From the NCBI GenBank assembly GCA_031178065.1, contig JAPSJS010000011.1, forward strand, positions 1 through 64,000: 64,000 nt of DNA. The letters are read 5' to 3'. Position 1 is the first letter of the stretch. Each line of letters starts with the position of its first letter. Below are positions 1-64,000 of the stretch, one piece after another. The position numbers and the translations under genes were made by a program. This stretch comes from Altererythrobacter sp. (GTDB taxonomy: Bacteria; Pseudomonadota; Alphaproteobacteria; Sphingomonadales; Sphingomonadaceae). The notes below the pieces were generated by a model. It was given only the letters and a program-made list of their open reading frames with translations. It was not told the DNA's origin and did not search any database.

Positions 1-375
1 AAGGGACCGGTGCGGCAGCTCGTCGACACCGACGGCGATCACGTCGGTTACGAAGGCAACGCGCTGATCAAGGTGAACGGCGTCTATTTTCTCACCGGCG
101 CCGAATGGCACGGGCCGCTGCGCACGCACGGCACCTACGACATGATGTACGGCACGTCGAAGACCCTGTTCGGTCCCTACAGCCAGCGGCGGATGGGGGC
201 GCCCCATGGCGGGCATGGCACGCCGTTCCGGGACAAGGAGGGGCGCTACTGGTACACCATGTTCGGCAACGATCCGACAGCGCCCTGGCGGATGCATTTC
301 GGTCTGGTGCCGATCGGCATCGGCGATCCGGCATCGATCGGGATACCGCGGATCGACAGCGCGCCTCGGGATTAG
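1..375 (+). CDS. Glycoside hydrolase family 43-like protein, C-terminal fragment
   Basis: This is the 3' end of a gene that enters from the left edge. The frame is open from base 1, so the GTG at base 10 in the ORF track is an internal valine, not a start. The visible ~124 residues read like the last blades of a five-bladed beta-propeller glycosidase: EGNALIKVNGVYFLTGAEWH, then YDMMYGTSKTLFGPY, then HGTPFRDKEGRYWYTMFGND. Alternating 'what is seen / how it is displayed' strands like these are typical of GH43 and related arabinanase/xylosidase folds. The catalytic acids that would settle the subfamily lie upstream of the window, so substrate cannot be judged. Confidence 0.6.
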   Translation, partial: KGPVRQLVDTDGDHVGYEGNALIKVNGVYFLTGAEWHGPLRTHGTYDMMYGTSKTLFGPYSQRRMGAPHGGHGTPFRDKEGRYWYTMFGNDPTAPWRMHFGLVPIGIGDPASIGIPRIDSAPRD

Positions 376-391
376 CGGCAGCGCTGCCAGC

Positions 392-432
392 ACGACAAAA
401 ATGAGGGCGGCCGAACTCTCGCTCGGCCGCCC
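392..432 (-). terminator. Rho-independent terminator of the Gly/Ser/Ala-rich protein gene
   Basis: On the minus strand a perfect 10-bp stem (GGGCGGCCGA / TCGGCCGCCC, 8-nt loop) is followed by TCATTTTTG. It sits just downstream of the stop codon of the minus-strand gene at 457-1305, in the right place and orientation to end that transcript. It also separates it from the convergent glycosidase gene. Confidence 0.7.
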
Positions 433-456
433 CTCCGGTTCGCAAGGCAAGGACGG

Positions 457-1305
457 TTAACGGGGGGACGTATCACCCTGCGTTGCGGAGCTGGTTGCAC
501 CTTCGCCGGCGGCGGAGACGGTGCCGGTGCCGGCGATCAGGGCGTCGCCGTTGGCGCTGAGGTCGGCGGCGGAGATGGCGGCGGTTCCATCTGGCGTGGC
601 GACGAGCGCCTGCTGCACGCGGCCCTGCTGGTCGGCGACCACTTCGCTGACCGTGCCGAGCTGCGCGCCGTCCGGCGTCACGACCGGCATTCCGGGGGTG
701 ACGGAGAAGGCGCCGTCGGCTGCCGCGGCCGCGCTGCCGGCAGCAGCCAGCATGCTGGAGCCGAGACCGGCCGCGCCCGATCCGGCCGCCGAACCCGCAG
801 CCGAGCCGCTGCCGCTGGCCGACGCGGCGAGATTGCCTGCCGCACTCGCCGCACCGGCGGCGCTGCCGCGGACCGTGGCGACGCCGTCAGCCGCCGTAGC
901 GATGCCCTGCGCCGCGAGGCCGCGAACCGCGTCGGTGCCGACGAGCTGCGCATCGGCGCCAAGCGAGCCGGAGGCACTGCCCGAGGCCGCTGCGCTGCCC
1001 TTCGCCGAACCCGCCGGGCCGTCGAGGAGCTGAGAGGCCGCGCCATCGACACTGGCGTCGAGCGAGCGGTCGACGGAGACCTCGCCCGAGCGATGATCGA
1101 CGCGCTGCTCGCCGCGAGTCCGGGCGTCGCCGCGCACGGTGCTGCGGGTGGTCGTGCGGATCGAGTCGGTCGACGTGCGGACGGTGGAGTTGATCGCGCC
1201 GTTCACGGTGCCGCCGAGCGCGCCTCCGCTGCCGCCGAGAAGCTGCGCGTGTGCGGGCGCGGCGAACAGTGTGAGAGCCGAAGCTGCGAGAAGAAGGTTC
1301 TTCAT
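457..1305 (-). CDS. Exported Gly/Ser/Ala-rich protein with C-terminal PRC-barrel-like segment
   Basis: A 282-residue protein with a clear Sec signal peptide (MKNLLLAASALTLFAAPAHA, cleavage after AHA). Three parts follow: a Thr/Arg-rich stretch with repeated ST/RST motifs (about 40-80), a long low-complexity zone of Ala/Gly/Ser repeats (about 95-195), and a compact C-terminal part (about 200-260). The last contains GMPVVTPDGAQLGTVSEVVA, which resembles a PRC-barrel beta fold. It probably resides in the periplasm or cell envelope. It lies 81 bp downstream of, and collinear with, the subtilisin-like protease gene, so the two may be cotranscribed. No specific function can be assigned; similar low-complexity exported proteins with PRC-like tails occur in sphingomonads. 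Confidence 0.7.
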   Translation of the reverse strand: MKNLLLAASALTLFAAPAHAQLLGGSGGALGGTVNGAINSTVRTSTDSIRTTTRSTVRGDARTRGEQRVDHRSGEVSVDRSLDASVDGAASQLLDGPAGSAKGSAAASGSASGSLGADAQLVGTDAVRGLAAQGIATAADGVATVRGSAAGAASAAGNLAASASGSGSAAGSAAGSGAAGLGSSMLAAAGSAAAAADGAFSVTPGMPVVTPDGAQLGTVSEVVADQQGRVQQALVATPDGTAAISAADLSANGDALIAGTGTVSAAGEGATSSATQGDTSPR

Positions 1306-1386
1306 GGCATATCCCTTTCTTTCCGGCGAACGCGGGAGGATGCGTTCGCTTGAAAGGGAAACGGGTGCCGTGCGGCGCTTAATCCA

Positions 1387-2637
1387 TCAGTCGCGAGATT
1401 TTTTCGGCACGCCCTCGCAGGAGCCGCAGATCAGGCCGCGGCCATAGGTCTCGTCCGCCCCCTTGCGGCCAAGGTCCTCCGCCTGCGCGTCGAGCGCGGT
1501 GCGCCAGTCGCGGCCTCGCCCGATCGCTAGAGCCGTGCGGCCCGCGACGAGCGGGGTCGCGAACGAGGTGCCGCGCAGGCGCACGCGGTCGCCCTCGGCA
1601 TCGATGCCGTGGATGTCGGCGCCGGGCGCCGAATAATCCAGATGGAGCGCGCGGCCCGCCTCGATCAGCGCGCGGCGCCGGCCGTCGACCCCGGTCACTG
1701 CGACCACGCCATCGTAGGACGCGGGATAGGCAGGCGGTGCCGCCGGGCCGCCATTGCCCACCGCCGCGACCACGACCACCCCCTTGCGCTGCGCCACGCC
1801 GATCGCACGTTCGAGAACCGGATTTCGTGGGCCGACGAGGCTGATCGTCACCACTTTCGAGCCCGCGCCGACCAACCAGCCGAGCCCCTTGGCCATGGCC
1901 AGCGCGTTGCCCCCGGCGTCGTCGGTGCCGTAGACGTCGGCGACGCGGATCGGGCCCGCTCCGGCATGGGCGAGCAGCGAGGCGATCGCGCTGCCGTGGT
2001 TGCTGGGGTAGGGCGCGCCTTTCGCGAAGCCGCGGATCGCGGCGACCGGCACGGCCTTGCCCGGGGCGCCATCGATCATGCCGACCGGCGCCCCGCCGCT
2101 CGTCGCGGCCGCGGCGGCGAGCGGGAGGGGCGGAGCGCTGACGGGGCGGGGGGCGGCGCCCGACTGGAAGTGCAGATTGTCCGGCGCGACGCTCGCCTCC
2201 GGCATCAGCCGCGCCAACGCGCCCTCGGCTTCGGCGAGATCCATCCCCTCGGGTACCTGCAGCCTGACGACCGCGAAGCCGAGGCCTTCGATCTCCTCTT
2301 GCGAGAGGACCCCGAAGCCCGCCGCTTCACCGGCCGCCAGCGCCTCGGCCGAGGCATCCATTACCAGGATCTCTCCCCGCCGGGCGGGCGCGCCGCGGGC
2401 GTCCCGCTCGATCACGTCGCCGTGCCGCCGTACGAGCCGGTCGATGGTCCGCAGCCGGTCGCGCGCGAGATCCTCGACCGTACCGCGCAGATCGCGCGTC
2501 GTGCGGTCGAGCACATCGGTGGTGGTGTCGAGCACCCCGCCGATGTCCGGCACCTGCACGCCCGGCAGCGCGATCTGCGCGGACACGGGCGCGGCGATCA
2601 GGGCGCAGGCGGCGGAAATGAGGAAAATTCGGCGCAT
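1387..2637 (-). CDS. Secreted subtilisin-like (S8) serine protease
   Basis: A 416-residue protein starting at ATG with a signal peptide (MRRIFLISAACALIAAPVSAQ). A propeptide-like region of about 150 residues precedes the peptidase S8 domain. The catalytic triad is visible: Asp in GMIDGAPG, His in NHGSAIASLL, Ser in GTSFATPLVAGR. The oxyanion Asn lies in VAAVGNGG. It should hydrolyse proteins in the periplasm or outside the cell. A cysteine pair at the very C-terminus (LICGSCEG) is unusual for this family. The gene is transcribed away from the ECF sigma/anti-sigma pair and upstream of the Gly/Ser/Ala-rich protein gene. Control by that sigma factor is possible but I see no convincing shared promoter. 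Confidence 0.9.
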   Translation of the reverse strand: MRRIFLISAACALIAAPVSAQIALPGVQVPDIGGVLDTTTDVLDRTTRDLRGTVEDLARDRLRTIDRLVRRHGDVIERDARGAPARRGEILVMDASAEALAAGEAAGFGVLSQEEIEGLGFAVVRLQVPEGMDLAEAEGALARLMPEASVAPDNLHFQSGAAPRPVSAPPLPLAAAAATSGGAPVGMIDGAPGKAVPVAAIRGFAKGAPYPSNHGSAIASLLAHAGAGPIRVADVYGTDDAGGNALAMAKGLGWLVGAGSKVVTISLVGPRNPVLERAIGVAQRKGVVVVAAVGNGGPAAPPAYPASYDGVVAVTGVDGRRRALIEAGRALHLDYSAPGADIHGIDAEGDRVRLRGTSFATPLVAGRTALAIGRGRDWRTALDAQAEDLGRKGADETYGRGLICGSCEGVPKKSRD

Positions 2638-2744
2638 CGGCTGTCCCTTGTCTCGCGAAAGCGATTAAGCATGGATGAAACGCATGTCGTGATCCGTTTA
2701 ATCCGTGGAAGGCAGAGGCACTGAGCACGAAGTTCGAACAGGAC

Positions 2745-3209
2745 TTGCTGGACCTGCTGCCCCGGCTGCGCCGTTTCGCTGCCGGGCTGGCGGGCAATCC
2801 TGCGGACGGCGACGACCTCTGCCAGATGTCGCTCGAACGCGCGCTCGCCAACCGGTCCAAGTGGCAGGAGGGTACGCGCCTCGACAGTTGGATGTACAGG
2901 ATCATGCGCAACATCTGGATCGACGAGGGCCGCGCGGGGAGCCGCCGCAGGCAGACCTTCGTGGACGAGGAAGCCGGCGTGGGGCAGGGCGGCGACGGCG
3001 CGCAGGAAGCCGCGGTCGAGCTGTCCTATGTCGACCGGGCGATGCAGAAGCTGCCGTCCGACCAGCGCGAGGCGGTGCTGCTCGTGATGGTCGAAGGCTA
3101 TGCCTACAAGGAAGCAGCGGAGATCGTCGGCTGCCCGGTCGGCACGCTCAACTCGCGCCTGGTGCGCGGGCGCGACGCGCTGATGGCGATGCTGGGAGAA
3201 GCGCAATGA
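2745..3209 (+). CDS. ECF-type RNA polymerase sigma-70 factor
   Basis: About 154-162 residues with sigma region 2 (ADGDDLCQMSLERAL, then the RIMRNIWID core-binding part) and region 4 (LPSDQREAVLLVMVEGYAYK followed by the EIVGCPVGTLNSRLVRGRD helix-turn-helix). The start is uncertain. No in-frame ATG or GTG exists between the upstream stop at 2676 and the conserved core, so translation must begin at TTG 2745 or the CTG at 2721 that would add LSTKFEQD. The stop overlaps the ATG of the next gene (ATGA), which encodes its anti-sigma factor. It lies divergent to the subtilisin-like protease and presumably directs transcription of an envelope or stress regulon, released when the anti-sigma factor is inactivated. 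Confidence 0.88.
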   Translation: MLDLLPRLRRFAAGLAGNPADGDDLCQMSLERALANRSKWQEGTRLDSWMYRIMRNIWIDEGRAGSRRRQTFVDEEAGVGQGGDGAQEAAVELSYVDRAMQKLPSDQREAVLLVMVEGYAYKEAAEIVGCPVGTLNSRLVRGRDALMAMLGEAQ

Positions 3210-3904
3210 CCCTGACCAGAGAGGAACTCGCGGCTTTCGCAGACGGCGAGCTGACCGGCGAGCGCGCGGCGCAGATCGCTGCCGCCGTCGCCGCCGATCC
3301 CGCGCTGGCGGGCGAGGTCGAGGCGCACCGCGCTCTCCGTGCGCAGCTGGCTGACCATTACGCACCGGTCGCCACGGCGCCGGTGCCGGACCGCCTGACC
3401 GCCCTGCTGGCGCAGCCGCAGGAGGCCGAGGTCGTCAATTTCGCCGAAGCGAAGGAACGGCGCGCGGCACGCCGCACTATCCCGCGTTGGGGGTGGATCG
3501 TCGGGCCGGCGCTCGCAGCGTCGCTCGCGCTGGCGGTGCTCCTACCGGGGAGCGGCGACGACGGTGCGCCCTACGCCGACCCGCAGCTCGCGGGCGTTCT
3601 CGATACGCGGCTCGTGGCCGAACAGGCGCCCGGCGCGGACACGCGCATATTGCTCAGCTTCCGCGCGCAGGGCGGCGACGTCTGCCGCGTTTTCAGCGGT
3701 GAAGGCGGCGGGGGGATCGCCTGCCGCGACCAGCAGGGCTGGCGCCTCGAAGCGCTCGGCGAGGGCAGCGCCGGCGCCTCGACCGAATATCGCATGGCGG
3801 GGGCGAGCGAAGCAGCCCTGCTGAGCCGTGCGCAGGACATGGCGCAGGGCCCGGCTCTCGACGCCGCGGCGGAAGCGGAGGCGAAAGCGAACGACTGGCG
3901 CTGA
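3206..3904 (+). CDS. Membrane-anchored anti-sigma factor
   Basis: A 232-residue protein whose ATG overlaps the sigma-factor stop by 4 bp. The N-terminal ~90 residues are acidic and helical, beginning MTLTREELAAFADGELTGE, the form of many anti-sigma N-termini ('yvDGELs'). A single membrane helix follows (WGWIVGPALAASLALAVLL, about 95-113), then a periplasmic domain with one Cys pair (VCRVFSG...IACRDQQGW). The layout (cytoplasmic sigma-binding part, one TM, periplasmic sensor) plus translational coupling supports the role of holding the upstream ECF sigma factor inactive. The ORF track's longer 399-residue frame is only the same frame read through the sigma gene and is not real. Confidence 0.85.
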   Translation: MTLTREELAAFADGELTGERAAQIAAAVAADPALAGEVEAHRALRAQLADHYAPVATAPVPDRLTALLAQPQEAEVVNFAEAKERRAARRTIPRWGWIVGPALAASLALAVLLPGSGDDGAPYADPQLAGVLDTRLVAEQAPGADTRILLSFRAQGGDVCRVFSGEGGGGIACRDQQGWRLEALGEGSAGASTEYRMAGASEAALLSRAQDMAQGPALDAAAEAEAKANDWR

Positions 3905-4109
3905 GCCCCCCGGCGAGTTCTTCGCACTTGCAGCGCGATCGTTCGCTGCCTAAAAGCCCCGTTCCACCGGACCCGGCGCTGCCGGGTGGCTCGGCCCGGC
4001 GCCTATCCCCGGGACAACTTTCCAGACCGGTTTTCATTGCCGCGCATCGTGATCGCACCAGCATCGCGCCTGCGTCCGCCGGTCACCGTGTGTCGGACGA
4101 AGTTTCAAG

Positions 4110-5594
4110 ATGATCGATATTCCCGCGCTCAAGCGCGAATGGCTATCCAATCCCCGGCGCAACATTCTCGCCGGCATCGTCGTCGCGCTTGCGCTCATCC
4201 CCGAAGCAATCGGCTTCTCGATCATTGCCGGGGTCGATCCGCGCGTGGGGCTCTACGCCTCGTTCTCGATCGCGGTAATCATAGCGCTCGTCGGCGGACG
4301 CCCCGGTATGATCTCCGCCGCGACCGCCGCCGTTGCCGTGCTCGTCACGCCGCTGATCCGCGAGCACGGGCTCGACTACCTGTTCGCGGCGACGATCCTG
4401 ATGGGCGTGATTCAGATCGCGGCCGGATACCTGCGGCTGCACCTGCTGATGCAATACGTCTCGCGCTCGGTGGTTACCGGCTTTGTCAACGCGCTCGCGA
4501 TCCTGATCTTCATGGCGCAGCTCCCCGAGCTGATCGGCGTGCCGATGGTCACTTACGGGTTCGTCGCGGCAGGCCTTGCGATCATCTATCTGTTCCCGCG
4601 CCTGACCCGTGCCGTGCCCTCACCGCTGGTCGCCATCGTGATCCTGACGGCCGTGGTCTATTACGCCGGGTTCGACGTGCGCACCGTGGGCGACATGGGC
4701 GAGTTGCCCTCCTCGCTTCCGCAGTGGCTGATTCCGGACGTGCCTTTCACGCTCGAGACGCTGCAGATCATCTTCCCCTATTCGGCGACCATGGCCGCCG
4801 TCGGCCTGCTCGAATCGATGCTGACCGCGCAGATCGTCGACGATCTGACCGACACCGGTTCGGACAAGCAGCGCGAGATGAAGGGGCAGGGCATCGCCAA
4901 CTTCTTCACCGGCTTCCTCGGCGGGATGGGTGGCTGCGCGATGATCGGCCAGTCGGTGATCAACGTGAAGTCGGGCGGCGAGACGCGGCTTTCGACCTTC
5001 GTCGCCGGCTCGTTCCTGCTGTTCCTGATCGTCGTGCTCGGCCCGCTGGTGGCGCGGATCCCGATGGCCGCGCTGGTCGCCGTGATGATCATGGTATCGA
5101 TCGGCACCTTCTCATGGCGCTCGATCCGCGACATCCGCCACCATCCCTGGCAGTCCTCCGTGGTCATGGTGGTCACGGTCGTGGTGGTGGTGTGGACCCA
5201 CGACCTCGCGCAAGGCGTGCTCGCGGGCGTAATCCTCTCGGGCCTGTTCTTCGCGAGCAAGGTCAAGCGGCTGTTCACGGTCGAGAGCGAGCTCTCGGCC
5301 GATGGCGCGACCCGCACCTACCGCGTCGAGGGGCAGGTGTTCTTCGCCTCGTCCGACAGTTTCGTCTCGGCGTTCGATTACAAGGAAGTGGTCGACCGCG
5401 TGGTGATCGACGTCGGCCGGGCGCACTTCTGGGACATTTCCGCGGTCGGCACGCTCGACAAGGCGATCCTCAAGTTCCGGCGCGAGGGTACCGCAGTCGA
5501 GGTCGTCGGGCTCAACCCGGCCAGCGCGGCGATGATCGAGCGTTACGCCGTGCATGACAAGCCGGGCGCCGAAGCGCATTCTGGAGGGCACTGA
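4110..5594 (+). CDS. SulP family inorganic anion transporter with STAS domain
   Basis: A 494-residue inner-membrane protein. The first ~380 residues form a SulP transport domain with many hydrophobic helices. Early family signatures are visible: [25 protein letters not shown] near the N-terminus and [16 protein letters not shown] in the middle. The C-terminal ~90 residues ([19 protein letters not shown] through [20 protein letters not shown]) form a STAS domain. Family members move sulfate, bicarbonate or other anions; the substrate cannot be told from sequence. The stop codon overlaps the start of a universal stress protein gene by one base, a coupling seen in several SulP operons and suggesting joint regulation under stress. 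Confidence 0.9.
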
Positions 5595-6460
5595 TGGGAG
5601 AGAACGCGATGGAACGGGTGCTCGCGGCGATCGATGCGTCCGCCTACACCGAAAGCGTTTGCCGCCTCGCCGCGTGGGCCGCGGCGCGGCTGGAACTGCC
5701 GGTCGAGCTGCTCCACGTCGTGCAGCGGAGCGATCCGGTCACCGCGCGGCGCGATCTGTCCGGCGCCATCGGGCTCGGGGTCAAGAGCGAGCTGATGGAA
5801 GAGCTCGTCCGTCTGGCCGAAGCCGATGCGCGGGCGGAGATCGAGAAGGGGCGCGCACTCCTCGCCACCGCCGAGGCGCTGCTGCGGGAGGCGGGCGCGG
5901 CGAACGTCGTCCCGCTCCACCGCCATGGCGGAATCGTGGAGACAATCATCGAGCGCGAGGAAGCGGCACGGGTCGTGGTCATCGGTAAGCGGGGCGCGAG
6001 CCACGAGTTCGCGAGCGACCATATCGGATCGAAGATCGAGCGCGTCGTGCGCGCGAGCAGCAAGCCGGTGCTGGTCGCCGCTCGCGCATTTCATGAACCG
6101 CGGCACGTGGTGCTTGCCTACGACGGCAGCCCCGCCGCCGGGCGCGCGCTGGAGCGCTTGGCGAACTCGCCGTTGTTCGCCGCGCTGCCGGTGACCATGG
6201 TCATGGCCGAGGCGCGCGGCGAGGGCGACCGGGGCGAGCTCGAACGCGCGGCTGCGTCGATCGCCGGCGGGCGATCCGTGCAGACGCTGGTCGAACGCGG
6301 CAAAGCGGAGCAGGCGATCGGGGAAATCGTCGCCGGCATCGACGGAGCGCTGCTGATGATGGGCGCCTACGGCCATTCGCCGATCAGGACCATGATCGTC
6401 GGCAGCACGACGACCGCGATGATCCGCACGGTGAAGGCGCCGGTGCTGTTGGTGCGCTGA
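5594..6460 (+). CDS. Tandem-domain universal stress protein (UspA family)
   Basis: A 288-residue cytoplasmic protein made of two Usp domains. Each shows the nucleotide-binding signature G-x2-G-x9-G-(S/T) in recognisable form: GKRGASHEFASDHIGSK in the first half and GAYGHSPIRTMIVGST in the second. The second is the better preserved and more likely to bind ATP. ATG 5594 overlaps the SulP stop (TGATG); a second in-frame ATG at 5609 would begin directly at the first beta strand (ERVLAAIDAS) and is an alternative start. Coupling with the anion transporter suggests a modulatory or stress-linked role, which is inference. Confidence 0.9.
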   Translation: MGENAMERVLAAIDASAYTESVCRLAAWAAARLELPVELLHVVQRSDPVTARRDLSGAIGLGVKSELMEELVRLAEADARAEIEKGRALLATAEALLREAGAANVVPLHRHGGIVETIIEREEAARVVVIGKRGASHEFASDHIGSKIERVVRASSKPVLVAARAFHEPRHVVLAYDGSPAAGRALERLANSPLFAALPVTMVMAEARGEGDRGELERAAASIAGGRSVQTLVERGKAEQAIGEIVAGIDGALLMMGAYGHSPIRTMIVGSTTTAMIRTVKAPVLLVR

Positions 6461-6520
6461 CAAGCCGCTTCGGTGCCGCTAGGGTCCTGCGTTCAGGGAT
6501 TGGACGAGGGGACTTCCACG

Positions 6521-8692
6521 ATGCGGAAACTGGCGATTCTGGGCGCGAGCCTTCTGGTGTTTCAGGCGCAAGCCGGGCTGGCGCAGGATCAGGATCAGCA
6601 GGCGCCGCAAGAATCCCCCGCTCCGGAGAGCTCGGCAGAGCAGCGCCCCGACACGGCCATGTCGGGTTCCGCCATCGGCATGGACCGCAGCGGGCCCGAG
6701 CGGCGCTTCACCGGCGCGGACCTGTTCGACCTCGCCATCGCCGCCGACCCGCAGATCAGCCCTGACGGGCGCCATATCGCCTATGTCCGCCGCTCGAACG
6801 ACATCATGTCCGACCGCGCGGTGAGCACGATCTGGCTGATCAACACCCGCACCGGGGAGGAAGTGCCGATCGCCGGGCGCGGGGGCGATGCCTTCTCCCC
6901 TCGCTGGTCGCCCGGCGGTGACCGCCTCGCCTATGCCTCGACCGAGGGCGGCAGTCCCCAGCTATGGGTGCGCTGGATGGAGGGCGGGGAGGCGGTGCGC
7001 CTCACGGGCCTGCCGACGAGCCCGTCGAACGTGACCTGGTCGCCCGACGGCCGCTCGATCGCCTATACGATGCTGGTAAAGCAGGAGGGGCCGAAGCTCG
7101 GCGCCGCCCCCGCGAACAAGCCCGAAGGCGCCGAATGGGCCGAGCCGCTCGAGGTTCACGACCTCCTCACCTACCGCGCGGACGGGCAGGGTTACATCGA
7201 GCCGGGGTTCGAGAAGGTCTTCATCGTTCCGGCAACGGGCGGTGCGCCGCGCCAGCTCACCTTCGGCCGTTACCACGACGGCGGGCCGCTGAGCTGGTCG
7301 CCGGACGGCAGCACGCTCTACTTCGGCGCCAACCGCAGTGCCGACTGGCAGACCGATCCGCTGGAGGGCGAAATCTACGCGCTCGACGTGGCGACCGGCG
7401 GCCTCACCCGGCTGACCGACCGCGACGGCCCCGACAGCAGCCCGCTCGCCTCGCCCGATGGGAAGCTGATCGCCTATCTCGGCTTCGACGATGCCCTGCG
7501 CGCGTACGAGAACACCAATCTCTACGTCATGAACCGCGACGGTTCGGGCCGCCGCAACCTGACTGCCGACCGGGATTTCAGCGCCGCCAGTATCGCTTGG
7601 GATGCCGACAGCCGCGGCATCTACGTCCAGTACGACGAGCGGGGCGAGACCAAGGTCGCGCGCGTCGGCCTCGACGGCTCGATCCGCGAGGTGATCGGCG
7701 GGCTGTCGGGCGGCGGGTTCGACCGGCCCTATACCGGCGGCAGCTTCTCGGTCGCCGCGGACGACAGCATCGCCTTCACCGGCGGAACCGCCACGCGCCC
7801 GGCCGAAGTGCAGATCGCCCGCGGCGGCAAGGCGCGCATGCTGACCGACCTCAACCGCTCGCTGCGCGAAGTGAAGGCGCTTGGCGAAGTGCGCAAGATA
7901 ACGGCCGCATCGAGCCATGACGGTCTGGAGATCGAGGGCTGGCTGACCCTGCCGCCCGGTTACGTCGAGGGGCAGCGCGTGCCGCTGATCCTGGAGATTC
8001 ACGGCGGACCCTTCTCCGCCTACGGCCCGCATTTTTCGACCGACAACCAGCTCTATGCCGCTGCGGGCTACGCAGTGCTTTCGGCCAATCCTCGCGGTTC
8101 GACCAGCTACGGCGAGGCCTTTGCGAACCAGATCGACAAGGCCTATCCCGGCAACGACTACTTCGACCTGATGAGCATCGTCGACCGGGCGATCGCGCTG
8201 GGCATAGCCGATCCCGACGCGCTGTTCGTCACCGGCGGCTCGGGCGGCGGCGTGCTGACGAGCTGGATCGTCGGCAAGACCCGGCGCTTCAAGGCGGCGG
8301 CGACGCAGAAGCCGGTGATCAATTGGACGACGCAGGCGCTCACCGCCGATGGCCCCGCGTTCTTCGGTCACTACTGGCTTGGCGCCCAGCCGTGGGAGGA
8401 TCACGAGACCTACTGGCGGCTCTCGCCGCTGTCGCTGGTCGGCAATGTCGAGACGCCGACGCTGGTCGTGGTCGGCAGCGAGGATTACCGCACGCCAGTC
8501 AGCGAATCCGAGCAATACTATACCGCGCTGCGCCTGCGCGGCGTGCCGACGGCGCTGGTCAAGGTGCCCGGCGCCAGCCACGGCGGCATCGCGGCGCGCC
8601 CCTCGCAATCGGCCGCCAAGGCTTCGGCCATCCTCGCCTGGTTCGCCCGCTACCGCGAGGGCTGGGAGCGGCCGGCTACGCCGGCGGACTGA
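6521..8692 (+). CDS. Secreted S9-family prolyl oligopeptidase-type peptidase
   Basis: A 723-residue exported peptidase. I prefer ATG 6521 over the longer GTG start at 6473 because it follows a Shine-Dalgarno-like GAGGGGA and opens directly on a signal peptide (MRKLAILGASLLVFQAQAGLA). The N-terminal part is a WD40-like/TolB beta-propeller with repeated SPDG motifs (DPQISPDGRHIAYV, WSPDGRSIAYT, SPDGSTLYFG). The C-terminal alpha/beta hydrolase carries the triad: Ser in VTGGSGGGVLTSW, Asp in VVGSEDYRTP, His in PGASHGG. It should cleave peptides in the periplasm, probably as a dipeptidyl- or acylaminoacyl-peptidase; which one cannot be told. The propeller usually excludes large substrates. Confidence 0.92.
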   Translation: MRKLAILGASLLVFQAQAGLAQDQDQQAPQESPAPESSAEQRPDTAMSGSAIGMDRSGPERRFTGADLFDLAIAADPQISPDGRHIAYVRRSNDIMSDRAVSTIWLINTRTGEEVPIAGRGGDAFSPRWSPGGDRLAYASTEGGSPQLWVRWMEGGEAVRLTGLPTSPSNVTWSPDGRSIAYTMLVKQEGPKLGAAPANKPEGAEWAEPLEVHDLLTYRADGQGYIEPGFEKVFIVPATGGAPRQLTFGRYHDGGPLSWSPDGSTLYFGANRSADWQTDPLEGEIYALDVATGGLTRLTDRDGPDSSPLASPDGKLIAYLGFDDALRAYENTNLYVMNRDGSGRRNLTADRDFSAASIAWDADSRGIYVQYDERGETKVARVGLDGSIREVIGGLSGGGFDRPYTGGSFSVAADDSIAFTGGTATRPAEVQIARGGKARMLTDLNRSLREVKALGEVRKITAASSHDGLEIEGWLTLPPGYVEGQRVPLILEIHGGPFSAYGPHFSTDNQLYAAAGYAVLSANPRGSTSYGEAFANQIDKAYPGNDYFDLMSIVDRAIALGIADPDALFVTGGSGGGVLTSWIVGKTRRFKAAATQKPVINWTTQALTADGPAFFGHYWLGAQPWEDHETYWRLSPLSLVGNVETPTLVVVGSEDYRTPVSESEQYYTALRLRGVPTALVKVPGASHGGIAARPSQSAAKASAILAWFARYREGWERPATPAD

Positions 8693-8725
8693 CGGCGCCG
8701 GCAGAAATTTTTCACGCGCGCGTAC

Positions 8726-8749
8726 GGAAATCCGTCCGCCATGCATCGT
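8726..8749 (+). promoter_or_regulatory. FecI-type ECF promoter of the fecI-like gene
   Basis: GGAAA, ten bases, then ATGCATCGT. The same GGAAA-N10-ATGCATCGT arrangement with identical spacing recurs at 10377-10400 upstream of the TonB-dependent receptor. GGAAA as -35 and CGT as -10 core with 16-bp spacing fit the general ECF promoter form. This implies that the sigma factor activates both its own gene and the receptor gene. Confidence 0.65.
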
Positions 8750-8778
8750 GCCTGGAATGGGGGGTGTAGCAGCGCGCC

Positions 8779-9369
8779 GTGAGCAGGCAGAGCCGCGAGA
8801 GGATCATGGCTTGGGTGGGGAGCGAGATCCTTCCCCACGAGAGCGACGTGCGCGCCTGGCTTCGCCGCACGCTCGATCCCGCCGATATCGAGGACGTCGT
8901 GCAGGAAGCCTATTGCCAGATCGCGCGGCTCGACGAGATCGGCCATATCCGTAGCGGCCGCGCCTATTTTTTCACCACCGCGCGCCACATCGTCCTCATG
9001 CAGCTCAGGCGCGCGCGCGTGGTGCGGATCGATTCGGTTACGGAAATCGATAACCTGAACATCGTTCTGGATGAGCCCTCGCCGGAGCGGGTGGCGGGCG
9101 GCCGCCGCGAGCTGGAGCGTGTGCGGCGGCTGATCGAAGGGCTGCCCGAGCGATGCCGGAGGATATTCGAGCTGCGCAAGATCGAAGGCCTGCCGCAGCG
9201 CGAGGTGGCCCGCCGGCTGGGCGTGACCGAGCACGTGGTGGAGAACGACGTCGGCAAGGGTCTCAAACTGATTCTGCAAGCGATCGCGGAGGGGGAGCGG
9301 AACGCCGAGCAGGCATTGACGGAAATGGCACGAGATGAGCGAGCGCGAGACAGCACAGGCGATCTCTGA
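8779..9369 (+). CDS. FecI-like ECF sigma factor
   Basis: A 196-residue sigma-70 family protein from GTG 8779. ATG 8806, preceded by GAGAGG, is an equally plausible start giving MAWVGSEILPHESDVRAWL. Region 2 is seen in DPADIEDVVQEAYCQIARLD with TTARHIVLMQLRRARV. Region 4 is seen in LPERCRRIFELRKIEGLPQREVARRLGVTEHVVENDVGKG. The immediate neighbours, fecR-like gene and TonB receptor, define a cell-surface signalling system: ligand-loaded receptor, periplasmic FecR, cytoplasmic sigma factor. The 3' end overlaps the fecR start by 35 bp, implying translational coupling. Autoregulation is suggested by the promoter motif shared with the receptor. Confidence 0.9.
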   Translation: MSRQSRERIMAWVGSEILPHESDVRAWLRRTLDPADIEDVVQEAYCQIARLDEIGHIRSGRAYFFTTARHIVLMQLRRARVVRIDSVTEIDNLNIVLDEPSPERVAGGRRELERVRRLIEGLPERCRRIFELRKIEGLPQREVARRLGVTEHVVENDVGKGLKLILQAIAEGERNAEQALTEMARDERARDSTGDL

Positions 9370-10354
9370 TCGCGCGGCCGAGTGGGTCGCCCGCATCGAC
9401 CGCGAAGGCGGCGACGCGGCCGCGCGTGCCGAACTGGAGGCCTGGCTCGCCGGGGACGAACGCCGGCGCGGCGCCTATTTTCGCGCGCAGGCGGCATGGC
9501 GCATGCTCGACCGGGCGAGCGTTCTGGGCGCCGGCCAGGCTCCGGCGCAAGAGGCCGTCCCGGAGGCACTAGAGGGCGAGGTCCAGGCGGACCTGTTCCA
9601 CGCCGATCGCGGACGCGCACTGCCGCGCCGACGGGTCCTCTGGGGCGCCGGTGCTGCCATTGCGGCGAGCCTGGCGGCCGGTCTGTTCGTCCCCGGGATC
9701 CTCCAGCCCCCGTCGCAACGGATCGAGACCGCGCTGGGCGAAATCCGGCGCGTGCCGCTGGAGGATGGCTCGCTTGCGGCGGTCAACACCCAGACGACGC
9801 TGGACGTCACACTCACCCCCGAGGTGCGCGAGATCGAGCTGGCACGGGGCGAGGTATGGTTCCAGGTCGCCAAGGACCGGACGCGGCCATTCGTGGTCGA
9901 AGCCGGCGAGGTGCGGGTGAAGGCCGTCGGCACCGCCTTCGCCGTGCACCGCACGGGCGGCGGGGTCGAGGTTCAGGTCACCGAAGGCACCGTCGAGGTC
10001 TGGCGCGACGGGGAGGCGGGGGCGCTCCGCCGCGTCTCCGCCGGCATGCGCACGTTCGTCGGCAAGACGCCCGGCGCGCCGCAGGTGGTCGCCACCGGTG
10101 AAGAGATCGACCGCTCGCTTTCGTGGCGCACGGGTCAGCTCGTCTTCGAAGGCGACACGGTGGCGGAGGCCGCTGCCGCGTTCAATCGCTACAACGCGGT
10201 CAAGCTGGAGATCGCCGACCCGGCGCTGGGGCAGGAAAAGATGATCGGCCGCTTCCGGACCAACGAACCCGACGCCTTCGCCCGCGCGGCGGCGGCGCTG
10301 CTCGACGCCCGTGTCGAGATCGGGCCCGGCCGGATCGTGCTGTCGCGAAAGTGA
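9335..10354 (+). CDS. FecR-like anti-sigma/signal transducer
   Basis: A 339-residue inner-membrane protein. The N-terminal ~75 residues match the cytoplasmic DUF4880-type domain (AAEWVARIDREGGDAAARAELEAWLAGDERRRGAY). One TM helix follows (VLWGAGAAIAASLAAGLFVPG, about 94-114), then the periplasmic FecR domain with the characteristic FVVEAGEVRVKAVGTAFAVH and VTEGTVEVW strands. A C-terminal STN-like interaction segment (FNRYNAVKLEI) comes last. It relays the state of the TonB-dependent receptor to the FecI-like sigma factor encoded immediately upstream. The genes overlap by 35 bp. Confidence 0.92.
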   Translation: MSERETAQAISDRAAEWVARIDREGGDAAARAELEAWLAGDERRRGAYFRAQAAWRMLDRASVLGAGQAPAQEAVPEALEGEVQADLFHADRGRALPRRRVLWGAGAAIAASLAAGLFVPGILQPPSQRIETALGEIRRVPLEDGSLAAVNTQTTLDVTLTPEVREIELARGEVWFQVAKDRTRPFVVEAGEVRVKAVGTAFAVHRTGGGVEVQVTEGTVEVWRDGEAGALRRVSAGMRTFVGKTPGAPQVVATGEEIDRSLSWRTGQLVFEGDTVAEAAAAFNRYNAVKLEIADPALGQEKMIGRFRTNEPDAFARAAAALLDARVEIGPGRIVLSRK

Positions 10355-10376
10355 CAGAAAGGGCCGCGGCGGAAAC

Positions 10377-10400
10377 GGAAAAGCCTACGTGATGCATCGT
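10377..10400 (+). promoter_or_regulatory. FecI-type ECF promoter of the TonB-dependent receptor
   Basis: GGAAA-N10-ATGCATCGT, identical in motif and spacing to the element at 8726-8749. It lies 44 bp upstream of the receptor ATG and just after the fecR stop codon, giving the receptor its own promoter in addition to any read-through. Confidence 0.65.
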
Positions 10401-10444
10401 AGTCATGGGACCCGAACAACGGGCGATGACATGGGAGGGATTAC

Positions 10445-13400
10445 ATGCGGTATCGCGATCTTCGCGGCGCTCTTGCGGCTTCGGCGGCTGTCTGCGCGGT
10501 TGCCGTGGCCACGCCGGCCACGGCGCAGACGAGAACCTTCGACGTGCCGGCCCAATCGGCGGCGACCGGCATTCCCGCCGTGGCCGCCCAGGCCGAAGTG
10601 CAGATCCTGGTCAGCGCGGCGGCGGTGCGGGGCAAGTCGATCCGCGCGCTGAAAGGCGCGATGACGGTCGACCAGGCGATCCGCCGCATCGCCGCCGACG
10701 CCGGCCTGCGCGTAGTATCGAGCGACGACAGCACCTACGCGCTGGCGCCCGCTCCGGCCCCGAGCCCCTCCGCCACCGCGACCCCGTCTGCGGAGCCCTA
10801 CCGTCCTGATGTCATCATCGTCACCGCGCAGAAGCGCGAGGAATCGATCCAAGAGGTGCCGATCGCGGTGACGGCGCTTTCGAGCGAGGATCTGGATGCG
10901 CGGAAAATCGAAGGCGGATCGGAACTGCTGCGGGCTGTGCCGAACGTGAACTTCTCCAAAAGCAACTTCAGCATGTACAATTTCTCGATCCGCGGCATCG
11001 GGACAAAGGCGATCTCGGCCGCGTCGGATCCGGCGGTCGCAGTCAGCTTCAACAACATTCCGCTCATCCGCAACCGCCTGTTCGAGTCGGAGTTCTTCGA
11101 CATGGAACGGATCGAGGTGCTGCGCGGCCCGCAGGGCACCCTCTACGGCCGCAACGCGACCGCGGGCGTGGTCAATATGCTTCCTTCGCTCCCTGAATAT
11201 TCGGAGTTCAGCGGACAGGTGAAGGCTGAGTCCGGCAGCTATGACACCCGCCGGCTCAGCGGTCATATCAATGTGCCGCTCGGCGACACTCTGTCGGTGC
11301 GCGCCGCCGGCATGATGACCAAGCGCGATGGCTACGATTTCAACACATATACGAACAAGCGGGTAAACGGGCGCAACCTGTGGTCGACCCGCCTGTCGGT
11401 GGGCTGGGAGCCAAGCGATAACTTTAGCGCGTCCTTCATCTGGCAGCATTTCGAGGAGGACGACAACCGCTCTCGGACGGGCAAACAGCTCTGCACGCGG
11501 GACCCCGGACCGACTGAGGTCGGCGACACCATCGTTCCGTACGCCTACATGCAAGCGAAGCTCAGTCAGGGTTGCCGACCCAGCAGTCTGTACAATGATG
11601 CAGCGTTCGGTGCGCCAAATCTGCTGGGCTCATCGCAAATCTTTGCGGCTGCTATACAGCGAGCCGGGATTGACCCCGTGACCGGTCAGCCGGTGCAGGG
11701 TCTTCCTTTCGATCGTTTCCCTTACGGAGATGTCGTTCAATCACGTAATCTGCGCGAGATAGAAACAAGTTATGATCCCGTCTTTCGTGCCAAGAACGAT
11801 ATTTTTCAACTCAACTTCGGGTTGGATATGGGCAATGTCACGTTATATTCCCAGACCGCCTTTGCAAAGGACAGATACTATTCGTCGCAAGACTACAACC
11901 GCTTTGTGTCCGCGCCGCTATTTCCGGACAGTGCGGTTCTTGTCGATGACAGCGGCAACCCCCTTCCGAACGGCGGTCTGACCCCCGGGGGCATCTATAC
12001 CGATCCTCAGCTAGGCCCATCTGACCGGTGGTTGTCCGTGGATATAAGCCAGTCTGAAAATGAGCAGTGGTTCCAGGAAGTGCGCCTTACATCCGATATG
12101 GATGGATCCATCAACTTCAATGTCGGTGCGAACTATCTAAACTTCGATACTCAGGACGATTATTATGTATTGAGTAACATATTTACTTACATCTCCGAAG
12201 TGTTCTTGAATAGAAGAGGAAATGTTACTATAGATTGTTCCCAGCCCGAAAATGTGGCAACGGAATGCATCTATGTCGACCCCTACCCAGTTGATCAGAT
12301 TAATGGGGAGGGGCACAATTATTTCCGCAGCAAGAATGTCGTCAAAATCGAATCTTGGGGTGCGTTTGGCGAATTCTATTGGGACGTGACCGAAAGCCTC
12401 AAGGTCACAGTTGGCGGTCGCTACACAAAAGACACCAAAACGACCACGCCGATCCCGACGCAGCTGCTGCTTGGCGCGCAAAATTTCGGTCAGGATACAG
12501 GCAATACTACGGGCGGGTACATCAGCCGAGGATTCCGCGAGTTCCCGAATAGTATGCTGAAATCCGACGCCTTTACTGGTCGCTTCGTGGTGGACTGGCA
12601 GCCGATGACCTCGTTCAGCGACGACACGCTCGTCTACGCCTCGGTGTCGCGTGGATACAAGGCCGGCGGGAGCAATCCACCTCGCATCGATGTCGACCCG
12701 CGGGTCATCCAGTATGAGCCGCTCCCGGCGGATTTCGACCCTGAATATGTTACGGCCTTCGAAATCGGTACGAAGAACAGTTTCGCAGGCGGACGTTTGT
12801 CCCTCAACGCGACCGCCTTCCTGAATCTCTACAAGGATTATCAGGTCTCCCAGATCGTTGACCGGATTTCGCTGAACGAGAATTTCGACGCTACCACCTG
12901 GGGTGCGGAACTGGAGGCCGCTTGGAGCCCGACGGAGCGGTTCCAGGTCGATGCAACCCTTGGCTTCCTGCAGACGCGGATCGGGGACGGAGAGCAATCG
13001 ATCGACGTGATGAACCGCACCCAAGGCGACGAAGACTGGGTTCTGCTTCGGCCGTCGCCCGCCGTGCCGTCCAATTGCATCGCGCCGCGGGACAAGGTCG
13101 AGATCATAATGAACAGCTTTCTAGCGACGCCTCCGGACGGGGGGCTTGCCAACTTTGCCCTGGGGTCCCTGTGCGCTGGATCAATCAAGTACGGTAGTTT
13201 TGACCCGGAACGGGAGGGCCTTCCGTTTTATGCACTCTTTGGCTTCACGTACGACCCCTTGACCGACCCGCCTAACGGCGGTCGCGGGTTTTATTCTGAT
13301 CTGTCGGGCAACGAGCTTCCCAATGCGCCGCATCTGACCTTCAATATCGGCGCGCAGTATACGCTACCGATCGACGGCGGCGATTGGCAGTTGACTCTGC

Positions 13401-13666
13401 GCGGAGACTATTATCGTCAGTCGGAAAGCTACGCCCGGGTGTACAATACCGAGATCGATCGACTCCGGGCGTGGGACAACGTCAACGCCGCCATCACTTT
13501 GGTGCGGCCGGATGATGATTTCGCGCTACAGCTCTACGTGAAGAACGTGTTCAACGACGTGCCGATCACCGATTTCTTTCTGAACAGCGACGACACCGGT
13601 CTGACAGCCAACGTCTTCACCCTCGATCCGCGCATCATCGGCTTCAGCGTGACCAAGGGGTTCTAG
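10445..13666 (+). CDS. TonB-dependent outer-membrane receptor with N-terminal STN signalling domain
   Basis: A 1073-residue receptor. After a signal peptide (ending ATPATAQ) lies an STN domain (about 30-100; FDVPAQSAATGIPAVAAQAE) of the kind that contacts FecR. The plug domain follows, with a TonB-box-like DVIIVTAQKREESIQEVPIAV and ERIEVLRGPQGTLYGRNATAGVVN. A long 22-strand barrel ends in the expected C-terminal Phe (GFSVTKGF). It imports an energy-dependent substrate across the outer membrane; the family is of the iron-complex/'TonB-dependent receptor' kind common in sphingomonads, which may equally take up carbohydrates or aromatic-derived compounds. The middle of the barrel (about 11.3-13.3 kb) is markedly poorer in G+C than its surroundings, suggesting recombination. 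Confidence 0.92.
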   Translation: MRYRDLRGALAASAAVCAVAVATPATAQTRTFDVPAQSAATGIPAVAAQAEVQILVSAAAVRGKSIRALKGAMTVDQAIRRIAADAGLRVVSSDDSTYALAPAPAPSPSATATPSAEPYRPDVIIVTAQKREESIQEVPIAVTALSSEDLDARKIEGGSELLRAVPNVNFSKSNFSMYNFSIRGIGTKAISAASDPAVAVSFNNIPLIRNRLFESEFFDMERIEVLRGPQGTLYGRNATAGVVNMLPSLPEYSEFSGQVKAESGSYDTRRLSGHINVPLGDTLSVRAAGMMTKRDGYDFNTYTNKRVNGRNLWSTRLSVGWEPSDNFSASFIWQHFEEDDNRSRTGKQLCTRDPGPTEVGDTIVPYAYMQAKLSQGCRPSSLYNDAAFGAPNLLGSSQIFAAAIQRAGIDPVTGQPVQGLPFDRFPYGDVVQSRNLREIETSYDPVFRAKNDIFQLNFGLDMGNVTLYSQTAFAKDRYYSSQDYNRFVSAPLFPDSAVLVDDSGNPLPNGGLTPGGIYTDPQLGPSDRWLSVDISQSENEQWFQEVRLTSDMDGSINFNVGANYLNFDTQDDYYVLSNIFTYISEVFLNRRGNVTIDCSQPENVATECIYVDPYPVDQINGEGHNYFRSKNVVKIESWGAFGEFYWDVTESLKVTVGGRYTKDTKTTTPIPTQLLLGAQNFGQDTGNTTGGYISRGFREFPNSMLKSDAFTGRFVVDWQPMTSFSDDTLVYASVSRGYKAGGSNPPRIDVDPRVIQYEPLPADFDPEYVTAFEIGTKNSFAGGRLSLNATAFLNLYKDYQVSQIVDRISLNENFDATTWGAELEAAWSPTERFQVDATLGFLQTRIGDGEQSIDVMNRTQGDEDWVLLRPSPAVPSNCIAPRDKVEIIMNSFLATPPDGGLANFALGSLCAGSIKYGSFDPEREGLPFYALFGFTYDPLTDPPNGGRGFYSDLSGNELPNAPHLTFNIGAQYTLPIDGGDWQLTLRGDYYRQSESYARVYNTEIDRLRAWDNVNAAITLVRPDDDFALQLYVKNVFNDVPITDFFLNSDDTGLTANVFTLDPRIIGFSVTKGF

Positions 13667-13720
13667 CACATCTCCCTCTCCCCGAGGGACACTGGGCCGG
13701 CGTCTTGCTTCTCGGGAGGC

Positions 13721-13745
13721 GGGCGTCGGTCTTTTCTAGACGCCC
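13721..13745 (+). terminator. Possible stem-loop terminator after the receptor gene
   Basis: GGGCGTC and GACGCCC form a 7-bp stem around an 11-nt loop containing CTTTTC, 55 bp after the receptor stop. There is no T-run after the stem, so termination is doubtful. Confidence 0.25.
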
Positions 13746-13817
13746 GTCAGGCGCGGAATGTCCTGGCCTTCGGCGGTGTCCGTTCGTAACGAATGGGCGA
13801 GTTACGGCGGAGAAGGC

Positions 13818-14678
13818 ATGACGTTCCAGATCGAAGGCTTCGACTTGGCCCGCTTCGTGCGCAATACGCTGGCCGAGGATCTGGGCGAGGGGCTGCCTGG
13901 CGGCGGGCGCGACGTTACGAGCGAGAGCGTCATCCCGGCCGAGGCGCGCTTTTCCGGTGCGATGGACACGCGCGATGCGATCGTGGTCGCGGGGCTGCCG
14001 ATCGCCGCGGCCTTCTTCCGCGTGCTCGATCCTGAGATGGAGATCGAGGTGCTGGCGGAAGAGGGCGCCAGGGTACCTGGCGGGACCGCCCTGATGCGCC
14101 TCTCGGGCAAGGCGCGGGCCATGCTCACCGCGGAGCGCAGCGCCCTCAACACCGTGCAGCACCTCTCCGGCATTGCGACGATGACGCGCGCCTATGTCGA
14201 CGCGATGGGCGATGCGGACTGCGTGCTGCTCGACACGCGCAAGACGATCCCCGGCCTGCGCCATCTGGAGAAATATGCCACCCGCATGGGCGGGGCGCAG
14301 AACCACCGCATGGGCCTGTGGGATGCGGCGATGATCAAGGACAACCACGTCCTCGTCGCCGGCGGCGTGGCCGAGGCCGTGCGCCGCGCGCGCGAGGCCG
14401 GGGTCCCGACGATCATCTGCGAGGTGGACCGATTGGATCAGATCGAGCCCGCGCTGGAGGCCGGCGCACACCATCTACTGCTCGACAACATGGACCCCGC
14501 GACGCTGCGCGAGGCGGTTGCCATAGTCGCCGGCCGCGTCCCGACCGAGGCGAGCGGCGGCATCGACCTGACGACCATCGCCGCCAAGGCCCCGACGGGC
14601 GTCGACTACGTCTCCGTCGGCCGCCTGACTCAGAGCGCGCCCGCGGCGGACATCGGGCTCGATTTCACGCCGCTGTGA
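13818..14678 (+). CDS. nadC: Nicotinate-nucleotide pyrophosphorylase (carboxylating)
   Basis: Quinolinate phosphoribosyltransferase, converting quinolinate and PRPP to nicotinate mononucleotide in de novo NAD synthesis. I use ATG 13818 (SD-like GGCGGAGAAGG) rather than the ORF start at 13758; it gives 286 residues, the normal family length, beginning MTFQIEGFDLARFVRNTLAEDLG. Typical signatures are visible: ERSALNTVQHLSGIATMTR, LLDTRKTIPGLRHLEKYAT, GGAQNHRMGLWDAAMIKDNH, and the C-terminal barrel residues SGGIDLTTIAAKAPTGVDYVSVG. The stop codon overlaps the GTG start of the RNase T2 gene. No nadA or nadB neighbours are present. Confidence 0.95.
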   Translation: MTFQIEGFDLARFVRNTLAEDLGEGLPGGGRDVTSESVIPAEARFSGAMDTRDAIVVAGLPIAAAFFRVLDPEMEIEVLAEEGARVPGGTALMRLSGKARAMLTAERSALNTVQHLSGIATMTRAYVDAMGDADCVLLDTRKTIPGLRHLEKYATRMGGAQNHRMGLWDAAMIKDNHVLVAGGVAEAVRRAREAGVPTIICEVDRLDQIEPALEAGAHHLLLDNMDPATLREAVAIVAGRVPTEASGGIDLTTIAAKAPTGVDYVSVGRLTQSAPAADIGLDFTPL

Positions 14679-15376
14679 GGCTTGCAGCACTCCTAGCGCT
14701 CGGTGTGCTCGGCGCAGGCAGCGCTGCGCACGCCCAGGCCTACCAGTGCCAGGTGCCCCGAGCTGTCTCCGTGCCCGATGTCGCGCGGGAGGGGCCGGCG
14801 CGGCAGGTGCCGGTGCGGGGGTACACGCTGGCACTGTCGTGGTCGCCGGAGTTCTGCAAGGGGCGCGAGGGGCGGGCGGCGCAGCGGATGCAGTGCTCGG
14901 GCCGCAATGGCCGCTTCGGGTTCGTAGTCCACGGGCTATGGCCAGAGGGGCACAGAACGTGGCCACAATGGTGCCCGACCGCGCGGAAGGTCTCTCCGGC
15001 CGAAGCGCGGCGGAACCTGTGCATGATACCATCCGCACCGCTCGCGGCGCGGCAGTGGGTGAAGCACGGCAGTTGTATGGTCGCCAGGCCCGAGACCTAC
15101 TTCAAAGTCACGCGCATTCTGTGGCACAGCCTGCGCTTTCCCGACATGGACCGGCTCTCGCGGCAGGAGGGGCTGACGGCGGGCGCGATCCGCGAGCATT
15201 TCCTGCTCGCCAACCGCGGCTGGCGGGCGGACGCGGTGGGGGTGCATCTCGACGGACGAGGTTGGCTGGAGGAGTTGCGGCTCTGCTATGGCAAGGACTT
15301 CCGGCCGACGAAGTGCGATGCGCGGCGGTATGGGGCGAAAGACGCGGCGCCGGTGAAGGTGTGGCGCGGGTTGTAG
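14675..15376 (+). CDS. Secreted ribonuclease T2 family protein
   Basis: A 233-residue exported protein starting at GTG 14675, which overlaps the nadC stop by 4 bp. It has a signal peptide (VRLAALLALGVLGAGSAAHAQA). Both catalytic segments of the T2 family are present: CAS I as FVVHGLWPEG and CAS II as ARQWVKHGSC, each with its histidine. In CAS II the usual H-E-W motif is altered to R-Q-W before the conserved KHG, so the CAS II glutamate-equivalent appears to be missing. Several cysteines (CQV, FCKG, QCSG, WCPT, LCMI, SCMV, LCYG, KCDA) suggest disulfides. It degrades single-stranded RNA in the periplasm or medium, yielding 3'-phosphates. Confidence 0.9.
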   Translation: MRLAALLALGVLGAGSAAHAQAYQCQVPRAVSVPDVAREGPARQVPVRGYTLALSWSPEFCKGREGRAAQRMQCSGRNGRFGFVVHGLWPEGHRTWPQWCPTARKVSPAEARRNLCMIPSAPLAARQWVKHGSCMVARPETYFKVTRILWHSLRFPDMDRLSRQEGLTAGAIREHFLLANRGWRADAVGVHLDGRGWLEELRLCYGKDFRPTKCDARRYGAKDAAPVKVWRGL

Positions 15377-15386
15377 AATCCGCCGA

Positions 15387-15842
15387 CTACCGTCTTTCGC
15401 GGAAGAAGGCGCGCAGCAGCTCTGCCGCTTCGGCTTCGCCCATGCCGGAGTAGACCTCCGGCCGGTGCAGGCTCTGCGGATGGTCGAACACGCGCGCGCC
15501 GTGTTCGACGGCGCCGCCCTTGGGATCGGGCGCGGCGTAGTAGAGGCGGGCGATGCGGGCATGGACGATCGCGCCGGCACACATGGCGCAGGGCTCCAGC
15601 GTGACCCACAGCTCGCAGCCGGTCAGGCGCTCGTCGCCGAGTGCGGAGGCGGCGGCGCGGATCGCCGCGATCTCGGCATGGGCGGTCGGGTCGTGCGCCG
15701 CGCGCGGGGCGTTGCGCCCCTCGCCGATGATCGCGCCGTCCCGCACGACGACAGAGCCGATCGGCACTTCGCCGGCATCGGCGGCCTCTTGCGCGAGGGC
15801 TAATGCGCGTTGCATGGGATCGGGGATCGGCCAGCGGCTCAT
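15387..15842 (-). CDS. tadA: tRNA(adenine34) deaminase
   Basis: A 151-residue zinc-dependent deaminase that converts wobble A34 of tRNA-Arg to inosine. The motifs HAEIAAI (zinc His and proton-shuttling Glu) and LEPCAMCAGAIVHARI (zinc cysteines) are intact. Further family residues, such as DPKGGAVEHGARVF, follow. I set the start at the ATG at 15842 (MSRWPIPDPMQRALALAQ). The ORF track's longer version reads through the rpmB promoter region on the other strand and has no family counterpart. It converges on RNase T2 with a 10-bp gap and is divergent from rpmB. Confidence 0.93.
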   Translation of the reverse strand: MSRWPIPDPMQRALALAQEAADAGEVPIGSVVVRDGAIIGEGRNAPRAAHDPTAHAEIAAIRAAASALGDERLTGCELWVTLEPCAMCAGAIVHARIARLYYAAPDPKGGAVEHGARVFDHPQSLHRPEVYSGMGEAEAAELLRAFFRERR

Positions 15843-15884
15843 GGCGTCCGGGGCTAGCGGCACCCCGCGCAGGGTGCAACGCGC

Positions 15885-15913
15885 TTGACGATTCGCATGA
15901 GCCCCGCTAAGCG
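15885..15913 (+). promoter_or_regulatory. Putative housekeeping promoter of rpmB
   Basis: TTGACG, 17-bp spacer, TAAGCG. The -35 element is near consensus while the -10 is weak, as is common in GC-rich alphaproteobacteria. It is placed about 60 bp upstream of the rpmB start codon and in the divergent gap with tadA. Confidence 0.4.
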
Positions 15914-15975
15914 CGCCGCTTTCCGGGACGGCTATGGCCTCTAGTCCCATCAGATCACGAACGAGAGATTTTCCC

Positions 15976-16263
15976 ATGTCGCGCATCTGCGAACTGACCG
16001 GCAAGGGCCGCCAGGTCGGCCACAACGTGAGCCACGCCAACAACAAGACCAAGCGTGTCTTCCTGCCGAACCTGCAGCACGTCACGCTGATGAGCGAGAA
16101 GCTGGACCGCAGCTTCAAGTTCCGCGTCTCAACGCACGGCCTGCGCTCGGTTGAGCACAACGGCGGCCTCGACAACTGGCTGCTCAAGACCCGTGACGAG
16201 AAGCTCAGCGCGCGCGCGCTCAAGGTGAAGCGCGAACTCAAGAAGACTCAAGCAGCCGCCTGA
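15976..16263 (+). CDS. rpmB: 50S ribosomal protein L28
   Basis: A 95-residue basic ribosomal protein. The start at ATG 15976 gives the canonical [27 protein letters not shown] opening; the ORF track's 14 extra residues are upstream leader. The remainder ([36 protein letters not shown]) follows the family closely. A strong stem-loop terminator follows 43 bp downstream, so it is a monocistronic unit. Confidence 0.97.
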
Positions 16264-16305
16264 TTCGGACGGGCGCCTGCGGGCGCTCTAGCGAGCAGGA
16301 TTTCG

Positions 16306-16338
16306 AAAAGGGCGTGCGAAGCGATTCGCGCGCCCTTT
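16306..16338. terminator. Bidirectional Rho-independent terminator between rpmB and the esterase-like gene
   Basis: AAAGGGCGTGCGAA and TTCGCGCGCCCTTT pair over 14 positions (one G-T wobble) with a GCGA tetraloop. A-rich and T-rich edges are present on both sides, so it can end rpmB on the plus strand and the convergent gene at 16353 on the minus strand. Confidence 0.75.
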
Positions 16339-16352
16339 CGCTGTGTCCGGCG

Positions 16353-17324
16353 TCACGGCGTCCAGCGCAGGCGGTAGAGCAGCGTACGCTGGAGCGCGGC
16401 GTTGTTGTCGTCGCTGATGAGCCAGACGGTCACCGATCCGTCTGCGCGTGGGACGGCCGCGATCCCTTCGAAGTTGTCGGCCGGCAGCGGGGCGGCGATC
16501 GCGCCGATCTCGCGCCCGCGCCAGACCTCGCCGGCGTGGATCGCATCCGGATTGGCCACGGCGATGCGCACGGCAAAGGTATAGGGGAGCCCGAGCGTGA
16601 CCGCTCGGTGGAGAATCAGCACCCGGCCGTCGGGCAGGGGCGTGGCATCGACCGGGCGGTAGCCAGCCGGCGGTGCGTAGCGGAACTCGACCGGAGGAGC
16701 GCCTTCCACCGGATCGCTCGGGAATACCAGCGCCTCGTGGCGTTGGTCAGCCCAGTCGGACCGCCCTTCCTGCAGAACCAGGAGACGTCCATCGGGTAGC
16801 CGCGCCAGCCCCTCCGGTCCGCCGTTGCTCGACCACCGGCGCATGGCGGGCGGGGAGACCGATTCGCCCTCGACTAACTCCGGGCCGAAGCGGACGATCG
16901 AATTGCGCCCTTCGTATGCGACCCAGATGCGGTCCGCGGCCGGGTCGCTGGCCAGCGCTTCGGCGTCCACGGCGTGCTTGTTCTCGGTAGCCTCACCGCC
17001 GATCGCGCCGAATTCGGGCGGCTGCGGGGCGGCGCCGGGCGGGGCGAAGCGCAGGAAACGCCCGCGGTCGCTGGCGGCGAGAAGGCGCCCGTCCGGCAGC
17101 GCAAGCAAGGCGGAATAGCCGCCGAAGTGGCTGTTCGCGCTGCGCAGTTCCCACACCCCCTCGATCGCGAATTCGCCGATGTGGTCCCGGTCGACCTCGA
17201 CGGGTGTGATTTCGAGCAAGGGCCGCAAGTCCTGCACCGGCACTGTGCGCAGCCATGTGCCGGGCGCTGCGAGCACCACGACCGCGAGGATCGCGAGGAG
17301 CCGGATTCGCGTGGGGCGGCGCAT
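16353..17324 (-). CDS. Esterase-like activity of phytase family protein, membrane-anchored or exported
   Basis: About 323 residues from ATG 17324; a TTG at 17360 would add 12 residues but lacks support. An N-terminal hydrophobic helix (RIRLLAILAVVVLAAPGTWL) acts as signal peptide or anchor. The body is a beta-propeller-like protein with repeated LPDGRLL motifs (LALPDGRLLAASDRG, LARLPDGRLLVLQEG, LPDGRVLILH). It ends in the DNFEGIAAVPRADGSVTVWLISDDN segment typical of the 'esterase-like activity of phytase' family. Biochemical activity of these proteins is poorly defined. It follows the M23 lipoprotein gene closely on the same strand and is likely the last gene of that operon. Confidence 0.82.
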   Translation of the reverse strand: MRRPTRIRLLAILAVVVLAAPGTWLRTVPVQDLRPLLEITPVEVDRDHIGEFAIEGVWELRSANSHFGGYSALLALPDGRLLAASDRGRFLRFAPPGAAPQPPEFGAIGGEATENKHAVDAEALASDPAADRIWVAYEGRNSIVRFGPELVEGESVSPPAMRRWSSNGGPEGLARLPDGRLLVLQEGRSDWADQRHEALVFPSDPVEGAPPVEFRYAPPAGYRPVDATPLPDGRVLILHRAVTLGLPYTFAVRIAVANPDAIHAGEVWRGREIGAIAAPLPADNFEGIAAVPRADGSVTVWLISDDNNAALQRTLLYRLRWTP

Positions 17325-17364
17325 GGCCGTGCGGGTCGCCGTTCCTCGTCGGCCGGTCAAGCGG

Positions 17365-18303
17365 TCACGGCATCGGGCCGAGGAAAAGCAGCGGGTCCAG
17401 ACGCGCGTCGCGCCACTTGAGGCTCCAGTGCAGATGCGGTCCGGTTGCGCGTCCGCTGGCGCCGATATTGCCGATGTGCTGCCCCCGGCGGACGACCTGC
17501 CCTTCCTTCACGGCGATCCGGGAGAGGTGGAGGAAGGCGCTGTTGAGCCCCTGGCCGTGATCGATGATGAGCAGGTTGCCCTCGAGGCTGAAAGGCTTTT
17601 CCGTCGCAAGCACGACCACCCCGTCGGCGGGCGCGACGAACGGCGTGCCGCTCTCGCCGGTCGCGATGTCGAGCCCCGAGTGGTAGGCGCCGGGCTCCCC
17701 GCGATACACCCGCTGGGAGCCGAAGCGGCCGGAGATGCGGCCCGTTGCGGGCCAGATAAAATCCTGCCGCCAGCCGTCGATGTTGGATTCGATCTCGCGC
17801 GCCGCGTAGATCTGTTCGAGCTCCGGCCGCCGGATCTTCATGAACGCCTCGCTCGGTCCGCCGGACCTGCGCGCAACGTTCACGTGTTCGATATTCCAGT
17901 CTCGCGGGCTGACCGCGATCGGGCTCTCGATCATGCGTCCGTCGGAAAGGGTGGCGACGAGCTTGGCCGACGGCCCCGCGTCGCGGTCGAAGGCGGCGAA
18001 GAAGCGGCCCTCCGCATCGAGCGCGAGCTCCTGCTCGCCAAGCCGCGCCGAGACGGTTCCGGCCGGTGCCTGCCCGCGGATCCAGCCACCCTGCGTCGTC
18101 TCGCCCTGGAAGAGGAAGGTCGTCGGGCCGGGCAGCGGCGCGGGAGTGGGGCGGGGCATCGGACTTGGCGTCGGGCTCGGGAGAGGCGTCGGGATCGGTT
18201 GGACCACGGCGTCCGGGACCTGCGGCGAAGGGATGCAGCTTGCAAGCGCGGCTGCAGCGCCTGCGCAGGTCAGTGCGCGAATGGTAAAGGCTGTGCGGCT
18301 CAT
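17365..18303 (-). CDS. M23 family (LytM-type) peptidoglycan endopeptidase, putative lipoprotein
   Basis: A 312-residue envelope protein. The N-terminus is a lipoprotein signal (ALTCAGAAAALASC, lipobox LASC). A proline-rich spacer (PTPLPSPTPSPMPRPTP) follows, then a beta-rich region, and then the M23 domain (about 195-300). Zinc ligands are visible in AYHSGLDIATG and in PHLHWSLKWR. It should cleave peptide cross-links in peptidoglycan from an outer- or inner-membrane anchor. The intact H-x3-D and HxH motifs suggest an active enzyme, unlike EnvC-type pseudo-enzymes. The ATG overlaps the stop of the upstream DUF2093 gene (ATGA). Confidence 0.9.
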   Translation of the reverse strand: MSRTAFTIRALTCAGAAAALASCIPSPQVPDAVVQPIPTPLPSPTPSPMPRPTPAPLPGPTTFLFQGETTQGGWIRGQAPAGTVSARLGEQELALDAEGRFFAAFDRDAGPSAKLVATLSDGRMIESPIAVSPRDWNIEHVNVARRSGGPSEAFMKIRRPELEQIYAAREIESNIDGWRQDFIWPATGRISGRFGSQRVYRGEPGAYHSGLDIATGESGTPFVAPADGVVVLATEKPFSLEGNLLIIDHGQGLNSAFLHLSRIAVKEGQVVRRGQHIGNIGASGRATGPHLHWSLKWRDARLDPLLFLGPMP

Positions 18304-18512
18304 TCGCCTTTGTTCAGACGGCGCGTGGCGATCTCGGCGCTGGCATAGGGCTCCTGCCGGTCGACGCTCCAGTAGCGCAGCTCCTCCAGAGGAATGGCCT
18401 CGCCTGTCACTGCGCAGAACACGTGCTGCCCGGGCCGCATCACGCGAAACGCGTTGGGGCCGTAAGCGAGCTTCGCCTCGCCGTTGCTGCCGGAATTCAT
18501 CAACATGGCCAT
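18300..18512 (-). CDS. DUF2093 family small protein
   Basis: A 70-residue protein matching the alphaproteobacterial DUF2093 family in length and key pattern: AKLAYGPNAFRVMRPGQHVFCAVTGEAIPLEELRYWSVDRQEPYASAE. It has no signal peptide or membrane helix and should be cytoplasmic. The function is unknown. It is packed 12 bp after xseA and overlaps the M23 gene by 4 bp, and DUF2093 genes are frequently found beside xseA in alphaproteobacteria. Confidence 0.85.
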   Translation of the reverse strand: MAMLMNSGSNGEAKLAYGPNAFRVMRPGQHVFCAVTGEAIPLEELRYWSVDRQEPYASAEIATRRLNKGE

Positions 18513-18524
18513 CGCCCTAGCAAG

Positions 18525-20006
18525 TCATTTGAGATCGAACAAATCGTCCTGCCGCGGCGGCGCGCCGGCAGAGCGTTTGGACACCTTGCGCGGCGGCGGG
18601 TTGCCCGGTGCTGAACCGGCGGGGACGACGCCCAGCGCGCCGTCGGCAAACTCGATCTCGAGCCGGGCCTGGGCAGCCGCTGCGCTGCGCGAGCGCACGA
18701 GCTCGCCGCCTGCATCTTTCACCAGCACGAATCCCCGCGCGAGCGGCGCTTTCGGGTTGAGCGATGCGTGCAGGCGTTCAAGCGCGGCAAAACGCTCGCG
18801 CTCGCGCTGGAGGCGGGCGGTTGCGATCAGGGGCGTGAGCCGGCTCGCGTCCAGCCGATCCCGCGCGCGGTCGATCCTGTGGCGCAGACTGGCTGGGGAG
18901 AGCCGCGCCATATCGGCCTGCAGCCGCTCGCGTGCCTGCGCGGCGCGATCCTTGAGCCCGCGCCGTAACCGCTCGGCCAGCTCGTCGAGCTTCTGCGCCT
19001 GCGGCTGGAGCAGCGCCTCGGGCTTCGGCAGGCGCTGCGCTCGCGCTTCCAGCCGCTCCCGGCCGATCGCCACCGGGCGCAGGATCGCGCGGCGCTTGCG
19101 CGCGGCGAAGTCGGCGACGGTCGCCGCAAGCTCGCCCCGCACCGGTACGGCCATCTCGGCCGCCGCCGTGGGCGTAGGCGCGCGCCGGTCGGCGGCATGA
19201 TCGGCCAGCGTCGTGTCGGTCTCGTGCCCGACGGCGGAAATCACCGGGATCGGGCTCTCGGCGATCGCGCGGACCACGATCTCCTCGTTGAAGCTCCACA
19301 GGTCCTCGATCGAGCCGCCCCCGCGCGCGACGATGAGCAGATCTGGGCGCGGCACCGCGCCACCTTCGGGGAGCGCACCGAACCCGCGCACCGCGGCGGC
19401 GACCTGCTCGGCCGAGCCCTGGCCCTGCACCAGCACCGGCCAGACGACGACGTGGCTCGGAAAGCGGTCCGCCAGGCGGTGGAGGATGTCGCGGATCACC
19501 GCGCCGGTCGGGCTGGTGACCACGCCGATCGTGCGCGGCAGGAACGGCAGCGCCCGCTTGCGCTCGGCCGCGAAGAGGCCTTCCGCCGCAAGGCGCTGGC
19601 GCGTCTTCTCCAGCAGCGCGAGCAGCGCGCCTTCGCCGGCGATCTCCAGGCTGTCGATGACGATCTGGTATTTCGAGCGCCCCGGGTACGTCGTCAGCTT
19701 GCCGCTGGCGACGACTTCCAGCCCATCTTCCGGTACGAAGGAGAGGCGCTGCGCGGTCGTGCGCCACATGACCCCATCGAGCACCGCGCCTTCGTCCTTG
19801 AGACAGCAGTAGACGTGGCCCGAGGCGGCGCGCTTCACGCCGGAAAGCTCGCCGCGCAGCCGCACGAAGCCGAACCGGTCCTCAACCGTGCGCTTGAGCA
19901 GGTTGGATATTTCCGTGATCGAAAGCGGCGCGGCGTTGTCCCCTTGCCGCTCGCGCGCTACGAGCCCGCCGTTACTGCCACCATCGTCGAAATCTGGAGC
20001 GGCCAT
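18525..20006 (-). CDS. xseA: Exodeoxyribonuclease VII large subunit
   Basis: A 493-residue catalytic subunit of exonuclease VII, which degrades single-stranded DNA in repair. The N-terminal OB-fold is seen at [28 protein letters not shown]. The catalytic domain shows [26 protein letters not shown] and [58 protein letters not shown] long arginine-rich coiled-coil region follows. The ATG lies within the same CATG as the purD start on the opposite strand, so the two genes overlap head-to-head with no intergenic space. xseB is not in the window. Confidence 0.95.
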
Positions 20007-21297
20007 GAATATCCTTCTGCTGGGCTCGGGCGGGCGCGAACATGCGCTGGCGTGGAAGCTGGCGCAATCCCGCCTGCTCTCGCGACCCGAGGATAAGTTC
20101 TATGCCGCGCCGGGCAACCCCGGGATCGCCGATCATGCCGAATGCGTCGCGCTCGATGCGACCGATCACGCGGCGGTGATCGCCTTCTGCGAGGACAAGC
20201 GCATCGGCCTGGTCGTGATCGGGCCGGAGGCGCCGCTGGTCGACGGGCTGGCCGATTCGCTGCGGGGCGAAGGCGTCGCGGTGTTCGGCCCCTCGAAAGC
20301 CGCTGCGCAGCTCGAGGGGAGCAAGGGCTTCACCAAGGATCTGTGCGAGCGCGCCGGGATACCCACCGCCGGCTACGTCCGCACAACCTCGCTCGACGAA
20401 GCAAAGGCCGCGCTTGGCCGGTTCGAGGCGCCTTACGTGCTCAAGGCCGACGGGCTCGCCGCGGGCAAGGGCGTGGTGATCGCGCAGGACCGCGCGGAAG
20501 CCGAAGCGGCGCTGGCCGACATGTTCGGCGGCCAGTTCGGGGAGGCCGGCGCCGAAGTCGTGATCGAGGAATTCATGGAAGGGGAGGAAGCGAGCTTCTT
20601 CGCCCTGACCGACGGTGCGACGATCCTGCCGTTCGGCACGGCGCAGGACCACAAGCGCGTCGGCGACGGGGACACCGGCCCCAACACGGGCGGCATGGGC
20701 GCCTACAGCCCGGCCAAGGTCCTGACCCCGGCGATGCACGGCGAAGTGCTCAAGCGCATCATCGCGCCGACGGTGAAGACGATGGCGGACGAGGGCATGC
20801 CTTATTCGGGCGTGCTCTACGCTGGCCTCATGCTGACGGAGGACGGGCCCAAGCTGATCGAATACAACTGCCGCTTCGGCGACCCCGAGTGCCAGGTGCT
20901 GATGATGCGGCTGGAGAGCGATCTCGGCGAACTGATGCTCGCCAGCGCCACCAGCAGCCTCGCCACGCAGCCGCCGGTCAAGCGCTCGGAGATGGCGGCG
21001 CTGACGGTCGTGATGGCCGCCAACGGTTATCCTGGCGCGCCCGAGAAGGGCGGCGCGATCGACCTCGGTCAGACGGAAGCGGAAGGCGCCAAGGTCTTCC
21101 ACGCTGGCACCCGGCTGGAGGGGGACACGCTCGTCGCCAGCGGCGGGCGTGTGCTCAACGTGACGGCATGCGGTGCGGACGTCACCGCGGCGCAGGCTGC
21201 GGCCTATCGTGCAGTCGCGGCGATCGACTTCCCGAGCGGGTTCTGCCGCCGCGACATCGGCTGGCGCGAGGTCGAGCGCGAAGCAGCCGGCAAATAG
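20005..21297 (+). CDS. purD: Phosphoribosylamine-glycine ligase (GAR synthetase)
   Basis: A 430-residue ATP-grasp enzyme joining 5-phosphoribosylamine and glycine in purine synthesis. The start at ATG 20005 yields the canonical [22 protein letters not shown]; the longer ORF simply reads back through xseA. Other signatures: [61 protein letters not shown] and [11 protein letters not shown]. The promoter must lie within xseA because the start codons overlap. It converges on the btuD-like gene with a 7-bp gap and no obvious terminator. Confidence 0.96.
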
Positions 21298-21304
21298 CGC
21301 GCGG

Positions 21305-22081
21305 TCAGCGGGTGGGGCCGGCGACGGTCAACGACACCCGCGATCCGCTTGCCATGACGTCGGCTTCGATCCCGAACACGGCGGCGAGCCGCTCGGCCGT
21401 CATAGTATCCGCGACCGTGCCATCGGCGACGATGCGGCCGTCCTTCATCCAGATCAGCCGGTCAGCGTAGCGCGCGGCGAGCGTGAGGTCGTGCATCACG
21501 GTCAGCACGGCCCGCCCATCGTGCGCGGCGGCGGCGAAGAGCTGGGCGACCTCATGCTGGTAGCGCGGGTCGAGCGCGGCGACCGGCTCGTCCGCCACCA
21601 GCAGTGGCGCCTCCGCCGCCAGCGCGCGGGCGAGGTGGACCCGCGCCAGTTCGCCGCCCGAGAGGGTGTCGGCCGCGCGGCCCTCGAACCCGGCAAGGCG
21701 GCAGGCCGCGATCGCCCGCGCGACTGCCGCCGTATCCTCGGCCGAGAGCCGGCCGGGCGCCGCGCCATAGGCGAAGCGGCCGAGCGCGATCACGTCGCGC
21801 ACCGGCATCGGCCAGGCGAGCGGGCGGGTCTGCGGCAGGTAGGCCGCCTTGCGCGCGCGGGCCACGGGCGAGAGGCCGCGGACATTCGCCCCATCGATCA
21901 GCGCCTCGCCCGCGTCGGGCGCGAGCAGTCCGAGCGCGAGCCGCAGCAGGGTGGACTTGCCCGAACCGTTGGGGCCGATCAGCATGGTTAGCTCGCCCGG
22001 TTCGAGCCGGAAGCTGGCATCTTCAACGAGCGGCCGCCCTTCTGCGCGATAGGCGAGCCCGCGGGCTTCGAGCACGCTCAT
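21305..22081 (-). CDS. btuD: ABC transporter ATP-binding protein, vitamin B12 type
   Basis: A 258-residue ATPase of the FecE/BtuD class. Walker A (GPNGSGKST), Q-loop (YLPQTRP), signature motif (LSGGELARVHLARAL) and Walker B (LLVADEPVAALD) are complete, followed by the switch His (VMHD). The start at ATG 22081 overlaps the permease stop by 4 bp; the ORF track's longer form reads through btuC in another frame. It powers import by the permease and lipoprotein encoded immediately upstream. The cobalamin riboswitch at the head of the operon argues for B12/corrinoid rather than haem or siderophore as substrate. Confidence 0.9.
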   Translation of the reverse strand: MSVLEARGLAYRAEGRPLVEDASFRLEPGELTMLIGPNGSGKSTLLRLALGLLAPDAGEALIDGANVRGLSPVARARKAAYLPQTRPLAWPMPVRDVIALGRFAYGAAPGRLSAEDTAAVARAIAACRLAGFEGRAADTLSGGELARVHLARALAAEAPLLVADEPVAALDPRYQHEVAQLFAAAAHDGRAVLTVMHDLTLAARYADRLIWMKDGRIVADGTVADTMTAERLAAVFGIEADVMASGSRVSLTVAGPTR

Positions 22082-23061
22082 CGCACGAGCCTCCCGCGGG
22101 CGGCGATCCAGACGAAGATCGGCGCTCCGATCAGCGCGGCGACGACGCCCAGTCGCAGTTCGCTGTCGGTCGGCAGGAGCCGCACGCCGATATCGGCGAG
22201 GACCAGCACCAGGCCGCCGAGCAGGGCCGAGGGCACCAGCAGGCGCGCCGGGTCGTAGCCGACGAAGGGCCGGACGAGGTGCGGCGCGACGATGCCGACG
22301 AAGCCGATCGCGCCGGCCAGCGAGACCGCCGCGCCGGTCGCCAGCCCCGCGCCGAGGATCACGGCGAGCCGCTGCCTTCTGAGGTCGAGCCCGACGCCCT
22401 CGGCCGCCTCTTCCCCCAGCGCCAGCGCGGCGAGGCCCCGGCGGGTGGCGAGCAGGATCGCGGCGCCGACCGCAAGGAACGGCGCGGCATAGGCGAGATC
22501 GGCGAAGCTGCGGTTGGCGACCGTGCCCAAGGTCCAGTTGATCATGTCGGCCAGCGTGAAGGGATTGGGCGCAAGGTTCATCAGCAGCGCCATCAGCGCG
22601 GCGGAGAAGCTCGACAGGCCGATGCCGACCAGGATCAGCGTCACCGCCGAGCGGGTCCGCAGCGCTGCGACGGCAACCACCAGCGTTGCCGCCAGCGCGC
22701 CCGCGATCGCGGCCAGGGGCAGGATCAGCGGCCCCGCGCCGGCGAGGCCGAAGAACAGCACGAAGGTCGCGAACAGCGCCGCGGTGGCGGAGACGCCGAG
22801 AATGCCCGGCTCCGCGAGCGGATTGCGCAGCAGGCCCTGCAGCGCCGCCCCGCTCATCCCCAGCGCAGCCCCGACCACGGCGGCGGCGAGCGCGCGGGGC
22901 AGGCGAATCTGCCAAACCACCAGCGCATCCCCCGGATTCCCTTGCAGGCCCAAGGCGCTTAGCACCCGCACCGGCGACAGCGGCACCGAGCCGAGCAGCA
23001 GGGCGAGCAGCACCGCGCCGGTCAGCGCGAGAGCGAAGAGAGTGTTCGCGCGGGCGGTCAC
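22078..23061 (-). CDS. btuC: FecCD-family ABC permease, vitamin B12 type
   Basis: A 327-residue inner-membrane permease with around ten hydrophobic helices. Family signatures include WQIRLPRALAAAVVGAALGMSGAALQGLLRNPLAEPGILGVS and the late GAIGFVGIVAPHLVRPFVGYD, the ATPase-coupling loop. It begins at GTG 23061, which overlaps the stop of the binding-protein gene (GTGA), and its own stop overlaps the ATPase start. The order binding protein, permease, ATPase, with riboswitch control, indicates corrinoid import across the inner membrane. Confidence 0.9.
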   Translation of the reverse strand: MTARANTLFALALTGAVLLALLLGSVPLSPVRVLSALGLQGNPGDALVVWQIRLPRALAAAVVGAALGMSGAALQGLLRNPLAEPGILGVSATAALFATFVLFFGLAGAGPLILPLAAIAGALAATLVVAVAALRTRSAVTLILVGIGLSSFSAALMALLMNLAPNPFTLADMINWTLGTVANRSFADLAYAAPFLAVGAAILLATRRGLAALALGEEAAEGVGLDLRRQRLAVILGAGLATGAAVSLAGAIGFVGIVAPHLVRPFVGYDPARLLVPSALLGGLVLVLADIGVRLLPTDSELRLGVVAALIGAPIFVWIAARGRLVR

Positions 23062-23906
23062 GATGTCTCTCCGCGGGCGGCTTGCGACAGGGCCTCGATC
23101 GCGTCGATCAGGAACCAGCCGCCGCAGCTCGTCCAGGCACCCTCAAGCGGCACCACGGGGCGGTTCTCGAGCTGCGCCTGCGCAACCGGATGGCGTGCTG
23201 CGCTCCAGATTTCGGCCTGGCTCTCGACGCCTTCGTAGAAGGCCGCGGCGACCACGTCGGGGTGCTCGTAGGCGAGCCGTTCGAGCGGCAGCGTGTTCCA
23301 GCCGGGCCGGTCCTGGAAGTTCGCGAGGCCCGCGGTGCGCAGGATCTCGTGAACCAGCGTTCCCTCGCCCGAGGTTATGCCTCCCGGCGTCATGTAGAGC
23401 GCGGTGCGGCGCTTCGCGGGCGGCGCGGGCAGGGCCGCGATACGGCGGTCCATGTCTGCTGCCACCTGCCGTGCCTCGTCCCCCGCGCCGAGCGCGCTGC
23501 CGACGCGTAGGACTTCGCCGCGCACTTCGGCGATGGTCTGCGGAAAGCCGATCTGAATCACCGGCACGCCCAGTTCCTCGAGGAACGGCACCACGTCGGC
23601 GCCTCCGCCGAACGAGCGGACGACCAGATCGGGCTGGAGGGCGAGAACGTCGGCCGTGCGCGGCCGGACCGTCGGCAGTCCCTCGGCCTCGGCGCGCATG
23701 TAGGAGAAGCGCTCCCCCGCATAGGGCGAGAGCGCGAGGATCGCGTCGCGCTCGGCGAAGCGGAGCACGTACTGGTCGGCGCAGTAATCGAGGCTGACGA
23801 TGCGCTGCGGCTCGGCGCCGGGCGCGTGAGACGGTTCCGGTGCCGAAGCGCAGCCGGTGAGGACCAGCATCGCGAGGCCGGCCGCCAACCGCCGCTTCCT
23901 TCGCAT
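23058..23906 (-). CDS. btuF: Periplasmic corrinoid-binding lipoprotein of ABC transporter
   Basis: About 282 residues from ATG 23906, giving a compact lipoprotein signal (MRRKRRLAAGLAMLVLTGCAS); ATG 23927 is an alternative. A class III periplasmic binding fold is indicated by RIVSLDYCADQYVLRFAERDAILALS, DVLALQPDLVV and the C-terminal DAIEALSQA helix. It captures substrate and delivers it to the FecCD-type permease. The cobalamin riboswitch in the 5' leader supports vitamin B12 or cobinamide as ligand. The ORF track's 412-residue version has ~130 spurious residues translated from the riboswitch. Confidence 0.88.
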   Translation of the reverse strand: MRRKRRLAAGLAMLVLTGCASAPEPSHAPGAEPQRIVSLDYCADQYVLRFAERDAILALSPYAGERFSYMRAEAEGLPTVRPRTADVLALQPDLVVRSFGGGADVVPFLEELGVPVIQIGFPQTIAEVRGEVLRVGSALGAGDEARQVAADMDRRIAALPAPPAKRRTALYMTPGGITSGEGTLVHEILRTAGLANFQDRPGWNTLPLERLAYEHPDVVAAAFYEGVESQAEIWSAARHPVAQAQLENRPVVPLEGAWTSCGGWFLIDAIEALSQAARGETS

Positions 23907-24040
23907 TCTTTCCGCTGCATCGCGCATGGCGGAACCCCGATCGCGCGCGGGGAGGCTCGGGCCCCGCATCGCTGGACAGTCTGGCCCGCCGGGGCACCTC
24001 ACCCCGGCGCCGGTAGCCCGGCCGACGGCTGTCGCTTCTG

Positions 24041-24059
24041 CGGGAAAACGCGTTTCCCG
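24041..24059 (-). promoter_or_regulatory. Stem-loop in the btuF leader, possible expression platform
   Basis: CGGGAAA and TTTCCCG form a perfect 7-bp stem with a 5-nt loop, about 40 nt downstream of the riboswitch aptamer and before the btuF start. There is no U-run after it, so if it takes part in regulation it would more likely affect translation or alternative pairing than act as a terminator. Confidence 0.35.
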
Positions 24060-24097
24060 TCCGATAGAGCTGACCCGGCTCCCCGGACGAACGACGC

Positions 24098-24258
24098 GAC
24101 GGCAGGTCTCCTGGCTTGCGGATCGGCGCCCCTGGGCCGTCTTCCCGGCAGTCGTTCCACCGCCAGTGACGTGATGGCCCGGGACTCCCCGCCTACAGTT
24201 GCGGGCACAGCGCCGGCATCGCACCGGCTTCCCTCTTAGCCGCAAAAGCGGCACCGTC
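24098..24258 (-). ncRNA. Cobalamin (adenosylcobalamin) riboswitch
   Basis: On the minus strand the conserved aptamer elements appear in order: AAGAGGGAA followed by GCCGGTGCGATGCCGGC-like pairing, GCCCGCAACTGT, the CAC-GTCACTG region, GGGAAGACGGCCC and the B12 box GCCAGGAGACCTGCC. Closing P1 strands GACGG and CCGTC pair at the two ends. It lies between a putative promoter (-35 at 24291-24296) and the btuF-btuC-btuD operon. Binding of cobalamin should turn off uptake when B12 is plentiful. The match to the B12 box is exact, so the class assignment is firm; the mode of the expression platform is not clear. Confidence 0.95.
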
Positions 24259-24267
24259 TGGCGCGGC

Positions 24268-24296
24268 ACTTGCGGCGCGCGAGCGCCGATTGTCAA
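24268..24296 (-). promoter_or_regulatory. Putative promoter of the riboswitch-btuFCD transcript
   Basis: A perfect TTGACA -35 on the minus strand, 13 bp past the fliA stop. A -10 at the right distance is poor (GCAAGT). The predicted start point falls within a few bases of the riboswitch P1 stem, which supports the placement. Confidence 0.5.
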
Positions 24297-24308
24297 TGCC
24301 GGAGCGGA

Positions 24309-25028
24309 TCAATCCTCCGCCATCGCCTTGCGCATCTGCGCGAGAGCGGCGGCCTTGAGCTGGTGGACGCGCGGGACGCTGACGCCGAGCACGTCGGCGA
24401 TTTCCGACAGGTTGAGTTCCTCGACGAAGTAGAGCTGGATCACGAGCTGGTGCCGCTCGCCGAGGGCGGAAAGCGCGGCGATCAGGCTCTCGCGGTCCTC
24501 CTGCTGGAGGACCTGCCGCTCGGCGTCGGGTTCGTGCGAGGCGAAGGCCGTGTCGGTTTCCGAATAGCACTCGTCGAGCGAGTTCAGCCGGGTCTCGACA
24601 AGGTCGCTTTCGAGCCGGTGGAAATCCTCCACCGCCATGCCCAGCGCTTCGGCGAGTTCGGCGGGAGACGGCTCACGGCCCAGCAAGCAGTGGAGTTTCG
24701 CCCTCTGCCCCTCGATCATGCGCCGCTTGGCACGCGCACCGCGTGGATCGGGGGAGGCGCTGCGCAGCAGGTCCACCATCGCGCCGCGCACGCGCAGCTT
24801 GGCGTAGGCGGCAAAGCCGTCCTCGCTCGGCGCGTCGTGCTTCTGCGCGCATTCGGTCAGCGCGACGAGGCCGGCCTGCATCAGGTCCTCGACGTCGACG
24901 GTCGGCCCGCCGCTACCCGACAGGTGCCAGGCCAGCTTGCGCACCATCGGCAGGAACCGGGTCACCCGGTCGCCGACATTGCCGCGATAGGCCTCCGCCA
25001 CCGCGAACTTGGAATGGTCGTACCTCAT
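24309..25028 (-). CDS. fliA: Flagellar sigma-28 factor
   Basis: A 239-residue alternative sigma factor. The start at ATG 25028 overlaps the flhA stop by 4 bp; the longer ORF reads into flhA in another frame. Region 2 is evident (FLPMVRKLAWHLSGSGGPTVDVEDLMQAGLVALTECAQKHD with RGAMVDLLRS), region 3 (GREPSPAELAEALGM) and region 4 (LGERHQLVIQLYFVEELNLSEIADVLGVSVPRVHQLKAAAL). It directs RNA polymerase to late flagellar promoters, here most clearly fliC. FlgM, its anti-sigma factor, is encoded in the same cluster. Confidence 0.93.
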   Translation of the reverse strand: MRYDHSKFAVAEAYRGNVGDRVTRFLPMVRKLAWHLSGSGGPTVDVEDLMQAGLVALTECAQKHDAPSEDGFAAYAKLRVRGAMVDLLRSASPDPRGARAKRRMIEGQRAKLHCLLGREPSPAELAEALGMAVEDFHRLESDLVETRLNSLDECYSETDTAFASHEPDAERQVLQQEDRESLIAALSALGERHQLVIQLYFVEELNLSEIADVLGVSVPRVHQLKAAALAQMRKAMAED

Positions 25029-27130
25029 GCGGCCAAGGGCTCCCTGTCCATGTCCGGCGCCGGCTGGGGAGCCTGCGCCTGCTCGTCGCCGCCGACGACT
25101 GCGATGACGTCGATCGGCTGTGCGACGGGCAGTTCGTTGATCGAAAGGACCGCGCAGCCGGGCGCGCGCAGGCGCAGCAGGCCGGCCAGCGGGCGGCGGG
25201 CGCGCGGCTGGACGATCAACGCGGGCTTGCCGGCGCCCGGCTGACGGGCGGCCAGGATCGCGGCGATGCGTTCGCCGATGGAGCGGGCGAGATCGGGCTC
25301 GATCACGACGGTGCCACTTGCCGGATCCTGCAATCCGCCGACGACCATCTCCTCCAGCTCGGCAGCGAGAGTGATGACCGGCAGGCGCTCGTCGGGCGCG
25401 CACAGGCTGCCGACCAGCATCGGGCCGAGATCGGCGCGCAGCATGTCGATCAGGCGGTCGTGATCGGTCGTCTGCTGCGCCGCCTGCGACAGGCTGCCGA
25501 GGATCGGCAGCGGATGCGCGAGCGAAATGCCGTCGGCGAGCAGCGCGCGCAGCAGGCGCGTGACGGCGGCGAGCGAGAGCGGCTGCGGCGTGATCGTCTC
25601 GACCATCTGCGCGTTGCGCTCGCGTACCATGTCGAGCAACTCGCGCACCTGATCGGGGCCGAGCAGGTCCTGCGGCCGCGCGGAGAGCAACTGGTTGACG
25701 TGCGTGGCGATGACGCTTTCGGCGTCGACCACGAGATAACCCTCGGCCACGGCGAGATCGCGCGTTGCGGCGTCTATCCACACGGCCGGGCAGCCGAAGC
25801 TCGGGTCCCGGGTCGCCTCGCCCGGAAGCAGTGCGAGCTGGCCGGCCTCGCCGGTGTCGATCGCCAGCATCCGATCGGGGCGGAGCTGGCCCGCGCCGAG
25901 CGGCGCGCCGCCTAGCGTCACGCGGTAGCGGTCGGGCGGCAGGTCGAAGCTGTCCTTGATACGGAACTGCGGGACGATGAAGCCGAACGATTGGCACAGT
26001 TGCCGCCGCAGGCCGGTGAGCCGCGCGACGAGCGGTGCGCCGCGCCTGTCATCGGCGAGATGAACCAGCCCGAAGCCGAGCTCTATCGTCACGAGCGCCT
26101 GTTCGGAGATGTCCTCGATCGCGATCCGCGTCGCGTCGGGCGCGGGTTCCGCTTCTTCGACGGGCACGAAGGCCTTGCGCCGCCTGAGCGCGCGCCAGAG
26201 CGCGAAAGCGCCGGCGGCGAGCGGCAGGAAGACCGACTGCGGCATGGCCGGGATCATGCCCATGGCCGCGAGGATGCAGCCGACCGGCAGCCAGATGCCC
26301 GGCTCGGCAAGCTGGCCGCCGATCTGTCCGGTCAGGTCACGGCTGTCCGAAACGCGGGTCACGATCACCGCCGCGGCGATCGACAGCAGCAGGGCGGGGA
26401 TCGAGGCGACGAGCGCGTCGCCGACGGCCAGCGTCACGTAGAGCTCGCCTGCCTCGCTCGCCGACAGGCCGTGCGTGGCCATGCCGAGCACGAAGCCGGC
26501 GACGATGTTGACCAGCAGGATCAGCAGCGCCGCGATCGCGTCGCCCTTCACGAACTTGCTGGCACCGTCCATCGAGCCGTAGAAGTCCGCCTCGGTCGCG
26601 ATCTCGCGGCGGCGGGCCTTGGCTTCCTCCGACGTCATCAGCCCGGCGGCGAGATCGGAGTCGATCGCCATCTGCTTGCCGGGGAGGGCGTCGAGCGTGA
26701 AGCGTGCGGATACTTCCGACACGCGGCCCGCACCCTTGGTCACCACAACCAGGTTGATGATCATCAGGATCATGAACACGAACAGCCCGACCGCGAAGCT
26801 GCCGCCGATCAGGAAGGCGCCGAAGGCCTCGATCACCTTGCCCGCCGCGGCCTCGCCCTCGTGCCCGTTCATCAGCACGACGCGGGTGGAGGCGACGTTG
26901 AGCGCCAGGCGCAGCAGCGTCGCGAACAGCAGGACGGAAGGGAAGGACGAGAAGTCGAGCGGCTTTTCCGCGTTCATCGCCGCCATCAGGACGGCGACGG
27001 AGAGCGCGATGTTGAGCACGAAGAACAAGTCGAGCATCGCCGGCGGGATCGGCACGACCATCAGCACGATGATCGTCAGGATGCCGACCGGCAGCGCCAT
27101 CGACGGCGCGAGGAAGGAGCGCCAGGTCAC
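25025..27130 (-). CDS. flhA: Flagellar export gate protein FlhA
   Basis: A 701-residue type III export gate protein. The N-terminal half has about eight membrane helices. Between them lies the conserved cytoplasmic loop SFAVGLFVFMILMIINLVVVTKGAGRVSEVSARFTLDALPGKQMAIDSDLAAGLMTSEEAKARR. The C-terminal ~350 residues form the cytoplasmic platform that docks substrates and chaperones. GTG 27130 overlaps the stop of the transglycosylase gene and the 3' end overlaps fliA, so the three genes are translationally chained. Length and motifs are normal for the family. Confidence 0.96.
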   Translation of the reverse strand: MTWRSFLAPSMALPVGILTIIVLMVVPIPPAMLDLFFVLNIALSVAVLMAAMNAEKPLDFSSFPSVLLFATLLRLALNVASTRVVLMNGHEGEAAAGKVIEAFGAFLIGGSFAVGLFVFMILMIINLVVVTKGAGRVSEVSARFTLDALPGKQMAIDSDLAAGLMTSEEAKARRREIATEADFYGSMDGASKFVKGDAIAALLILLVNIVAGFVLGMATHGLSASEAGELYVTLAVGDALVASIPALLLSIAAAVIVTRVSDSRDLTGQIGGQLAEPGIWLPVGCILAAMGMIPAMPQSVFLPLAAGAFALWRALRRRKAFVPVEEAEPAPDATRIAIEDISEQALVTIELGFGLVHLADDRRGAPLVARLTGLRRQLCQSFGFIVPQFRIKDSFDLPPDRYRVTLGGAPLGAGQLRPDRMLAIDTGEAGQLALLPGEATRDPSFGCPAVWIDAATRDLAVAEGYLVVDAESVIATHVNQLLSARPQDLLGPDQVRELLDMVRERNAQMVETITPQPLSLAAVTRLLRALLADGISLAHPLPILGSLSQAAQQTTDHDRLIDMLRADLGPMLVGSLCAPDERLPVITLAAELEEMVVGGLQDPASGTVVIEPDLARSIGERIAAILAARQPGAGKPALIVQPRARRPLAGLLRLRAPGCAVLSINELPVAQPIDVIAVVGGDEQAQAPQPAPDMDREPLAA

Positions 27131-27981
27131 AGTCCGAACGCCCTGAACTTGCCGTAGGCTTCACCCACGTGCTGCGCGGCGCGGCTATCGAGGCCGTCGG
27201 TGCCGCCGAAGGTCGTCTGCAGAGTCTCCGCCATCGAGGGCCGCGGCGCAGACCGGACGGGCTCGGAGGCGAAGGTGCTGCGTGCCTGTGTGAAGGCGGC
27301 GGCGGGCGTCGTGGGCAGATAGCCGGCGCCCGATGCCGGCGCGATGGCGCCGCCCTGCTTGGCGCCTTCGACTTTGCCGCGCACCAGGTCCATGACTTCG
27401 CCGACCGAACGCGAGCGCCCGCCCTGATAGAAGATCGCGGGGTTGGCCTGCGCAGGCTTGGGGAACAGTGCGGCGGCGGACATGAGCGGGTTGTCCTGCA
27501 GTGCGCCGAGGAAGCTCTTGGCGCCGCCCGCGCCGAGGAAATGCGCGAGGTAGAGCTCGGCATGGTCCGGCTCACGGCCCAGAAAGCCGGAGAGTTCGCC
27601 CGCGTTGTCGCGCGCGAGCTCGGCCGCCATCAGGGAGGAGACTTCGGGATCGAAGCGCAGCGCCATGATCTGCGCGCGCATTCCGGCGTCGCCGACTTTT
27701 GCGCGGCCGCCTTCCTGAACGATCGCAGCCTCCGCCCAGCCGAGCCCGTGGGTCTTGCCGTGGCGGTCGAGCGTCTCGAGCCAGGTCGAGGAGATGAACT
27801 GGTAGAGCCCCGATGCGCTCGAGGTGCGCGCCCGGGCATTGCTGTCGAGATTGGATTCGATCTTGGCCTGCGCCAGCAGGTAGTCGAAATCGACGCCGGT
27901 CGCGGCCGATGCGCGAGCGATCGATGCCCGCACGCCGTCGGGCGGCGCTGCGCTGCGCTGGACTGGTGTGAGCCCTGACAA
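27127..27981 (-). CDS. Lytic transglycosylase (SLT domain) of the flagellar cluster
   Basis: A 284-residue protein with an SLT-type lysozyme-like domain in the first ~110 residues: FDYLLAQAKIESNLDSNARARTSSASGLYQFISSTWLE, with the catalytic Glu in KIESN. No classical signal peptide is visible, so it may be exported by the flagellar apparatus itself. The start is probably TTG 27981, preceded by GGGGAT. The low-complexity C-terminal half carries no recognised domain. The FlgJ encoded at 35830 lacks the muramidase domain found in enteric FlgJ, so this protein likely provides the peptidoglycan-cutting activity needed for rod passage. That pairing is inference. Confidence 0.85.
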   Translation of the reverse strand: MSGLTPVQRSAAPPDGVRASIARASAATGVDFDYLLAQAKIESNLDSNARARTSSASGLYQFISSTWLETLDRHGKTHGLGWAEAAIVQEGGRAKVGDAGMRAQIMALRFDPEVSSLMAAELARDNAGELSGFLGREPDHAELYLAHFLGAGGAKSFLGALQDNPLMSAAALFPKPAQANPAIFYQGGRSRSVGEVMDLVRGKVEGAKQGGAIAPASGAGYLPTTPAAAFTQARSTFASEPVRSAPRPSMAETLQTTFGGTDGLDSRAAQHVGEAYGKFRAFGL

Positions 27982-28042
27982 GGTAATCCCCGGCTTGGTT
28001 GTACTCGCCAGGGTTTAAGCAAGAGGTGTGCCAATAGCGGCG

Positions 28043-28411
28043 TCAGGCGTAGTAAGGCATCTCCCGCGCCACCGAGGGGCGGCCCGCACCGTAGAGGCTG
28101 ATGCGGCCGGTGAGCGAGCCCAGGCGGGCATCGACGTTGGCGGCGATCAGGTTGCGGATCTTGCGGTTAATCTCGTTCAGTCGCGCGACGGCGTCGAGCA
28201 GACCGCGGCATTCCTCGTCCAGCGGGGCGCCATCTGGCGTACCGTGGGTCTCGCGCTCGATCGTTTCGCACAGCTCCAGCTTGCCGTCGGAGCAGGTGAG
28301 GATGGAATCGAGGTCGAGGGCGGCAAGCGCCTGCCGCTCGCTTTCGAGAAGGGCAAGCATTTGCCGGAGTGCATCGTGCAGAGTGGGGCGAAGGGGGCTG
28401 TCGGTGGTCAT
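28043..28411 (-). CDS. flgN: FlgN-like flagellar export chaperone
   Basis: A 122-residue, mostly helical protein. LRQMLALLESERQALAALDLDSILTCSDGKLELCETIE, and later LDAVARLNEINRKIRNLIAANVDARLGSL, follow the FlgN pattern of an N-terminal helical pair and a C-terminal 'N...N...l...RL' helix. FlgN escorts hook-filament junction proteins FlgK and FlgL to the export gate. Position directly after flgM, overlapping it by 4 bp, is the usual flgM-flgN order and strengthens the call. Confidence 0.82.
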   Translation of the reverse strand: MTTDSPLRPTLHDALRQMLALLESERQALAALDLDSILTCSDGKLELCETIERETHGTPDGAPLDEECRGLLDAVARLNEINRKIRNLIAANVDARLGSLTGRISLYGAGRPSVAREMPYYA

Positions 28412-28698
28412 CGCTCGTTCCTCAGCATGAAGCCCGCGGCGATCATCGCGTCGGCGGTCTTGCGCGGATCGAGCCGGTAGCGGCCCTGCTCGATCGCCTG
28501 GCGAAGTTCGGTCACGCGCTCGCGGTCGACGGGCGCTTCGGTGCCGGCAAGGCCGACGCCGGTTAGGGCGACCCCGGCGGCCTGATCGGCGTCCGTGCCG
28601 GCCGGCCGCGCGCGCTCGCCGTGCGAAACGGGCGCAGTGCCCTTCGCCCGCAGGCTGCGCAGGATGCCGTTCGGCCCGTGCATGTCGATCCGGTCCAT
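28408..28698 (-). CDS. flgM: Anti-sigma-28 factor FlgM
   Basis: A 96-residue protein whose C-terminal half matches FlgM: VDRERVTELRQAIEQGRYRLDPRKTADAMIAAGFML, including the conserved 'G.Y.id..kiA..ml' helix that contacts FliA. The N-terminal half is rich in Gly, Ala and charged residues and probably disordered, as expected for a protein exported through the flagellar channel. It holds FliA inactive until the hook is complete. It is encoded upstream of flgN and in the same strand direction as fliA. Confidence 0.88.
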   Translation of the reverse strand: MDRIDMHGPNGILRSLRAKGTAPVSHGERARPAGTDADQAAGVALTGVGLAGTEAPVDRERVTELRQAIEQGRYRLDPRKTADAMIAAGFMLRNER

Positions 28699-28727
28699 CG
28701 GTTCGCTCCGTTCGTGTACCGGAACCT

Positions 28728-28753
28728 AGGACGGCGGGGGATGGGGGAGTTTA
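28728..28753 (-). promoter_or_regulatory. Possible sigma-28 promoter of flgM-flgN
   Basis: TAAA, 14 bp, GCCGTCCT on the minus strand, 30 bp upstream of the flgM ATG. The element resembles the fliC promoter (TAAA-N15-GCCGGTCT), but the spacer is one base short and the -10 is imperfect. Confidence 0.35.
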
Positions 28754-28800
28754 AGGCGCCCGGCGAGAATTTGCCGTTCGGGCGGTCCGCTCTGACGTTT

Positions 28801-29301
28801 CTAGGGCAGTTCGACGCCGACCCGGCCGGGCTGGATCACCCGCGCGCGGATCGTGTTGCGCTTGTCGCCCGCGGGCCGGACGCGGATCCATTCTCCGACC
28901 GCGCCGCCCTCGAGCGCCTCGCCCTGACGGGACACGGTGAAACCGCTGCCCTGCACGGCGATCGAGACCGCCTCGCCTCGGGCAATCACCGGTTCGGCCT
29001 CGGCCGCAGCCTGCCCGGCCGTGACCGGCACGAACAGCCGCCAGCCGCCCGCCACCGGGCAACGCACGAGCACCGTGCTGTTGGCGCTGCCGTACCATTC
29101 GAACGCGAGCGGCATTGGACACTGGGTCAGCTTGAGTCGCCGGTCGACCGGCAGGCGCGCGCCGCCATCGGTGCCTTGCGGGGCGCCGGTAAAGCGGGCG
29201 ACCTCGCGGTCGATGCTGGCGAGGTCGTGGAAGCCGGCGGCCAGCGCCGGGGCCGCGGCGCCGAGCGCGGCGGCGAGGATTGCTGCTGGGATCAATCGCA
29301 T
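28801..29301 (-). CDS. flgA: Flagellar P-ring assembly chaperone FlgA
   Basis: A 166-residue periplasmic protein. ATG 29301 is preceded by GGAAGG and opens on a signal peptide (MRLIPAAILAAALGAAAPALA); the GTG start at 29322 in the ORF track is less likely. The C-terminal SAF-like domain shows the family's pattern VARGEAVSIAVQGSGFTVSRQGEALEGGAVGEWIRVR and ends RVIQPGRVGVELP. FlgA assists polymerisation of FlgI into the P ring. It is short compared with the 219-residue enteric protein, mainly in the N-terminal region. Confidence 0.9.
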   Translation of the reverse strand: MRLIPAAILAAALGAAAPALAAGFHDLASIDREVARFTGAPQGTDGGARLPVDRRLKLTQCPMPLAFEWYGSANSTVLVRCPVAGGWRLFVPVTAGQAAAEAEPVIARGEAVSIAVQGSGFTVSRQGEALEGGAVGEWIRVRPAGDKRNTIRARVIQPGRVGVELP

Positions 29302-29318
29302 GATGTCACCTTCCGATG

Positions 29319-29780
29319 TCACTTCTCCTGCGGCGCGCGGGACGCCGAGCGTGCCGGTGTCTCTGCAATCCCTGTGCCAGATGTGCGGCCGTCGAAGTCG
29401 AGCACCGCGATCAGCTCGCTTGCTTGTCCCGGCTCGACCACGATCCGGGCGCTGTATCCGTCCGCCCCAGCCTCGCGGGCGAGAGCGACCGCCGCAGCGG
29501 CGGCCTCGGCGTTGCCGCCGGCGACATAGTGGGCGATGATGGTGAGGCTCTGCCGCGCGTCGTGCGGCTGTTGGGCGAGCCAGTCCCGCAGCGGCGGCGC
29601 GCCCGGCGCCGCGCGGTAGATTGCGAGGGGTTCACCATGTGCCGGAACGGGGCTGCCGGCCTCGGCCGGATCGTCCGGCTCCGGCCTTTCCGCCATCGCG
29701 GCGGCCGTAACCATGAACAGGATCAGGGCGAGATCGGCGAGCGTCGTCTGCCAACCGGCGCGGGCGTTCGAGAGGATCAT
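29319..29780 (-). CDS. Short MotB/ExbD-like membrane protein of a putative second stator
   Basis: A 153-residue protein with one N-terminal membrane helix (LADLALILFMVTAAAMAE). An Asp lies at the helix start, where MotB and ExbD keep their proton-binding aspartate. The periplasmic remainder is only ~115 residues. Its segment RQSLTIIAHYVAGGNAEAAAAAVALAREAG faintly recalls the OmpA/ExbD strand-helix pattern, but I see no intact peptidoglycan-binding motif. It is translationally coupled (ATGA) to the MotA-like gene and lies in the flgA-flgM-flgN-flhA-fliA arm, well away from the canonical motAB. It probably forms a proton channel with the MotA-like partner; whether it drives the flagellum is unknown. 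Confidence 0.6.
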   Translation of the reverse strand: MILSNARAGWQTTLADLALILFMVTAAAMAERPEPDDPAEAGSPVPAHGEPLAIYRAAPGAPPLRDWLAQQPHDARQSLTIIAHYVAGGNAEAAAAAVALAREAGADGYSARIVVEPGQASELIAVLDFDGRTSGTGIAETPARSASRAPQEK

Positions 29781-30430
29781 GCGGCCACCTTGTCCGCCGC
29801 CTCGTCGGTCCGCAGCGGGATCGAGCGCTCGACCGCGGCGGCGAGCCAGTCGACCAGCTCCTGCCGCTCGCGTTCCTCGGCGTGCGCGCGCCGCGCCACT
29901 GCCGCCGCCAGCGGGGCGAAGGCGAAATTCGCCAGTACTAGGCCGTAGAGCGTGGTGATGACGGCGGTGCCGATCGAGCGGGCATAGTCGGCATCAGCCT
30001 CCGCCGCGAAGCCCCCGAGGGCGACCAGCGTTCCCGCGAGGCCGAGCACGGGCGCCAGTTCAGCCGCCTCGCCCAGAACCCGCGCGGCGGTGTCGGCGGC
30101 CGTCTGGCGCCCGGCGCGGTAGTGGGCATGCCCCTCGTGCAGCGCCTCGACCGAGCGGTGGCGGATCAGCGCTTCGCTCAGCGTGTCGAACTCGCCATCG
30201 CCGAAATAGTGCGCCTCGGCCCGGAAGATGCCGTCCTCCCCGATCTCCTGCACCTGCGCGGCGAGTTCGGCGCGGACCCGCGCGCTGTCGAACGGGCGGC
30301 CAGCGAGCCGGGCCAGCGCGCGCAGCGCCGCACGCGCGTCGCGCCAGCCGCAGCGCAGCAGGGTCGCTGCGAGCGTTCCGCCCAATACGATCGCCGCGGA
30401 AAGCGGATCGAGCAATTGCATGATGTCCAC
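29777..30430 (-). CDS. MotA/TolQ/ExbB-like proton channel protein
   Basis: About 217 residues. GTG 30430 follows AAGGAG at ideal spacing; ATG 30421 is the alternative. The ORF track's longer N-terminus is untranslated leader. It opens MQLLDPLSAAIVLGGTLAATLLRCG, close to the second helix of MotA-type proteins. A cytoplasmic domain of ~110 residues follows, then two helices with ELAPVLGLAGTLVALGGFA and SIGTAVITTLYGLVLANFAFAPLA, the conserved channel-forming pair of the MotA/ExbB family. With three predicted helices it is closer in layout to ExbB/TolQ than to four-helix MotA. It is coupled to the short MotB-like gene and divergent from flgB. Confidence 0.7.
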   Translation of the reverse strand: MDIMQLLDPLSAAIVLGGTLAATLLRCGWRDARAALRALARLAGRPFDSARVRAELAAQVQEIGEDGIFRAEAHYFGDGEFDTLSEALIRHRSVEALHEGHAHYRAGRQTAADTAARVLGEAAELAPVLGLAGTLVALGGFAAEADADYARSIGTAVITTLYGLVLANFAFAPLAAAVARRAHAEERERQELVDWLAAAVERSIPLRTDEAADKVAA

Positions 30431-30491
30431 GTGGATCTCCTTGCCACGAAAGAACGCCCTTGCCGGCGCGGGATTTAGCCCGCGGCGGACA

Positions 30492-30543
30492 TTTGCCGCT
30501 TCCGGCAAACGCTTGCCGCCATCCGCCTGCGTTTTCCGGCAAA
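30492..30543. promoter_or_regulatory. Putative FlbD enhancer site array upstream of flgB
   Basis: Inverted repeats in the pattern TTGCCG-N4-CGGCAA-N4-TTGCCG at 30493-30518, and a further CGGCAAA at 30537-30543. The array lies about 45-70 bp upstream of the sigma-54 promoter, where an activator of the FlbD type would bind. The identical triad occurs inside fliK at 49277-49302. The position, symmetry and recurrence support an enhancer; the binding protein is inferred to be the product of 42386-43648. Confidence 0.6.
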
Positions 30544-30561
30544 CGTCCTGATCGCGGGGAG

Positions 30562-30577
30562 TTGGCACGCTCTTTGC
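30562..30577 (+). promoter_or_regulatory. Sigma-54 promoter of the flgB operon
   Basis: TTGGCACGCTCTTTGCT matches the -24/-12 consensus (TGGCACG-N4-TTGCW) essentially perfectly. It lies 34 bp upstream of the flgB ATG. An RpoN-dependent activator gene is in the same cluster. Confidence 0.88.
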
Positions 30578-30610
30578 TCCACCAGGCCCGAACACGTCTG
30601 GAGGACTGTC

Positions 30611-30958
30611 ATGAGCAACGGCCTATTCGGCATTCACGGTGCGGCGCTGGAGATCAGGGCGCAGCGCATGGGCATGCTCGGATCGAACATCGCCAATGCG
30701 GCGACGCCCGGGTACAAAGCGCGCGACGTCGATTTCGCCGCCGCGCTCGAAGCCCGTCTGGGCGGCGCGGAAGGCGAGCAGGCGGTCGGTTCAGCGACCC
30801 GTTACCGCGTCCCGACGATGCCCAGCCTCGACGGCAACACGGTCGAGATGGCGACCGAGCAGACCGCCTTCGCCGAGAACGCCGTCGCCTATACCGCGAC
30901 TCTCGGGTTCCTGCGCGGACGGGTCGAGACCCTCACGCGCGCGATCAAGGGCGAGTGA
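30611..30958 (+). CDS. flgB: Flagellar proximal rod protein FlgB
   Basis: A 115-residue rod subunit with the conserved N-terminal motif RMGMLGSNIANAATPGYKARDVDFAAAL and a C-terminal helix (FAENAVAYTATLGFLRGRVETLTRAIKGE) of the rod/hook family. FlgB forms the base of the rod in the periplasm after export through the type III gate. It is the first gene of the flgBCDEFGHIJKL-motAB operon, directly after the sigma-54 promoter. It is slightly shorter than the enteric protein (138 residues). Confidence 0.93.
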   Translation: MSNGLFGIHGAALEIRAQRMGMLGSNIANAATPGYKARDVDFAAALEARLGGAEGEQAVGSATRYRVPTMPSLDGNTVEMATEQTAFAENAVAYTATLGFLRGRVETLTRAIKGE

Positions 30959-30960
30959 CG

Positions 30961-31365
30961 ATGCCGGGCCCGATGACTCTCTTCGACCTCGGCCAGCGCG
31001 CCATGTCTGCACAGCTCGTGCGGATGAACGCGGCGGCTTCCAACCTCGCCAACGCGGGCAGCGTCGCCGCCAGCGAGGAGCAGGCCTATCGCCCGCTGCG
31101 CCCGGTCTTCGCGGAGCACCTCGACACTGCGACCGGCATGAGCACGGTGCGCGTCGACGGCGTCTATCGCGCGGACGTCGCACCGGTCCGCCGGCACGAG
31201 CCGGGCCATCCGCTGGCCGACGCGAACGGCGACGTCTGGGCCAGCCCGGTCGATGAGAACGCCGAGATGGTCGAGATGCTCGAAGCCTCGCGCCAGTACC
31301 AGAACATGGTCGAGGCGCTCTCCACCGCCAAGCAACTGATGCTCGACACGATGAGGATGAAATGA
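30961..31365 (+). CDS. flgC: Flagellar proximal rod protein FlgC
   Basis: A 134-residue rod subunit. ATG 30961 lies two bases after flgB and gives MPGPMTLFDLGQRAMSAQLVRMNAAASNLANAGSVAASEEQAYR, the standard FlgC opening. The C-terminus DENAEMVEMLEASRQYQNMVEALSTAKQLMLDTMRM is equally typical. Length equals that of the enteric protein. The larger ORF in the track is the same frame extended through flgB and should be ignored. Confidence 0.94.
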   Translation: MPGPMTLFDLGQRAMSAQLVRMNAAASNLANAGSVAASEEQAYRPLRPVFAEHLDTATGMSTVRVDGVYRADVAPVRRHEPGHPLADANGDVWASPVDENAEMVEMLEASRQYQNMVEALSTAKQLMLDTMRMK

Positions 31366-31646
31366 CCGTAACAGCGACTTCCGGCGCCGCGCAGACCGCG
31401 GCGGGCACCGCCACGACCGGGCGCGACTACGCGACGCTCGGCCAGGCCGATTTCCTCCGCCTGCTGACCGTGCAGGTGCAGCAGCAGGACCCCTTCGACC
31501 CGGTCGATAACAAGGAGATGCTGGCGCAGATGGCGCAGTTCTCGTCGCTGTCCGGGATCACCGAGATGAACGCGACGCTGCAGCAGATTGCCGAAAAGCT
31601 CGACGCTCTCGCGGCCGCGCAGGCGGCCGCCACCCCCACCGAATGA
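31362..31646 (+). CDS. flgD: Flagellar hook scaffold protein FlgD, minimal form
   Basis: Only 94 residues, yet it holds the conserved FlgD N-terminal core: DFLRLLTVQVQQQDPFDPVDNKEMLAQMAQFSSLSGITEMNATLQQI. The C-terminal Tudor/Ig-like domains of the ~230-residue enteric hook cap are missing. The stop codon is followed directly by a good SD and flgE, with no frameshifted remnant, so the short form looks natural rather than a truncation. It overlaps flgC by 4 bp. It caps the growing hook and permits FlgE polymerisation. Confidence 0.88.
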   Translation: MTVTATSGAAQTAAGTATTGRDYATLGQADFLRLLTVQVQQQDPFDPVDNKEMLAQMAQFSSLSGITEMNATLQQIAEKLDALAAAQAAATPTE

Positions 31647-31665
31647 CGCACAGGAGTACGGACCC

Positions 31666-32478
31666 ATGTCTTTCTACACTTCGCTGAACGGGATGAAGAA
31701 CGCCCAGACGGACCTGGGCGTCATCGCCCACAACATCGCCAACGTCGAAACCAATGGGTTCAAGAAGGGCAGTACCCAGTTCGCCGACATCGTCGCCGGA
31801 TCGGCCCAGACCAATCCGCGGATGGTCAAGGGCATCGGTGCGACGCTGGAGGCGATCACGCAGAACTTCGCGCTCGGCCCGATCGAGCAGACCGGCGGCG
31901 CGCTCGACGTGGCGATCACCGGCGACGGCTTCTTCGCCATGAAATCGGCGGAAAGCGGCAAAACGGTCTATACCCGCAACGGTGCGTTCGGGACCGACGA
32001 GAACGGCTTCATCACCGACGGCGGCGTCAACCGCCTGCAGATCTTCCCGACCGATGCCGACGGGGTCATCACCTCGAATAATCCGGCCGACGCACAAGTC
32101 GCCGCGACCAATGCCGCGGGCGCCGAGTTCGTGGGCGTCGTGATCGGCGAGGACGGGGTCGTCTCGGCCTCCTACGCCGATGGTTCGGTCGAGGCGGTCG
32201 GCAGCATCGCGCTCGCCTCGTTCATCACCCCGACCGGGCTCAAGCAGATTGGCTCGTCCAACTGGGAATCGACCGGCCTTTCGGGTGAGGCCAAGTACGG
32301 CTCGCCGGGCACCGGCCAGTACGGCTCGCTGCTCTCGGGCGCGGTCGAGCGCTCCAACGTGGACATTGCCGAGGAACTCGTCGGCCTGATCACCGCGCAG
32401 CGCAACTTCCAGGCGAATGCCAAGGCGATCGATACCGCGACCCAGATCTCGCAGACGGTCATCAACCTGAGGACCTGA
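31666..32478 (+). CDS. flgE: Flagellar hook protein FlgE, short form
   Basis: A 270-residue hook subunit from ATG 31666 (MSFYTSLNGMKNAQTDLGVIAHNIANVETNGFKKG). The N-terminal D0 motif, the central GDGFFAMKSAESGKTVYTRNGAFGTDENG segment, and the C-terminal VERSNVDIAEELVGLITAQRNFQANAKAI are all present. At 270 residues, against about 400 in enterics, the outer D2 domain is largely lost, so the hook surface should be slim. The ORF track start at 31588 adds residues from flgD in another frame. It lies 19 bp after flgD. Confidence 0.9.
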   Translation: MSFYTSLNGMKNAQTDLGVIAHNIANVETNGFKKGSTQFADIVAGSAQTNPRMVKGIGATLEAITQNFALGPIEQTGGALDVAITGDGFFAMKSAESGKTVYTRNGAFGTDENGFITDGGVNRLQIFPTDADGVITSNNPADAQVAATNAAGAEFVGVVIGEDGVVSASYADGSVEAVGSIALASFITPTGLKQIGSSNWESTGLSGEAKYGSPGTGQYGSLLSGAVERSNVDIAEELVGLITAQRNFQANAKAIDTATQISQTVINLRT

Positions 32479-32482
32479 TCCG

Positions 32483-33223
32483 ATGGACCGCCTGATCTAT
32501 ACCGCCCTGTCGGGCATGAACGCCTCGATGGACCGCCAGCGGGTGATCGCCAGCAACATGGCGAACGCCAACACGGTAGGCTTTCGCGCGGAACTGCTCG
32601 ACCAACGCCCCGTCACCGTCGACGGCCAGGTCCTGGACGTGCGCGCCATGCAGCGTGCCGAGGTTCGCGGGGCGGTGATGGAAGCGGGCGAGATGACGCG
32701 GACCGGCAACGGCCTCGACATCTATATCGAGGGCGAGGCGCTGCTGGCGGTCCAGGCGGCGGACGGGACGGAGGCCTATACCCGGCGGGGCGATCTCTCG
32801 ATCTCGCCGACCGGCGTGATCGTGAACGGCGAAGGGCTGCCGGTGCTCGGCGAAGCCGGGCCGATCACCGTGCCGCTCGGCACCAATCCGACGATCGCTC
32901 CCGACGGGGTGGTCAGCGTCGCCGATCCGGCCGCGCCCGATCAGCCGCCGATCGAGATCGGGCAGATCAAGCTCGCCGGATGGCAGGGCAGCCCGATCGC
33001 CAAGGGGCTCGACGGCCTGTTCCGGGTGGAGGGCGGTGGCATCCTGCCCGCCGATGCGCAGGCGACCGTGATCACCGGAGCGCTCGAGCAATCCAACGTG
33101 AAGCCTACCGAGGTGCTGGTCGACATGATCCAGGCGCAGCGCCTCTTCGACATGCGCAGCAAGCTGATCGCCACCGCACGCGAGTGCGACGAAGGCGGCG
33201 CGCAGCTCATGCGCCTGAGCTGA
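32483..33223 (+). CDS. flgF: Flagellar rod protein FlgF
   Basis: A 246-residue proximal rod protein. It starts MDRLIYTALSGMNASMDRQRVIASNMANANTVGFRAELLDQRPV and carries the central LLAVQAADGTEAYTRRGDLSISPTG segment. The C-terminal LEQSNVKPTEVLVDMIQAQRLFDMRSKLIATA is also typical. Length is close to the enteric FlgF. It sits four bases after flgE; three tandem 12-mers lie in the 40-bp gap before flgG. Confidence 0.94.
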   Translation: MDRLIYTALSGMNASMDRQRVIASNMANANTVGFRAELLDQRPVTVDGQVLDVRAMQRAEVRGAVMEAGEMTRTGNGLDIYIEGEALLAVQAADGTEAYTRRGDLSISPTGVIVNGEGLPVLGEAGPITVPLGTNPTIAPDGVVSVADPAAPDQPPIEIGQIKLAGWQGSPIAKGLDGLFRVEGGGILPADAQATVITGALEQSNVKPTEVLVDMIQAQRLFDMRSKLIATARECDEGGAQLMRLS

Positions 33224-33254
33224 CGAACACGCTGACGAATTCGCTGACGAAAGG
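33219..33254 (+). repeat. Three tandem 12-bp repeats in the flgF-flgG junction
   Basis: GCTGACGAA followed by CAC, TTC and AGG in turn gives three head-to-tail 12-mers; the first contains the flgF stop codon. The unit puts a TGA in the same frame three times, which would back up the flgF stop. No other copies were noticed. Confidence 0.6.
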
Positions 33255-33263
33255 GACAGCACA

Positions 33264-34052
33264 ATGCCTACTTCCGCTCTCCAGGTCGCCCGTACGGGGC
33301 TCGAGGCGCAGGACTCGCGCATGCGCGTGATCGCCAACAACCTCGCGAACGTCGGCACCACCGGCTTCAAGAAGGACCGCGCCAACTTTGCCACGCTCGC
33401 CTATCAGGACGCGCGGGTGGCGGGGCAGCGCTCCTCGGGCGAGACGGCCTATGCCACCGGGCTCAACCTCGGCACCGGCGTCACCGTCCAGTCGACCAGC
33501 CAGATCGTGTCGCAGGGCGCGCTCAACACCACCAACAACGCACTCGACCTCGCGCTGGACGGCGACGGCTACTTCCAGGTCGAGCTGCCGGGCGGCGAGC
33601 TCGGCTATACCCGAGCGGGCAATTTCACCCGCTCGGCCGAAGGGCAGCTCGTCACCCAGCAGGGCTATATCGTCCAGCCGGCGATCACCATTCCCGAAGG
33701 CGCGACCTCGATCGCGGTTTCGCCCGACGGGATCGTCACCGCCGTCGTCCCCGGCGACGCCGAGCCGGCCGAGCTCGGCCAACTGCAGGTCGCGGCCTTC
33801 GCCAACCCGGGCGGGCTGCGGGCGATCGGCGATAACTTCCTGGTCGAAACCGCCGCCAGCGGCGCCGTCCAGCTCGCGGCCGGCGGGGAGATGGGGCGCG
33901 GCAATATCCGTCAGGGCATGCTCGAAGCTTCGAACGTCAACATCGTCGAGGAGCTGGTCGACATGATCGAATGCCAGCGCGCCTACGAGATCAGCTCGAA
34001 GATGGTCTCCGCCGTCGACGAGATGCTCCGCAACGCCAACCAGACATTGTGA
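33264..34052 (+). CDS. flgG: Flagellar distal rod protein FlgG
   Basis: A 262-residue distal rod subunit of standard length. It starts MPTSALQVARTGLEAQDSRMRVIANNLANVGTTGFKKDRANFATLAYQD and carries the FlgG-type central motif LDGDGYFQVELPGGELGYTRAGNFTRSAEGQLVTQQGYIVQPAI. It ends RQGMLEASNVNIVEELVDMIECQRAYEISSKMVSAVDEML. FlgG forms the drive-shaft rod that crosses the periplasm beneath the hook. Confidence 0.96.
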   Translation: MPTSALQVARTGLEAQDSRMRVIANNLANVGTTGFKKDRANFATLAYQDARVAGQRSSGETAYATGLNLGTGVTVQSTSQIVSQGALNTTNNALDLALDGDGYFQVELPGGELGYTRAGNFTRSAEGQLVTQQGYIVQPAITIPEGATSIAVSPDGIVTAVVPGDAEPAELGQLQVAAFANPGGLRAIGDNFLVETAASGAVQLAAGGEMGRGNIRQGMLEASNVNIVEELVDMIECQRAYEISSKMVSAVDEMLRNANQTL

Positions 34053-34060
34053 GCAGTCCC

Positions 34061-34723
34061 ATGAACCGCACCTTCTTCCGCACCGCAGTCGTCGCCGGAT
34101 CGGCCTTTGCTCTGGCGGCCTGCGGGGCCGAGCGCACTGGCGGCTACCACGCCGCGCTGCCGCCACCGCCGCCGATGGCCGCGGCGCCGGCGAATGGCGC
34201 GATCTTCCAGCCGACCAGCGGCTTCGCGCCGCTCTACAACGGCCAGCGCGCGAGCCGTGTGGGGGACCTCGTGACTGTGATCCTGACGGAACGCACCCAG
34301 ACCTCGAAGTCGGCCAGCTCGAACACCCAGCGCGACGGGGGCATCTCGCTCTCTCCGCCGAGCGCCGGTCCGTTCTCGTTCGATCCGGGTGTCCTTAATT
34401 CCGGCGGCTCCTCGTCGTTCAATGGGCAGGGGGATGCTTCCCAGACGAGCAGCTTCAGGGGGGATATCACCGTGACCATCGCCGAAGTGCGCCCCAACGG
34501 GACCGCATTCGTCCGCGGCGAGAAGGTCATGCAGCTCAGCCAGGGCGAGGAATGGGTGCAGCTTTCGGGCATCATCCGCCTGTCGGACATCGATCCCTAC
34601 AACCGCATCGCGTCCCCGCGGATCGCCGATGCGCGGATCACCTACGCCGGCGAGGGCGCCGTCCAGCGCGCCAGCCGCGAAGGCTGGCTGTCGAAATTCT
34701 TCAACATCGTGACGCCGTTCTAG
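34061..34723 (+). CDS. flgH: Flagellar L-ring lipoprotein FlgH
   Basis: A 220-residue outer-membrane lipoprotein from ATG 34061, with signal and lipobox FALAACGAE. A proline-rich spacer (PPPPPMAAAP) follows. The conserved core is SRVGDLVTVILTERTQTSKSASSNTQRDGGI and later VRGEKVMQLSQGEEWVQLSGIIRLSDIDPYNRIASPRIADARITY, ending in GWLSKFFNIVTPF. FlgH forms the bushing ring in the outer membrane around the rod. It lies 8 bp after flgG and 12 bp before flgI. Confidence 0.95.
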   Translation: MNRTFFRTAVVAGSAFALAACGAERTGGYHAALPPPPPMAAAPANGAIFQPTSGFAPLYNGQRASRVGDLVTVILTERTQTSKSASSNTQRDGGISLSPPSAGPFSFDPGVLNSGGSSSFNGQGDASQTSSFRGDITVTIAEVRPNGTAFVRGEKVMQLSQGEEWVQLSGIIRLSDIDPYNRIASPRIADARITYAGEGAVQRASREGWLSKFFNIVTPF

Positions 34724-34735
34724 GGGAGGGTTGCC

Positions 34736-35833
34736 ATGTTCAGGACCTTGATCCTCGGCCTAGCGGCCCTGTTCACCTGCCTCGCAGCGCCCGCCCAGGC
34801 GGAGCGCGTGCGCGATCTCGGCACGTTCCAGTCGGTCCGCTCCAACCAGCTGACCGGCTATGGCATCGTCGTCGGGCTCGACGGCACGGGCGACGACAAC
34901 TTCGCTTATGTCACCCACGCCATGCGCGGTGTGTCCGACCGGTTCGGGCTGCAACTGCCGCCCGGCGCCAATCCCGCGCTCAAGAACGCCGCCGCGGTGA
35001 TCGTGACGGCGGAGCTGCCCGCCTTCTCCAAGCCGGGCCAGCGGATCGACGTGACGGTGTCGACCATCGGCAAGGCCAAGTCGCTGCGCGGCGGATCGCT
35101 GATCCTGACCGCGCTCCACGGCGCCGACGGGCAGATCTACGCCATGGCGCAGGGCAACCTCGCCGTCGGCGGGCTCGGCGTGTCGGGGCGCGACGGATCG
35201 AAGCTGACGGTCAACGTGCCGACGGTCGGCCGCATCCCGGACGGCGCGAGCGTCGAACGCGCGGTCGCCACCGGCTTCGAGAATGCCGACATCCTGCGCT
35301 GGAATCTCAACCAGGCGGACTTTCTCACGGCCACGCGGGTGCGCGACGCGATCAACGCGCGCTACCCGGGCATGGCGATGGTGGAGGACGGGGTGACTCT
35401 GGCGCTGCGGCTGCCCTACGGCGCCAATGCGCGCGCCGGGATCATGGCCGAGATCGGCATGCTCGACATCGACCCGGCGGAAGCATCGGCGAAAGTGATC
35501 GTCAACAGCCGCACCGGCACCGTCGTCATCTCCAGCGCGGTGCGGCTCGCGCCCGCGGCGATCAGCCACGGCAGCCTGGTCGTGCGGATCGACGAGAACC
35601 CGACCGTGGTCCAGCCCGCCCCGTTCAGCGACGGCGAGACCGCGTTCGAGCAGGACAGCGACATCGAGGTCTACGAAGAGGGCAACCGCGTCTCCCTGCT
35701 CGAACCGGGGGCCTCGCTGGCCGAGCTGGTCGACGGGCTCAACATGCTTGGCCTCTCGCCGTCCGACCTCGTCGCGATCCTCGAGGCGCTCAAGCAGGCC
35801 GGCTCGCTCAAGGCCGAGATGGTGGTGATATGA
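34736..35833 (+). CDS. flgI: Flagellar P-ring protein FlgI
   Basis: A 365-residue periplasmic ring protein with a signal peptide (ILGLAALFTCLAAPAQAERV). The mature protein opens with VRDLGTFQSVRSNQLTGYGIVVGLDGTGDD, the hallmark of the family. It continues with PPGANPALKNAAAVIVTAELPAFSKPGQRIDVTVSTIGKAKSLRGGSLILTAL and ends in LNMLGLSPSDLVAILEALKQAGSLKAEMVVI. It builds the P ring in the peptidoglycan layer, assisted by FlgA encoded on the other arm. The stop overlaps the flgJ start (ATGA). Confidence 0.97.
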   Translation: MFRTLILGLAALFTCLAAPAQAERVRDLGTFQSVRSNQLTGYGIVVGLDGTGDDNFAYVTHAMRGVSDRFGLQLPPGANPALKNAAAVIVTAELPAFSKPGQRIDVTVSTIGKAKSLRGGSLILTALHGADGQIYAMAQGNLAVGGLGVSGRDGSKLTVNVPTVGRIPDGASVERAVATGFENADILRWNLNQADFLTATRVRDAINARYPGMAMVEDGVTLALRLPYGANARAGIMAEIGMLDIDPAEASAKVIVNSRTGTVVISSAVRLAPAAISHGSLVVRIDENPTVVQPAPFSDGETAFEQDSDIEVYEEGNRVSLLEPGASLAELVDGLNMLGLSPSDLVAILEALKQAGSLKAEMVVI

Positions 35834-36141
35834 CGGGCCCGATCACGCTCGCCGGCGCCAACCCGCCGATCGTCTCCGCGACCGCCCCCGGCGGCAGCGA
35901 GCGCGAACGGCTGGCCGAGGCCGCACGGCAGTTCGAGGCGATCTTCGTGCGCCAGATGCTCGCCGCCGCCCGCAACACCGATTTCGGCGGCGACGAGCTG
36001 TTCGGCGGCAAGAGCGACGAGACGTTCCACGAGATGCGCGACGCGCGTTTCGCGGAGCTCGCCGCGAGCACCGGCGCGCTCGGCCTCGCGACCACGATCG
36101 AGGCGCAGCTTGCGCGCTTCGTCGAACCGGGGGGGAACTGA
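35830..36141 (+). CDS. flgJ: Flagellar rod-binding protein FlgJ, single-domain form
   Basis: A 103-residue protein consisting only of the N-terminal FlgJ rod-cap domain: ERLAEAARQFEAIFVRQMLAAARNTDF with FHEMRDARFAELAASTGALGLATTIEAQLAR. The C-terminal glucosaminidase domain of enteric FlgJ is absent, as in many alphaproteobacteria. A separate SLT transglycosylase in the opposite arm of the cluster probably supplies peptidoglycan cutting. The start overlaps flgI by 4 bp. The ORF track's 529-residue version is this frame extended through flgI. Confidence 0.9.
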   Translation: MTGPITLAGANPPIVSATAPGGSERERLAEAARQFEAIFVRQMLAAARNTDFGGDELFGGKSDETFHEMRDARFAELAASTGALGLATTIEAQLARFVEPGGN

Positions 36142-36144
36142 CGC

Positions 36145-37473
36145 ATGGCATCCGATCTCCTCTCGATCGCCGCTAGCGGTGCGCGCGCGGCGCGGGCCGC
36201 GCTCGACGTGACGGCGCAGAACATCGCCAATGCCTCGAGCGACGGTTACGTCCGGCGCAGCGTGCGGATGGAGGAAGTGTCCGCCTCGGGCGGGCAGCTC
36301 CGCATCGGCGACATCTCGCTGTCGGGCGCGCGCGTTTCGGGCATCCACCGCAACGCCGACCTGTTCCGCCAGGCCGAAGTGCGCCGCACCGGCAGCGACC
36401 TCGCGCGCGCCGATGCCGAGCTCGGCGGGCTGGAGAACATCGAGTCCGCGATCGAACAGTCGGGGCTCTACGATTCGATCGTCGAGTTCGAGGCGGCGCT
36501 GCAGCAGCTCGCCTCAGACCCGACCAATTCGTCGCTCCGCTCCGCAGTCCTCGCCGGCGCCGACACGCTGGCGAACAAGTTTAACATCGCGGTCGATTCG
36601 CTCGGCGCGGCGGGCGAGGGGCTGCGCTTCAACGCCAGCGCCGCGACCGAAGAGGCGAACGTGCTCGGCCAGGAGATCGCGCGCGTGAACCTGCGCCTGT
36701 CGCGCGCGGGCGAGGGCAGCAGCGACCGCGCGACCCTGCTCGACCAGCGCGATTCGCTGCTCGAGCAGATGAGCGGCATCGTCGACATCACCACCAGCTT
36801 TGCGTCCGACGGCGCGGTCACCGTGACCACGGGCGGCGCGACGCTGGTGAACGGCGGCGACTTCAGCCCGATTTCCATGGTCACGGCGGCCGACGGCACG
36901 ATCTCCTTCGCGGTCGGCGGCACGGCCGTGCAGCCTTCGGGCGGCGCGCTGGCGGGGGCTTCGCTGGCGCTCGAATCGGCAGCCCAGGTGCGCGGCCGGC
37001 TCGATACGCTGGCCGACGGGATCGCGAGCGCGGTCAATGCCGCGCAGGCGAGTGGCGTCGGGCTCGACGGCGCGGCCGGCCAGCCGATCTTCGCCGGCAC
37101 CGGCGCTGCCGGGATCAGGGTCGTCATGACCGACAGCGGCGGCATCGCCACCGCTCCGGCGGGTGCGCCGGCGGGCAGCAACGACGGGTCGAATCTCGCT
37201 GCCCTGCGGCAGGCGCTGGAAAGCGGCGGCGTCGCCAGCTCGGCCAATGCGCTGCTGTTCGACGTGTCGAGCGCGGTCGCGGGCAAGACCGTGACGCGCG
37301 ACGCGCTCGACGCGATCGCATCGTCGGCGCGAATCTCGCTCGAGCAGCAGGCGGGGGTCGATCTCGACACCGAAGCCGCCAACCTGATGCGCTTCCAGCA
37401 AGCCTTCCAGGCCTCGGGCCGGGCAATGCAGGTCGCGAGCGACATCTTCCAGTCCCTGTTGCAACTGAGATGA
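36145..37473 (+). CDS. flgK: Hook-filament junction protein FlgK
   Basis: A 442-residue junction protein (HAP1). It begins MASDLLSIAASGARAARAALDVTAQNIANASSDGYVRRSVRMEEV and ends in the helical D0 sequence VDLDTEAANLMRFQQAFQASGRAMQVASDIFQSLLQLR. The middle is Ser/Thr/Ala-rich. It links the hook to the filament and is exported with help from FlgN. It is somewhat shorter than the enteric protein (547 residues), as with the other axial proteins here. It sits three bases after flgJ. Confidence 0.93.
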   Translation: MASDLLSIAASGARAARAALDVTAQNIANASSDGYVRRSVRMEEVSASGGQLRIGDISLSGARVSGIHRNADLFRQAEVRRTGSDLARADAELGGLENIESAIEQSGLYDSIVEFEAALQQLASDPTNSSLRSAVLAGADTLANKFNIAVDSLGAAGEGLRFNASAATEEANVLGQEIARVNLRLSRAGEGSSDRATLLDQRDSLLEQMSGIVDITTSFASDGAVTVTTGGATLVNGGDFSPISMVTAADGTISFAVGGTAVQPSGGALAGASLALESAAQVRGRLDTLADGIASAVNAAQASGVGLDGAAGQPIFAGTGAAGIRVVMTDSGGIATAPAGAPAGSNDGSNLAALRQALESGGVASSANALLFDVSSAVAGKTVTRDALDAIASSARISLEQQAGVDLDTEAANLMRFQQAFQASGRAMQVASDIFQSLLQLR

Positions 37474-37480
37474 GGCCGCG

Positions 37481-38389
37481 ATGATCAATCTCAGCACGTC
37501 CGCTTTCTACGAGCGCGCGACCCGCCAGGTGGGCACGCTGCGCGCCGAGGCCGAGAAGCTGCAGGAGCAGATGGGTACGGGCGAGCGCCTGTCGCGCTCG
37601 TCCGACGATCCGGTTGCAGCGGCGCGGCTGCGCACGCTGGCGCGGAGCGAACGGCTGGCCGAGATCGACCAGCGCAGTTCCAACCTCGCGACGACCGACC
37701 TCAAGATGACCGACGACGCGCTCGGCTCGCTCGCCACGCTGGTGATCCGCGCCAAGGAGCTCGTGACCCAGGCCGCGACCGAGACATTGAGCGCCGAGCA
37801 GCGCGCGGCGATCGGCGGCGAAGTCGAGAGCCTGCGCCAGGCCGTGCTGCAGATCGCGAACGGCCGCAACAGCGCCGGGCACGCACTGTTCGGCGGGCAG
37901 GCTGCGGGGAGCGCCTATCAGGATAGCGGCGGGACGGCCGCCTATGTCGGCACCGCGGCGAAAGATGCGGTAAACCTCGGTGACGGGCAGTCCGTCGTTC
38001 CCTCGCTGACGGGCCCGGAAGTATTCGCGTTCGAGGCCGACGGCGTGCCGACGGACCTGTTCGCGGTACTGGGCGACCTCGCGACCGCGCTCAAGAGCGG
38101 CGGCGACCCGACCGGGCCGACCGGGGTGGCGCTCGACGGGCTGGCCGCCGGGCTCGACAAGATCACCACCGCGCAGACGGTGGTCGGCGCACGGCTCGGC
38201 TGGATCGAGGTGATGGACGAGCGCCGGGTGGCCAATTCCGAACTGGTCGCCGACGAGCAGAAGGCGATCGGCGGGGCCGACCTCGCGGTCACCATGACTC
38301 GGCTGCAGGAAGTGACGACCGTGCTCGAGGCGAGCCAGGCGAGCTTCGTGCGGCTCGCCGGCCTGTCGCTGTTCGACATGATGCGCTGA
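37481..38389 (+). CDS. flgL: Hook-filament junction protein FlgL
   Basis: A 302-residue junction protein (HAP3) of the flagellin superfamily: INLSTSAFYERATRQVGTLRAEAEKLQEQMGTGERLSRSSDDPVAAARLRTLAR. The C-terminal helix follows (VTMTRLQEVTTVLEASQASFVRLAGLSLFDMMR). The N- and C-terminal helices pair to form the D0/D1 core. Length is close to that of enteric FlgL. It is 7 bp after flgK and 25 bp before motA in the same operon. Confidence 0.93.
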   Translation: MINLSTSAFYERATRQVGTLRAEAEKLQEQMGTGERLSRSSDDPVAAARLRTLARSERLAEIDQRSSNLATTDLKMTDDALGSLATLVIRAKELVTQAATETLSAEQRAAIGGEVESLRQAVLQIANGRNSAGHALFGGQAAGSAYQDSGGTAAYVGTAAKDAVNLGDGQSVVPSLTGPEVFAFEADGVPTDLFAVLGDLATALKSGGDPTGPTGVALDGLAAGLDKITTAQTVVGARLGWIEVMDERRVANSELVADEQKAIGGADLAVTMTRLQEVTTVLEASQASFVRLAGLSLFDMMR

Positions 38390-38414
38390 TAAGAAGAACA
38401 AGGGTTTCCACGAC

Positions 38415-39278
38415 ATGTACGCTGCAATCGGTATCGTCGTCCTGCTCGTCATGGTGTTCGGCGGATTCGCCCTCACCGGCGGCGCGCTCGGCCCCGTGAT
38501 GGAGGCCGTGCCGCACGAGATGATGATCATCGGCGGCGCGGCGGTCGGGGCGATGATCGCCGGCAACTCGATGCACGAGCTGAAGGCGATCGGCCGCTCG
38601 TTCGTGAAGATATTCAAGGGCCCGCGCCATTCGCGGCAGGACCATATCGACGCGATCGCGCTGACCACCAAGCTGATGAAGCTGCTGCGCACCGAAGGGC
38701 CGGTCGCGCTCGAAAGCCATGTCGAGACCCCGCAGGAATCCGAACTCTTCGCCGAGTACCCGAACCTGCTCGCCAACCAGCCGCTGACTGCGCTGATCTG
38801 CGACACGCTGACGCTGATCGTCGTCTCCTCCGGCACGCTGGAGACGCACGCGGTGGAGGATGTGATGGATAACGCGATGAAGACGCATTTCCACGACATG
38901 CGCGAGCCGCAGCACGCGCTGCAGTCGCTCGCCGACGCACTGCCGGCGCTCGGCATCGTCGCCGCCGTGCTCGGGGTGGTGAAGACCATGGGCTCGATCG
39001 ACCAGCCGCCGGCGGTGCTCGGCGGGATGATCGGGTCGGCGCTCGTGGGGACCTTCCTCGGCGTGCTGCTCGCTTACGGCGTGGTCGGCCCGCTGGCCTC
39101 GCGGCTCAAGCAGATCATCGATCAGGATGAGCAGATCTTCCACGCGGTCAAGCAGGTGATCATTGCCTCGCTCAACGGCTATCCGCAGCCGCTGGTGGTC
39201 GAAAGCGCCCGCTCGGGCCTCGGCCATGCGTTCCGGCCTGGCCTCTCGGAGCTGCTCGACAGCCTGCGGGGACGGTAG
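38415..39278 (+). CDS. motA: Flagellar motor stator protein MotA
   Basis: A 287-residue four-helix inner-membrane protein. MYAAIGIVVLLVMVFGGFALTGG forms the first helix. The large cytoplasmic loop contains the charged torque-generating segment around LLRTEGPVALESHVETP. The C-terminal helices include LADALPALGIVAAVLGVVKTMGSIDQPPAVLGGMIGSALVGTFLGVLLAYGVVGPLA, the channel-lining region with conserved Pro residues. With MotB it forms the proton-driven stator. It is the canonical stator in this cluster, distinct from the MotA-like protein at 29777. Confidence 0.96.
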   Translation: MYAAIGIVVLLVMVFGGFALTGGALGPVMEAVPHEMMIIGGAAVGAMIAGNSMHELKAIGRSFVKIFKGPRHSRQDHIDAIALTTKLMKLLRTEGPVALESHVETPQESELFAEYPNLLANQPLTALICDTLTLIVVSSGTLETHAVEDVMDNAMKTHFHDMREPQHALQSLADALPALGIVAAVLGVVKTMGSIDQPPAVLGGMIGSALVGTFLGVLLAYGVVGPLASRLKQIIDQDEQIFHAVKQVIIASLNGYPQPLVVESARSGLGHAFRPGLSELLDSLRGR

Positions 39279-39279
39279 G

Positions 39280-40110
39280 ATGGCGAGCCGCGCAGGGCGC
39301 AACGATCCGCCGCCGCCGATCATCGTCAAGAAAGTCACCGTGGTCCAGGAGGCCGCCCATCACGGCGGCGCGTGGAAAGTCGCCTACGCCGACTTCGTAA
39401 CTGCGATGATGGCGTTCTTCCTGCTGCTGTGGCTGCTTGGGTCGACGACCGAGGCGCAGCGCAAGGGGATCGCCGACTATTTCACCCCGACGCTGGTCAA
39501 GCTGCGGGAGAAGAGCGCCGGCTCCAATGGGCTGCTGGGCGGCGCCTCGCTGGTCGACCCGGACAACTATCCGCACCGCGCGGCGCAGACCGGCAGCCGG
39601 CCGATCACCATCCCGCGCGATGTCTCGGGCGGGCCGAAGGAAAGCATCGATCGGGTCAAGCGCATGCGCGAGCGCGTGCAGGAGGACATCGCCGACGACC
39701 AGCGCCTGCGCCGCCTGATGCGCCAGGTGCGCATGGTGGAGACGATCGAGGGCGTGCGGATCGATCTGGTCGACGATGCCGATTTCTCGATGTTCGTGCT
39801 TGGCACGACCGTTCTCACGGCCGATGCAGCGAAGCTGATGAAGGTGATCGCCGAAGCGGTGCGCCCCGAACCGGGCGACCTGACGATCCGCGGGCATACC
39901 GATGCCCTGCCGTGGAAGAGCGGCGCGGCGGCCAACAACTGGTCGCTCTCCGCCGGCCGTGCCGAAGCCACCCGCCAGGCGCTGATGCGCGGCGGTATCG
40001 GCGAAACCCGCTTCCGCCGCATCGAAGGTGTCGCCGACCGCGAACCGCTGGTCGCCGACAACCCGCAGGACCCGCGCAACCGGCGGATGTCGATCCTGCT
40101 GATGGAGTAG
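39280..40110 (+). CDS. motB: Flagellar motor stator protein MotB
   Basis: A 276-residue protein from ATG 39280, one base after motA. The single TM helix HHGGAWKVAYADFVTAMMAFFLLLWLLGS contains the essential proton-binding Asp (YADF). The periplasmic C-terminus is an OmpA-type peptidoglycan-binding domain (LTIRGHTDALPW, NWSLSAGRAEATRQALM, RFRRIEGVADREPL). It anchors the stator to the cell wall and conducts protons with MotA. The upstream extension in the ORF track comes from the motA region. Confidence 0.96.
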   Translation: MASRAGRNDPPPPIIVKKVTVVQEAAHHGGAWKVAYADFVTAMMAFFLLLWLLGSTTEAQRKGIADYFTPTLVKLREKSAGSNGLLGGASLVDPDNYPHRAAQTGSRPITIPRDVSGGPKESIDRVKRMRERVQEDIADDQRLRRLMRQVRMVETIEGVRIDLVDDADFSMFVLGTTVLTADAAKLMKVIAEAVRPEPGDLTIRGHTDALPWKSGAAANNWSLSAGRAEATRQALMRGGIGETRFRRIEGVADREPLVADNPQDPRNRRMSILLME

Positions 40111-40166
40111 GGGTTGCGGATCCGGAGACGAGGCAAGGCGAGTTCCTCCGCACCTCTGCTGTTCGC

Positions 40167-40208
40167 CCTCTTACGTCACCCCAGCTTTCGTTGGGACGAC
40201 GTAAGAGG
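40167..40208. repeat. Palindromic repeat unit after motB
   Basis: CCTCTTACGTC and GACGTAAGAGG form perfect 11-bp arms around a core containing CCAGCTTTCGTTGGGA. The core resembles one arm of the large inverted repeat at 59994-60076. It lies 57 bp after the motB stop and may serve as a terminator or mRNA-stabilising hairpin. The rest of the 380-bp gap between motB and the methyltransferase shows no gene. Confidence 0.6.
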
Positions 40209-40491
40209 CGGGATGCACCCAGCGCACCCACACAAAATTCTCCGGCGGCGACCCCGGATGCGTGACCGTGCGACTCGGATTGCGCGGCCGATGCGGTACG
40301 CCAGCGGGTAAAGTCCGCCAGCGCCCCTTGGCTGATCCTCCACGCCGGCCGCACCGGCGGCGCTTCTGTCATCCGACCGAATGTCCTATGGCACTAGCAA
40401 GATCGTTCATCTGACCAACCGTCGAACACGAGGATGCAGCGAACCGATGTTCTTTCGCTGGTCGCAATCGTTGTCTTGGGAGCGCTGGAAA

Positions 40492-41118
40492 ATGAGCACC
40501 GATCGCGACACCGTACGGTCCTACGACGCTGCCGCGGCCCAGTACGCTGCCGAGGCTGCGGCGATGCCCCGATGGGTCGCGACGGAGATCGACGCGTTTG
40601 TAGCCGATCTGGGTGGTTCCGGCAGAGTGCTGGAGATCGGAAGCGGCGGCGGACGAGATGCGCTTGAACTGGAGAAGCGAGGGATCAGCGTCCGGCGCAC
40701 CGACGTTTCGAAGGGGTTCGTCGAACTGCTTCGCGACAGCGGCTTCGAAGCCGACCTGTTGGACCCGCTGACCAACGATCTCGCCGATCCTCACCGCCCC
40801 GGCACGCGGTACGACGGGGTCTGGGCCTGCGCCAGCCTGATCCACGTCGCGCGCGAGGATTTCGGTGCGGTGCTCGGACGGCTTGCCGAGGCGACGCGGG
40901 CCGGGGGGGCATTGCACGCCTCGGTCAGACTGGGCGATGGCGAGGACGTGTCCACACACGGCAGCGTTGCGGCGCCTCGGCGCTACGCTGAAACGTACTG
41001 GCGCGAGCCTGCCCTGCGGTCCGCACTGACGGATGCCGGGTGGATCGTCGGGGAGGTACGTCGCTGCATCGGAAGGCCCGGCGATCGCTGGCTGAGCGTT
41101 CGCGCAAGCCGGGCATAA
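40492..41118 (+). CDS. Class I SAM-dependent methyltransferase
   Basis: About 208 residues from ATG 40492 (MSTDRDTVRSYDAAAAQYAAEA); the upstream 37 residues in the ORF track look non-coding. Motif I is clear in RVLEIGSGGGRDALELEKRGISVRRTDVS, and motif IV-like YDGVWACASLIHVAREDFGAVLGRL follows. It is a soluble cytoplasmic methyltransferase of unknown substrate. It is wedged between motB and the flagellin gene. A role in modifying flagellin or a small molecule cannot be inferred from position alone. Confidence 0.85.
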   Translation: MSTDRDTVRSYDAAAAQYAAEAAAMPRWVATEIDAFVADLGGSGRVLEIGSGGGRDALELEKRGISVRRTDVSKGFVELLRDSGFEADLLDPLTNDLADPHRPGTRYDGVWACASLIHVAREDFGAVLGRLAEATRAGGALHASVRLGDGEDVSTHGSVAAPRRYAETYWREPALRSALTDAGWIVGEVRRCIGRPGDRWLSVRASRA

Positions 41119-41129
41119 AGGCGGACCCG

Positions 41130-41172
41130 CACAACAAAGAAAGGGCCCGGCGCTGGTGACAGCGCCGGGCCC
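41130..41172 (-). terminator. Rho-independent terminator of fliC
   Basis: GGGCCCGGCGCTG and CAGCGCCGGGCCC form a perfect 13-bp stem with a 4-nt loop. On the minus strand it is followed by TTTCTTTGTTG. It lies 28 bp after the fliC stop. It may also block read-through from the methyltransferase gene. Confidence 0.88.
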
Positions 41173-41199
41173 CTCCAAAAGCCAGAGATGTTCTGACGA

Positions 41200-42012
41200 T
41201 TAACGCAGCAGCGAAAGAACGTTCTGCTGGCTCTGGTTCGCCTGCGACAGCATCGCGGTCGAAGCCTGGCTGAGGATCTGCGCCTTCGCCAGCGCAGTCG
41301 TTTCGGCCGAGTAGTCGGTGTCCTGGATGCGCGAGCGCGCGTCGGACAGGTTGGTCACGTTGTTGGTCAGCGTGTTGACCGCCGATTCCAGGCGGCTCTG
41401 GCCGGCACCGAGCGTGGCGCGGGCGGTCGAGATCGCCTCGAGCTGCGCGTCGGCCGTGGCGATCGCCGTGGTCGCGGAAGCGGCGTCGGTGCCGACGTCG
41501 AAGGCGGCGGCCGTGAGACCCGAAAGGTCGGCCATCGCCAGGTCGATCGTGTCGGTGGCTTCGGCACCAGCCTGGATCGTGACGGTCGCGGTGCTGGCGT
41601 CGAACAGCTTGACCCCGTTGAACTCGCTGTTCGCGACGACGGCGTCGATCTGCGACTTGAGCTCGGTGACTTCCGCCTGCAGGTTGGCGCGGTCGGAGGC
41701 CTGATAGGTGCCCGAGGACGACTGCACGGCCAGCTCGCGGATGCGCTGCAGCATGTTGGTGACTTCGTTCAGGCCGCCTTCCGCGGTCTGCGCCATCGAG
41801 ATGCCGTCGTTCGCATTACGGATGCCCTGGCTCATGCCACGGATCTGCGAGGTCATCGACGTCGCGATGGCGAGGCCGGCGGCGTCGTCCTTCGCACTGT
41901 TGATACGGTTGCCGGTCGACAGGCGTTCCATCGCCGAACCGAGCGCCTTGTTGGCAGCGGCCGAGGCGTTGGCAGCCTTGAGCGCGCTGATATTCGTATT
42001 GATAACGGACAT
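41200..42012 (-). CDS. fliC: Flagellin
   Basis: A 270-residue flagellin with the standard N-terminal D0/D1 sequence ([60 protein letters not shown]). The matching C-terminus is [44 protein letters not shown]. The outer D2/D3 domains are absent, giving a minimal filament. It is the only flagellin gene in the window. It is transcribed from a sigma-28-like promoter in the opposite direction to the neighbouring operons, with GGGAG as ribosome-binding site 7 nt before the ATG and a strong terminator after the stop. Confidence 0.96.
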
Positions 42013-42080
42013 TGTTCAAACTCCCACAATGCTCTTCAAGGGCTGCCCCGAGACCCCGTCTTGGGCGGCAGCTTGAACCC

Positions 42081-42107
42081 AGACCGGCAATCCGCCGGGA
42101 AGTTTTA
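42081..42107 (-). promoter_or_regulatory. Sigma-28 (FliA) promoter of fliC
   Basis: On the minus strand TAAAACTT, 11 bp, GCCGGTCT, i.e. TAAA and GCCG separated by 15 bp as in the FliA consensus TAAAGTTT-N11-GCCGATAA. The expected start point is about 60 bp before the fliC ATG. Confidence 0.7.
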
Positions 42108-42152
42108 GGGGGAGGGCGGATTTTCGTGGCCCCGCACGGGTCTGGAGAGTTT

Positions 42153-42234
42153 CCATCATCCCAGTCCACGATGGCATCGCTCTCCGCCAGGTCGGCCTTT
42201 GCCGCACGCGATCCCGGCTTGCGCTGGGCGACGG
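42153..42234. repeat. Degenerate copy of the dispersed inverted repeat
   Basis: It carries the arms CATCATCCCAG and GCGCTGGGCGACGG, and a central CCGCCAGGTCGG and GCACGCGATCCC in the same order as the 59994-60076 element. The arms have diverged, so the hairpin is imperfect. It lies upstream of the fliC promoter in the fliC-flbD gap. Confidence 0.65.
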
Positions 42235-42308
42235 AGGGGCCGGATGACGACTCCGCGCACGCCCCGCTTCCTCGAACTAAGTATTTCTACTTAAGGACGT
42301 TCCGCTGT

Positions 42309-42367
42309 TAACCATTAAGCGAAATTTCCCCTTACCGGCGCCAATAGGGCCGCGGACGGATGGTTAA
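42309..42367. promoter_or_regulatory. Pair of CtrA-like half-sites upstream of the flbD-like gene
   Basis: TTAACCAT at 42309-42316 and its reverse complement ATGGTTAA at 42360-42367, 19 bp before the GTG start of the activator gene. TTAACCAT is the described alphaproteobacterial CtrA half-site. The AT-rich stretch just upstream (TAAGTATTTCTACTTAAGG region) could hold the promoter. Control of the sigma-54 activator by CtrA is the inference. Confidence 0.5.
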
Positions 42368-42385
42368 TCAGCAGGGGGCTGAAAA

Positions 42386-43648
42386 GTGGGATCGATCGAA
42401 CGGACCCAAGGGTTCGAAAAGGCTCACGTTTCGCTGGCGGGCAAGTTCGCGGGGATCGCATCCTCGCTCTTTCCCCGGCAGGTCGTACACCTCGCCGACG
42501 CCGCCGAAAGCGGGCTGCGCGAGTTGCCCGGCGTGATTGCACTGGCGCGGGCCGACGTGCCCGCGATCCAGCGGATGGGAACCGGCGCACGGCTGACTTA
42601 TGCCGATCCGGTGTCGGAATCGACGTTCGGCGCGCTCGTCGCGCTGGCCGCGGCCGGTGGGGGGCCGGTCGCGGCCGATCCGGAATCGCTCTCGGTCCTG
42701 GCGCTGGCCGACCGGCTGGCGGGGACCGACATTCCGGTGCTCATCAACGGACCGACCGGCACCGGCAAGGAAGTCCTGTCGCAGTTCATCCACAACCGCA
42801 GCCAGCGGCAGGGCAAGCCCTTTGTGGCGGTCAACTGCGCGGCCATTCCCGAGACGATGCTGGAAGCGCTGCTGTTCGGTCACCAGAAGGGCGCGTTCAC
42901 CGGCGCCAGCGCGGCGGGCGAGGGCTTCTTCCGCGCGGCCGAGGGCGGCACACTGCTGCTCGACGAGATCGCCGAGATGCCGCTCCCGCTCCAGGCCAAG
43001 CTGCTGCGGGCGCTGCAGGAAAGCGAAGTCGTGCCAGTCGGCGCGACCACGCCGGTCAAGGTCGACGTGCGGATCATCGCCTGCGCCAACCGCGACCTGC
43101 CGCTGGAGGTCGAGGAAGGCCGTTTCCGTGCCGACTTGTTCTACCGCCTCAACGTATTTCCCATGACGCTGTCGGCGCTGCGCGAGCGGCCGAACGACAT
43201 CGTGCCGCTGGCCTTCGCCATGCTGCTGCGCCACGCGCCGCAGGGGCAGCAGGTTCCCTGGCTTACCGACGGGGCCGTTGCCATGCTCAAGCAGCACGGC
43301 TGGCCCGGCAATATCCGCGAGCTGGAGAACGTCATGCGCCGCGCATTGGTGCTCGCCGGCGGCGAGACGGCGATCGGCACGCAGCATATCGTGTTCGACC
43401 GACCCGCTCGGCTGGTCGAACGCACGCCGGAAGCGGCGCCGCAGGTCGACTTCGACGAGGCCGGCGCCGGGGCGAAGCTCTCCAAGGTGGTGCAGCTTTC
43501 CGAAGCGCGCGCAATCATGGAAACGCTCGACGCATGCGGCGGCAAGCGAGCCGAGGCCGCGCGCCAGCTCGGCATCAGCGAACGCACGCTGCGTTATCGC
43601 CTGGCATCCTTCCGCGAAGCCGGTCTGGCCGTCGGAGGCCGTCGATGA
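42386..43648 (+). CDS. flbD: Sigma-54-dependent transcriptional activator, FlbD-like
   Basis: A 420-residue AAA+ activator starting at GTG 42386. The N-terminal ~110 residues lack a recognisable phospho-receiver. The central domain has Walker A (NGPTGTGKEV), the sigma-54-contacting GAFTGA loop (HQKGAFTGASA), Walker B (GGTLLLDEIAEM) and the arginine-finger segment (GRFRADLFYRLNVFPM). The C-terminus is a Fis-type helix-turn-helix (GGKRAEAARQLGISERTLRYRL). Position directly before fliE and the presence of two sigma-54 promoters in the cluster make it the flagellar activator, analogous to Caulobacter FlbD. It probably binds the TTGCCG/CGGCAA triads. Confidence 0.88.
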   Translation: MGSIERTQGFEKAHVSLAGKFAGIASSLFPRQVVHLADAAESGLRELPGVIALARADVPAIQRMGTGARLTYADPVSESTFGALVALAAAGGGPVAADPESLSVLALADRLAGTDIPVLINGPTGTGKEVLSQFIHNRSQRQGKPFVAVNCAAIPETMLEALLFGHQKGAFTGASAAGEGFFRAAEGGTLLLDEIAEMPLPLQAKLLRALQESEVVPVGATTPVKVDVRIIACANRDLPLEVEEGRFRADLFYRLNVFPMTLSALRERPNDIVPLAFAMLLRHAPQGQQVPWLTDGAVAMLKQHGWPGNIRELENVMRRALVLAGGETAIGTQHIVFDRPARLVERTPEAAPQVDFDEAGAGAKLSKVVQLSEARAIMETLDACGGKRAEAARQLGISERTLRYRLASFREAGLAVGGRR

Positions 43649-44019
43649 GCGGCGTGGGCGGCATCGGGGGCGCGGGATCGGTCCAGCAGATCATGGCATT
43701 GCGCCAGCAGATCCTGGAACGATCGAGCGTTCTGCAGGAGCTCCAGCAGGCGAAAGGCGCCGCAGACACGGGCGCGGCGGCTCCGAGCGAGCCGGCGGGC
43801 GGGGGCTTTGCCGACACGCTCAGAACGGCACTCGACGGTGTCAACGCGGCACAGAGCAAGTCCTCTGAGCTCGCCGCAGGCTACGAACGCGGCGAAGTGA
43901 CCGACATCGCCAAAGTCATGCTCGCGCGCCAGGAAGCCGGGATCGCTTTCGAAGCCACGCTGCAGGTCCGGAACAAGCTGTTGTCCGCCTATCAGGACAT
44001 CATGCGGATGGGGGTTTGA
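43645..44019 (+). CDS. fliE: Flagellar hook-basal body adapter FliE
   Basis: A 124-residue protein from ATG 43645, overlapping the activator stop by 4 bp. The C-terminal ~75 residues are typical FliE: GGFADTLRTALDGVNAAQSKSSELAAGYERGEVTDIAKVMLARQEAGIAFEATLQVRNKLLSAYQDIMRMGV. The first ~45 residues form a less conserved helical segment. FliE joins the MS ring to the proximal rod. The upstream part of the ORF in the track is activator sequence in another frame. Confidence 0.93.
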   Translation: MSGVGGIGGAGSVQQIMALRQQILERSSVLQELQQAKGAADTGAAAPSEPAGGGFADTLRTALDGVNAAQSKSSELAAGYERGEVTDIAKVMLARQEAGIAFEATLQVRNKLLSAYQDIMRMGV

Positions 44020-44023
44020 TTAG

Positions 44024-45655
44024 ATGAGCGACCTCGTTCCCACGAGTGCTTCCTCCGGGTCGCTCCTTGCGCCGCTGCGCGTAAGGGGCGCCGGTTCGTT
44101 CAAGGACCGCGCCGCCGCTTTCGTGGCGCAGCCCGCGGTGAGGAAGGCGCTGCCCTGGTTCGCCGGGCTTTCCGCCGTGGGAGTGGCAGCGCTGCTCTGG
44201 GCCGCGCTCGCGCCGGCGCCGCAGCGGATGCTCTACAGCTCGCTCGGCGACGCCGACCGCGCCGGCGTGGTCAGCGCTCTCGAAGCCGCATCGATCGGCT
44301 ACACGATCGACAACGCCACGGGCGCGCTCACCGTAGGTGCTGACGATCTCTACCGCGCGCGCATGGTGGTCGCGTCCGACGGCGCGCTCGCCACGCCCGA
44401 GACCGGGCAGGACCTGATCGATTCGCTTCCCATGGGCGCCAGCCGCACGCTCGAAGGCGACCGGCTGCGGGCCGCGCAGGAGCGGGACCTGATGCTGACG
44501 ATCCGCGAGATCGACGGCGTGGAATCGGTCCGCGTCCATCTCGCGCAGGCCGAACGCTCCGTCTTCGTGCGCGACAATCTGCCGCCGACCGCCTCTGTCA
44601 TGCTGCGGCTGGCGCGAGGGCGGCAGCTTTCCGAATCGCAGGTCACCGCGATCGCCAACCTCGTCGCCGCTTCGGTGCCGGGGCTGTCGATCGACGCGGT
44701 GCGCATAGTCGACCAGCACGGCCGCCTGCTGTCGGACCCCGCTGGCGGCGAATCCGACCGGCTGGAGCTGCAGACGCGGATGGAGGCGAAGCTGCGTTCG
44801 CAGGTCGACCAGCTGCTCGCGCCGATGATCGGGGCCGAGAACTTCTCCAGCGAGATCCAGGTCGCGCTCGACATGAACGAGGTGACCTCGGCGCGCGAGA
44901 GCTACGACAAGGACGGCGCGGTGCGCCGCGAGACGACCCAGACCTCGACCATGGCCGGCCCCGGCGCCGCGGTCGGCGTACCGGGCGTGCTGTCGAACAC
45001 GCCCCCGCCGGCGCCCGAAGCGGTCGAAGGCGCACCCGAGGGCGGACCCGCCGCCGGCGCCGCGCCCGAAGTGGGAGAAAGCAGCGCGACCCGCACGTAC
45101 GAGCTCGGCCGCGAGGTCGCCGTGTCGAACGTCGCGCCGGGGAGCGTGAAGCGCCTGTCGGTTGCGGTCGCGATCAACCAGGACGTGCTGCAGGGCGCCA
45201 GGCCCGCCGACATCAAGAAGTTCGAGGACCTCGTCGCAGCGGCCGTCGGCGCCGACACCGCGCGGGGCGACACGGTGGCGGTCATCGTCCGCCCGTTCGA
45301 CCCGCCCGTGGCCGAGGAGCCGCCGTTCTGGGAAGCGCCGTGGTTCGCGATGGTCGTGCGCAATCTGGTCGCGCTGATCTGCGTCGTCCTCGTCCTGCTG
45401 TTCGTCGCCCGGCCGATCGTCCGCGCGCTGACCAGCCGCAGGGACGAGGAAGGCGAGGAGGCGGAAGGTGAAATGACCGTGCTCCCGGCCGGCCGCCGGC
45501 CCGCGCTGATCGCGATGAACGACGAGCCCGACCGCGAGGAGCTTTCCGCGCAGATCGAGCTCGCCCAGCGCATCGCGCGCGAGCAGCCGGACGACGCGCT
45601 CCAGGCGCTGCGCCGCATGCTCAGCGAGACGCGCAGCACCGAAGGCGTGGCGTGA
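44024..45655 (+). CDS. fliF: Flagellar MS-ring protein FliF
   Basis: A 543-residue inner-membrane ring protein. It has a first TM helix (ALPWFAGLSAVGVAALLWAAL, about 44-64) and the ring-building motifs RMLYSSLGDADRAGVVSALEAASIGYTIDN and RALEGDRLRAAQERDLMLTIREIDGVESVRVHLA-type sequence. A Pro/Gly/Ala-rich linker follows, then a second TM helix (FAMVVRNLVALICVVLVLLFVARPIV). The C-terminal tail that binds FliG (EELSAQIELAQRIAREQPDDALQALRRML) is intact. It nucleates the basal body. Confidence 0.96.
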   Translation: MSDLVPTSASSGSLLAPLRVRGAGSFKDRAAAFVAQPAVRKALPWFAGLSAVGVAALLWAALAPAPQRMLYSSLGDADRAGVVSALEAASIGYTIDNATGALTVGADDLYRARMVVASDGALATPETGQDLIDSLPMGASRTLEGDRLRAAQERDLMLTIREIDGVESVRVHLAQAERSVFVRDNLPPTASVMLRLARGRQLSESQVTAIANLVAASVPGLSIDAVRIVDQHGRLLSDPAGGESDRLELQTRMEAKLRSQVDQLLAPMIGAENFSSEIQVALDMNEVTSARESYDKDGAVRRETTQTSTMAGPGAAVGVPGVLSNTPPPAPEAVEGAPEGGPAAGAAPEVGESSATRTYELGREVAVSNVAPGSVKRLSVAVAINQDVLQGARPADIKKFEDLVAAAVGADTARGDTVAVIVRPFDPPVAEEPPFWEAPWFAMVVRNLVALICVVLVLLFVARPIVRALTSRRDEEGEEAEGEMTVLPAGRRPALIAMNDEPDREELSAQIELAQRIAREQPDDALQALRRMLSETRSTEGVA

Positions 45656-46668
45656 TGGCCGCCCCGATCGAATTCGACGGAGCCGACCGCGCCGCGGTCA
45701 TGGTCATGCTGCTCGGCGAGGAAGAGGCGGCGAGGCTGCTCGCCGGCCTCTCGCCCGAGGAACTGCGCAGGCTCGGCGCCAAGATGTGCGAGTTGGGCGA
45801 CATCGGGCCGACGGCGATCGCCGATGCGATCGCCAGCTTCGCCAATTCCGCCAGCCAGTCGGGCATCACCGCGCACGGCCGGATCGATAACGTGCGCCGG
45901 ATCATGACCGGCGCGCTCGGCGAAGTGAAGGCGGACAGCATCATGCGCCGCGTCGCCCCGCCCGAGAACGCGCCGCGCAACCCGGCGCTCGAGATCGCCC
46001 AGTGGCTCGAGCCCGACGTGCTGATCCCGCTGATTCAGGACGAGCATCCGCAGGCGATCGCCGTGCTGCTCGTCCAGCTCGAACCCGCGACCGCCGCGGC
46101 GGTGCTCGCCGGCCTGCCGGAGGACCTGCACACCCCGGTCGTCCACCGGATCGCCAGCCTGGGGCCGGTCTCGCCCGAGGCGATCGCGATCCTGGAGGAA
46201 ACCCTGGCCACGAAGATCGCCGGCACTCACGGGATCAGGAAACTGACCATGGGCGGCGTGCGCGAGGCGGCGGAGATCATGAACAGCGCCGCACGCAGCA
46301 TGGAGAAGCGCGTCATCCCGGGCCTCAACAAGCTCGACAAGCAGCTCGCCCGCGACATCGAGAGCGAGATGTTCAAGTTCGAGCACTTGCTCGACCTCGA
46401 CACCCAGACGATCGGGCAGCTCCTGCGCGAGATCGAGAGCGAAGTGCTGATCGACGCGCTCAAGGGCCTCGAGGAAGCGCAGCGCGAGGTCTTCTTCGGC
46501 GCCATGTCGAGCCGCGCGGCGGACGGTCTGCGCGACGAGATCGAGGAACGCGGCCGGATCAAGCGCGCCGACGTGGAAGCAGCGCAGAAGGCGATCATCG
46601 CGACCGCCAAGCGGCTCGCGGCCGACGGAACGATCGTGGTCGGCGGGGCGGACGACGACTATGTCTAA
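45655..46668 (+). CDS. fliG: Flagellar motor switch protein FliG
   Basis: A 337-residue C-ring protein; I take ATG 45655, one codon after the GTG proposed in the ORF track. The EHPQ motif (LIQDEHPQAIAVLLVQL), the MFxF-type segment (EMFKFEHLLDLD) and the C-terminal torque helix with charged residues (VLIDALKGLEEAQREVFFGAMSSRAADGLRDEIEERG) are intact. It transmits stator force to the MS ring and determines rotation sense. It overlaps the fliF stop and extends past the fliH start. Confidence 0.96.
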   Translation: MAAPIEFDGADRAAVMVMLLGEEEAARLLAGLSPEELRRLGAKMCELGDIGPTAIADAIASFANSASQSGITAHGRIDNVRRIMTGALGEVKADSIMRRVAPPENAPRNPALEIAQWLEPDVLIPLIQDEHPQAIAVLLVQLEPATAAAVLAGLPEDLHTPVVHRIASLGPVSPEAIAILEETLATKIAGTHGIRKLTMGGVREAAEIMNSAARSMEKRVIPGLNKLDKQLARDIESEMFKFEHLLDLDTQTIGQLLREIESEVLIDALKGLEEAQREVFFGAMSSRAADGLRDEIEERGRIKRADVEAAQKAIIATAKRLAADGTIVVGGADDDYV

Positions 46669-47251
46669 GGCCTGCCTCCCGCTGGAGCGGCTGCGCGGCA
46701 GCGGCGGTTTTTCGCGCGATCCGCGCTTTTCGCCCCTGTTCGTCGTTGCCTCCGAGGCGGTAGCGGCGGCCGAGCCCGAGCCCGATCCCGTGGCGGAAGC
46801 CTACGAGCGGGGATTCGCCGAAGGCGCGGCGCAGGCGGAAGCCCGCGCCCGCGAGGAGGAACGCGAACGCGATGCCCGGCGGCACGCGATCGAGCTCGCC
46901 TTCGCCCGCTTCGACGCCGAAAGCGCCGCCGCCTTGCGCGAGCGTCTGCGGCTCACGGTGCTGGCGTTGTGCGAGGACGCGATACTGCCGCTCGCGCTCG
47001 ACGAGGACGGCCTCGTCGCGCGGATCGGCAAGGCCACCGCCATGCTCCAGCGTGCGCAGGACGAACGCCGCGTGTTGCTTCACCCCGACGATCTGGCGCT
47101 GGTCGAAAGCCGGCTGCCGGCCGATCTCGTCGCCGCGCCCGACCCCTCGGTCGAGCGCGGGGGCTTGCGGATCGAAACCGAGGACGGCGGGATCGAGGAC
47201 GGGCCGTCGCAATGGCGCCGCATCCTCGAAGAGGCCTTCCGCGAGTGCTGA
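46661..47251 (+). CDS. fliH: Flagellar assembly protein FliH
   Basis: A 196-residue regulator of the export ATPase. A negatively charged, heptad-rich segment (AYERGFAEGAAQAEARAREEERERDARRHAIELAFARF) with the GxxxG-like spacing typical of FliH is followed by a conserved C-terminal domain (DERRVLLHPDDLALVESRLPADLV, and GGLRIETEDGGIEDGPSQWRRILEEAFREC). It overlaps fliG by 8 bp and fliI by 7 bp. FliH dimers tether the FliI ATPase at the gate. Confidence 0.88.
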   Translation: MSKACLPLERLRGSGGFSRDPRFSPLFVVASEAVAAAEPEPDPVAEAYERGFAEGAAQAEARAREEERERDARRHAIELAFARFDAESAAALRERLRLTVLALCEDAILPLALDEDGLVARIGKATAMLQRAQDERRVLLHPDDLALVESRLPADLVAAPDPSVERGGLRIETEDGGIEDGPSQWRRILEEAFREC

Positions 47252-48576
47252 GCGAGCTGGACACGGTGCTCGGCGAACTCGCCATGCCGCCGGTCGACCT
47301 GCACCCGCGCCGCTTCGGCCGGATCGCGGCCTGCGACGGCGGGCTGATCGAGGTCAGCGGCCTTTCGGTGCCCATCGGCGGCCTGTGCCGGATCGACGAC
47401 GGCAAGGGCGCGACGCTCACCGCCGAGGCGATCGGCTTCCGCAACGGACGCACGATGATGATGATGCTCGGCGACAGCGTGCTGCTGCGTCCCGGCGTGC
47501 CCGTGCGGCCGGAAGGGCGGCCAGGCATGCTGCCGGTCGGCCCGGCCTTTCTCGGCCGCGCGGTCGACGGCCTCGGCCGCCCGATCGACGGCGGCCCGCC
47601 GCTGCGCTCGCGCGCGGAATGGCCCGCGGGCGGCAAGCGCACCGGCGCGCTCGACCGCGCGAGCGTGCGCGAGCCGTTCGACACCGGCATTCGCGCGATC
47701 AACGCGCTGACCACCTTCGGCATCGGCCAGCGCGTCGGCATCATGGCCGGCTCGGGCGTCGGCAAGTCGGTGCTGATCGACATGATCGCGCACGGCGCGG
47801 AAGCCGACGTGGTCGTGGTCGGCCTGATCGGCGAGCGCGCGCGCGAGGTCTCCGACTTCGTCGAACGGCACATGCAGGGCGAGGCGGCCGCGCGCACGGC
47901 AGTCGTCGCCGTTCCTGCCGACCATGCCGCGAACCTGCGGCTGCGCGGCGCGCTGCTGGCGACCTCGCTCGCCGAATATTTCCGCGCGCAGGGCCTGCGC
48001 GTGCTGCTGATCCAGGACAGCCTGACCCGCATCGCCCATGCGGCGCGCGAGATCGGGATACTGCTCGGCGAGCCCGGCGCAGCGCGCGGCTATCCGCCTT
48101 CGGCGCTGTCGACGATCACCAAGCTGGTCGAGCGGGCGGGCAATTCGGCCGAAAGCGGCGGCTCGATCACCGGGATCTACACCGTGCTCGCCGACGGCGA
48201 CGACCAGAACGATCCGGTGGTGGACACGGCCCGCTCGATCCTCGACGGCCACGTCGTGCTCTCGCGCGATCTCGCACAGCGGGGGCAATATCCGGCGATC
48301 GACGTCGGCGCTTCGCTCAGCCGCGTGATGAGCGACGTCGCGAGCCCGCAGCAGAACCTGCTCGCGCGCAGCCTGCGCGCGCTCGTTTCGGCCTACGAGA
48401 GCAACCGCGACCTGCTGCTGATGGGTGCCTACCGCCCCGGGGCCGATCCGCTGGTCGACCGCGGCATCGCGCTCCACCCCCAGATCGCCGAATTCCTCAA
48501 GCAGGACGTGGCCGAGCGCGTTTCGCTGGACGAGGCCACCGTGCAGCTCCGGCAGCTGATCGGCAATGACCAGTGA
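47245..48576 (+). CDS. fliI: Flagellum-specific export ATPase FliI
   Basis: A 443-residue ATPase related to the F1 beta subunit. The likely start is GTG 47245 inside the end of fliH; ATG 47284 is an alternative. Walker A (GIMAGSGVGKSVLIDMIAHG), VVGLIGERAREVSDF, Walker B (GLRVLLIQDSLTRIAHAAREIG) and GEPGAARGYPPS are complete. It uses ATP hydrolysis to unload export substrates at the gate. The ORF track's version starts within fliH. Confidence 0.96.
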   Translation: MLSELDTVLGELAMPPVDLHPRRFGRIAACDGGLIEVSGLSVPIGGLCRIDDGKGATLTAEAIGFRNGRTMMMMLGDSVLLRPGVPVRPEGRPGMLPVGPAFLGRAVDGLGRPIDGGPPLRSRAEWPAGGKRTGALDRASVREPFDTGIRAINALTTFGIGQRVGIMAGSGVGKSVLIDMIAHGAEADVVVVGLIGERAREVSDFVERHMQGEAAARTAVVAVPADHAANLRLRGALLATSLAEYFRAQGLRVLLIQDSLTRIAHAAREIGILLGEPGAARGYPPSALSTITKLVERAGNSAESGGSITGIYTVLADGDDQNDPVVDTARSILDGHVVLSRDLAQRGQYPAIDVGASLSRVMSDVASPQQNLLARSLRALVSAYESNRDLLLMGAYRPGADPLVDRGIALHPQIAEFLKQDVAERVSLDEATVQLRQLIGNDQ

Positions 48577-49016
48577 CGATGACTGGCGACAGGGGGCGCC
48601 TGCGCCGCGCGCGCCTGATCGAGCGGCTGCGCTCGGCCGAGCAGCGCCAGGCCGCGGCCGAAGCGCACCGGGCCGAAGCGGTGCGGCAGAAGCTCGAACA
48701 GCTTTCCGAACGCACGCGCACGCTGGCGCAGGTCTATGCCCTGCGCGACACCTCGCGCGACGGCGCCGACTTGCGCAGCGCCACCGTGCTTGGCAGCCAT
48801 CTCCGCGATCTCGGCGCGACCGCCGCATTGCAGGCCGAACACGCCCGGCGCGAGGCGGACGACCGGCTGGCCGATCTCGCGGTCGCCGAGCGCCGTCTGC
48901 AGAAGGCGGAGGAAGGGCGCCGCGATCTCGCCCGCGCGATCCACGAAAAGGTCGAGAAGCGCGAACCCATCGGCGCGAGGAACGGCGCGAGGAAAACTGG
49001 CACGCATCTTGAATAA
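48573..49016 (+). CDS. fliJ: Flagellar export protein FliJ
   Basis: A 147-residue coiled-coil protein from GTG 48573, overlapping the fliI stop (GTGA); ATG 48579 is possible. It is rich in Arg, Glu, Ala and Leu with heptad-like spacing (RLRSAEQRQAAAEAHRAEAVRQKLEQLSERTRTLAQVY, and EHARREADDRLADLAVAERRLQKAEEGRRDLARAI). This matches FliJ in length, position and character more than in exact sequence, as usual for this fast-evolving protein. The last eight codons contain the sigma-54 promoter of the fliK operon. Confidence 0.8.
   Translation: MTMTGDRGRLRRARLIERLRSAEQRQAAAEAHRAEAVRQKLEQLSERTRTLAQVYALRDTSRDGADLRSATVLGSHLRDLGATAALQAEHARREADDRLADLAVAERRLQKAEEGRRDLARAIHEKVEKREPIGARNGARKTGTHLE
48998..49012 (+). 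promoter_or_regulatory. Sigma-54 promoter of the fliK operon
   Basis: TGGCACGCATCTTGA, sharing TGGCACGC and the spacing with the flgB promoter. The -24 element is perfect; the -12 reads TTGA instead of TTGC, so it may be weaker. It lies in the fliJ 3' end, about 36 bp before the fliK ATG. Confidence 0.6.
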
Positions 49017-49017
49017 A

Positions 49018-49039
49018 CGTGTGCGTTCAATCGCACACG
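49018..49039 (+). promoter_or_regulatory. Perfect stem-loop in the fliK leader
   Basis: CGTGTGCG and CGCACACG pair over 8 bp with a 6-nt loop (TTCAAT). It lies between the predicted start point of the sigma-54 transcript and the fliK start codon, so it would form the very 5' end of that mRNA or overlap its start. It could affect stability or translation. Confidence 0.5.
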
Positions 49040-49047
49040 GCAGGCCA

Positions 49048-50313
49048 ATGATTTCTCAGCTTCTTTCCCAGTCCAAGGCGCCCTCGGTGCTCGACCTCGG
49101 CGCGGCCGCACCGGCGACAGGCGGCGAAGCGGGCGTGCAAGGCGCGTTCTCGCGCCTGCTCTCCGCCCTCGGCGCCGCTGTGCAGGGCGGGCAGGCCGAG
49201 GAGCCGACTTCCGAGACACCAGAGATAGCCGTCGAAGACGAGGGCGAGGCCGTTCCGGTCATCGCGCTGCCGGACATTGCCGGAACCGGCAAGATCTTGC
49301 CGGCCGATGCCGAGGCTTTGCCGGAAGCGGCGGAGAATGCCGGTGCCGCCGAGGCTGCTCTGACCACGCTGGCGCTGACGCCGCCGCAGGTCGTGCAGCC
49401 GGCGGCTGGCGAGCCGGTGGCCAAGGCAGGGCACGCCTCCGCGCCCGCAACCGCCGCGTCCGCACTCCCGTTCGTGCCCCAGCTTCCTGCTGGTCTTCCG
49501 CTCCCCGCGCAGGCAGAGGGCGAGGCCGCCAAGCCGGCGACACCTGCCGTCGCGATCCAAGTCGCGCCGCTGCCCGCAACGGGCGAGACGGCCGCCGCGC
49601 CGCGCGATCCGGCGCTCGCTGCGGACAAGCCCGCGGTCGAGCTCGCCGCCAAGTTCCAGCCCGCCGGCGCTTCGGCCGAGCGCGGGCGCGACCCGGCCGC
49701 CGGCGATCGCCCTGCGGCCGAGCCGGCCGTGAAGGCGCCGAGCAGGATCGTCGCCGAACCCGCTTCGGTCCAAACGCCGGCACCGGTGCAGCCCGCGGCC
49801 CTTGCCGCTGCCACCCCAGCCGGCGCCGCGAGCGACGCCGCGCCGTCCTTCACTGCCGACAAACCCGCGGTCGAGACCGGCATCGCGCGCGAGCTCAGTC
49901 GGATCGTCGACAGCCTCGCCTCGGCGCGCGAGGCGATGGCGGGCAAGGGCGCGACGCTGGCGCTCGACCATGCCGAATTCGGCGAGCTCTCGCTTCGCTT
50001 CGACCAGCGGCGCGACGGCCAGCTCGGCGTCCAGATCGCCGCGGCCGATCCCGAGGCGCACCGCGCGGTCGCCGCTGCCGTGGCGGACCGGCCGGCCTTC
50101 ACGCAGGGCGACGGAAGCGCGCCGGGCAGCCAGCAGAACGCGCAGAGCGGCGGCAATGCGTCCGCCCGCGGCGGATCGCTTGCCGACCGCGACGGCGGCT
50201 CTGCCGAAGGCAATCCACCGCACCGTGAGCGGCACGAAGGCCGCCGCCGCGCCGACACCGACACCTCCGGGCAGGGCGCTCGCCGCGGCGACGGCTCCGC
50301 GATCTACGCCTGA
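49048..50313 (+). CDS. fliK: Flagellar hook-length control protein FliK
   Basis: A 421-residue protein from ATG 49048 (MISQLLSQSKAPSVLDLG). The N-terminal two-thirds are Ala/Pro-rich and likely extended, suiting the ruler role. The C-terminal part contains the conserved export-switch domain (ELSRIVDSLASAREAMAGKGATLALDHAEFGELSLRFDQRRDGQLGVQIAAADPEAHRAVAAAVADRP). It measures hook length and switches FlhB specificity. Two rare TTG leucine codons fall exactly in the TTGCCG motifs of an embedded enhancer-like site. The ORF track start at 48736 belongs to fliJ territory. Confidence 0.88.
   Translation: MISQLLSQSKAPSVLDLGAAAPATGGEAGVQGAFSRLLSALGAAVQGGQAEEPTSETPEIAVEDEGEAVPVIALPDIAGTGKILPADAEALPEAAENAGAAEAALTTLALTPPQVVQPAAGEPVAKAGHASAPATAASALPFVPQLPAGLPLPAQAEGEAAKPATPAVAIQVAPLPATGETAAAPRDPALAADKPAVELAAKFQPAGASAERGRDPAAGDRPAAEPAVKAPSRIVAEPASVQTPAPVQPAALAAATPAGAASDAAPSFTADKPAVETGIARELSRIVDSLASAREAMAGKGATLALDHAEFGELSLRFDQRRDGQLGVQIAAADPEAHRAVAAAVADRPAFTQGDGSAPGSQQNAQSGGNASARGGSLADRDGGSAEGNPPHRERHEGRRRADTDTSGQGARRGDGSAIYA
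49277..49323. promoter_or_regulatory. Putative intragenic FlbD enhancer array in fliK
   Basis: TTGCCG-N4-CGGCAA-N4-TTGCCG at 49277-49302 and a further TTGCCG at 49318-49323. The triad has exactly the spacing seen upstream of flgB. It is about 265 bp downstream of the fliK sigma-54 promoter, a position from which enhancer-binding activators can still act by looping. Confidence 0.5.
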
Positions 50314-50346
50314 CCCGGCCAACGCATCCAATTCGAGGACCAAGGA

Positions 50347-50931
50347 ATGAGTGACAAGAAGGACAACCAGGACAAGCCGGCCAAGGGCAGGGGCGTGCTC
50401 AAGCTGCTGCTGGTGGGTGTGCTCGTCGCCGGTGCGGCCGGGGGCACGGTGTTCGGCCTGATGTCGACCGGCGTGATCCAGATGGCCGGCGCGAATGCCA
50501 CGGAAGCCGGGCCGCAGTTCGTGCTCAAGGGAGAGAAAGACCCCTACGCACCGCCCGCGCCGAAGGGCTCCACCGGCAAAACCGACGTCGTCCACGGCGA
50601 AGGCGGCAACAAGTACCGCACTGCCTATTTCAGCTTCGCCGAGGACTTCACTTCGAACCTCAAGAACAGCGACGGCCTCATCCAGGTGAGCCTCGCCGCC
50701 TCGACCCGTCGCGACGGGCGCGTGCTGATGTGGCTCGACGAGCACCAGCTCGCGATCCGCTCGCGCATCCTCGTCGAGCTTGCCGACACGCCCGAGGAAA
50801 CGGTGATGACCAGCGCGGGCAAGAAGGACCTGCAGAAGCGCCTGACCGACGCGGTCAACGCCGTGCTCGTCGAGCAGGAAGGCTTCGGCGGGGTCGACAA
50901 CGTCTACTTCCGGACCTTCATCGTCCAATGA
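50347..50931 (+). CDS. fliL: Flagellar basal body-associated protein FliL
   Basis: A 194-residue single-pass inner-membrane protein. A short charged N-terminus precedes the TM helix (LKLLLVGVLVAGAAGGTVFGLM). The periplasmic SPFH-like domain shows YRTAYFSFAEDFTSNLKNSDGLIQVSLAASTRRDGRVLMWLDEHQLAIRSRILVELADTPEETVMTSAGKKDLQKRLTDAVNAVL. It surrounds and stabilises stators. SD AAGGA precedes the ATG. Confidence 0.92.
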   Translation: MSDKKDNQDKPAKGRGVLKLLLVGVLVAGAAGGTVFGLMSTGVIQMAGANATEAGPQFVLKGEKDPYAPPAPKGSTGKTDVVHGEGGNKYRTAYFSFAEDFTSNLKNSDGLIQVSLAASTRRDGRVLMWLDEHQLAIRSRILVELADTPEETVMTSAGKKDLQKRLTDAVNAVLVEQEGFGGVDNVYFRTFIVQ

Positions 50932-51827
50932 CGCGCCGCGCTTCTCCCAAGGCGGGTCGCCGTCCTGCGACCCACGCGGGCGTGCTGCTGCGCGGGCGCG
51001 AGGCGCCGGTCGAGCTCGGTCCCGAGTTCGAACGGTTCGCCGCCCGCCTGTGCGGCGCCCTGCGCGCCAGCGTCGCCGCCGTGGCCAACGATGCCGAGAC
51101 GCGCGTCGCCTCGCTCGGCGCGCAGGCGCTCGCGGGGGCGGAACTGACGGGCCACTGCGCGCCGCTGATCGCCCCGAGCCGCCACCGCTTCGGCATGGCC
51201 GGGCATGCCCTGTTCCTCGCGCTCGACGGGCGCGCGATCCTCGAACAGCTCGACCGCACTTTCGGCGGCACGGGCGAGATCGGCGAGCGTCTGCCGGCCG
51301 AGCTGCCGCACACCGCACGGCTGCTGTCGCAGCGGTTCGAACGCCAGGTCCTCGCCGCGATGGCGGGCGAGCTCGGTGGTCTCGAATTCCGCACCGACAG
51401 TTCCTCGCCGGCCGAGCTTCGCGCGCCCTTCGCGCCCGATGCGGAGCTGACCGCGCTGACGCTCGAGGTCGCGACCCGCGGGCGCACCTGGCACATCGTG
51501 CTCGCACTCGAGACCGCCGCGCTTTCTTCGCTCCTGCCCAAGCGTGCCTCGGCGCCCCGCGCGCCGGTCTCGCGCCGCAAGCCGGGCATCCACGAGGCGC
51601 CGTTTGCCGACCTGCCGCTCGCCGCCAGCGCGCGGCTGGTCGACATGGAAATGCCGCTCCACCGCCTGGCCGCGATCCAGCCGGGCACCGTTCTTCCGAT
51701 CATGGTCGCGCGCAACGTGCCGCTGCAGGTGGGCGAGATCATCATCGCCCGCGGCACCGTCGGCGAAGTCGACGACCAGGTCGCGCTCCAGATCACCCAG
51801 ACTTTCACCGCAAAGGAAATCCGATGA
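50928..51827 (+). CDS. fliM: Flagellar motor switch protein FliM, atypical N-terminus
   Basis: A 299-residue C-ring protein from ATG 50928, overlapping fliL by 4 bp. The middle domain contains the FliG-binding GGxG-type motif (DRTFGGTGEIGERLPAELPHTARLLSQRF). The C-terminal SpoA domain (LPLAASARLVDMEMPLHRLAAIQPGTVLPIMVARNVPLQVGEIIIARGTVGEVDDQVALQITQ) is well formed. The usual extreme N-terminal CheY-P-binding peptide of the EIDALL kind is absent; the protein starts MTRRASPKAGRRPATHAGVL. Rotation switching by CheY therefore may use another contact or not occur. Confidence 0.85.
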   Translation: MTRRASPKAGRRPATHAGVLLRGREAPVELGPEFERFAARLCGALRASVAAVANDAETRVASLGAQALAGAELTGHCAPLIAPSRHRFGMAGHALFLALDGRAILEQLDRTFGGTGEIGERLPAELPHTARLLSQRFERQVLAAMAGELGGLEFRTDSSSPAELRAPFAPDAELTALTLEVATRGRTWHIVLALETAALSSLLPKRASAPRAPVSRRKPGIHEAPFADLPLAASARLVDMEMPLHRLAAIQPGTVLPIMVARNVPLQVGEIIIARGTVGEVDDQVALQITQTFTAKEIR

Positions 51828-52174
51828 CCGACACCGCCCAGGGCTTCGGCCTGATTCAGGACATCGACGTCCGCCTGACGGTCGAGCTCGGCCGCGCGCA
51901 GATGAACCTGCGCGAAGTGCTCGATCTGGCGGAGGAAAGCGTGGTCATGCTCGATCGCCTGACCGACGAGCCGCTCGACGTGCTGGTCAACGGCAAGCTG
52001 ATCGCCAAGGGCGAAGTCGTCGCCGAGGGCAACCGCTTCGGCCTGCGCATCCTCGAACTCGTCGGCGCCAACCAGCCCGCCGCCGCGCCCCGCGAACGGC
52101 GCGCGCCGCCGATCGAGGTGACGACCAAGGCCGGCGCCAAGCAGGCGCCCAAGCAGGCGGAAGGCGCCGCCTGA
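51824..52174 (+). CDS. fliN: Flagellar motor switch protein FliN
   Basis: A 116-residue protein from ATG 51824 (ATGA overlap with fliM). The SpoA domain IQDIDVRLTVELGRAQMNLREVLDLAEESVVMLDRLTDEPLDVLVNGKLIAKGEVVAEGNRFGLRILEL is typical of FliN. A charged tail of ~30 residues rich in Lys, Ala and Pro is extra. It forms the lower C-ring with FliM and docks FliH. The ORF track's longer form overlaps fliM in another frame. Confidence 0.94.
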   Translation: MTDTAQGFGLIQDIDVRLTVELGRAQMNLREVLDLAEESVVMLDRLTDEPLDVLVNGKLIAKGEVVAEGNRFGLRILELVGANQPAAAPRERRAPPIEVTTKAGAKQAPKQAEGAA

Positions 52175-52452
52175 TGTTCTGGTACGTCGTCAAGCTGCTG
52201 GTCCTGCTGCCGCTGATCGGCCTGATGATCTGGGGCACCCTCAAGCTCGCCCAGCGCATGCAGGGCAAGTTCGGCGCGCCACAGGGCGGGACCAAGGCCG
52301 TGCGGATCGTCGAGACGACCATGCTTTCGCCGACCATGCGCCTCGCCGTGATCGAGTTCCACGGACGCGAGATCCTCGTCTCGACCTCGCGCGCGGGCCT
52401 GACGCGGCTTGCCGAAGCGCCGGCCCGCCCGGCGGTGGAGGACGCCGCGTGA
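52174..52452 (+). CDS. fliO: Flagellar biosynthesis protein FliO
   Basis: A 92-residue membrane protein from ATG 52174, sharing a base with the fliN stop (TGATG). One TM helix (FWYVVKLLVLLPLIGLMIWGTLKLA) is followed by a small cytoplasmic beta domain (GTKAVRIVETTMLSPTMRLAVIEFHGREILVSTSRAGLTRLAEA), as in FliO. It helps assemble the FliP ring. It is short for the family, and the position between fliN and fliP is decisive. Confidence 0.85.
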   Translation: MFWYVVKLLVLLPLIGLMIWGTLKLAQRMQGKFGAPQGGTKAVRIVETTMLSPTMRLAVIEFHGREILVSTSRAGLTRLAEAPARPAVEDAA

Positions 52453-53204
52453 AGCGGCTGGCGGCCATTCTGGGCGCGCTTGCCGCGCTCGCCATTCCCG
52501 CTGCGGCCAAGGCGCAGGCCGCCGTGCCCGGCGCGCTCGACCGTGCCTTCGGCGAACTCGGCGGCGCGGGGGGAGAGCCGCTGAGCATGTCGCTCCAGCT
52601 CCTCCTCGTCATGGGGCTGCTGACGATCCTGCCGGCGCTGATCCTGATGATGACCAGCTTCACGCGGATCATCGTCGTGCTCGCGATCCTGCGCCAGGCG
52701 CTCGGCCTGCAGCAGTCGCCGCCCAATCAGGTGCTGATCGGCCTGTCGCTGTTCCTCTCGCTGTTCGTCATGGCGCCCACGCTGGAGCGGGTGAACGATG
52801 CGGCGATCGCGCCTTACGCGGCGGGGCAGATGAATGCGGAAGAGGCGATCGAGGTCGCCGGCGACCAGTTCCACGCCTTCATGATCCGCCAGACGCGCGA
52901 GCGCGACCTGGAGATGTTCGCCGAAATCGCCGATGCGCCGAAGTTCGCCAGCCCGCAGGACGTGCCGTTCTCGATCCTGCTGCCGGCCTTCGTCACCAGT
53001 GAGCTCAAGACGGCGTTCCAGATCGGCTTCATGCTGTTCCTGCCGTTCCTGGTGATCGACCTCGTCGTCTCCAGCGTGCTGATGAGCCTCGGCATGATGA
53101 TGATGAGCCCGATGCTGGTGTCGCTGCCGTTCAAGCTGCTGCTGTTCGTCCTGGTAGACGGATGGGCGCTGCTGATGGGCTCGCTCGCCTCGAGTTTCGC
53201 CTGA
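52449..53204 (+). CDS. fliP: Flagellar export gate protein FliP
   Basis: A 251-residue membrane protein starting at GTG 52449 with a cleavable signal sequence (KRLAAILGALAALAIPAAAKAQA). The conserved core is LQLLLVMGLLTILPALILMMTSFTRIIVVLAILRQALGLQQSPPNQVLIGLSLFLSLFVMAPTLERV, followed by RQTRERDLEMF and the C-terminal helices SELKTAFQIGFMLFLPFLVIDLVVSSVLMSLGMMMMSPM. FliP pentamers form the export pore with FliQ and FliR. Confidence 0.96.
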   Translation: MKRLAAILGALAALAIPAAAKAQAAVPGALDRAFGELGGAGGEPLSMSLQLLLVMGLLTILPALILMMTSFTRIIVVLAILRQALGLQQSPPNQVLIGLSLFLSLFVMAPTLERVNDAAIAPYAAGQMNAEEAIEVAGDQFHAFMIRQTRERDLEMFAEIADAPKFASPQDVPFSILLPAFVTSELKTAFQIGFMLFLPFLVIDLVVSSVLMSLGMMMMSPMLVSLPFKLLLFVLVDGWALLMGSLASSFA

Positions 53205-53206
53205 CC

Positions 53207-53479
53207 ATGGACGAGCTTCCGATCCTCCTCGCGCTGGCGGACCGCATGCTGTGGATCACCGCGCTGGTGGCGGCGCCTGTGCTGCTCGCCAGTCTTGCCA
53301 TCGGCCTCGTCGTCGGGCTGATCCAGGCGGCCACCTCGGTTAACGAGCAGACGCTGACTTTCGTGCCCAAGCTCGCCGCGGTGGCGCTCGTGCTGGTCCT
53401 CTTCGGCGCCTCGATGATGGCGCTGCTGGGCGACTTCATGCAGGAAATCTTCATGGAAATCGCCAGGATCGGCGAGTGA
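53207..53479 (+). CDS. fliQ: Flagellar export gate protein FliQ
   Basis: A 90-residue two-helix membrane protein from ATG 53207. The sequence LADRMLWITALVAAPVLLASLAIGLVVGLIQAATSVNEQTLTFVPKLAAVALVLVLFGASMMALLGDFMQEIF follows the family throughout, including the QAATSVNEQTLTFVPK loop. Length is normal. It packs around FliP-FliR in the export gate. It overlaps fliR by 4 bp. Confidence 0.96.
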   Translation: MDELPILLALADRMLWITALVAAPVLLASLAIGLVVGLIQAATSVNEQTLTFVPKLAAVALVLVLFGASMMALLGDFMQEIFMEIARIGE

Positions 53480-54261
53480 TCGCGCTCGATCTTGGCCTCG
53501 GCGCGATCGAGCAGGACTTCTGGCGCGTCGTGTTCCTGATGACCCGCATCGGCGCCGCCCTGCTCGCCGCCCCGATCTTCGGCGCGGCATCGGTCCCGAT
53601 GACGGTGCGCGTGTGCGTGACCGGGGCGCTGGCGATCTTCGTCGCGGTCTGGCTGCCGGCGGTGACCCCGCCCGAGGCGCTGTTCTCCGCCGCCGGCCTG
53701 CTGGCCGTCGCAGGCGAAGTCGCCGTTGGGCTCACGCTCGGCTTCGTGCTCCAGATCGCCTTCGCCGCGCCGGTCATCGCGGCCGAAGTGATCGGCGGGG
53801 CGATGGGCATGAGCATGGCCATGGCGGCCGATCCCAACGGCGGCGGGCAGACGACCGCGTTCGGCCAGTACTTCACCATCGTGCTGATCCTGATCTTCCT
53901 CGCGCTCGGCGCGCATCTGCACTGGATCGCGCTGCTGGTCGAAAGCTACCGCACCTTCCCGCCGGGCCAGACCTGGCTGGGCGCCGACGGCTTCGCGCAG
54001 GTCGCGAGCTTCGCCGGCGCCATGTTCGAGACCGCGGTGCGCATCGCGCTACCGGTCACGCTGGTGCTGCTGCTGGTGCAGATGCTGACCGGCGTGCTCA
54101 GCCGCTCGGCCCCCTCGCTCAACCTCTTCGCGCTCGGCCTGCCGGCTGGCGTGCTGGCGGGGATCGCGGCGCTGATCATCGCCGCGCCGATGATCTACGA
54201 GCAGTTCGGCGACATCGCCGAGATGGCTCTGGGTCAAACCGAGCGGGTGCTGGTGCAATGA
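53476..54261 (+). CDS. fliR: Flagellar export gate protein FliR
   Basis: A 261-residue polytopic membrane protein beginning at GTG 53476 within the fliQ stop. Motifs include FLMTRIGAALLAAPIFGAASVPMTVRVCVTGALAIFVAVWLP and AGEVAVGLTLGFVLQIAFAAPVIAAEVIGGAMGMSMAMAADPNGGGQ, then ALPVTLVLLLVQMLTGVLSRSAPSLNLFALGLPAGVLAG. It completes the FliPQR gate. Normal length. The stop overlaps flhB. Confidence 0.96.
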   Translation: MIALDLGLGAIEQDFWRVVFLMTRIGAALLAAPIFGAASVPMTVRVCVTGALAIFVAVWLPAVTPPEALFSAAGLLAVAGEVAVGLTLGFVLQIAFAAPVIAAEVIGGAMGMSMAMAADPNGGGQTTAFGQYFTIVLILIFLALGAHLHWIALLVESYRTFPPGQTWLGADGFAQVASFAGAMFETAVRIALPVTLVLLLVQMLTGVLSRSAPSLNLFALGLPAGVLAGIAALIIAAPMIYEQFGDIAEMALGQTERVLVQ

Positions 54262-55388
54262 GCGAGACCGCCGGCGAAAAGACCTTCGCGCCGACCGAGA
54301 AGCGCAAGCGCGACGCCGCGCGCAAGGGCGATGTCCTGCGCTCGCGCGAGGCGACCACGGCGGTCGGGATCCTGTTCGGTGCCGCCTGGCTGATATTCGC
54401 CGGGCCCTGGCTGCTCGACGAGATGAGCCAGATCGTGCGCGAGAGCCTGGTGTTCGACCGCCGCGACATGACCGATTTCCAGCCCGGCCGCATGATGACG
54501 GTCAGCCTGTTCGTCGCCCTGCCGCCGATCCTCACGATCGCCGTGCCAATGATCGCGCTGGCGCTGATCACTCAGCTCGGCTTCGGCGGGGAAGGGCGCT
54601 GGGTGAACGAGAACCTCGCCTTCAAGGGCTCGCGCATCAATCCGCTCGCCGGGTTCAAGCGCATGTTCGGCCCGACCGGCTGGATCGAGATGGGCAAGGG
54701 TATCCTCAAGGTCGCGCTGCTCGGCGGGATCGCCTGGGTCTGGGGGCGGAGCTGGCTGGAGACGATCATGGGGCTCGGCGGCGGCAACCTGTCGCAGCAG
54801 CTCACCGCCGCGTGGGGCGCGGTGACCTCGCTGCTGATCGCGCTCGCCGGCGGGTTGATCGTGATCGCGCTGATCGACGCGCCGATCCAGTGGCTGCGCC
54901 GCAACCAGCGGCTCAAGATGAGCCACCAGGAAATGCGCGACGAGCACAAGCAGGCCGAAGGCTCGCCCGAGGCGCGCGCGCACCGCCGCCAGCGCCAGCG
55001 CGACATCGCGGCCGGGGGCGTGGCGCACGCCATGCGTGAGGCGCAGTTCGTGCTTACCAACCCGACGCACTTCGCGGTCGCGATGGTCTACGATCCCGAC
55101 AAGGCGGCCGCGCCGATCGTGCTCGCCAAGGGGCGCGGCGACAAGGCAGCGGCGATGAAGGAGCTGGCGCGCGAATACGGCGTGCCGCTGCTCGAATATC
55201 CGCAGCTCGCGCGCTCCGTCTACTACACCACGCGCGAGAACCAGACGATCCGCGAGGAGCTCTATGCCGCGGTCGCCTCCGTGCTGGCCTTCGTCCTCTC
55301 GCTCAAGCGCGGCGAGGCGCGGCCCGCGCCGGCGGTCGACGTGCCGGTGGAACTGCGCTTCGATGCCGACGGCCGCGTCCCCTCTTAA
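54258..55388 (+). CDS. flhB: Flagellar export gate and substrate-switch protein FlhB
   Basis: A 376-residue protein from ATG 54258. The N-terminus AGEKTFAPTEKRKRDAARKGDVLRSREAT, four membrane helices, and the cytoplasmic autocleavage motif NPTH (FVLTNPTHFAVAMVYDPDKAAAPIVLAKGRGDKAAAMKELAREYGVPLLEYPQLARSVYYTT) are intact. Self-cleavage at N-PTH, prompted by FliK, changes export from hook to filament substrates. The ORF track's 591-residue version starts inside fliR. Confidence 0.96.
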   Translation: MSETAGEKTFAPTEKRKRDAARKGDVLRSREATTAVGILFGAAWLIFAGPWLLDEMSQIVRESLVFDRRDMTDFQPGRMMTVSLFVALPPILTIAVPMIALALITQLGFGGEGRWVNENLAFKGSRINPLAGFKRMFGPTGWIEMGKGILKVALLGGIAWVWGRSWLETIMGLGGGNLSQQLTAAWGAVTSLLIALAGGLIVIALIDAPIQWLRRNQRLKMSHQEMRDEHKQAEGSPEARAHRRQRQRDIAAGGVAHAMREAQFVLTNPTHFAVAMVYDPDKAAAPIVLAKGRGDKAAAMKELAREYGVPLLEYPQLARSVYYTTRENQTIREELYAAVASVLAFVLSLKRGEARPAPAVDVPVELRFDADGRVPS

Positions 55389-55418
55389 CCCCCGCCCGCA
55401 GGAGCCGTTCTCACCGTC

Positions 55419-56840
55419 ATGAGCGAAATGTCGTCCATTATCGCCGGTCTCGGAGCAGGTAGCGGGATCGATATGGTCAAGTTGGCGAGCGACCTCGCCG
55501 ACGCGCAGTTCGCGCTGCGCAACGACCGGCTGAGCACGAGAAGCGAAGAGCTCGAGCGGCAGATTTCCGCCGCGTCCTCGCTCAAGAACACGCTGGCCAT
55601 GCTGGCGAGCGCGCTGGGCGACCGGGTCCGCGCGGGGGACCTCGCGGTCAAGCCGCAGATTGGCAACTCCGCCGTCGCCACGGTAACCAGCCCGCCGGGC
55701 ACGACCGGCTCCGGCTCCTACAGCCTCGAAGTGCTCGCGCTTGCGCGGGGACAGACGCTGGCGGGCCCCGCCATGGCCGACCCGGCCGCGGTTGTCGGGG
55801 CGGGGTCGCTGACCTTCCGCTTCGGCACGACCGACGGCACGGACTTCACGGCCGATGCCGAGCAGACGGCGGTGACCGTCGACATTGCCAGCGGCTCGAC
55901 GCTGTCCGACATTGCCAACGCGATCAACGCCAAGAATGCCGGGCTGAGCGCCTACGTCGCGCAGACCCCGCAGGGCGCGCAACTCGTGATCAAGGGAGCG
56001 GAGGGCGCGAAGAGCGGCTTCGTCGTCGAGGCGACCGAGACCGCCGGCGAGGAAGGGCTGGCGGCGCTGGCGTGGAACCCGGCCGCCGGCGGCGATCCGG
56101 GCCGGCTGCTCGCGGCCTCCGCCGATGCCCAATTCAAGCTCGACGGTATCGCCATGACCAGCGCCAGCAACGACGTCGGCACGGTGGCGCCCGGGCTGGC
56201 GCTGAAGCTGACCGGCACCAATGCCGGCACCTCGACGACGATCGGCTTTCCCAGCCCGGTCGGCACGATCTCCTCGGCGATGCAGGACATCGTCAACGCT
56301 CTCAACGAAGTGGTGAGCGAGCTCTACACCGCGACCGATCCGATGAACGGCGACCTCGCGCGCGATCCGGGCGCCCGAGCGCTCAAGCGAACGCTGTCGG
56401 AGCTTTCGGGCATGGAGATCATGCCCAACGCGCCCGAGGGCGCCCCGCGCACGCTGGCCGATCTCGGCCTCGCGATCCAGCGCGACGGCACCTTCCGGCT
56501 CGACACCGCGCGCCTCGATGCGACTCTGGCGCGCGACCCGGGCGGCGTCGCCGCGATGTTCACCACCGGCCTCTACGGCATCTATGCGACCGTCGACCGG
56601 ATCTCGCGCCAGGCTTCGCGCACCGGCGATCCGGGTTCGCTTGCCGGGTCGATCGCGCGCTATCAGTCGCAGTCGACCGACCTTTCGGAAGCGGCCGCGA
56701 AGCTGGCCGACCAGCAGGAAACCCTGCGCGCCAACATGGTCGCGCGTTTCGCCAAGGCGGACTCGCGCATTGCCGCCTCGCAATCGACGCTGTCGTTCCT
56801 CCAGTCGCAGATCGACGCCTGGAACGCCGGGAAGGACTGA
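55419..56840 (+). CDS. fliD: Flagellar filament cap protein FliD
   Basis: A 473-residue cap protein (HAP2). The N-terminus MSSIIAGLGAGSGIDMVKLASDLADAQFALRNDRLSTRSEELERQISAASSLKNTLAMLASAL matches the family. The middle domain contains ADIANAINAKNAGLSAYVAQTPQGAQLVIKG-like FliD repeats, and the C-terminal helices run YQSQSTDLSEAAAKLADQQETLRANMVARFAKADSRIAASQSTLSFLQSQIDAWN. It promotes flagellin polymerisation at the filament tip. It lies 30 bp after flhB. Confidence 0.93.
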   Translation: MSEMSSIIAGLGAGSGIDMVKLASDLADAQFALRNDRLSTRSEELERQISAASSLKNTLAMLASALGDRVRAGDLAVKPQIGNSAVATVTSPPGTTGSGSYSLEVLALARGQTLAGPAMADPAAVVGAGSLTFRFGTTDGTDFTADAEQTAVTVDIASGSTLSDIANAINAKNAGLSAYVAQTPQGAQLVIKGAEGAKSGFVVEATETAGEEGLAALAWNPAAGGDPGRLLAASADAQFKLDGIAMTSASNDVGTVAPGLALKLTGTNAGTSTTIGFPSPVGTISSAMQDIVNALNEVVSELYTATDPMNGDLARDPGARALKRTLSELSGMEIMPNAPEGAPRTLADLGLAIQRDGTFRLDTARLDATLARDPGGVAAMFTTGLYGIYATVDRISRQASRTGDPGSLAGSIARYQSQSTDLSEAAAKLADQQETLRANMVARFAKADSRIAASQSTLSFLQSQIDAWNAGKD

Positions 56841-56844
56841 GGCG

Positions 56845-57240
56845 ATGCTGGCGCTCACCGATCCGCACGAGGCCTACCGCCGCAGCTCGCTCGACGCGCG
56901 GGTGCACGGCGGCGATTCTGCGGCGCTCGTGCAGCTCTGCCTCGAGCAGGCGATCGCGGGCCTCGGCTCCGCCCTGTTCGCACAGGAGCGCGGCGATCCC
57001 ATGCTGCGCAGCAAGGGGCTGACCCGCGCGCTGACCGCGATCACGGCGCTGGAAATGGGTGTGGACCGCAAGGCTCCGCTGGCCGAGGCGCTGCTGCAGG
57101 TCTACGGTGCGGCGCGGCAGGCGGTGCTGGGCAGCGTGGCCGATTTCAACGCCGATCTGCTCGCTTCGGTGCGGCAGGATTTCCTCGAGATCGAGGCCGC
57201 CCTGCGCGGCGCAGCACAGTCGCCTGCGGCGGAGGGCTGA
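56845..57240 (+). CDS. fliS: Flagellin export chaperone FliS
   Basis: A 131-residue helical protein from ATG 56845, four bases after fliD. DPHEAYRRSSLDARVHGGDSAALVQLCLEQAIAGLGSALFAQERGDPMLRSKGLTRALTAITALEMGVD follows the FliS order of an N-terminal tyrosine motif, then four helices with the 'kA..ii..L...ld' pattern. It binds the disordered C-terminus of flagellin before export. No fliT follows; the next gene is a regulator. Confidence 0.88.
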   Translation: MLALTDPHEAYRRSSLDARVHGGDSAALVQLCLEQAIAGLGSALFAQERGDPMLRSKGLTRALTAITALEMGVDRKAPLAEALLQVYGAARQAVLGSVADFNADLLASVRQDFLEIEAALRGAAQSPAAEG

Positions 57241-57413
57241 ACGGCTCCGCGAAACACATTTTAACGTTTGCAGAACCCTTGCCATTAAGTTAACGCCGCC
57301 CTGGCTGACCGGGGGGTTTGATTGAGCTTGGGGGCGCAGAATTCCCGCATCGGCCTTGCACCGATGAGTGGTTGCACGTGCGAAGCGCGGAGCCGTTCAG
57401 CCGGGTGCCGGCC

Positions 57414-58049
57414 ATGGAGGTGACCGGGGTCACGGGCGGTCTGCCCGTGCATGTGATCGACTTCGACACACGCCGGCGTGCCGAGATCTCGCGCGAGCTG
57501 ATGGCGCGCAGGCTCCACGCCGAAATCTATGAGGATATCAGCGAATTCCTGCGCATTCTGCCGCCCGGCGGAGCCGTGCTGATGGCCGATCGGGCGGAGC
57601 GGGACGGGTTCTCCGAATTCCTCGCCAGCTTGCGCGGCAAGGGCCGCTATTACCCGGTCTCGATCTATTGCGAGGCGCCCCAGCCGGAGCAGGTCGTGCG
57701 GGCGATGCGCGAAGGCGCGCTCGATTATCTGCGCTGGCCGTTCGAGCCTGGGCTGCTCGACGAAACGTTGCGGCGGTTAGGCGAGGAAGGTGACCGCAGG
57801 CGACAGATCGAACTCGCCCGGGCCCAGGCGAAGGCCTCGGTCGGTCAGCTCACGGGGCGCGAGCACGACGTGCTCGTCTCGCTGTTGAACGGCAATTCGA
57901 ACAAGCAGATCGCCGCCGAGCTCGACCTCAGCCCGCGGACGGTCGAGATCTATCGCAAGAACGTCATGCGCAAGCTCGACGCGCGATCGACGTCCGACGC
58001 GGTGCGGATCGGGATCTACGCGGACTTGTGGGAACTGCCGGTCGCCTGA
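57414..58049 (+). CDS. LuxR-type regulator with degenerate receiver domain
   Basis: About 211 residues from ATG 57414; the TTG at 57318 in the ORF track and the GTG at 57378 are alternatives. The N-terminal ~120 residues fold-match a FixJ/NarL receiver (VHVIDFDTRRRAEISRELMARRLHAEIYEDISEFL, ...VVRAMREGALDYLRWPFEPGLLDETLRRL), but key residues are lost. The acidic pair is D-F, the phospho-acceptor position is not Asp, and the conserved Lys before Pro-Phe is Trp (RWPF). The C-terminal HTH (LTGREHDVLVSLLNGNSNKQIAAELDLSPRTVEIYRKNVMRKLDARS) is intact. It probably regulates flagellar or related genes without phosphorylation. Confidence 0.82.
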   Translation: MEVTGVTGGLPVHVIDFDTRRRAEISRELMARRLHAEIYEDISEFLRILPPGGAVLMADRAERDGFSEFLASLRGKGRYYPVSIYCEAPQPEQVVRAMREGALDYLRWPFEPGLLDETLRRLGEEGDRRRQIELARAQAKASVGQLTGREHDVLVSLLNGNSNKQIAAELDLSPRTVEIYRKNVMRKLDARSTSDAVRIGIYADLWELPVA

Positions 58050-58441
58050 TTCAGGCTCAGCATGAAGGCGAGCCAGGCGCGCACGAGCGCCATGGCGGGC
58101 ATGTCCGAACTGGCGAGGCTCTCATCCGTGTCGCCCTCCAGCCAGACGCGTCCCGTCGCGGAGCCCCCACCGCGCGAGACGATTTCGCAGGACAGCGCCG
58201 TCCCGATCAGCGCGGCAGCCGCGGCTTCAAAGGCCTGGCGCTCGAGCAGCTTGTCGAACGCGCTTTCGTCCAGCGTGCAGGCCGCGATTGCGCCGAACGG
58301 CGGCGGCGCGAGCGCGGCGAGATGATACGACAGGCGCAGGACGTTCTCGATCGGAGCTTCGGCCGCCGTCCAGGCGGACAGGCGGGCAAGACTCTCGAAC
58401 CAGCTTAACGCATCGAGACAGGCATTGTCGCGCGGCTCCAT
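58016..58441 (-). CDS. Conserved hypothetical protein
   Basis: A 141-residue protein of unknown function, starting at ATG 58441. There is no signal peptide or clear TM helix. Sequence is Ala/Leu-rich and helical with acidic patches (ARLSAWTAAEAPIENVLRLSYHLAALAPPPFG, and ALIGTALSCEIVSRGGGSATGRVWLEGDTDESLASSDMPAMALVRAWLAFMLSLNQATG). Codon usage fits the neighbourhood. It overlaps the 3' end of the LuxR-type gene by 34 bp tail-to-tail. A nothing-else gap of 205 bp separates it from the next gene. Confidence 0.6.
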   Translation of the reverse strand: MEPRDNACLDALSWFESLARLSAWTAAEAPIENVLRLSYHLAALAPPPFGAIAACTLDESAFDKLLERQAFEAAAAALIGTALSCEIVSRGGGSATGRVWLEGDTDESLASSDMPAMALVRAWLAFMLSLNQATGSSHKSA

Positions 58442-58646
58442 AGGGGGTGCCCCCTCCCGGTTTCGCCGCGAAAGGTATACCCGTTAGCGCCGGACCGGAA
58501 TTATTGCGCGCCAGACGGAGCCTCCAGTCAGCCGTAAGGAGGCGTTTTCCGCGCCGGAACCCAATTCGCGGCCGCAAATGTGGCCTGTCATCCCTGCGTC
58601 ACGCTGCTATCGCATCGGGGCCACGTAACTCTTCAGGGATCCGCAC

Positions 58647-59969
<1,323 letters not shown>

Positions 59970-59993
59970 AGATCGCCGCGCTTCTTCTCCATT

Positions 59994-60076
59994 CCGTCAT
60001 CCCAGCGAAAGCTGGGATCGCTACCCGCCAGGTCGGACTTCGCTGCACGCGATCCCAGCTTTCGCTGGGATGACGG
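59994..60076. repeat. Large perfect inverted repeat (27-bp arms)
   Basis: CCGTCATCCCAGCGAAAGCT... and its exact reverse complement form 27-bp arms (59994-60020 and 60050-60076) around a 29-bp centre. The unit recurs in degenerate form at 42153-42234, and its arm core appears at 40167-40208. It resembles the dispersed palindromic intergenic repeats known in many proteobacteria. At this site it can also act as the terminator of the PhoX gene. Confidence 0.85.
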
Positions 60077-60170
60077 GAAGGGGGGGCGCCCGGTGCGAAC
60101 CCTTCTCCCCGATCGCCACCAAAAAATAGCCGCTTGTCCCCGCAGCGCTCCGCCCGCATGATCCCGCGCG

Positions 60171-60734
60171 ATGCCATCGTTGTTCTTCGCATTCGTCGCG
60201 GTGCTGCTGGGCACGATCGGCAGCAGGGACCAATTGATCGTCGCGCATTTCTCCAGCGCCTCCCGGCGGGGCGCGGGGGTGCTGGCGGCGGCGGTGGTCA
60301 GCGCGGCGCTATCGGCGCTGGCGATGGCGCTTGCGGGGCAGGTGATCTCCGGACTGCTGCCCGATGCGGCGAAGACCATGTTGGTTGCGATCGCGCTGCT
60401 CTTCGCCGCAATCGAACTCGCCTGGCCCGCGCGCTATGCCGCGCCGGAGGAACCGACCCGATCCCTCGCGGCGATCGTGATCGTGCTGGTGGCCAAGCAG
60501 TTCGGCGATGGGGCGCGTTTTCTCGTCTTCGCGATCGCAGCGGCGACGGGAGCGCCGGTACTGGCCGGGATCGGCGGAGCGCTCGGCGGGGCGCTCGCGC
60601 TCGCGGCGGCCTGGGCGGCGGGCGCGGCGCTGGTGCACCGCATGCCGCTGCGCGCCATCCGGCTCGCGCTTGCGGCGGTGACGCTAGCGCTCGCACTGTT
60701 CATCGGGCTTTCCGCGCGTGGGATTGTGTCGTGA
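60171..60734 (+). CDS. Small multi-pass membrane protein, distant GDT1/UPF0016-like
   Basis: A 187-residue inner-membrane protein with about six hydrophobic helices. Two segments look like eroded copies of the repeated E-x-G-D-(K/R)-(S/T) motif of the UPF0016/GDT1 cation transporters: LLGTIGSRDQLIVAHFS in the first half and VLVAKQFGDGARFLVF in the second. The internal two-fold arrangement also fits that family. The key acidic residue is altered in the first motif, so transport of Mn or Ca is doubtful. It lies 200 bp after PhoX and 100 bp before dps, with no obvious partner. Confidence 0.5.
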   Translation: MPSLFFAFVAVLLGTIGSRDQLIVAHFSSASRRGAGVLAAAVVSAALSALAMALAGQVISGLLPDAAKTMLVAIALLFAAIELAWPARYAAPEEPTRSLAAIVIVLVAKQFGDGARFLVFAIAAATGAPVLAGIGGALGGALALAAAWAAGAALVHRMPLRAIRLALAAVTLALALFIGLSARGIVS

Positions 60735-60770
60735 TCGACCGAGGCGATCAGTAAAACCCCCGAAAGCGGT

Positions 60771-60795
60771 GAAACCGATCCGCGCCCGTCGCGTT
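60771..60795 (+). promoter_or_regulatory. Possible EcfG (general stress) promoter of dps
   Basis: TGAAAC, 16 bp, CGTT, resembling the alphaproteobacterial general-stress element GGAAC-N16/17-CGTT but with one mismatch in the -35. It lies about 40 bp before the dps start codon. Confidence 0.35.
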
Positions 60796-60836
60796 CGATA
60801 GACGAACCATTCTCCGCAAAAAAGAAGGGACGGACC

Positions 60837-61298
60837 ATGGCCAAGAAGGGCGACAATTCCAAAAAGGCGCTAGTCGATGCGCTGAACGGCGCGCTGGCGG
60901 ATACGCTGGCGCTCTACGTCAAGACCAAGAACTTCCACTGGCACGTGGCGGGTCCCCGCTTTCGCGACCTTCACCTCCTGTTCGACGAGCAGGCCGCGCA
61001 GCTCGTCGGCACGGTCGACCTGATCGGCGAGCGCGTGCGCAAGAACGGCGAGGTGACACTGACCTCGATCGGCTCGATCGCCAAGGCGACGCAGGTCTCC
61101 GACCAGGACGATGCGACGCTCGATGCCGACGCGATGGTCAAGGAACTGCGCGACGACAACCGCAAGCTCCACACGCGTCTGGGCGACGTCAAGGACGCGG
61201 CCGAGGAAGCCGGCGACAATGCGACCAGCGGGATCGTCGACGACTGGATCGACGAGGCCGAGGAACGCATCTGGTTCCTCACCCAGACGCTCAAGTAA
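60837..61298 (+). CDS. dps: DNA-binding ferritin-like protein Dps
   Basis: A 153-residue Dps/ferritin-like subunit. The dimer-interface ferroxidase residues are visible in TKNFHWHVAGPRFRDLHLLFDEQAAQ (His, His, Asp, Glu). A Lys-rich N-terminus (MAKKGDNSKKALVDALN) may bind DNA. It assembles as a dodecamer storing iron and protecting DNA during starvation and oxidative stress. Good SD AAGGGA. A strong terminator follows 24 bp after the stop, so it is monocistronic. Confidence 0.95.
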   Translation: MAKKGDNSKKALVDALNGALADTLALYVKTKNFHWHVAGPRFRDLHLLFDEQAAQLVGTVDLIGERVRKNGEVTLTSIGSIAKATQVSDQDDATLDADAMVKELRDDNRKLHTRLGDVKDAAEEAGDNATSGIVDDWIDEAEERIWFLTQTLK

Positions 61299-61322
61299 GC
61301 GCACTCGTATTCACAAGCGCAA

Positions 61323-61354
61323 AACCCGCGGCGATGCTTGGTCGCCGCGGGTTT
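61323..61354 (+). terminator. Rho-independent terminator of dps
   Basis: AACCCGCGGCGA and TCGCCGCGGGTT form a perfect 12-bp stem with a 7-nt loop, followed by TTCTTGCT. It ends 17 bp before the pgl start codon. Confidence 0.85.
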
Positions 61355-61371
61355 CTTGCTATGCAGCGGGC

Positions 61372-61992
61372 ATGGCGAACGTAACTCTGATCGAAGGCGC
61401 GGACGACGCGCGGATTGCCGAGTGGCTGGGCGGGCGGATCGAGCGCGCACTGGCCGAAACCCACGGGTCTGCGGCGATCACCATGCCCGGCGGATCGACG
61501 CCGTTCCCGATCCTCGAGCGGCTCGCCGACGCGCCGATCGACTGGGCGCGGCTGCTCGTCTGGCCGGGGGACGACCGGATCGTCCCCGAGGGTCATCCGG
61601 CGAGCAACACCGGCCGCATCCGCGCCGCGCTCGAACCGCTCGGCGCCGAAGTGGTGACGCTGACCGAGATGGAGCAGGTGCCCCGTTTCGCGCTCGCCTG
61701 GCTTGGCATGGGGGCTGACGGGCACATCGCCTCGCTCTTCCCCAACACCGACCCGCAAGTGGACGATCCGGCGCCGATCCGCCGGCTGACACCCGACCCG
61801 CTGCCGCCCGAGGCACCGTTCGACCGCGTCACGCTGACCATACCCGCGCTGCTCGCCAGCGACGAGCTGTTGTTCGTGATCCGGGGGGATGACAAGCGGG
61901 CGGTGTTCGAAGCGGCCATGCGCGGCGAGCACGACCTGCCGGTCGCGCGCCTGCTCTCGGCGGCGATCCAGCCGGTCACGTGCTTCGTCTGA
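61372..61992 (+). CDS. pgl: 6-phosphogluconolactonase
   Basis: A 206-residue enzyme of the DevB/NagB fold from ATG 61372, hydrolysing 6-phosphogluconolactone in the pentose-phosphate and Entner-Doudoroff routes. Signatures are AITMPGGSTPFPILERLA, LLVWPGDDRIVPEGHPASNTGRIR and LAWLGMGADGHIASLFPNTDP. It is slightly shorter than typical (~230). The ORF track's longer form includes dps sequence in another frame. zwf and edd are not in the window. The last 13 bases overlap the Nudix gene. Confidence 0.92.
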   Translation: MANVTLIEGADDARIAEWLGGRIERALAETHGSAAITMPGGSTPFPILERLADAPIDWARLLVWPGDDRIVPEGHPASNTGRIRAALEPLGAEVVTLTEMEQVPRFALAWLGMGADGHIASLFPNTDPQVDDPAPIRRLTPDPLPPEAPFDRVTLTIPALLASDELLFVIRGDDKRAVFEAAMRGEHDLPVARLLSAAIQPVTCFV

Positions 61993-62447
61993 TTCCGGCT
62001 TCGCTGCACCGCAGGGCCTATCGTTTGGCTCACGCGGTGCGGAAGGTCTGGTGGAAGCTGGCGCGGCCGCGAGTGAATGGCTGCATCGTCGTCGCCAGCG
62101 ACATCGAGGGACGGCTGCTGCTGGTCCGTCAGAGCTACGGAACGGGGGGCTGGTGCTTCCCCACCGGCGGCCTCCGCCGCGGCGAGGATCCGGAAGCCGC
62201 GGCGCGGCGCGAATTGCGCGAGGAGACCGGGTGCGAGGCCCATGCGATGACGCTCCTCGACGTGCAGGACGACGTGCTCCACGGCGCACTCCACCGGGTC
62301 CACGTCTTTGCCGCGCGTGTCTCGGGCACGCCGCGGCCGGACATGCGCGAGATCATCGAGGCGCGGCTGTTTCCGCCACACTCGCTACCCGAGCCGCTCG
62401 GCGAACGCACGCGCCGCCGGCTCGCGCTCTGGCGCGAACGCTCATAG
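61980..62447 (+). CDS. Nudix hydrolase
   Basis: A 155-residue pyrophosphatase-fold protein starting at GTG 61980 inside the pgl end. The Nudix box is complete: GGLRRGEDPEAAARRELREETGCEA (G-x5-E-x7-REUxEExGU). It hydrolyses a nucleoside-diphosphate-linked compound; the substrate cannot be predicted. A basic N-terminal segment (HRRAYRLAHAVRKVWWKLARP) precedes the domain, as in several proteobacterial members next to DNA- or cell-wall genes. It meets dinB tail-to-tail with a 6-bp overlap. Confidence 0.9.
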   Translation: MLRLIPASLHRRAYRLAHAVRKVWWKLARPRVNGCIVVASDIEGRLLLVRQSYGTGGWCFPTGGLRRGEDPEAAARRELREETGCEAHAMTLLDVQDDVLHGALHRVHVFAARVSGTPRPDMREIIEARLFPPHSLPEPLGERTRRRLALWRERS

Positions 62448-63569
62448 CAGCAGCGAGAGCTGCGCCTCGTCGCGCGGCCGCTCCGGCGCACCGCCTGCCT
62501 GCTCGAGGTTGGACAGGGTGAGCCCCATCAGCCGGATCGGCAGCGGCAGGGGCAGCAAGGCTTCGAGCAGCTCGTGCCCGAGACGCGCGAACTCGCCCTT
62601 GTCGGCCACGTTGCGGGGCAGGCTTCGTGCCCGGCTGACGATCTGGAAATCGGTGTACTTCATCTTCAGCGTGACCGTGCGGCCTTTCGCCCCGGTGCGC
62701 TCGATGCTCTCCCATACGACGTCCACGATATTGTCGAGCGCCTCGCGCAGGGCATGGCCACTCGAAATGTCCTCGCCGTACGTCCGCTCGCCGCCGACCG
62801 ACTTGCGGATGCGGTTGGCGCGCACGGGCCTGAGATCGATACCTCGCGCCGCGCGGTAGAGGTAGTCGGCGAAGCTGCCGAAGTTGGCGCGCAGGAAGGC
62901 GATGTCCCTGGCCGCGAGATCGGCGCCGGTCGCGATTCCGAGCCGCGCCATCTTCTCCGCGCCCTTCGGGCCGATCCCGTGGAACCGGCGCACCGGCAGC
63001 CCGGCGACGAACGCCGCGCCCTCGCCGGGCCGGATCACGCACAGCCCGTCGGGCTTGTTCTGGTCGCTCGCGAGCTTGGCGAGGAACTTGTTGTACGAGA
63101 CGCCGGCGCTCGCGGTGAGGTGCGTCTCCTCGCGGATCCGCTGGCGGATCAGCTGCGCGATGCGCGTGGCCGAGCCGATTCCGCGGATGTCGTCGGTCAC
63201 GTCGAGGTAGGCTTCGTCGAGGCTCAGCGGTTCGACATGCGGGGTGTAGTGGCGGAAGATCGCGCGGATCTGCTGCGACACTTCCTTGTAGACCTCGAAC
63301 CGGGCGCGGACGAAGATCAGGTCCGGGCACAGCCGCTTGGCGGTGACCGAGGGCATCGCGCTGCGCACGCCGAACCGCCTCGATTCGTAGCTCGCCGCCG
63401 CGACCACCCCCCGTCCGCCCGAGCCGCCGACCGCCACCGGCTTGCCGCGCAGCTCGGGATGATCGCGCTGCTCGACGCTGGCGAAGAAGGCATCCATGTC
63501 GACATGGATGATCTTGCGCAGACCCTGCGCCTCGTCGGCCTCTTCTTCCTCGTATGCCGGATCGTCCAT
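62442..63569 (-). CDS. dinB: DNA polymerase IV
   Basis: A 375-residue Y-family translesion polymerase. The catalytic carboxylates are visible in KIIHVDMDAFFASVEQRD and EPLSLDEAYLDVTDD. The palm/finger signature GGRGVVAAASYESRRFGVRSAMPSVTAKRLCPD and the HhH region (RRFHGIGPKGAEKMARLGIATGADL) are intact, followed by a normal little-finger domain. The C-terminus DEAQLSLLL contains a beta-clamp-binding type motif (QLSLL). It copies damaged DNA with low fidelity. No LexA box was recognised upstream. Confidence 0.95.
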   Translation of the reverse strand: MDDPAYEEEEADEAQGLRKIIHVDMDAFFASVEQRDHPELRGKPVAVGGSGGRGVVAAASYESRRFGVRSAMPSVTAKRLCPDLIFVRARFEVYKEVSQQIRAIFRHYTPHVEPLSLDEAYLDVTDDIRGIGSATRIAQLIRQRIREETHLTASAGVSYNKFLAKLASDQNKPDGLCVIRPGEGAAFVAGLPVRRFHGIGPKGAEKMARLGIATGADLAARDIAFLRANFGSFADYLYRAARGIDLRPVRANRIRKSVGGERTYGEDISSGHALREALDNIVDVVWESIERTGAKGRTVTLKMKYTDFQIVSRARSLPRNVADKGEFARLGHELLEALLPLPLPIRLMGLTLSNLEQAGGAPERPRDEAQLSLLL

Positions 63570-63635
63570 CGCGGATCAGGATAATCCCCCCGGTTGCAAA
63601 GCGGAACCGTTCGTCGCAAAGGCGATATTGTGCAG

Positions 63636-64000
63636 ATGCGAAATGAAACCTGGTCCGACGACGAAGGCGAGGTCCGCCGGCCCTCCAGCCTGGCGAAACG
63701 CCCGCCGATCGGCGAGCGCGAGCTGATCTGGATGATGGCGCTGCTAATGGCGCTCAACGCTTTCGGCATCGACGCGATCCTGCCCGCACTGGACGATCTC
63801 GCGGTCGATCTCGGGATCGCGGGCAACAGCCGGCAGTTCGTGGTCGGCGCCTACCTGCTCGCAACCGGTCTCGGCACGCTCGTGCCCGGCAGCTTCGCCG
63901 ACCGCTTCGGGCGGCGGCCGGTGCTGTTCGTCGCGCTCGGCGCCTATATCGTGTTCTCGATCGCCTGCGCGCTTGCCACCTCGTTCGAAGCGCTGGTCGC
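63636..64000 (+). CDS. MFS multidrug efflux transporter (Bcr/CflA type), N-terminal part
   Basis: An open frame from ATG 63636 runs off the right edge (~121 codons); the ORF track omits it because it has no stop. A 30-residue polar N-terminus (MRNETWSDDEGEVRRPSSLA) precedes the first membrane helix (ELIWMMALLMALNAFGIDAILPALDDLA), with the family's 'ALnafgiDailPAl' pattern. The MFS loop 2-3 motif ADRFGRRPVLFVALGAY follows. Drug/H+ antiport is expected from family membership. It is divergent from dinB, separated by 66 bp. Confidence 0.85.
   Translation, partial: MRNETWSDDEGEVRRPSSLAKRPPIGERELIWMMALLMALNAFGIDAILPALDDLAVDLGIAGNSRQFVVGAYLLATGLGTLVPGSFADRFGRRPVLFVALGAYIVFSIACALATSFEALV

Follow-up and report, generated by a model that had tools for sequence, protein, structure and literature searches.

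The DNA analysed here, a window of 64,000 nucleotides, encodes a module of the FecI/FecR/FecA type whose sigma factor would read two like promoters (ACGGAAA/CATCGT), one preceding its own operon and the other the receptor gene, a design that would combine positive feedback with a private promoter address; as judged from the sequence, the probability of this reading is about 85%. The host is a Pelagerythrobacter-like alphaproteobacterium. Altererythrobacter sp. C41 and Pelagerythrobacter rhizovicinus are the closest relatives. The features of the module are the following:

8705..8712, + strand: A/T tract AAATTTTT, 14-21 nt upstream of the P1 -35 element
8724..8730, + strand: putative -35 element ACGGAAA of P1 (sigma gene), the extended -35 (GAC)GGAAA of the alignment
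8726-8749, + strand: whole motif of predicted promoter P1, GGAAATCCGTCCGCCATGCATCGT; exact match, supported by matrix rank
8744..8749, + strand: putative -10 element CATCGT of P1 (sigma gene), family pattern nnTC(T/G)T
8779..9369, + strand: FecI-like ECF sigma factor of 196 aa that starts at GTG, with an ATG at 8806 as the alternative
9335..10354, + strand: FecR-like anti-sigma factor or sigma regulator, 339 aa; Pfam FecR (PF04773) 7e-20, DUF4880 2.3e-5
10375..10381, + strand: putative -35 element ACGGAAA of P2 (receptor), exact match
10377-10400, + strand: whole motif of predicted promoter P2, GGAAAAGCCTACGTGATGCATCGT; exact match, supported by matrix rank, same -35 and -10 in the orthologous loci L035 and L036
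10395..10400, + strand: putative -10 element CATCGT of P2 (receptor), family pattern nnTC(T/G)T
10445..13666, + strand: TonB-dependent receptor of 1073 aa whose N-terminus carries an STN signalling domain; Pfam barrel 4.1e-35, Plug 1.3e-17, STN 4e-5

Regarding the proteins, the first is an ECF sigma factor with regions 2 and 4 only (Pfam Sigma70_r4_2 7.2e-13, Sigma70_r2 4.4e-6; sigma70-ECF 4.1e-22); with 50 bits against the 260 required by the FecI equivalog model (NCBIfam NF041727), it falls far short of FecI itself. The FecR reading frame overlaps that of the sigma factor and sits between P1 with the sigma gene and P2, and DUF4880 makes up the N-terminus of its product. In the receptor, the STN domain reaches 28.7 bits against a cut-off of 28.4 in the genome search, and 23.8 bits, below the cut-off, in the whole-protein scan; the closest solved structures are ferripyoverdine receptors, one of which is the top PDB hit, for residues 17-306. 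By its domains, this gene set is that of FecI/FecR/FecA cell-surface signalling. The genome contains a second clear FecI-like system on contig C48 (sigma factor 45% identical) plus weaker relatives, and it encodes further ECF sigma factors; in the window, the stretch 2745-3904 (+) has a second ECF sigma, with regions 2 and 4 and PhyR-sigma2-like, that overlaps a reading frame resembling an anti-sigma factor. Directly upstream of the module lies a gene of the S9 prolyl-oligopeptidase family (6473-8692, +), a neighbour that is also found in both orthologous loci; a link of this peptidase to lasso peptides was dropped, since it resembles the lasso-peptide isopeptidase model only weakly (139.8 bits, against 400).

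The window has two exact copies of GGAAA-N10-ATGCATCGT, both on the + strand, and the original prediction of one motif with one spacing ahead of both the sigma gene and the receptor held exactly; its positions were right too, except that 8726-8749 and 10377-10400 are the promoters and not the genes. The P1 motif starts 53 nt upstream of the GTG of the sigma reading frame (8779-9369), and that of P2 68 nt upstream of the ATG of the receptor (10445-13666). The motif was absent from all window shuffles (0/100), and in the whole genome (G000; 3,168,910 bases, 3.17 Mb) P1 and P2 are its only exact copies, with no one-mismatch copy. Independently of the window clade, a matrix built from 84 promoter sites of other systems, with that clade excluded, ranked the two sites 1st and 2nd among 127,760 scored window positions (33.5 and 26.0; next 14.7). 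Upstream of P1, the A/T tract AAATTTTT is kept in both orthologous loci and is missing at P2; it is similar to the distal portion of an UP element, and may act as such. Transcription is predicted to start near 8756-8757 at P1, from the purines conserved at columns 31-32 of the alignment described below, and near 10407-10408 at P2.

Besides P1 and P2, one more exact match to the shorter core ACGGAAA-N13-CATCGT falls within the sigma gene (9040-9065, +); it is third by matrix rank (14.7 vs 12.7 for the next site) and is also kept in L035 and L036. Its use as a promoter was rejected, although not disproved: the conserved codons TEIDNLNIV spell it, and the N15 spacing is not enriched inside sigma or fecR genes, so that a coding coincidence is most likely. 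The five one-mismatch matches to this core in the genome were likewise rejected as further targets, each being inside a long open frame. Hence the expectation of a regulon with more members was not borne out, as no further target was found in this genome with up to one mismatch in either the full motif or the shorter core. As for other signals, no Fur-box-like sequence scored above shuffles at P1 or P2, so that iron control is not indicated; no sigma-70-like promoter was seen on the stretch upstream of the sigma gene; the Rfam search gave no match; and an inverted repeat, CTACG..CGTAG at 10385-10402, spans the -10 of P2 and is absent at P1.

The two orthologous loci clarify how the motif has to be parsed. 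Their receptor promoters both keep GGAAA-N10-ATGCATCGT, while those of their sigma genes read GGAAA/GGAAC-N10-GTGCATCGT or GCGCATCGT, GGAAC being the form in L036; a Brevundimonas system carries ACGCATCGT at the corresponding place. Across orthologues, CATCGT and GGAA(A) hold and the letters before CATCGT vary, so that the extended ATGCAT is partly accidental. Consequently, the motif had been mis-parsed as a CGT core with an ATGCAT extension: CATCGT is the putative -10, and the preceding ATG varies even in the closest orthologues. Nor is the spacing in GGAAA-N16-CGT unusual: it is that of the PvdS box and of the EcfG motif (PMC2235872, PMC7083833), which makes the geometry ordinary. The real signature in related sigma/FecR loci is (GAC)GGAAA-N13-nnTC(T/G)T, with strictly fixed spacing and an upstream A/T tract; its invariant part is the TC 15 nt after GGAAA, and CATC(G/T)T is the -10 hexamer.

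This signature emerged from a survey of 104 related sigma/FecR loci, in which two regions were scanned, the 150 nt preceding the sigma gene and the sequence that follows fecR; the latter was taken as the receptor promoter region, receptor homology being checked by tblastn in L035-L045 and a few loci of the window's own genome. A class-wide search for related sigma factors added one other genome at the chosen cut-off. With a scoring and tests designed after the data had been seen, GGAA(n)-N15-TC occurred before the sigma gene in 32/91 nonredundant regions (mean 5.5, maximum 8 for the other spacings, from 6 to 25) and after fecR in 55/89 (mean 8.5, maximum 14); the N15 peak repeats in the 19 last-fetched loci alone (9 upstream of sigma, 13 after fecR). 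Among 90 nonredundant loci, the motif is present in both places in 30, behind fecR alone in 26, ahead of the sigma gene alone in 2 and in neither place in 32, and for this reason the self-promoter is common but not universal. Alignment of 65 nonredundant sites gave (T)GACGGAAA and the -10 hexamer nnTC(T/G)T with a G just ahead of it; the fifth base of GGAAn is A in 68% and C in 8%. Columns 31-32 are a purine pair, which fits a transcription start, and columns -22 to -15 strongly favour A at first and T afterwards, a tract resembling, and perhaps working as, the distal half of an UP element. In 8/30 systems (L051, L055, L058, L061, L080, L084, L155 and L159) the TGA stop codon of fecR forms part of the -35 of the next promoter (TGACGGAAA-like); in the Sphingopyxis locus L043 the sigma and receptor genes point away from each other, and the intergenic region between them has a GGAAA-N10 site on each strand.

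Within a system the two promoters match each other. Over 30 nonredundant systems, the -10 flanks beside TC agree at 0.69 vs 0.37 after permutation (z 7.6) and the -35 extension before GGAAA at 0.83 vs 0.55 (z 7.5), whereas spacers and outer flanks of the same cognate pairs (n=30) match at chance level; with the spacers unrelated, neither species-wide composition nor a copied promoter is a ready explanation. In one genome with six systems, the true pairing by -10 letters was equalled by just 1/720 permutations. The matching letters also follow the sigma factor: distances between -35 extensions track the recognition helix of region 4.2 (partial r 0.44), those between -10 flanks region 2.3/2.4 (partial r 0.24), figures that are inflated by sigma relatedness and count as supporting, not decisive; the control columns gave little signal. 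The strongest residue for column -2 was N156, in the recognition helix (z 12.4), and those for column 19 were M74, T66 and V72; whole-domain partial correlations for the -10 (sigma2 0.12 vs sigma4 0.19) gave no clean separation. Together, pair matching and co-variation support the reading of both promoters of a system by one cognate sigma factor, and point to positive autoregulation. One relative, with the genome G255, has at least nine FecI-like sigma loci, six of which (L048, L075, L076, L078, L082 and L088) have distinct, internally matching promoter pairs.

On this evidence P1 and P2 appear to be a real, well-supported promoter pair. The proposal of a concrete promoter common to the sigma gene and the receptor is strengthened by the orthologues and by a fixed-spacing motif in about 100 related loci, and autoregulation of this FecI-type sigma factor gains from the same evidence plus the co-variation of cognate pairs. 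The motif is also strong evidence, at the level of sequence, for a putative ECF promoter from which the cognate sigma factor would transcribe the receptor gene. In the mechanism proposed, whose order from receptor to FecR to sigma is taken from the known family (PMC9249621), ligand binding by the receptor would let its STN domain signal via FecR, and the relay would free the sigma factor; this would then transcribe the receptor gene from P2 and its own sigma-fecR operon from P1 in a positive feedback, with the co-produced FecR as a brake. The letters that flank the TC of the -10, with those that immediately precede GGAAA, would be the private address of the system, while other systems, also within one genome, would have different but internally matching addresses. 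The gene content, the two sites, their conservation and fixed spacing, the matching of the pairs and the co-variation with the sigma factor are read from the sequence; we infer in this scheme the use of the sites by RNA polymerase, the start sites, the direction of control, the sensing of a ligand and the insulation between systems.

Of the other explanations considered, a cascade is unlikely: here the sigma factor would read the receptor promoter only, and P1 would be used by another, related ECF sigma. Candidates exist, namely the second FecI-like system on C48 and the further ECF sigma factors of the genome, and sigma-to-sigma cascades have been discussed for ECFs (PMC3817407). Against them, P1 and P2 have identical -35 and -10 letters, in the 30 systems each sigma-gene promoter agrees with the receptor promoter of its own system and not with those of the others, also within one genome, and the candidate sites of C48 differ in the -10 (CTCTCT before the sigma gene, CATCCA before the receptor). 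It is quite improbable, too, that P1 and P2 are general-stress EcfG promoters, with the sigma gene and the receptor stress-induced rather than self-induced, despite the equal -35/-10 distance of GGAAC-N16-CGTT, documented in Sphingopyxis (PMC7083833), and the GGAAC of the L036 sigma promoter; P1 and P2 carry GGAAA and CGTG/CGTA instead of GGAAC and CGTT, the same base preference prevails in the 65-site alignment, where CGTT after the spacer is missing in most sites, and the letters private to each pair co-vary with the FecI-like sigma.

That the shared ATGCATCG is the operator of a transcription factor instead of a sigma -10 would explain why ATGCAT is palindromic and why an inverted repeat flanks the receptor site, and yet this is very unlikely: orthologues retain CATCGT but have GTGCAT or GCGCAT in place of the palindrome, P1 lacks the flanking repeat, and the spacing from GGAAA stays constant in many related loci. 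Finally, the third core copy inside the sigma gene, itself apparently a coding coincidence, is what could suggest that the duplicated motif arose by chance or as a duplication artefact without function; the shuffles, the uniqueness in the genome, the matrix ranks and the conservation in related loci make chance very unlikely, and the surroundings of P1 and P2 differ, which excludes a recent duplication, so that hardly any weight is left to this explanation. The reading of both promoters by the cognate sigma factor is preferred over all of these.

In the relatives, the differently spelled but matching pairs suggest that each switch is self-amplifying and wired apart from the others. On balance it seems probable that the FecI-type systems of Sphingomonadales and some Caulobacterales form a large set of modules that amplify themselves, that each uses a promoter spelling of its own, matched by the recognition helix and region 2.3/2.4 of its sigma factor, and that the many systems of one cell are thereby separated through their promoters. 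This would contradict the view that FecI-like sigma factors do not autoregulate. FecI-like sigma factors are among the most numerous ECF sigma factors; the fixed-spacing motif and the sigma-matched promoter pairs offer a direct route to predict targets in sphingomonads and allow testing whether multiple FecI-type systems in one cell are insulated, and promoter pairs co-varying with sigma residues are a source of orthogonal sigma/promoter parts.

Compared with known systems, the module shares with FecI/FecR/FecA of E. coli the joint encoding of an ECF sigma factor, FecR and a TonB-dependent receptor with an STN domain; GGAAA and a downstream TC precede the receptor gene in both, but they are 19 nt apart upstream of E. 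coli fecA and 15 here. The E. coli fecIR operon is Fur-regulated and not autoregulated (PMC9249621), whereas here there is no Fur-box-like sequence and a predicted sigma-type promoter lies upstream of the sigma gene; Fur control without autoregulation is taken as a trait of the E. coli type of system rather than of the whole family. Autoregulation is also absent in hemI of S. maltophilia (PMC12772443), and the search for a FecI promoter motif in S. meliloti (Sinorhizobium) gave none (PMC6180224). The PvdS box of Pseudomonas (TAAAT-N16-CGT) spaces its -35 and -10 identically and likewise has a CGT in the latter (PMC2235872), but the -35 here is GGAAA and not TAAAT, CGT is just one variant of TC(T/G)T, and there is no sign of a siderophore regulon. 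EcfG promoters (GGAAC-N16-CGTT) have the same geometry and a similar -35, and are found in the same bacterial family (PMC7083833); they differ in the C at the fifth base, where A is found here, and in their CGTT, in place of which the present sites have a system-specific -10. With the autoregulated ECF sigma/anti-sigma modules in general, the present one shares a sigma gene preceded by a promoter that its product would read, although the FecI-like groups ECF05-10 were explicitly left out of the survey of Rhodius et al. as not autoregulating (PMC3817407). Related motifs may already figure in the recent full reclassification of ECF sigma factors; with that reserve, the module differs from the known systems in the predicted sigma-type promoter ahead of its own sigma gene and in a spelling private to the system.

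Follow-up and report, generated by a model that had tools for sequence, protein, structure and literature searches.

The fliK gene of this Altererythrobacter sp. carries within its coding sequence a symmetric DNA element, CGGCAA-N4-TTGCCG, that is conserved at the DNA level across the order and is almost constantly paired with a sigma-54 promoter at the end of fliJ; the same genome contains one rpoN gene and an intact sigma-54 activator gene at 42386–43648. Probably, the element serves as an intragenic downstream enhancer of the fliK promoter, at which the activator would bind, loop the DNA and open the promoter. In the following, the window denotes the whole stretch of DNA analyzed, that is, the first 64,000 nucleotides of contig JAPSJS010000011.1 (assembly GCA_031178065.1).

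The fliK dyad and its promoter

An exact match to TTGCCG-N4-CGGCAA-N4-TTGCCG (hereafter the triad), with the letters TTGCCGGAACCGGCAAGATCTTGCCG, was identified in fliK at 49277–49302 on the plus strand. A second exact copy with identical spacing is found upstream of flgB at 30493–30518 (plus strand), as had been stated in the preliminary description of this DNA, and the additional TTGCCG reported there within fliK was located at 49318–49323. The features of the fliK region are the following:

48566–49012, plus strand: fliJ, assigned by synteny; no Pfam hit
48998–49013, plus strand: sigma-54 promoter of the fliK operon, TGGCACGCATCTTGAA, from the matrix scan; present at this place in nearly all of the 68 loci described below
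49048–50313, plus strand: fliK, assigned by synteny (fliJ before it, fliL after it); product without Pfam match
49277–49302, plus strand: triad, proposed downstream enhancer; one of only two triads in the genome, retained by all seven genus species
49287–49302, plus strand: core dyad CGGCAAGATCTTGCCG, a perfect 16-bp palindrome; the part kept across sphingomonads
49318–49323, plus strand: fourth half-site TTGCCG, 21 bp (two helical turns) past the third; TTG CCG in 7/7 genus members
50347–50931, plus strand: fliL, the next gene of the operon; Pfam FliL

In the matrix scan, the fliK promoter is one of the higher-scoring sigma-54-like sites in the window. It reads TGGCACG-N4-TTGA, where the canonical −12 element would be TTGC, a departure due to overlap with the fliJ stop codon (TGA, 49010–49012). 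Judged by this noncanonical element, the promoter may be weak in this clade. Its sequence is identical in the seven genus species, and in Novosphingobium and other Erythrobacter-like genomes the −12 element is likewise mostly TTGA, overlapping the fliJ stop codon; the Sphingomonas promoter is CGGCACG-N4-TTGC, with the fliJ stop codon just behind. The triad lies downstream, inside fliK, and 264 bp separate it from the end of the promoter, in agreement with the distance of ~265 bp given previously. Between the promoter and the fliK start codon, an inverted repeat, CGTGTGCG-TTCAAT-CGCACACG, was observed at 49018–49039; its arms vary, and some inverted repeat is retained in several genus members.

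With the activator gene as query, 80 loci were fetched, and most of them retain the gene order flbD-like, fliE, fliF, fliG, fliH, fliI, fliJ, fliK, fliL. Conservation was counted over 68 fliK genes whose start could be assigned, including that of the window and with L076 and L095 dropped; these loci share ancestry and were selected by the activator query, and the counts are thus not independent events. The preliminary description had let its reading depend on conservation of the motif in close relatives, and the dyad is present in all 68 fliK genes at no more than one mismatch, being exact in 58. In 100 rounds of synonymous shuffling, with every protein sequence and the codon usage of its gene held constant, an average of 1.5 exact dyads arose in the same 68 genes, and never more than 5. 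Counting both types of dyad at up to one mismatch, the density between fliI and fliL is 0.78 per kb, as against 0.056 per kb between fliF and fliI of the same loci. By comparison of these sequences, what is conserved throughout the order is CGGCAA-N4-TTGCCG, the 16-bp dyad, while the third half-site, which completes the triad, is common but not universal.

A sigma-54 promoter is found at the end of fliJ in nearly all of these loci. The dyad is located downstream of it, its center lying 198–674 bp (median 260) beyond the −12 element, and no other recurring sigma-54-like promoter was detected on either strand between fliI and fliL in the 68 loci. As for sigma-54 enhancers in general, a conserved −24/−12 promoter is found within looping distance of the dyad. 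That the dyad accompanies the promoter at the fliJ/fliK junction argues for the role originally proposed, a downstream enhancer of the fliK sigma-54 promoter.

A site of this kind might also bind the activator and repress or roadblock transcription, or it might serve another promoter, either antisense or farther along the cluster. The fliK site lies in transcribed DNA, where a bound protein could hinder elongation, and in Caulobacter, FlbD acts from ftr sites as an activator and also as a repressor (PMC3930126). Against this stand the near-constant pairing of the dyad with the promoter at the fliJ end and the lack of any other recurring sigma-54-like promoter from fliI to fliL, and we consider such a role unlikely compared with activation of the fliK promoter.

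Motif copies outside fliK

Further copies of the motif, and the sigma-54 promoters near them, were found in the flagellar cluster of the window:

30493–30518, plus strand: second triad, upstream of flgB; exact match, conserved in the genus and in other genera
30563–30578, plus strand: sigma-54 promoter of the flgB operon, TGGCACGCTCTTTGCT; top matrix score of the window
28321–28366, plus strand: two one-mismatch dyads (28321–28336 and 28351–28366) inside flgN; same place in 5/5 genus members checked
28018–28033, minus strand: sigma-54 promoter of the transglycosylase-flhA (slt-flhA) operon, TGGCACACCTCTTGCT; matrix scan
29364–29379, minus strand: sigma-54 promoter upstream of flgA, TGGCACAGGGATTGCA; matrix scan
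28761–28776, plus strand: one-mismatch dyad between flgA and flgM; place kept in five species, sequence varies

Within the genus, all four sigma-54 promoters of the cluster (flgB, fliK, slt-flhA, and flgA) have dyads in conserved places, the dyad being upstream for flgB, downstream for fliK, and upstream, in flgN, for slt-flhA. The dyad at 28761–28776, situated ~590 bp downstream of the flgA promoter, is weaker than the others. The flgN dyads are located ~300 bp upstream of the slt-flhA promoter and represent a second candidate for an enhancer in coding sequence. The triad of flgB resembles that of fliK in its half-sites, their spacing and the associated sigma-54 promoter, but is placed upstream of this promoter, whereas the fliK triad lies inside the gene that it is presumed to regulate. 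Both this genus and many others have the motif at the flgB promoter, which bears out the earlier suggestion that the fliK and flgB operons have this type of site in common.

All of the 30 triad loci retrieved from genomes of the family belong to a flagellar operon with an adjoining sigma-54 promoter. Their triads are mostly positioned upstream of flgB, and in L121, L122, and L127 the triad is located in fliK. In L131, L136, L137, and L142 it is found 660–690 bp downstream of the transglycosylase-flhA operon promoter, at the end of the rod transglycosylase gene and before flhA, making it a candidate downstream enhancer of another operon. In L117 (~923, 1501), a triad was observed within fliM, and a strong sigma-54-like site is also present in or near the end of this gene. 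In locus L184 of genome G004, the region upstream of flgB (5478–5535) contains three sigma-54-like promoter sequences in tandem, spaced 21 bp apart. In many relatives (L033–L112), the dyad is recurrent between fliC and the activator gene, with 61 matches, but it is absent from the corresponding gap of the window (42012–42386); this difference suggests that regulation of flagellin or of the activator has been rewired in this genus.

Extra half-sites surround the fliK dyad at ~10, 21, and 31 bp. Their distances tend toward multiples of 10.5 bp (R 0.52, n = 141, in a statistic that ignores kinship), the pattern that proteins stacked along one side of the DNA would produce. Because CGGCAAGATCTTGCCG is a perfect palindrome, it would also give a 6-bp stem in the fliK mRNA, and a hairpin controlling translation or stability of the transcript might be envisaged. 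However, it is the letters of the half-sites that are preserved and not pairing alone, the changes being single mismatches with no compensatory pairs, and the copy upstream of flgB lies outside the flgB transcript. Overlapping triads and half-sites at helical-turn distances moreover fit a DNA-binding protein, and we regard an RNA hairpin as very improbable.

Selection on DNA rather than protein

The fliK reading frame over the motif encodes I-A-G-T-G-K-I-L-P and, five codons later, L-P; the candidate enhancer occupies codons 77–85 and 91–92. Conceivably, the DNA motif could merely reflect a peptide motif of FliK (GKxLP, e.g., an export signal or part of a ruler region), and IAGTGKxLP is likewise conserved within the genus. 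The dyad is translated as xG(K/N)xLP in most of the 68 genes, but 13 Sphingomonas-type genomes read it in another frame, as RQxxA. The peptide reading, to which we give only a minute probability, was ruled out on these grounds; the encoded peptide differs with the frame, and selection thus acts on the DNA and not on the peptide. Some fliK genes contain two dyads 20–22 bp apart in differing frames, and the third frame, which would encode cysteine, was not seen in the fliK genes examined. The same DNA also recurs outside fliK.

Comparison of fliK within the genus points in the same direction. FliK is only ~46% identical between the two clades of the genus, and the triad and the fourth half-site are kept in 7/7 species despite this divergence. 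Where the amino acid is identical throughout the genus, the codon is also identical at eight of nine positions in the motif, compared with 25 of 99 elsewhere (Fisher p 0.0003). The half-sites are codon-fixed, whereas the codon in the N4 spacer varies (ATC, AAC, ATA, GTC, GAT, or ACT). From these sequences, the DNA at the fliK dyad is conserved beyond the protein, and the claim of selection on DNA, made earlier from codon choice, is sustained both by the two reading frames across the dyad and by codon fixation within the genus. The codon argument itself needs some adjustment. Both leucines of the motif are indeed encoded by the only TTG codons among the 29 leucine codons of this fliK, and TTG is fixed at the motif leucine in 7/7 genus species; the remaining leucines are not confined to CTC (13) and CTG (7), since CTT (7) is not rare.

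Frequency of the motif

The 3.17-Mb genome contains exactly two triads, both in the flagellar cluster, and none was found with a reversed-pattern control. In the window, six triad matches were obtained at up to three mismatches, where 0.22 were expected from dinucleotide shuffles, and synonymous shuffling of this fliK produced the triad in 19 and the dyad in 260 of 20,000 sequences. TTGCCG alone is frequent in the window (95 occurrences vs. 52 expected). The exact dyad is not enriched in its own genome, where it occurs four times, as it does in the reversed control, and it is for this reason not diagnostic alone; two of the four copies are nonflagellar. Chance or an artefact of base composition could be argued from these last counts, but is excluded for all practical purposes by the dyad at one place in 68/68 fliK genes (null ~1.5 exact) and by the triad in 33 of 201 genomes of a family sample, against none in the control.

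The putative activator

The candidate for the protein binding the dyad is encoded in the same cluster:

42386–43648, plus strand: flagellar sigma-54 activator, putative dyad binder; Pfam Sigma54_activat and HTH_8

Its product is an AAA+ protein with GAFTGA and Walker motifs and a Fis-type helix-turn-helix, and no receiver domain was detected by Pfam. The best NCBIfam match is FlbD, at 338.9 bits and hence below the cutoff of 750 for this equivalog model (NF050807); the match begins at profile position 90, the N-terminus being poorly alignable, and the model had no match at E ≤ 1e-150 in genome G000. In the alignment, the recognition helix reads SERTLRYRL, compared with SIRTLRNKL in true FlbD. 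FlbD-like regulation has been discussed for Sphingomonas sp. WG, from expression data only (PMC8921679). The genome encodes several other sigma-54 activators, and the assignment of this protein as the probable binder is therefore based on linkage and co-occurrence. A close homologue of the activator is present in 32 of the 33 triad genomes, compared with 97 of the 201 genomes overall (Fisher p 6e-11). The exception, G038 (L123), has a flgB triad and flagellar genes, but only distant activators and no close homologue.

Comparison with known systems

In Caulobacter crescentus, FlbD binds ftr2 and ftr3, the downstream enhancers for the operons flaN and flbG (hook), and activation of the flagellar sigma-54 promoters from downstream sites was reportedly described by Mullin and Newton in 1993 and by Gober and Shapiro in 1992. 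The principle of a downstream enhancer is thus not new, the Caulobacter hook-operon promoters being a precedent. As in the ftr/FlbD system, the candidate enhancer lies downstream of a sigma-54 promoter in transcribed DNA, and FlbD is the best NCBIfam match of the activator. In contrast to ftr, the sphingomonad site is located 198–674 bp downstream, inside fliK, and the activator differs from Caulobacter FlbD in lacking a receiver, in scoring below the FlbD cutoff and in its recognition helix. In 20 genomes with true FlbD, the exact dyad occurred 32 times vs. 19 in the control, which is no clear enrichment. With an activator that fails the FlbD model and a dyad not clearly enriched in FlbD genomes, we rejected the classification of the site as a Caulobacter ftr.

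Enhancers of the NtrC/FleQ type are dyad-symmetric, tandem and helically phased, and act at a distance on a −24/−12 promoter. The fliK dyad is similarly symmetric, with tandem, helically phased half-sites and a −24/−12 promoter at a distance, but it is situated downstream and in coding DNA, whereas NtrC/FleQ-type sites are mostly upstream and noncoding. No study of the fliK dyad element in sphingomonads was found in the literature searched, and within this literature three things are new: the type of site, its location far inside fliK and the fact that it persists throughout the order in more than one reading frame.

Proposed mechanism and implications

In the mechanism that we favor, dimers of the activator would bind, within fliK and ~280 bp past the promoter, the dyad CGGCAA-N4-TTGCCG and the neighboring half-sites, which share one face of the helix. 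The DNA would then loop back, so that the AAA+ hexamer could touch the sigma-54 RNA polymerase at the promoter over the fliJ stop codon and open it, and fliK, fliL, and later genes would be switched on. The like site upstream of flgB would couple the fliK operon to the rod-hook operon.

More speculatively, and with only a small chance of being correct, sphingomonads may control their flagella through a circuit of their own, with enhancers routinely situated within genes (fliK, the slt-flhA operon, flgN, and, in one genome, fliM). The polymerase elongating through fliK would clear its own enhancer, and the operon for hook length and export would become self-limiting.

Because synonymous changes can erase the site, downstream enhancer action is simple to test here. 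The sphingomonad flagellar hierarchy is largely unmapped in the literature searched, and the dyad gives a candidate binding-site rule for the sphingomonad flagellar activator. It also offers a clear natural case of a putative regulatory site that overlaps coding sequence and has persisted throughout an order despite changes of the reading frame.
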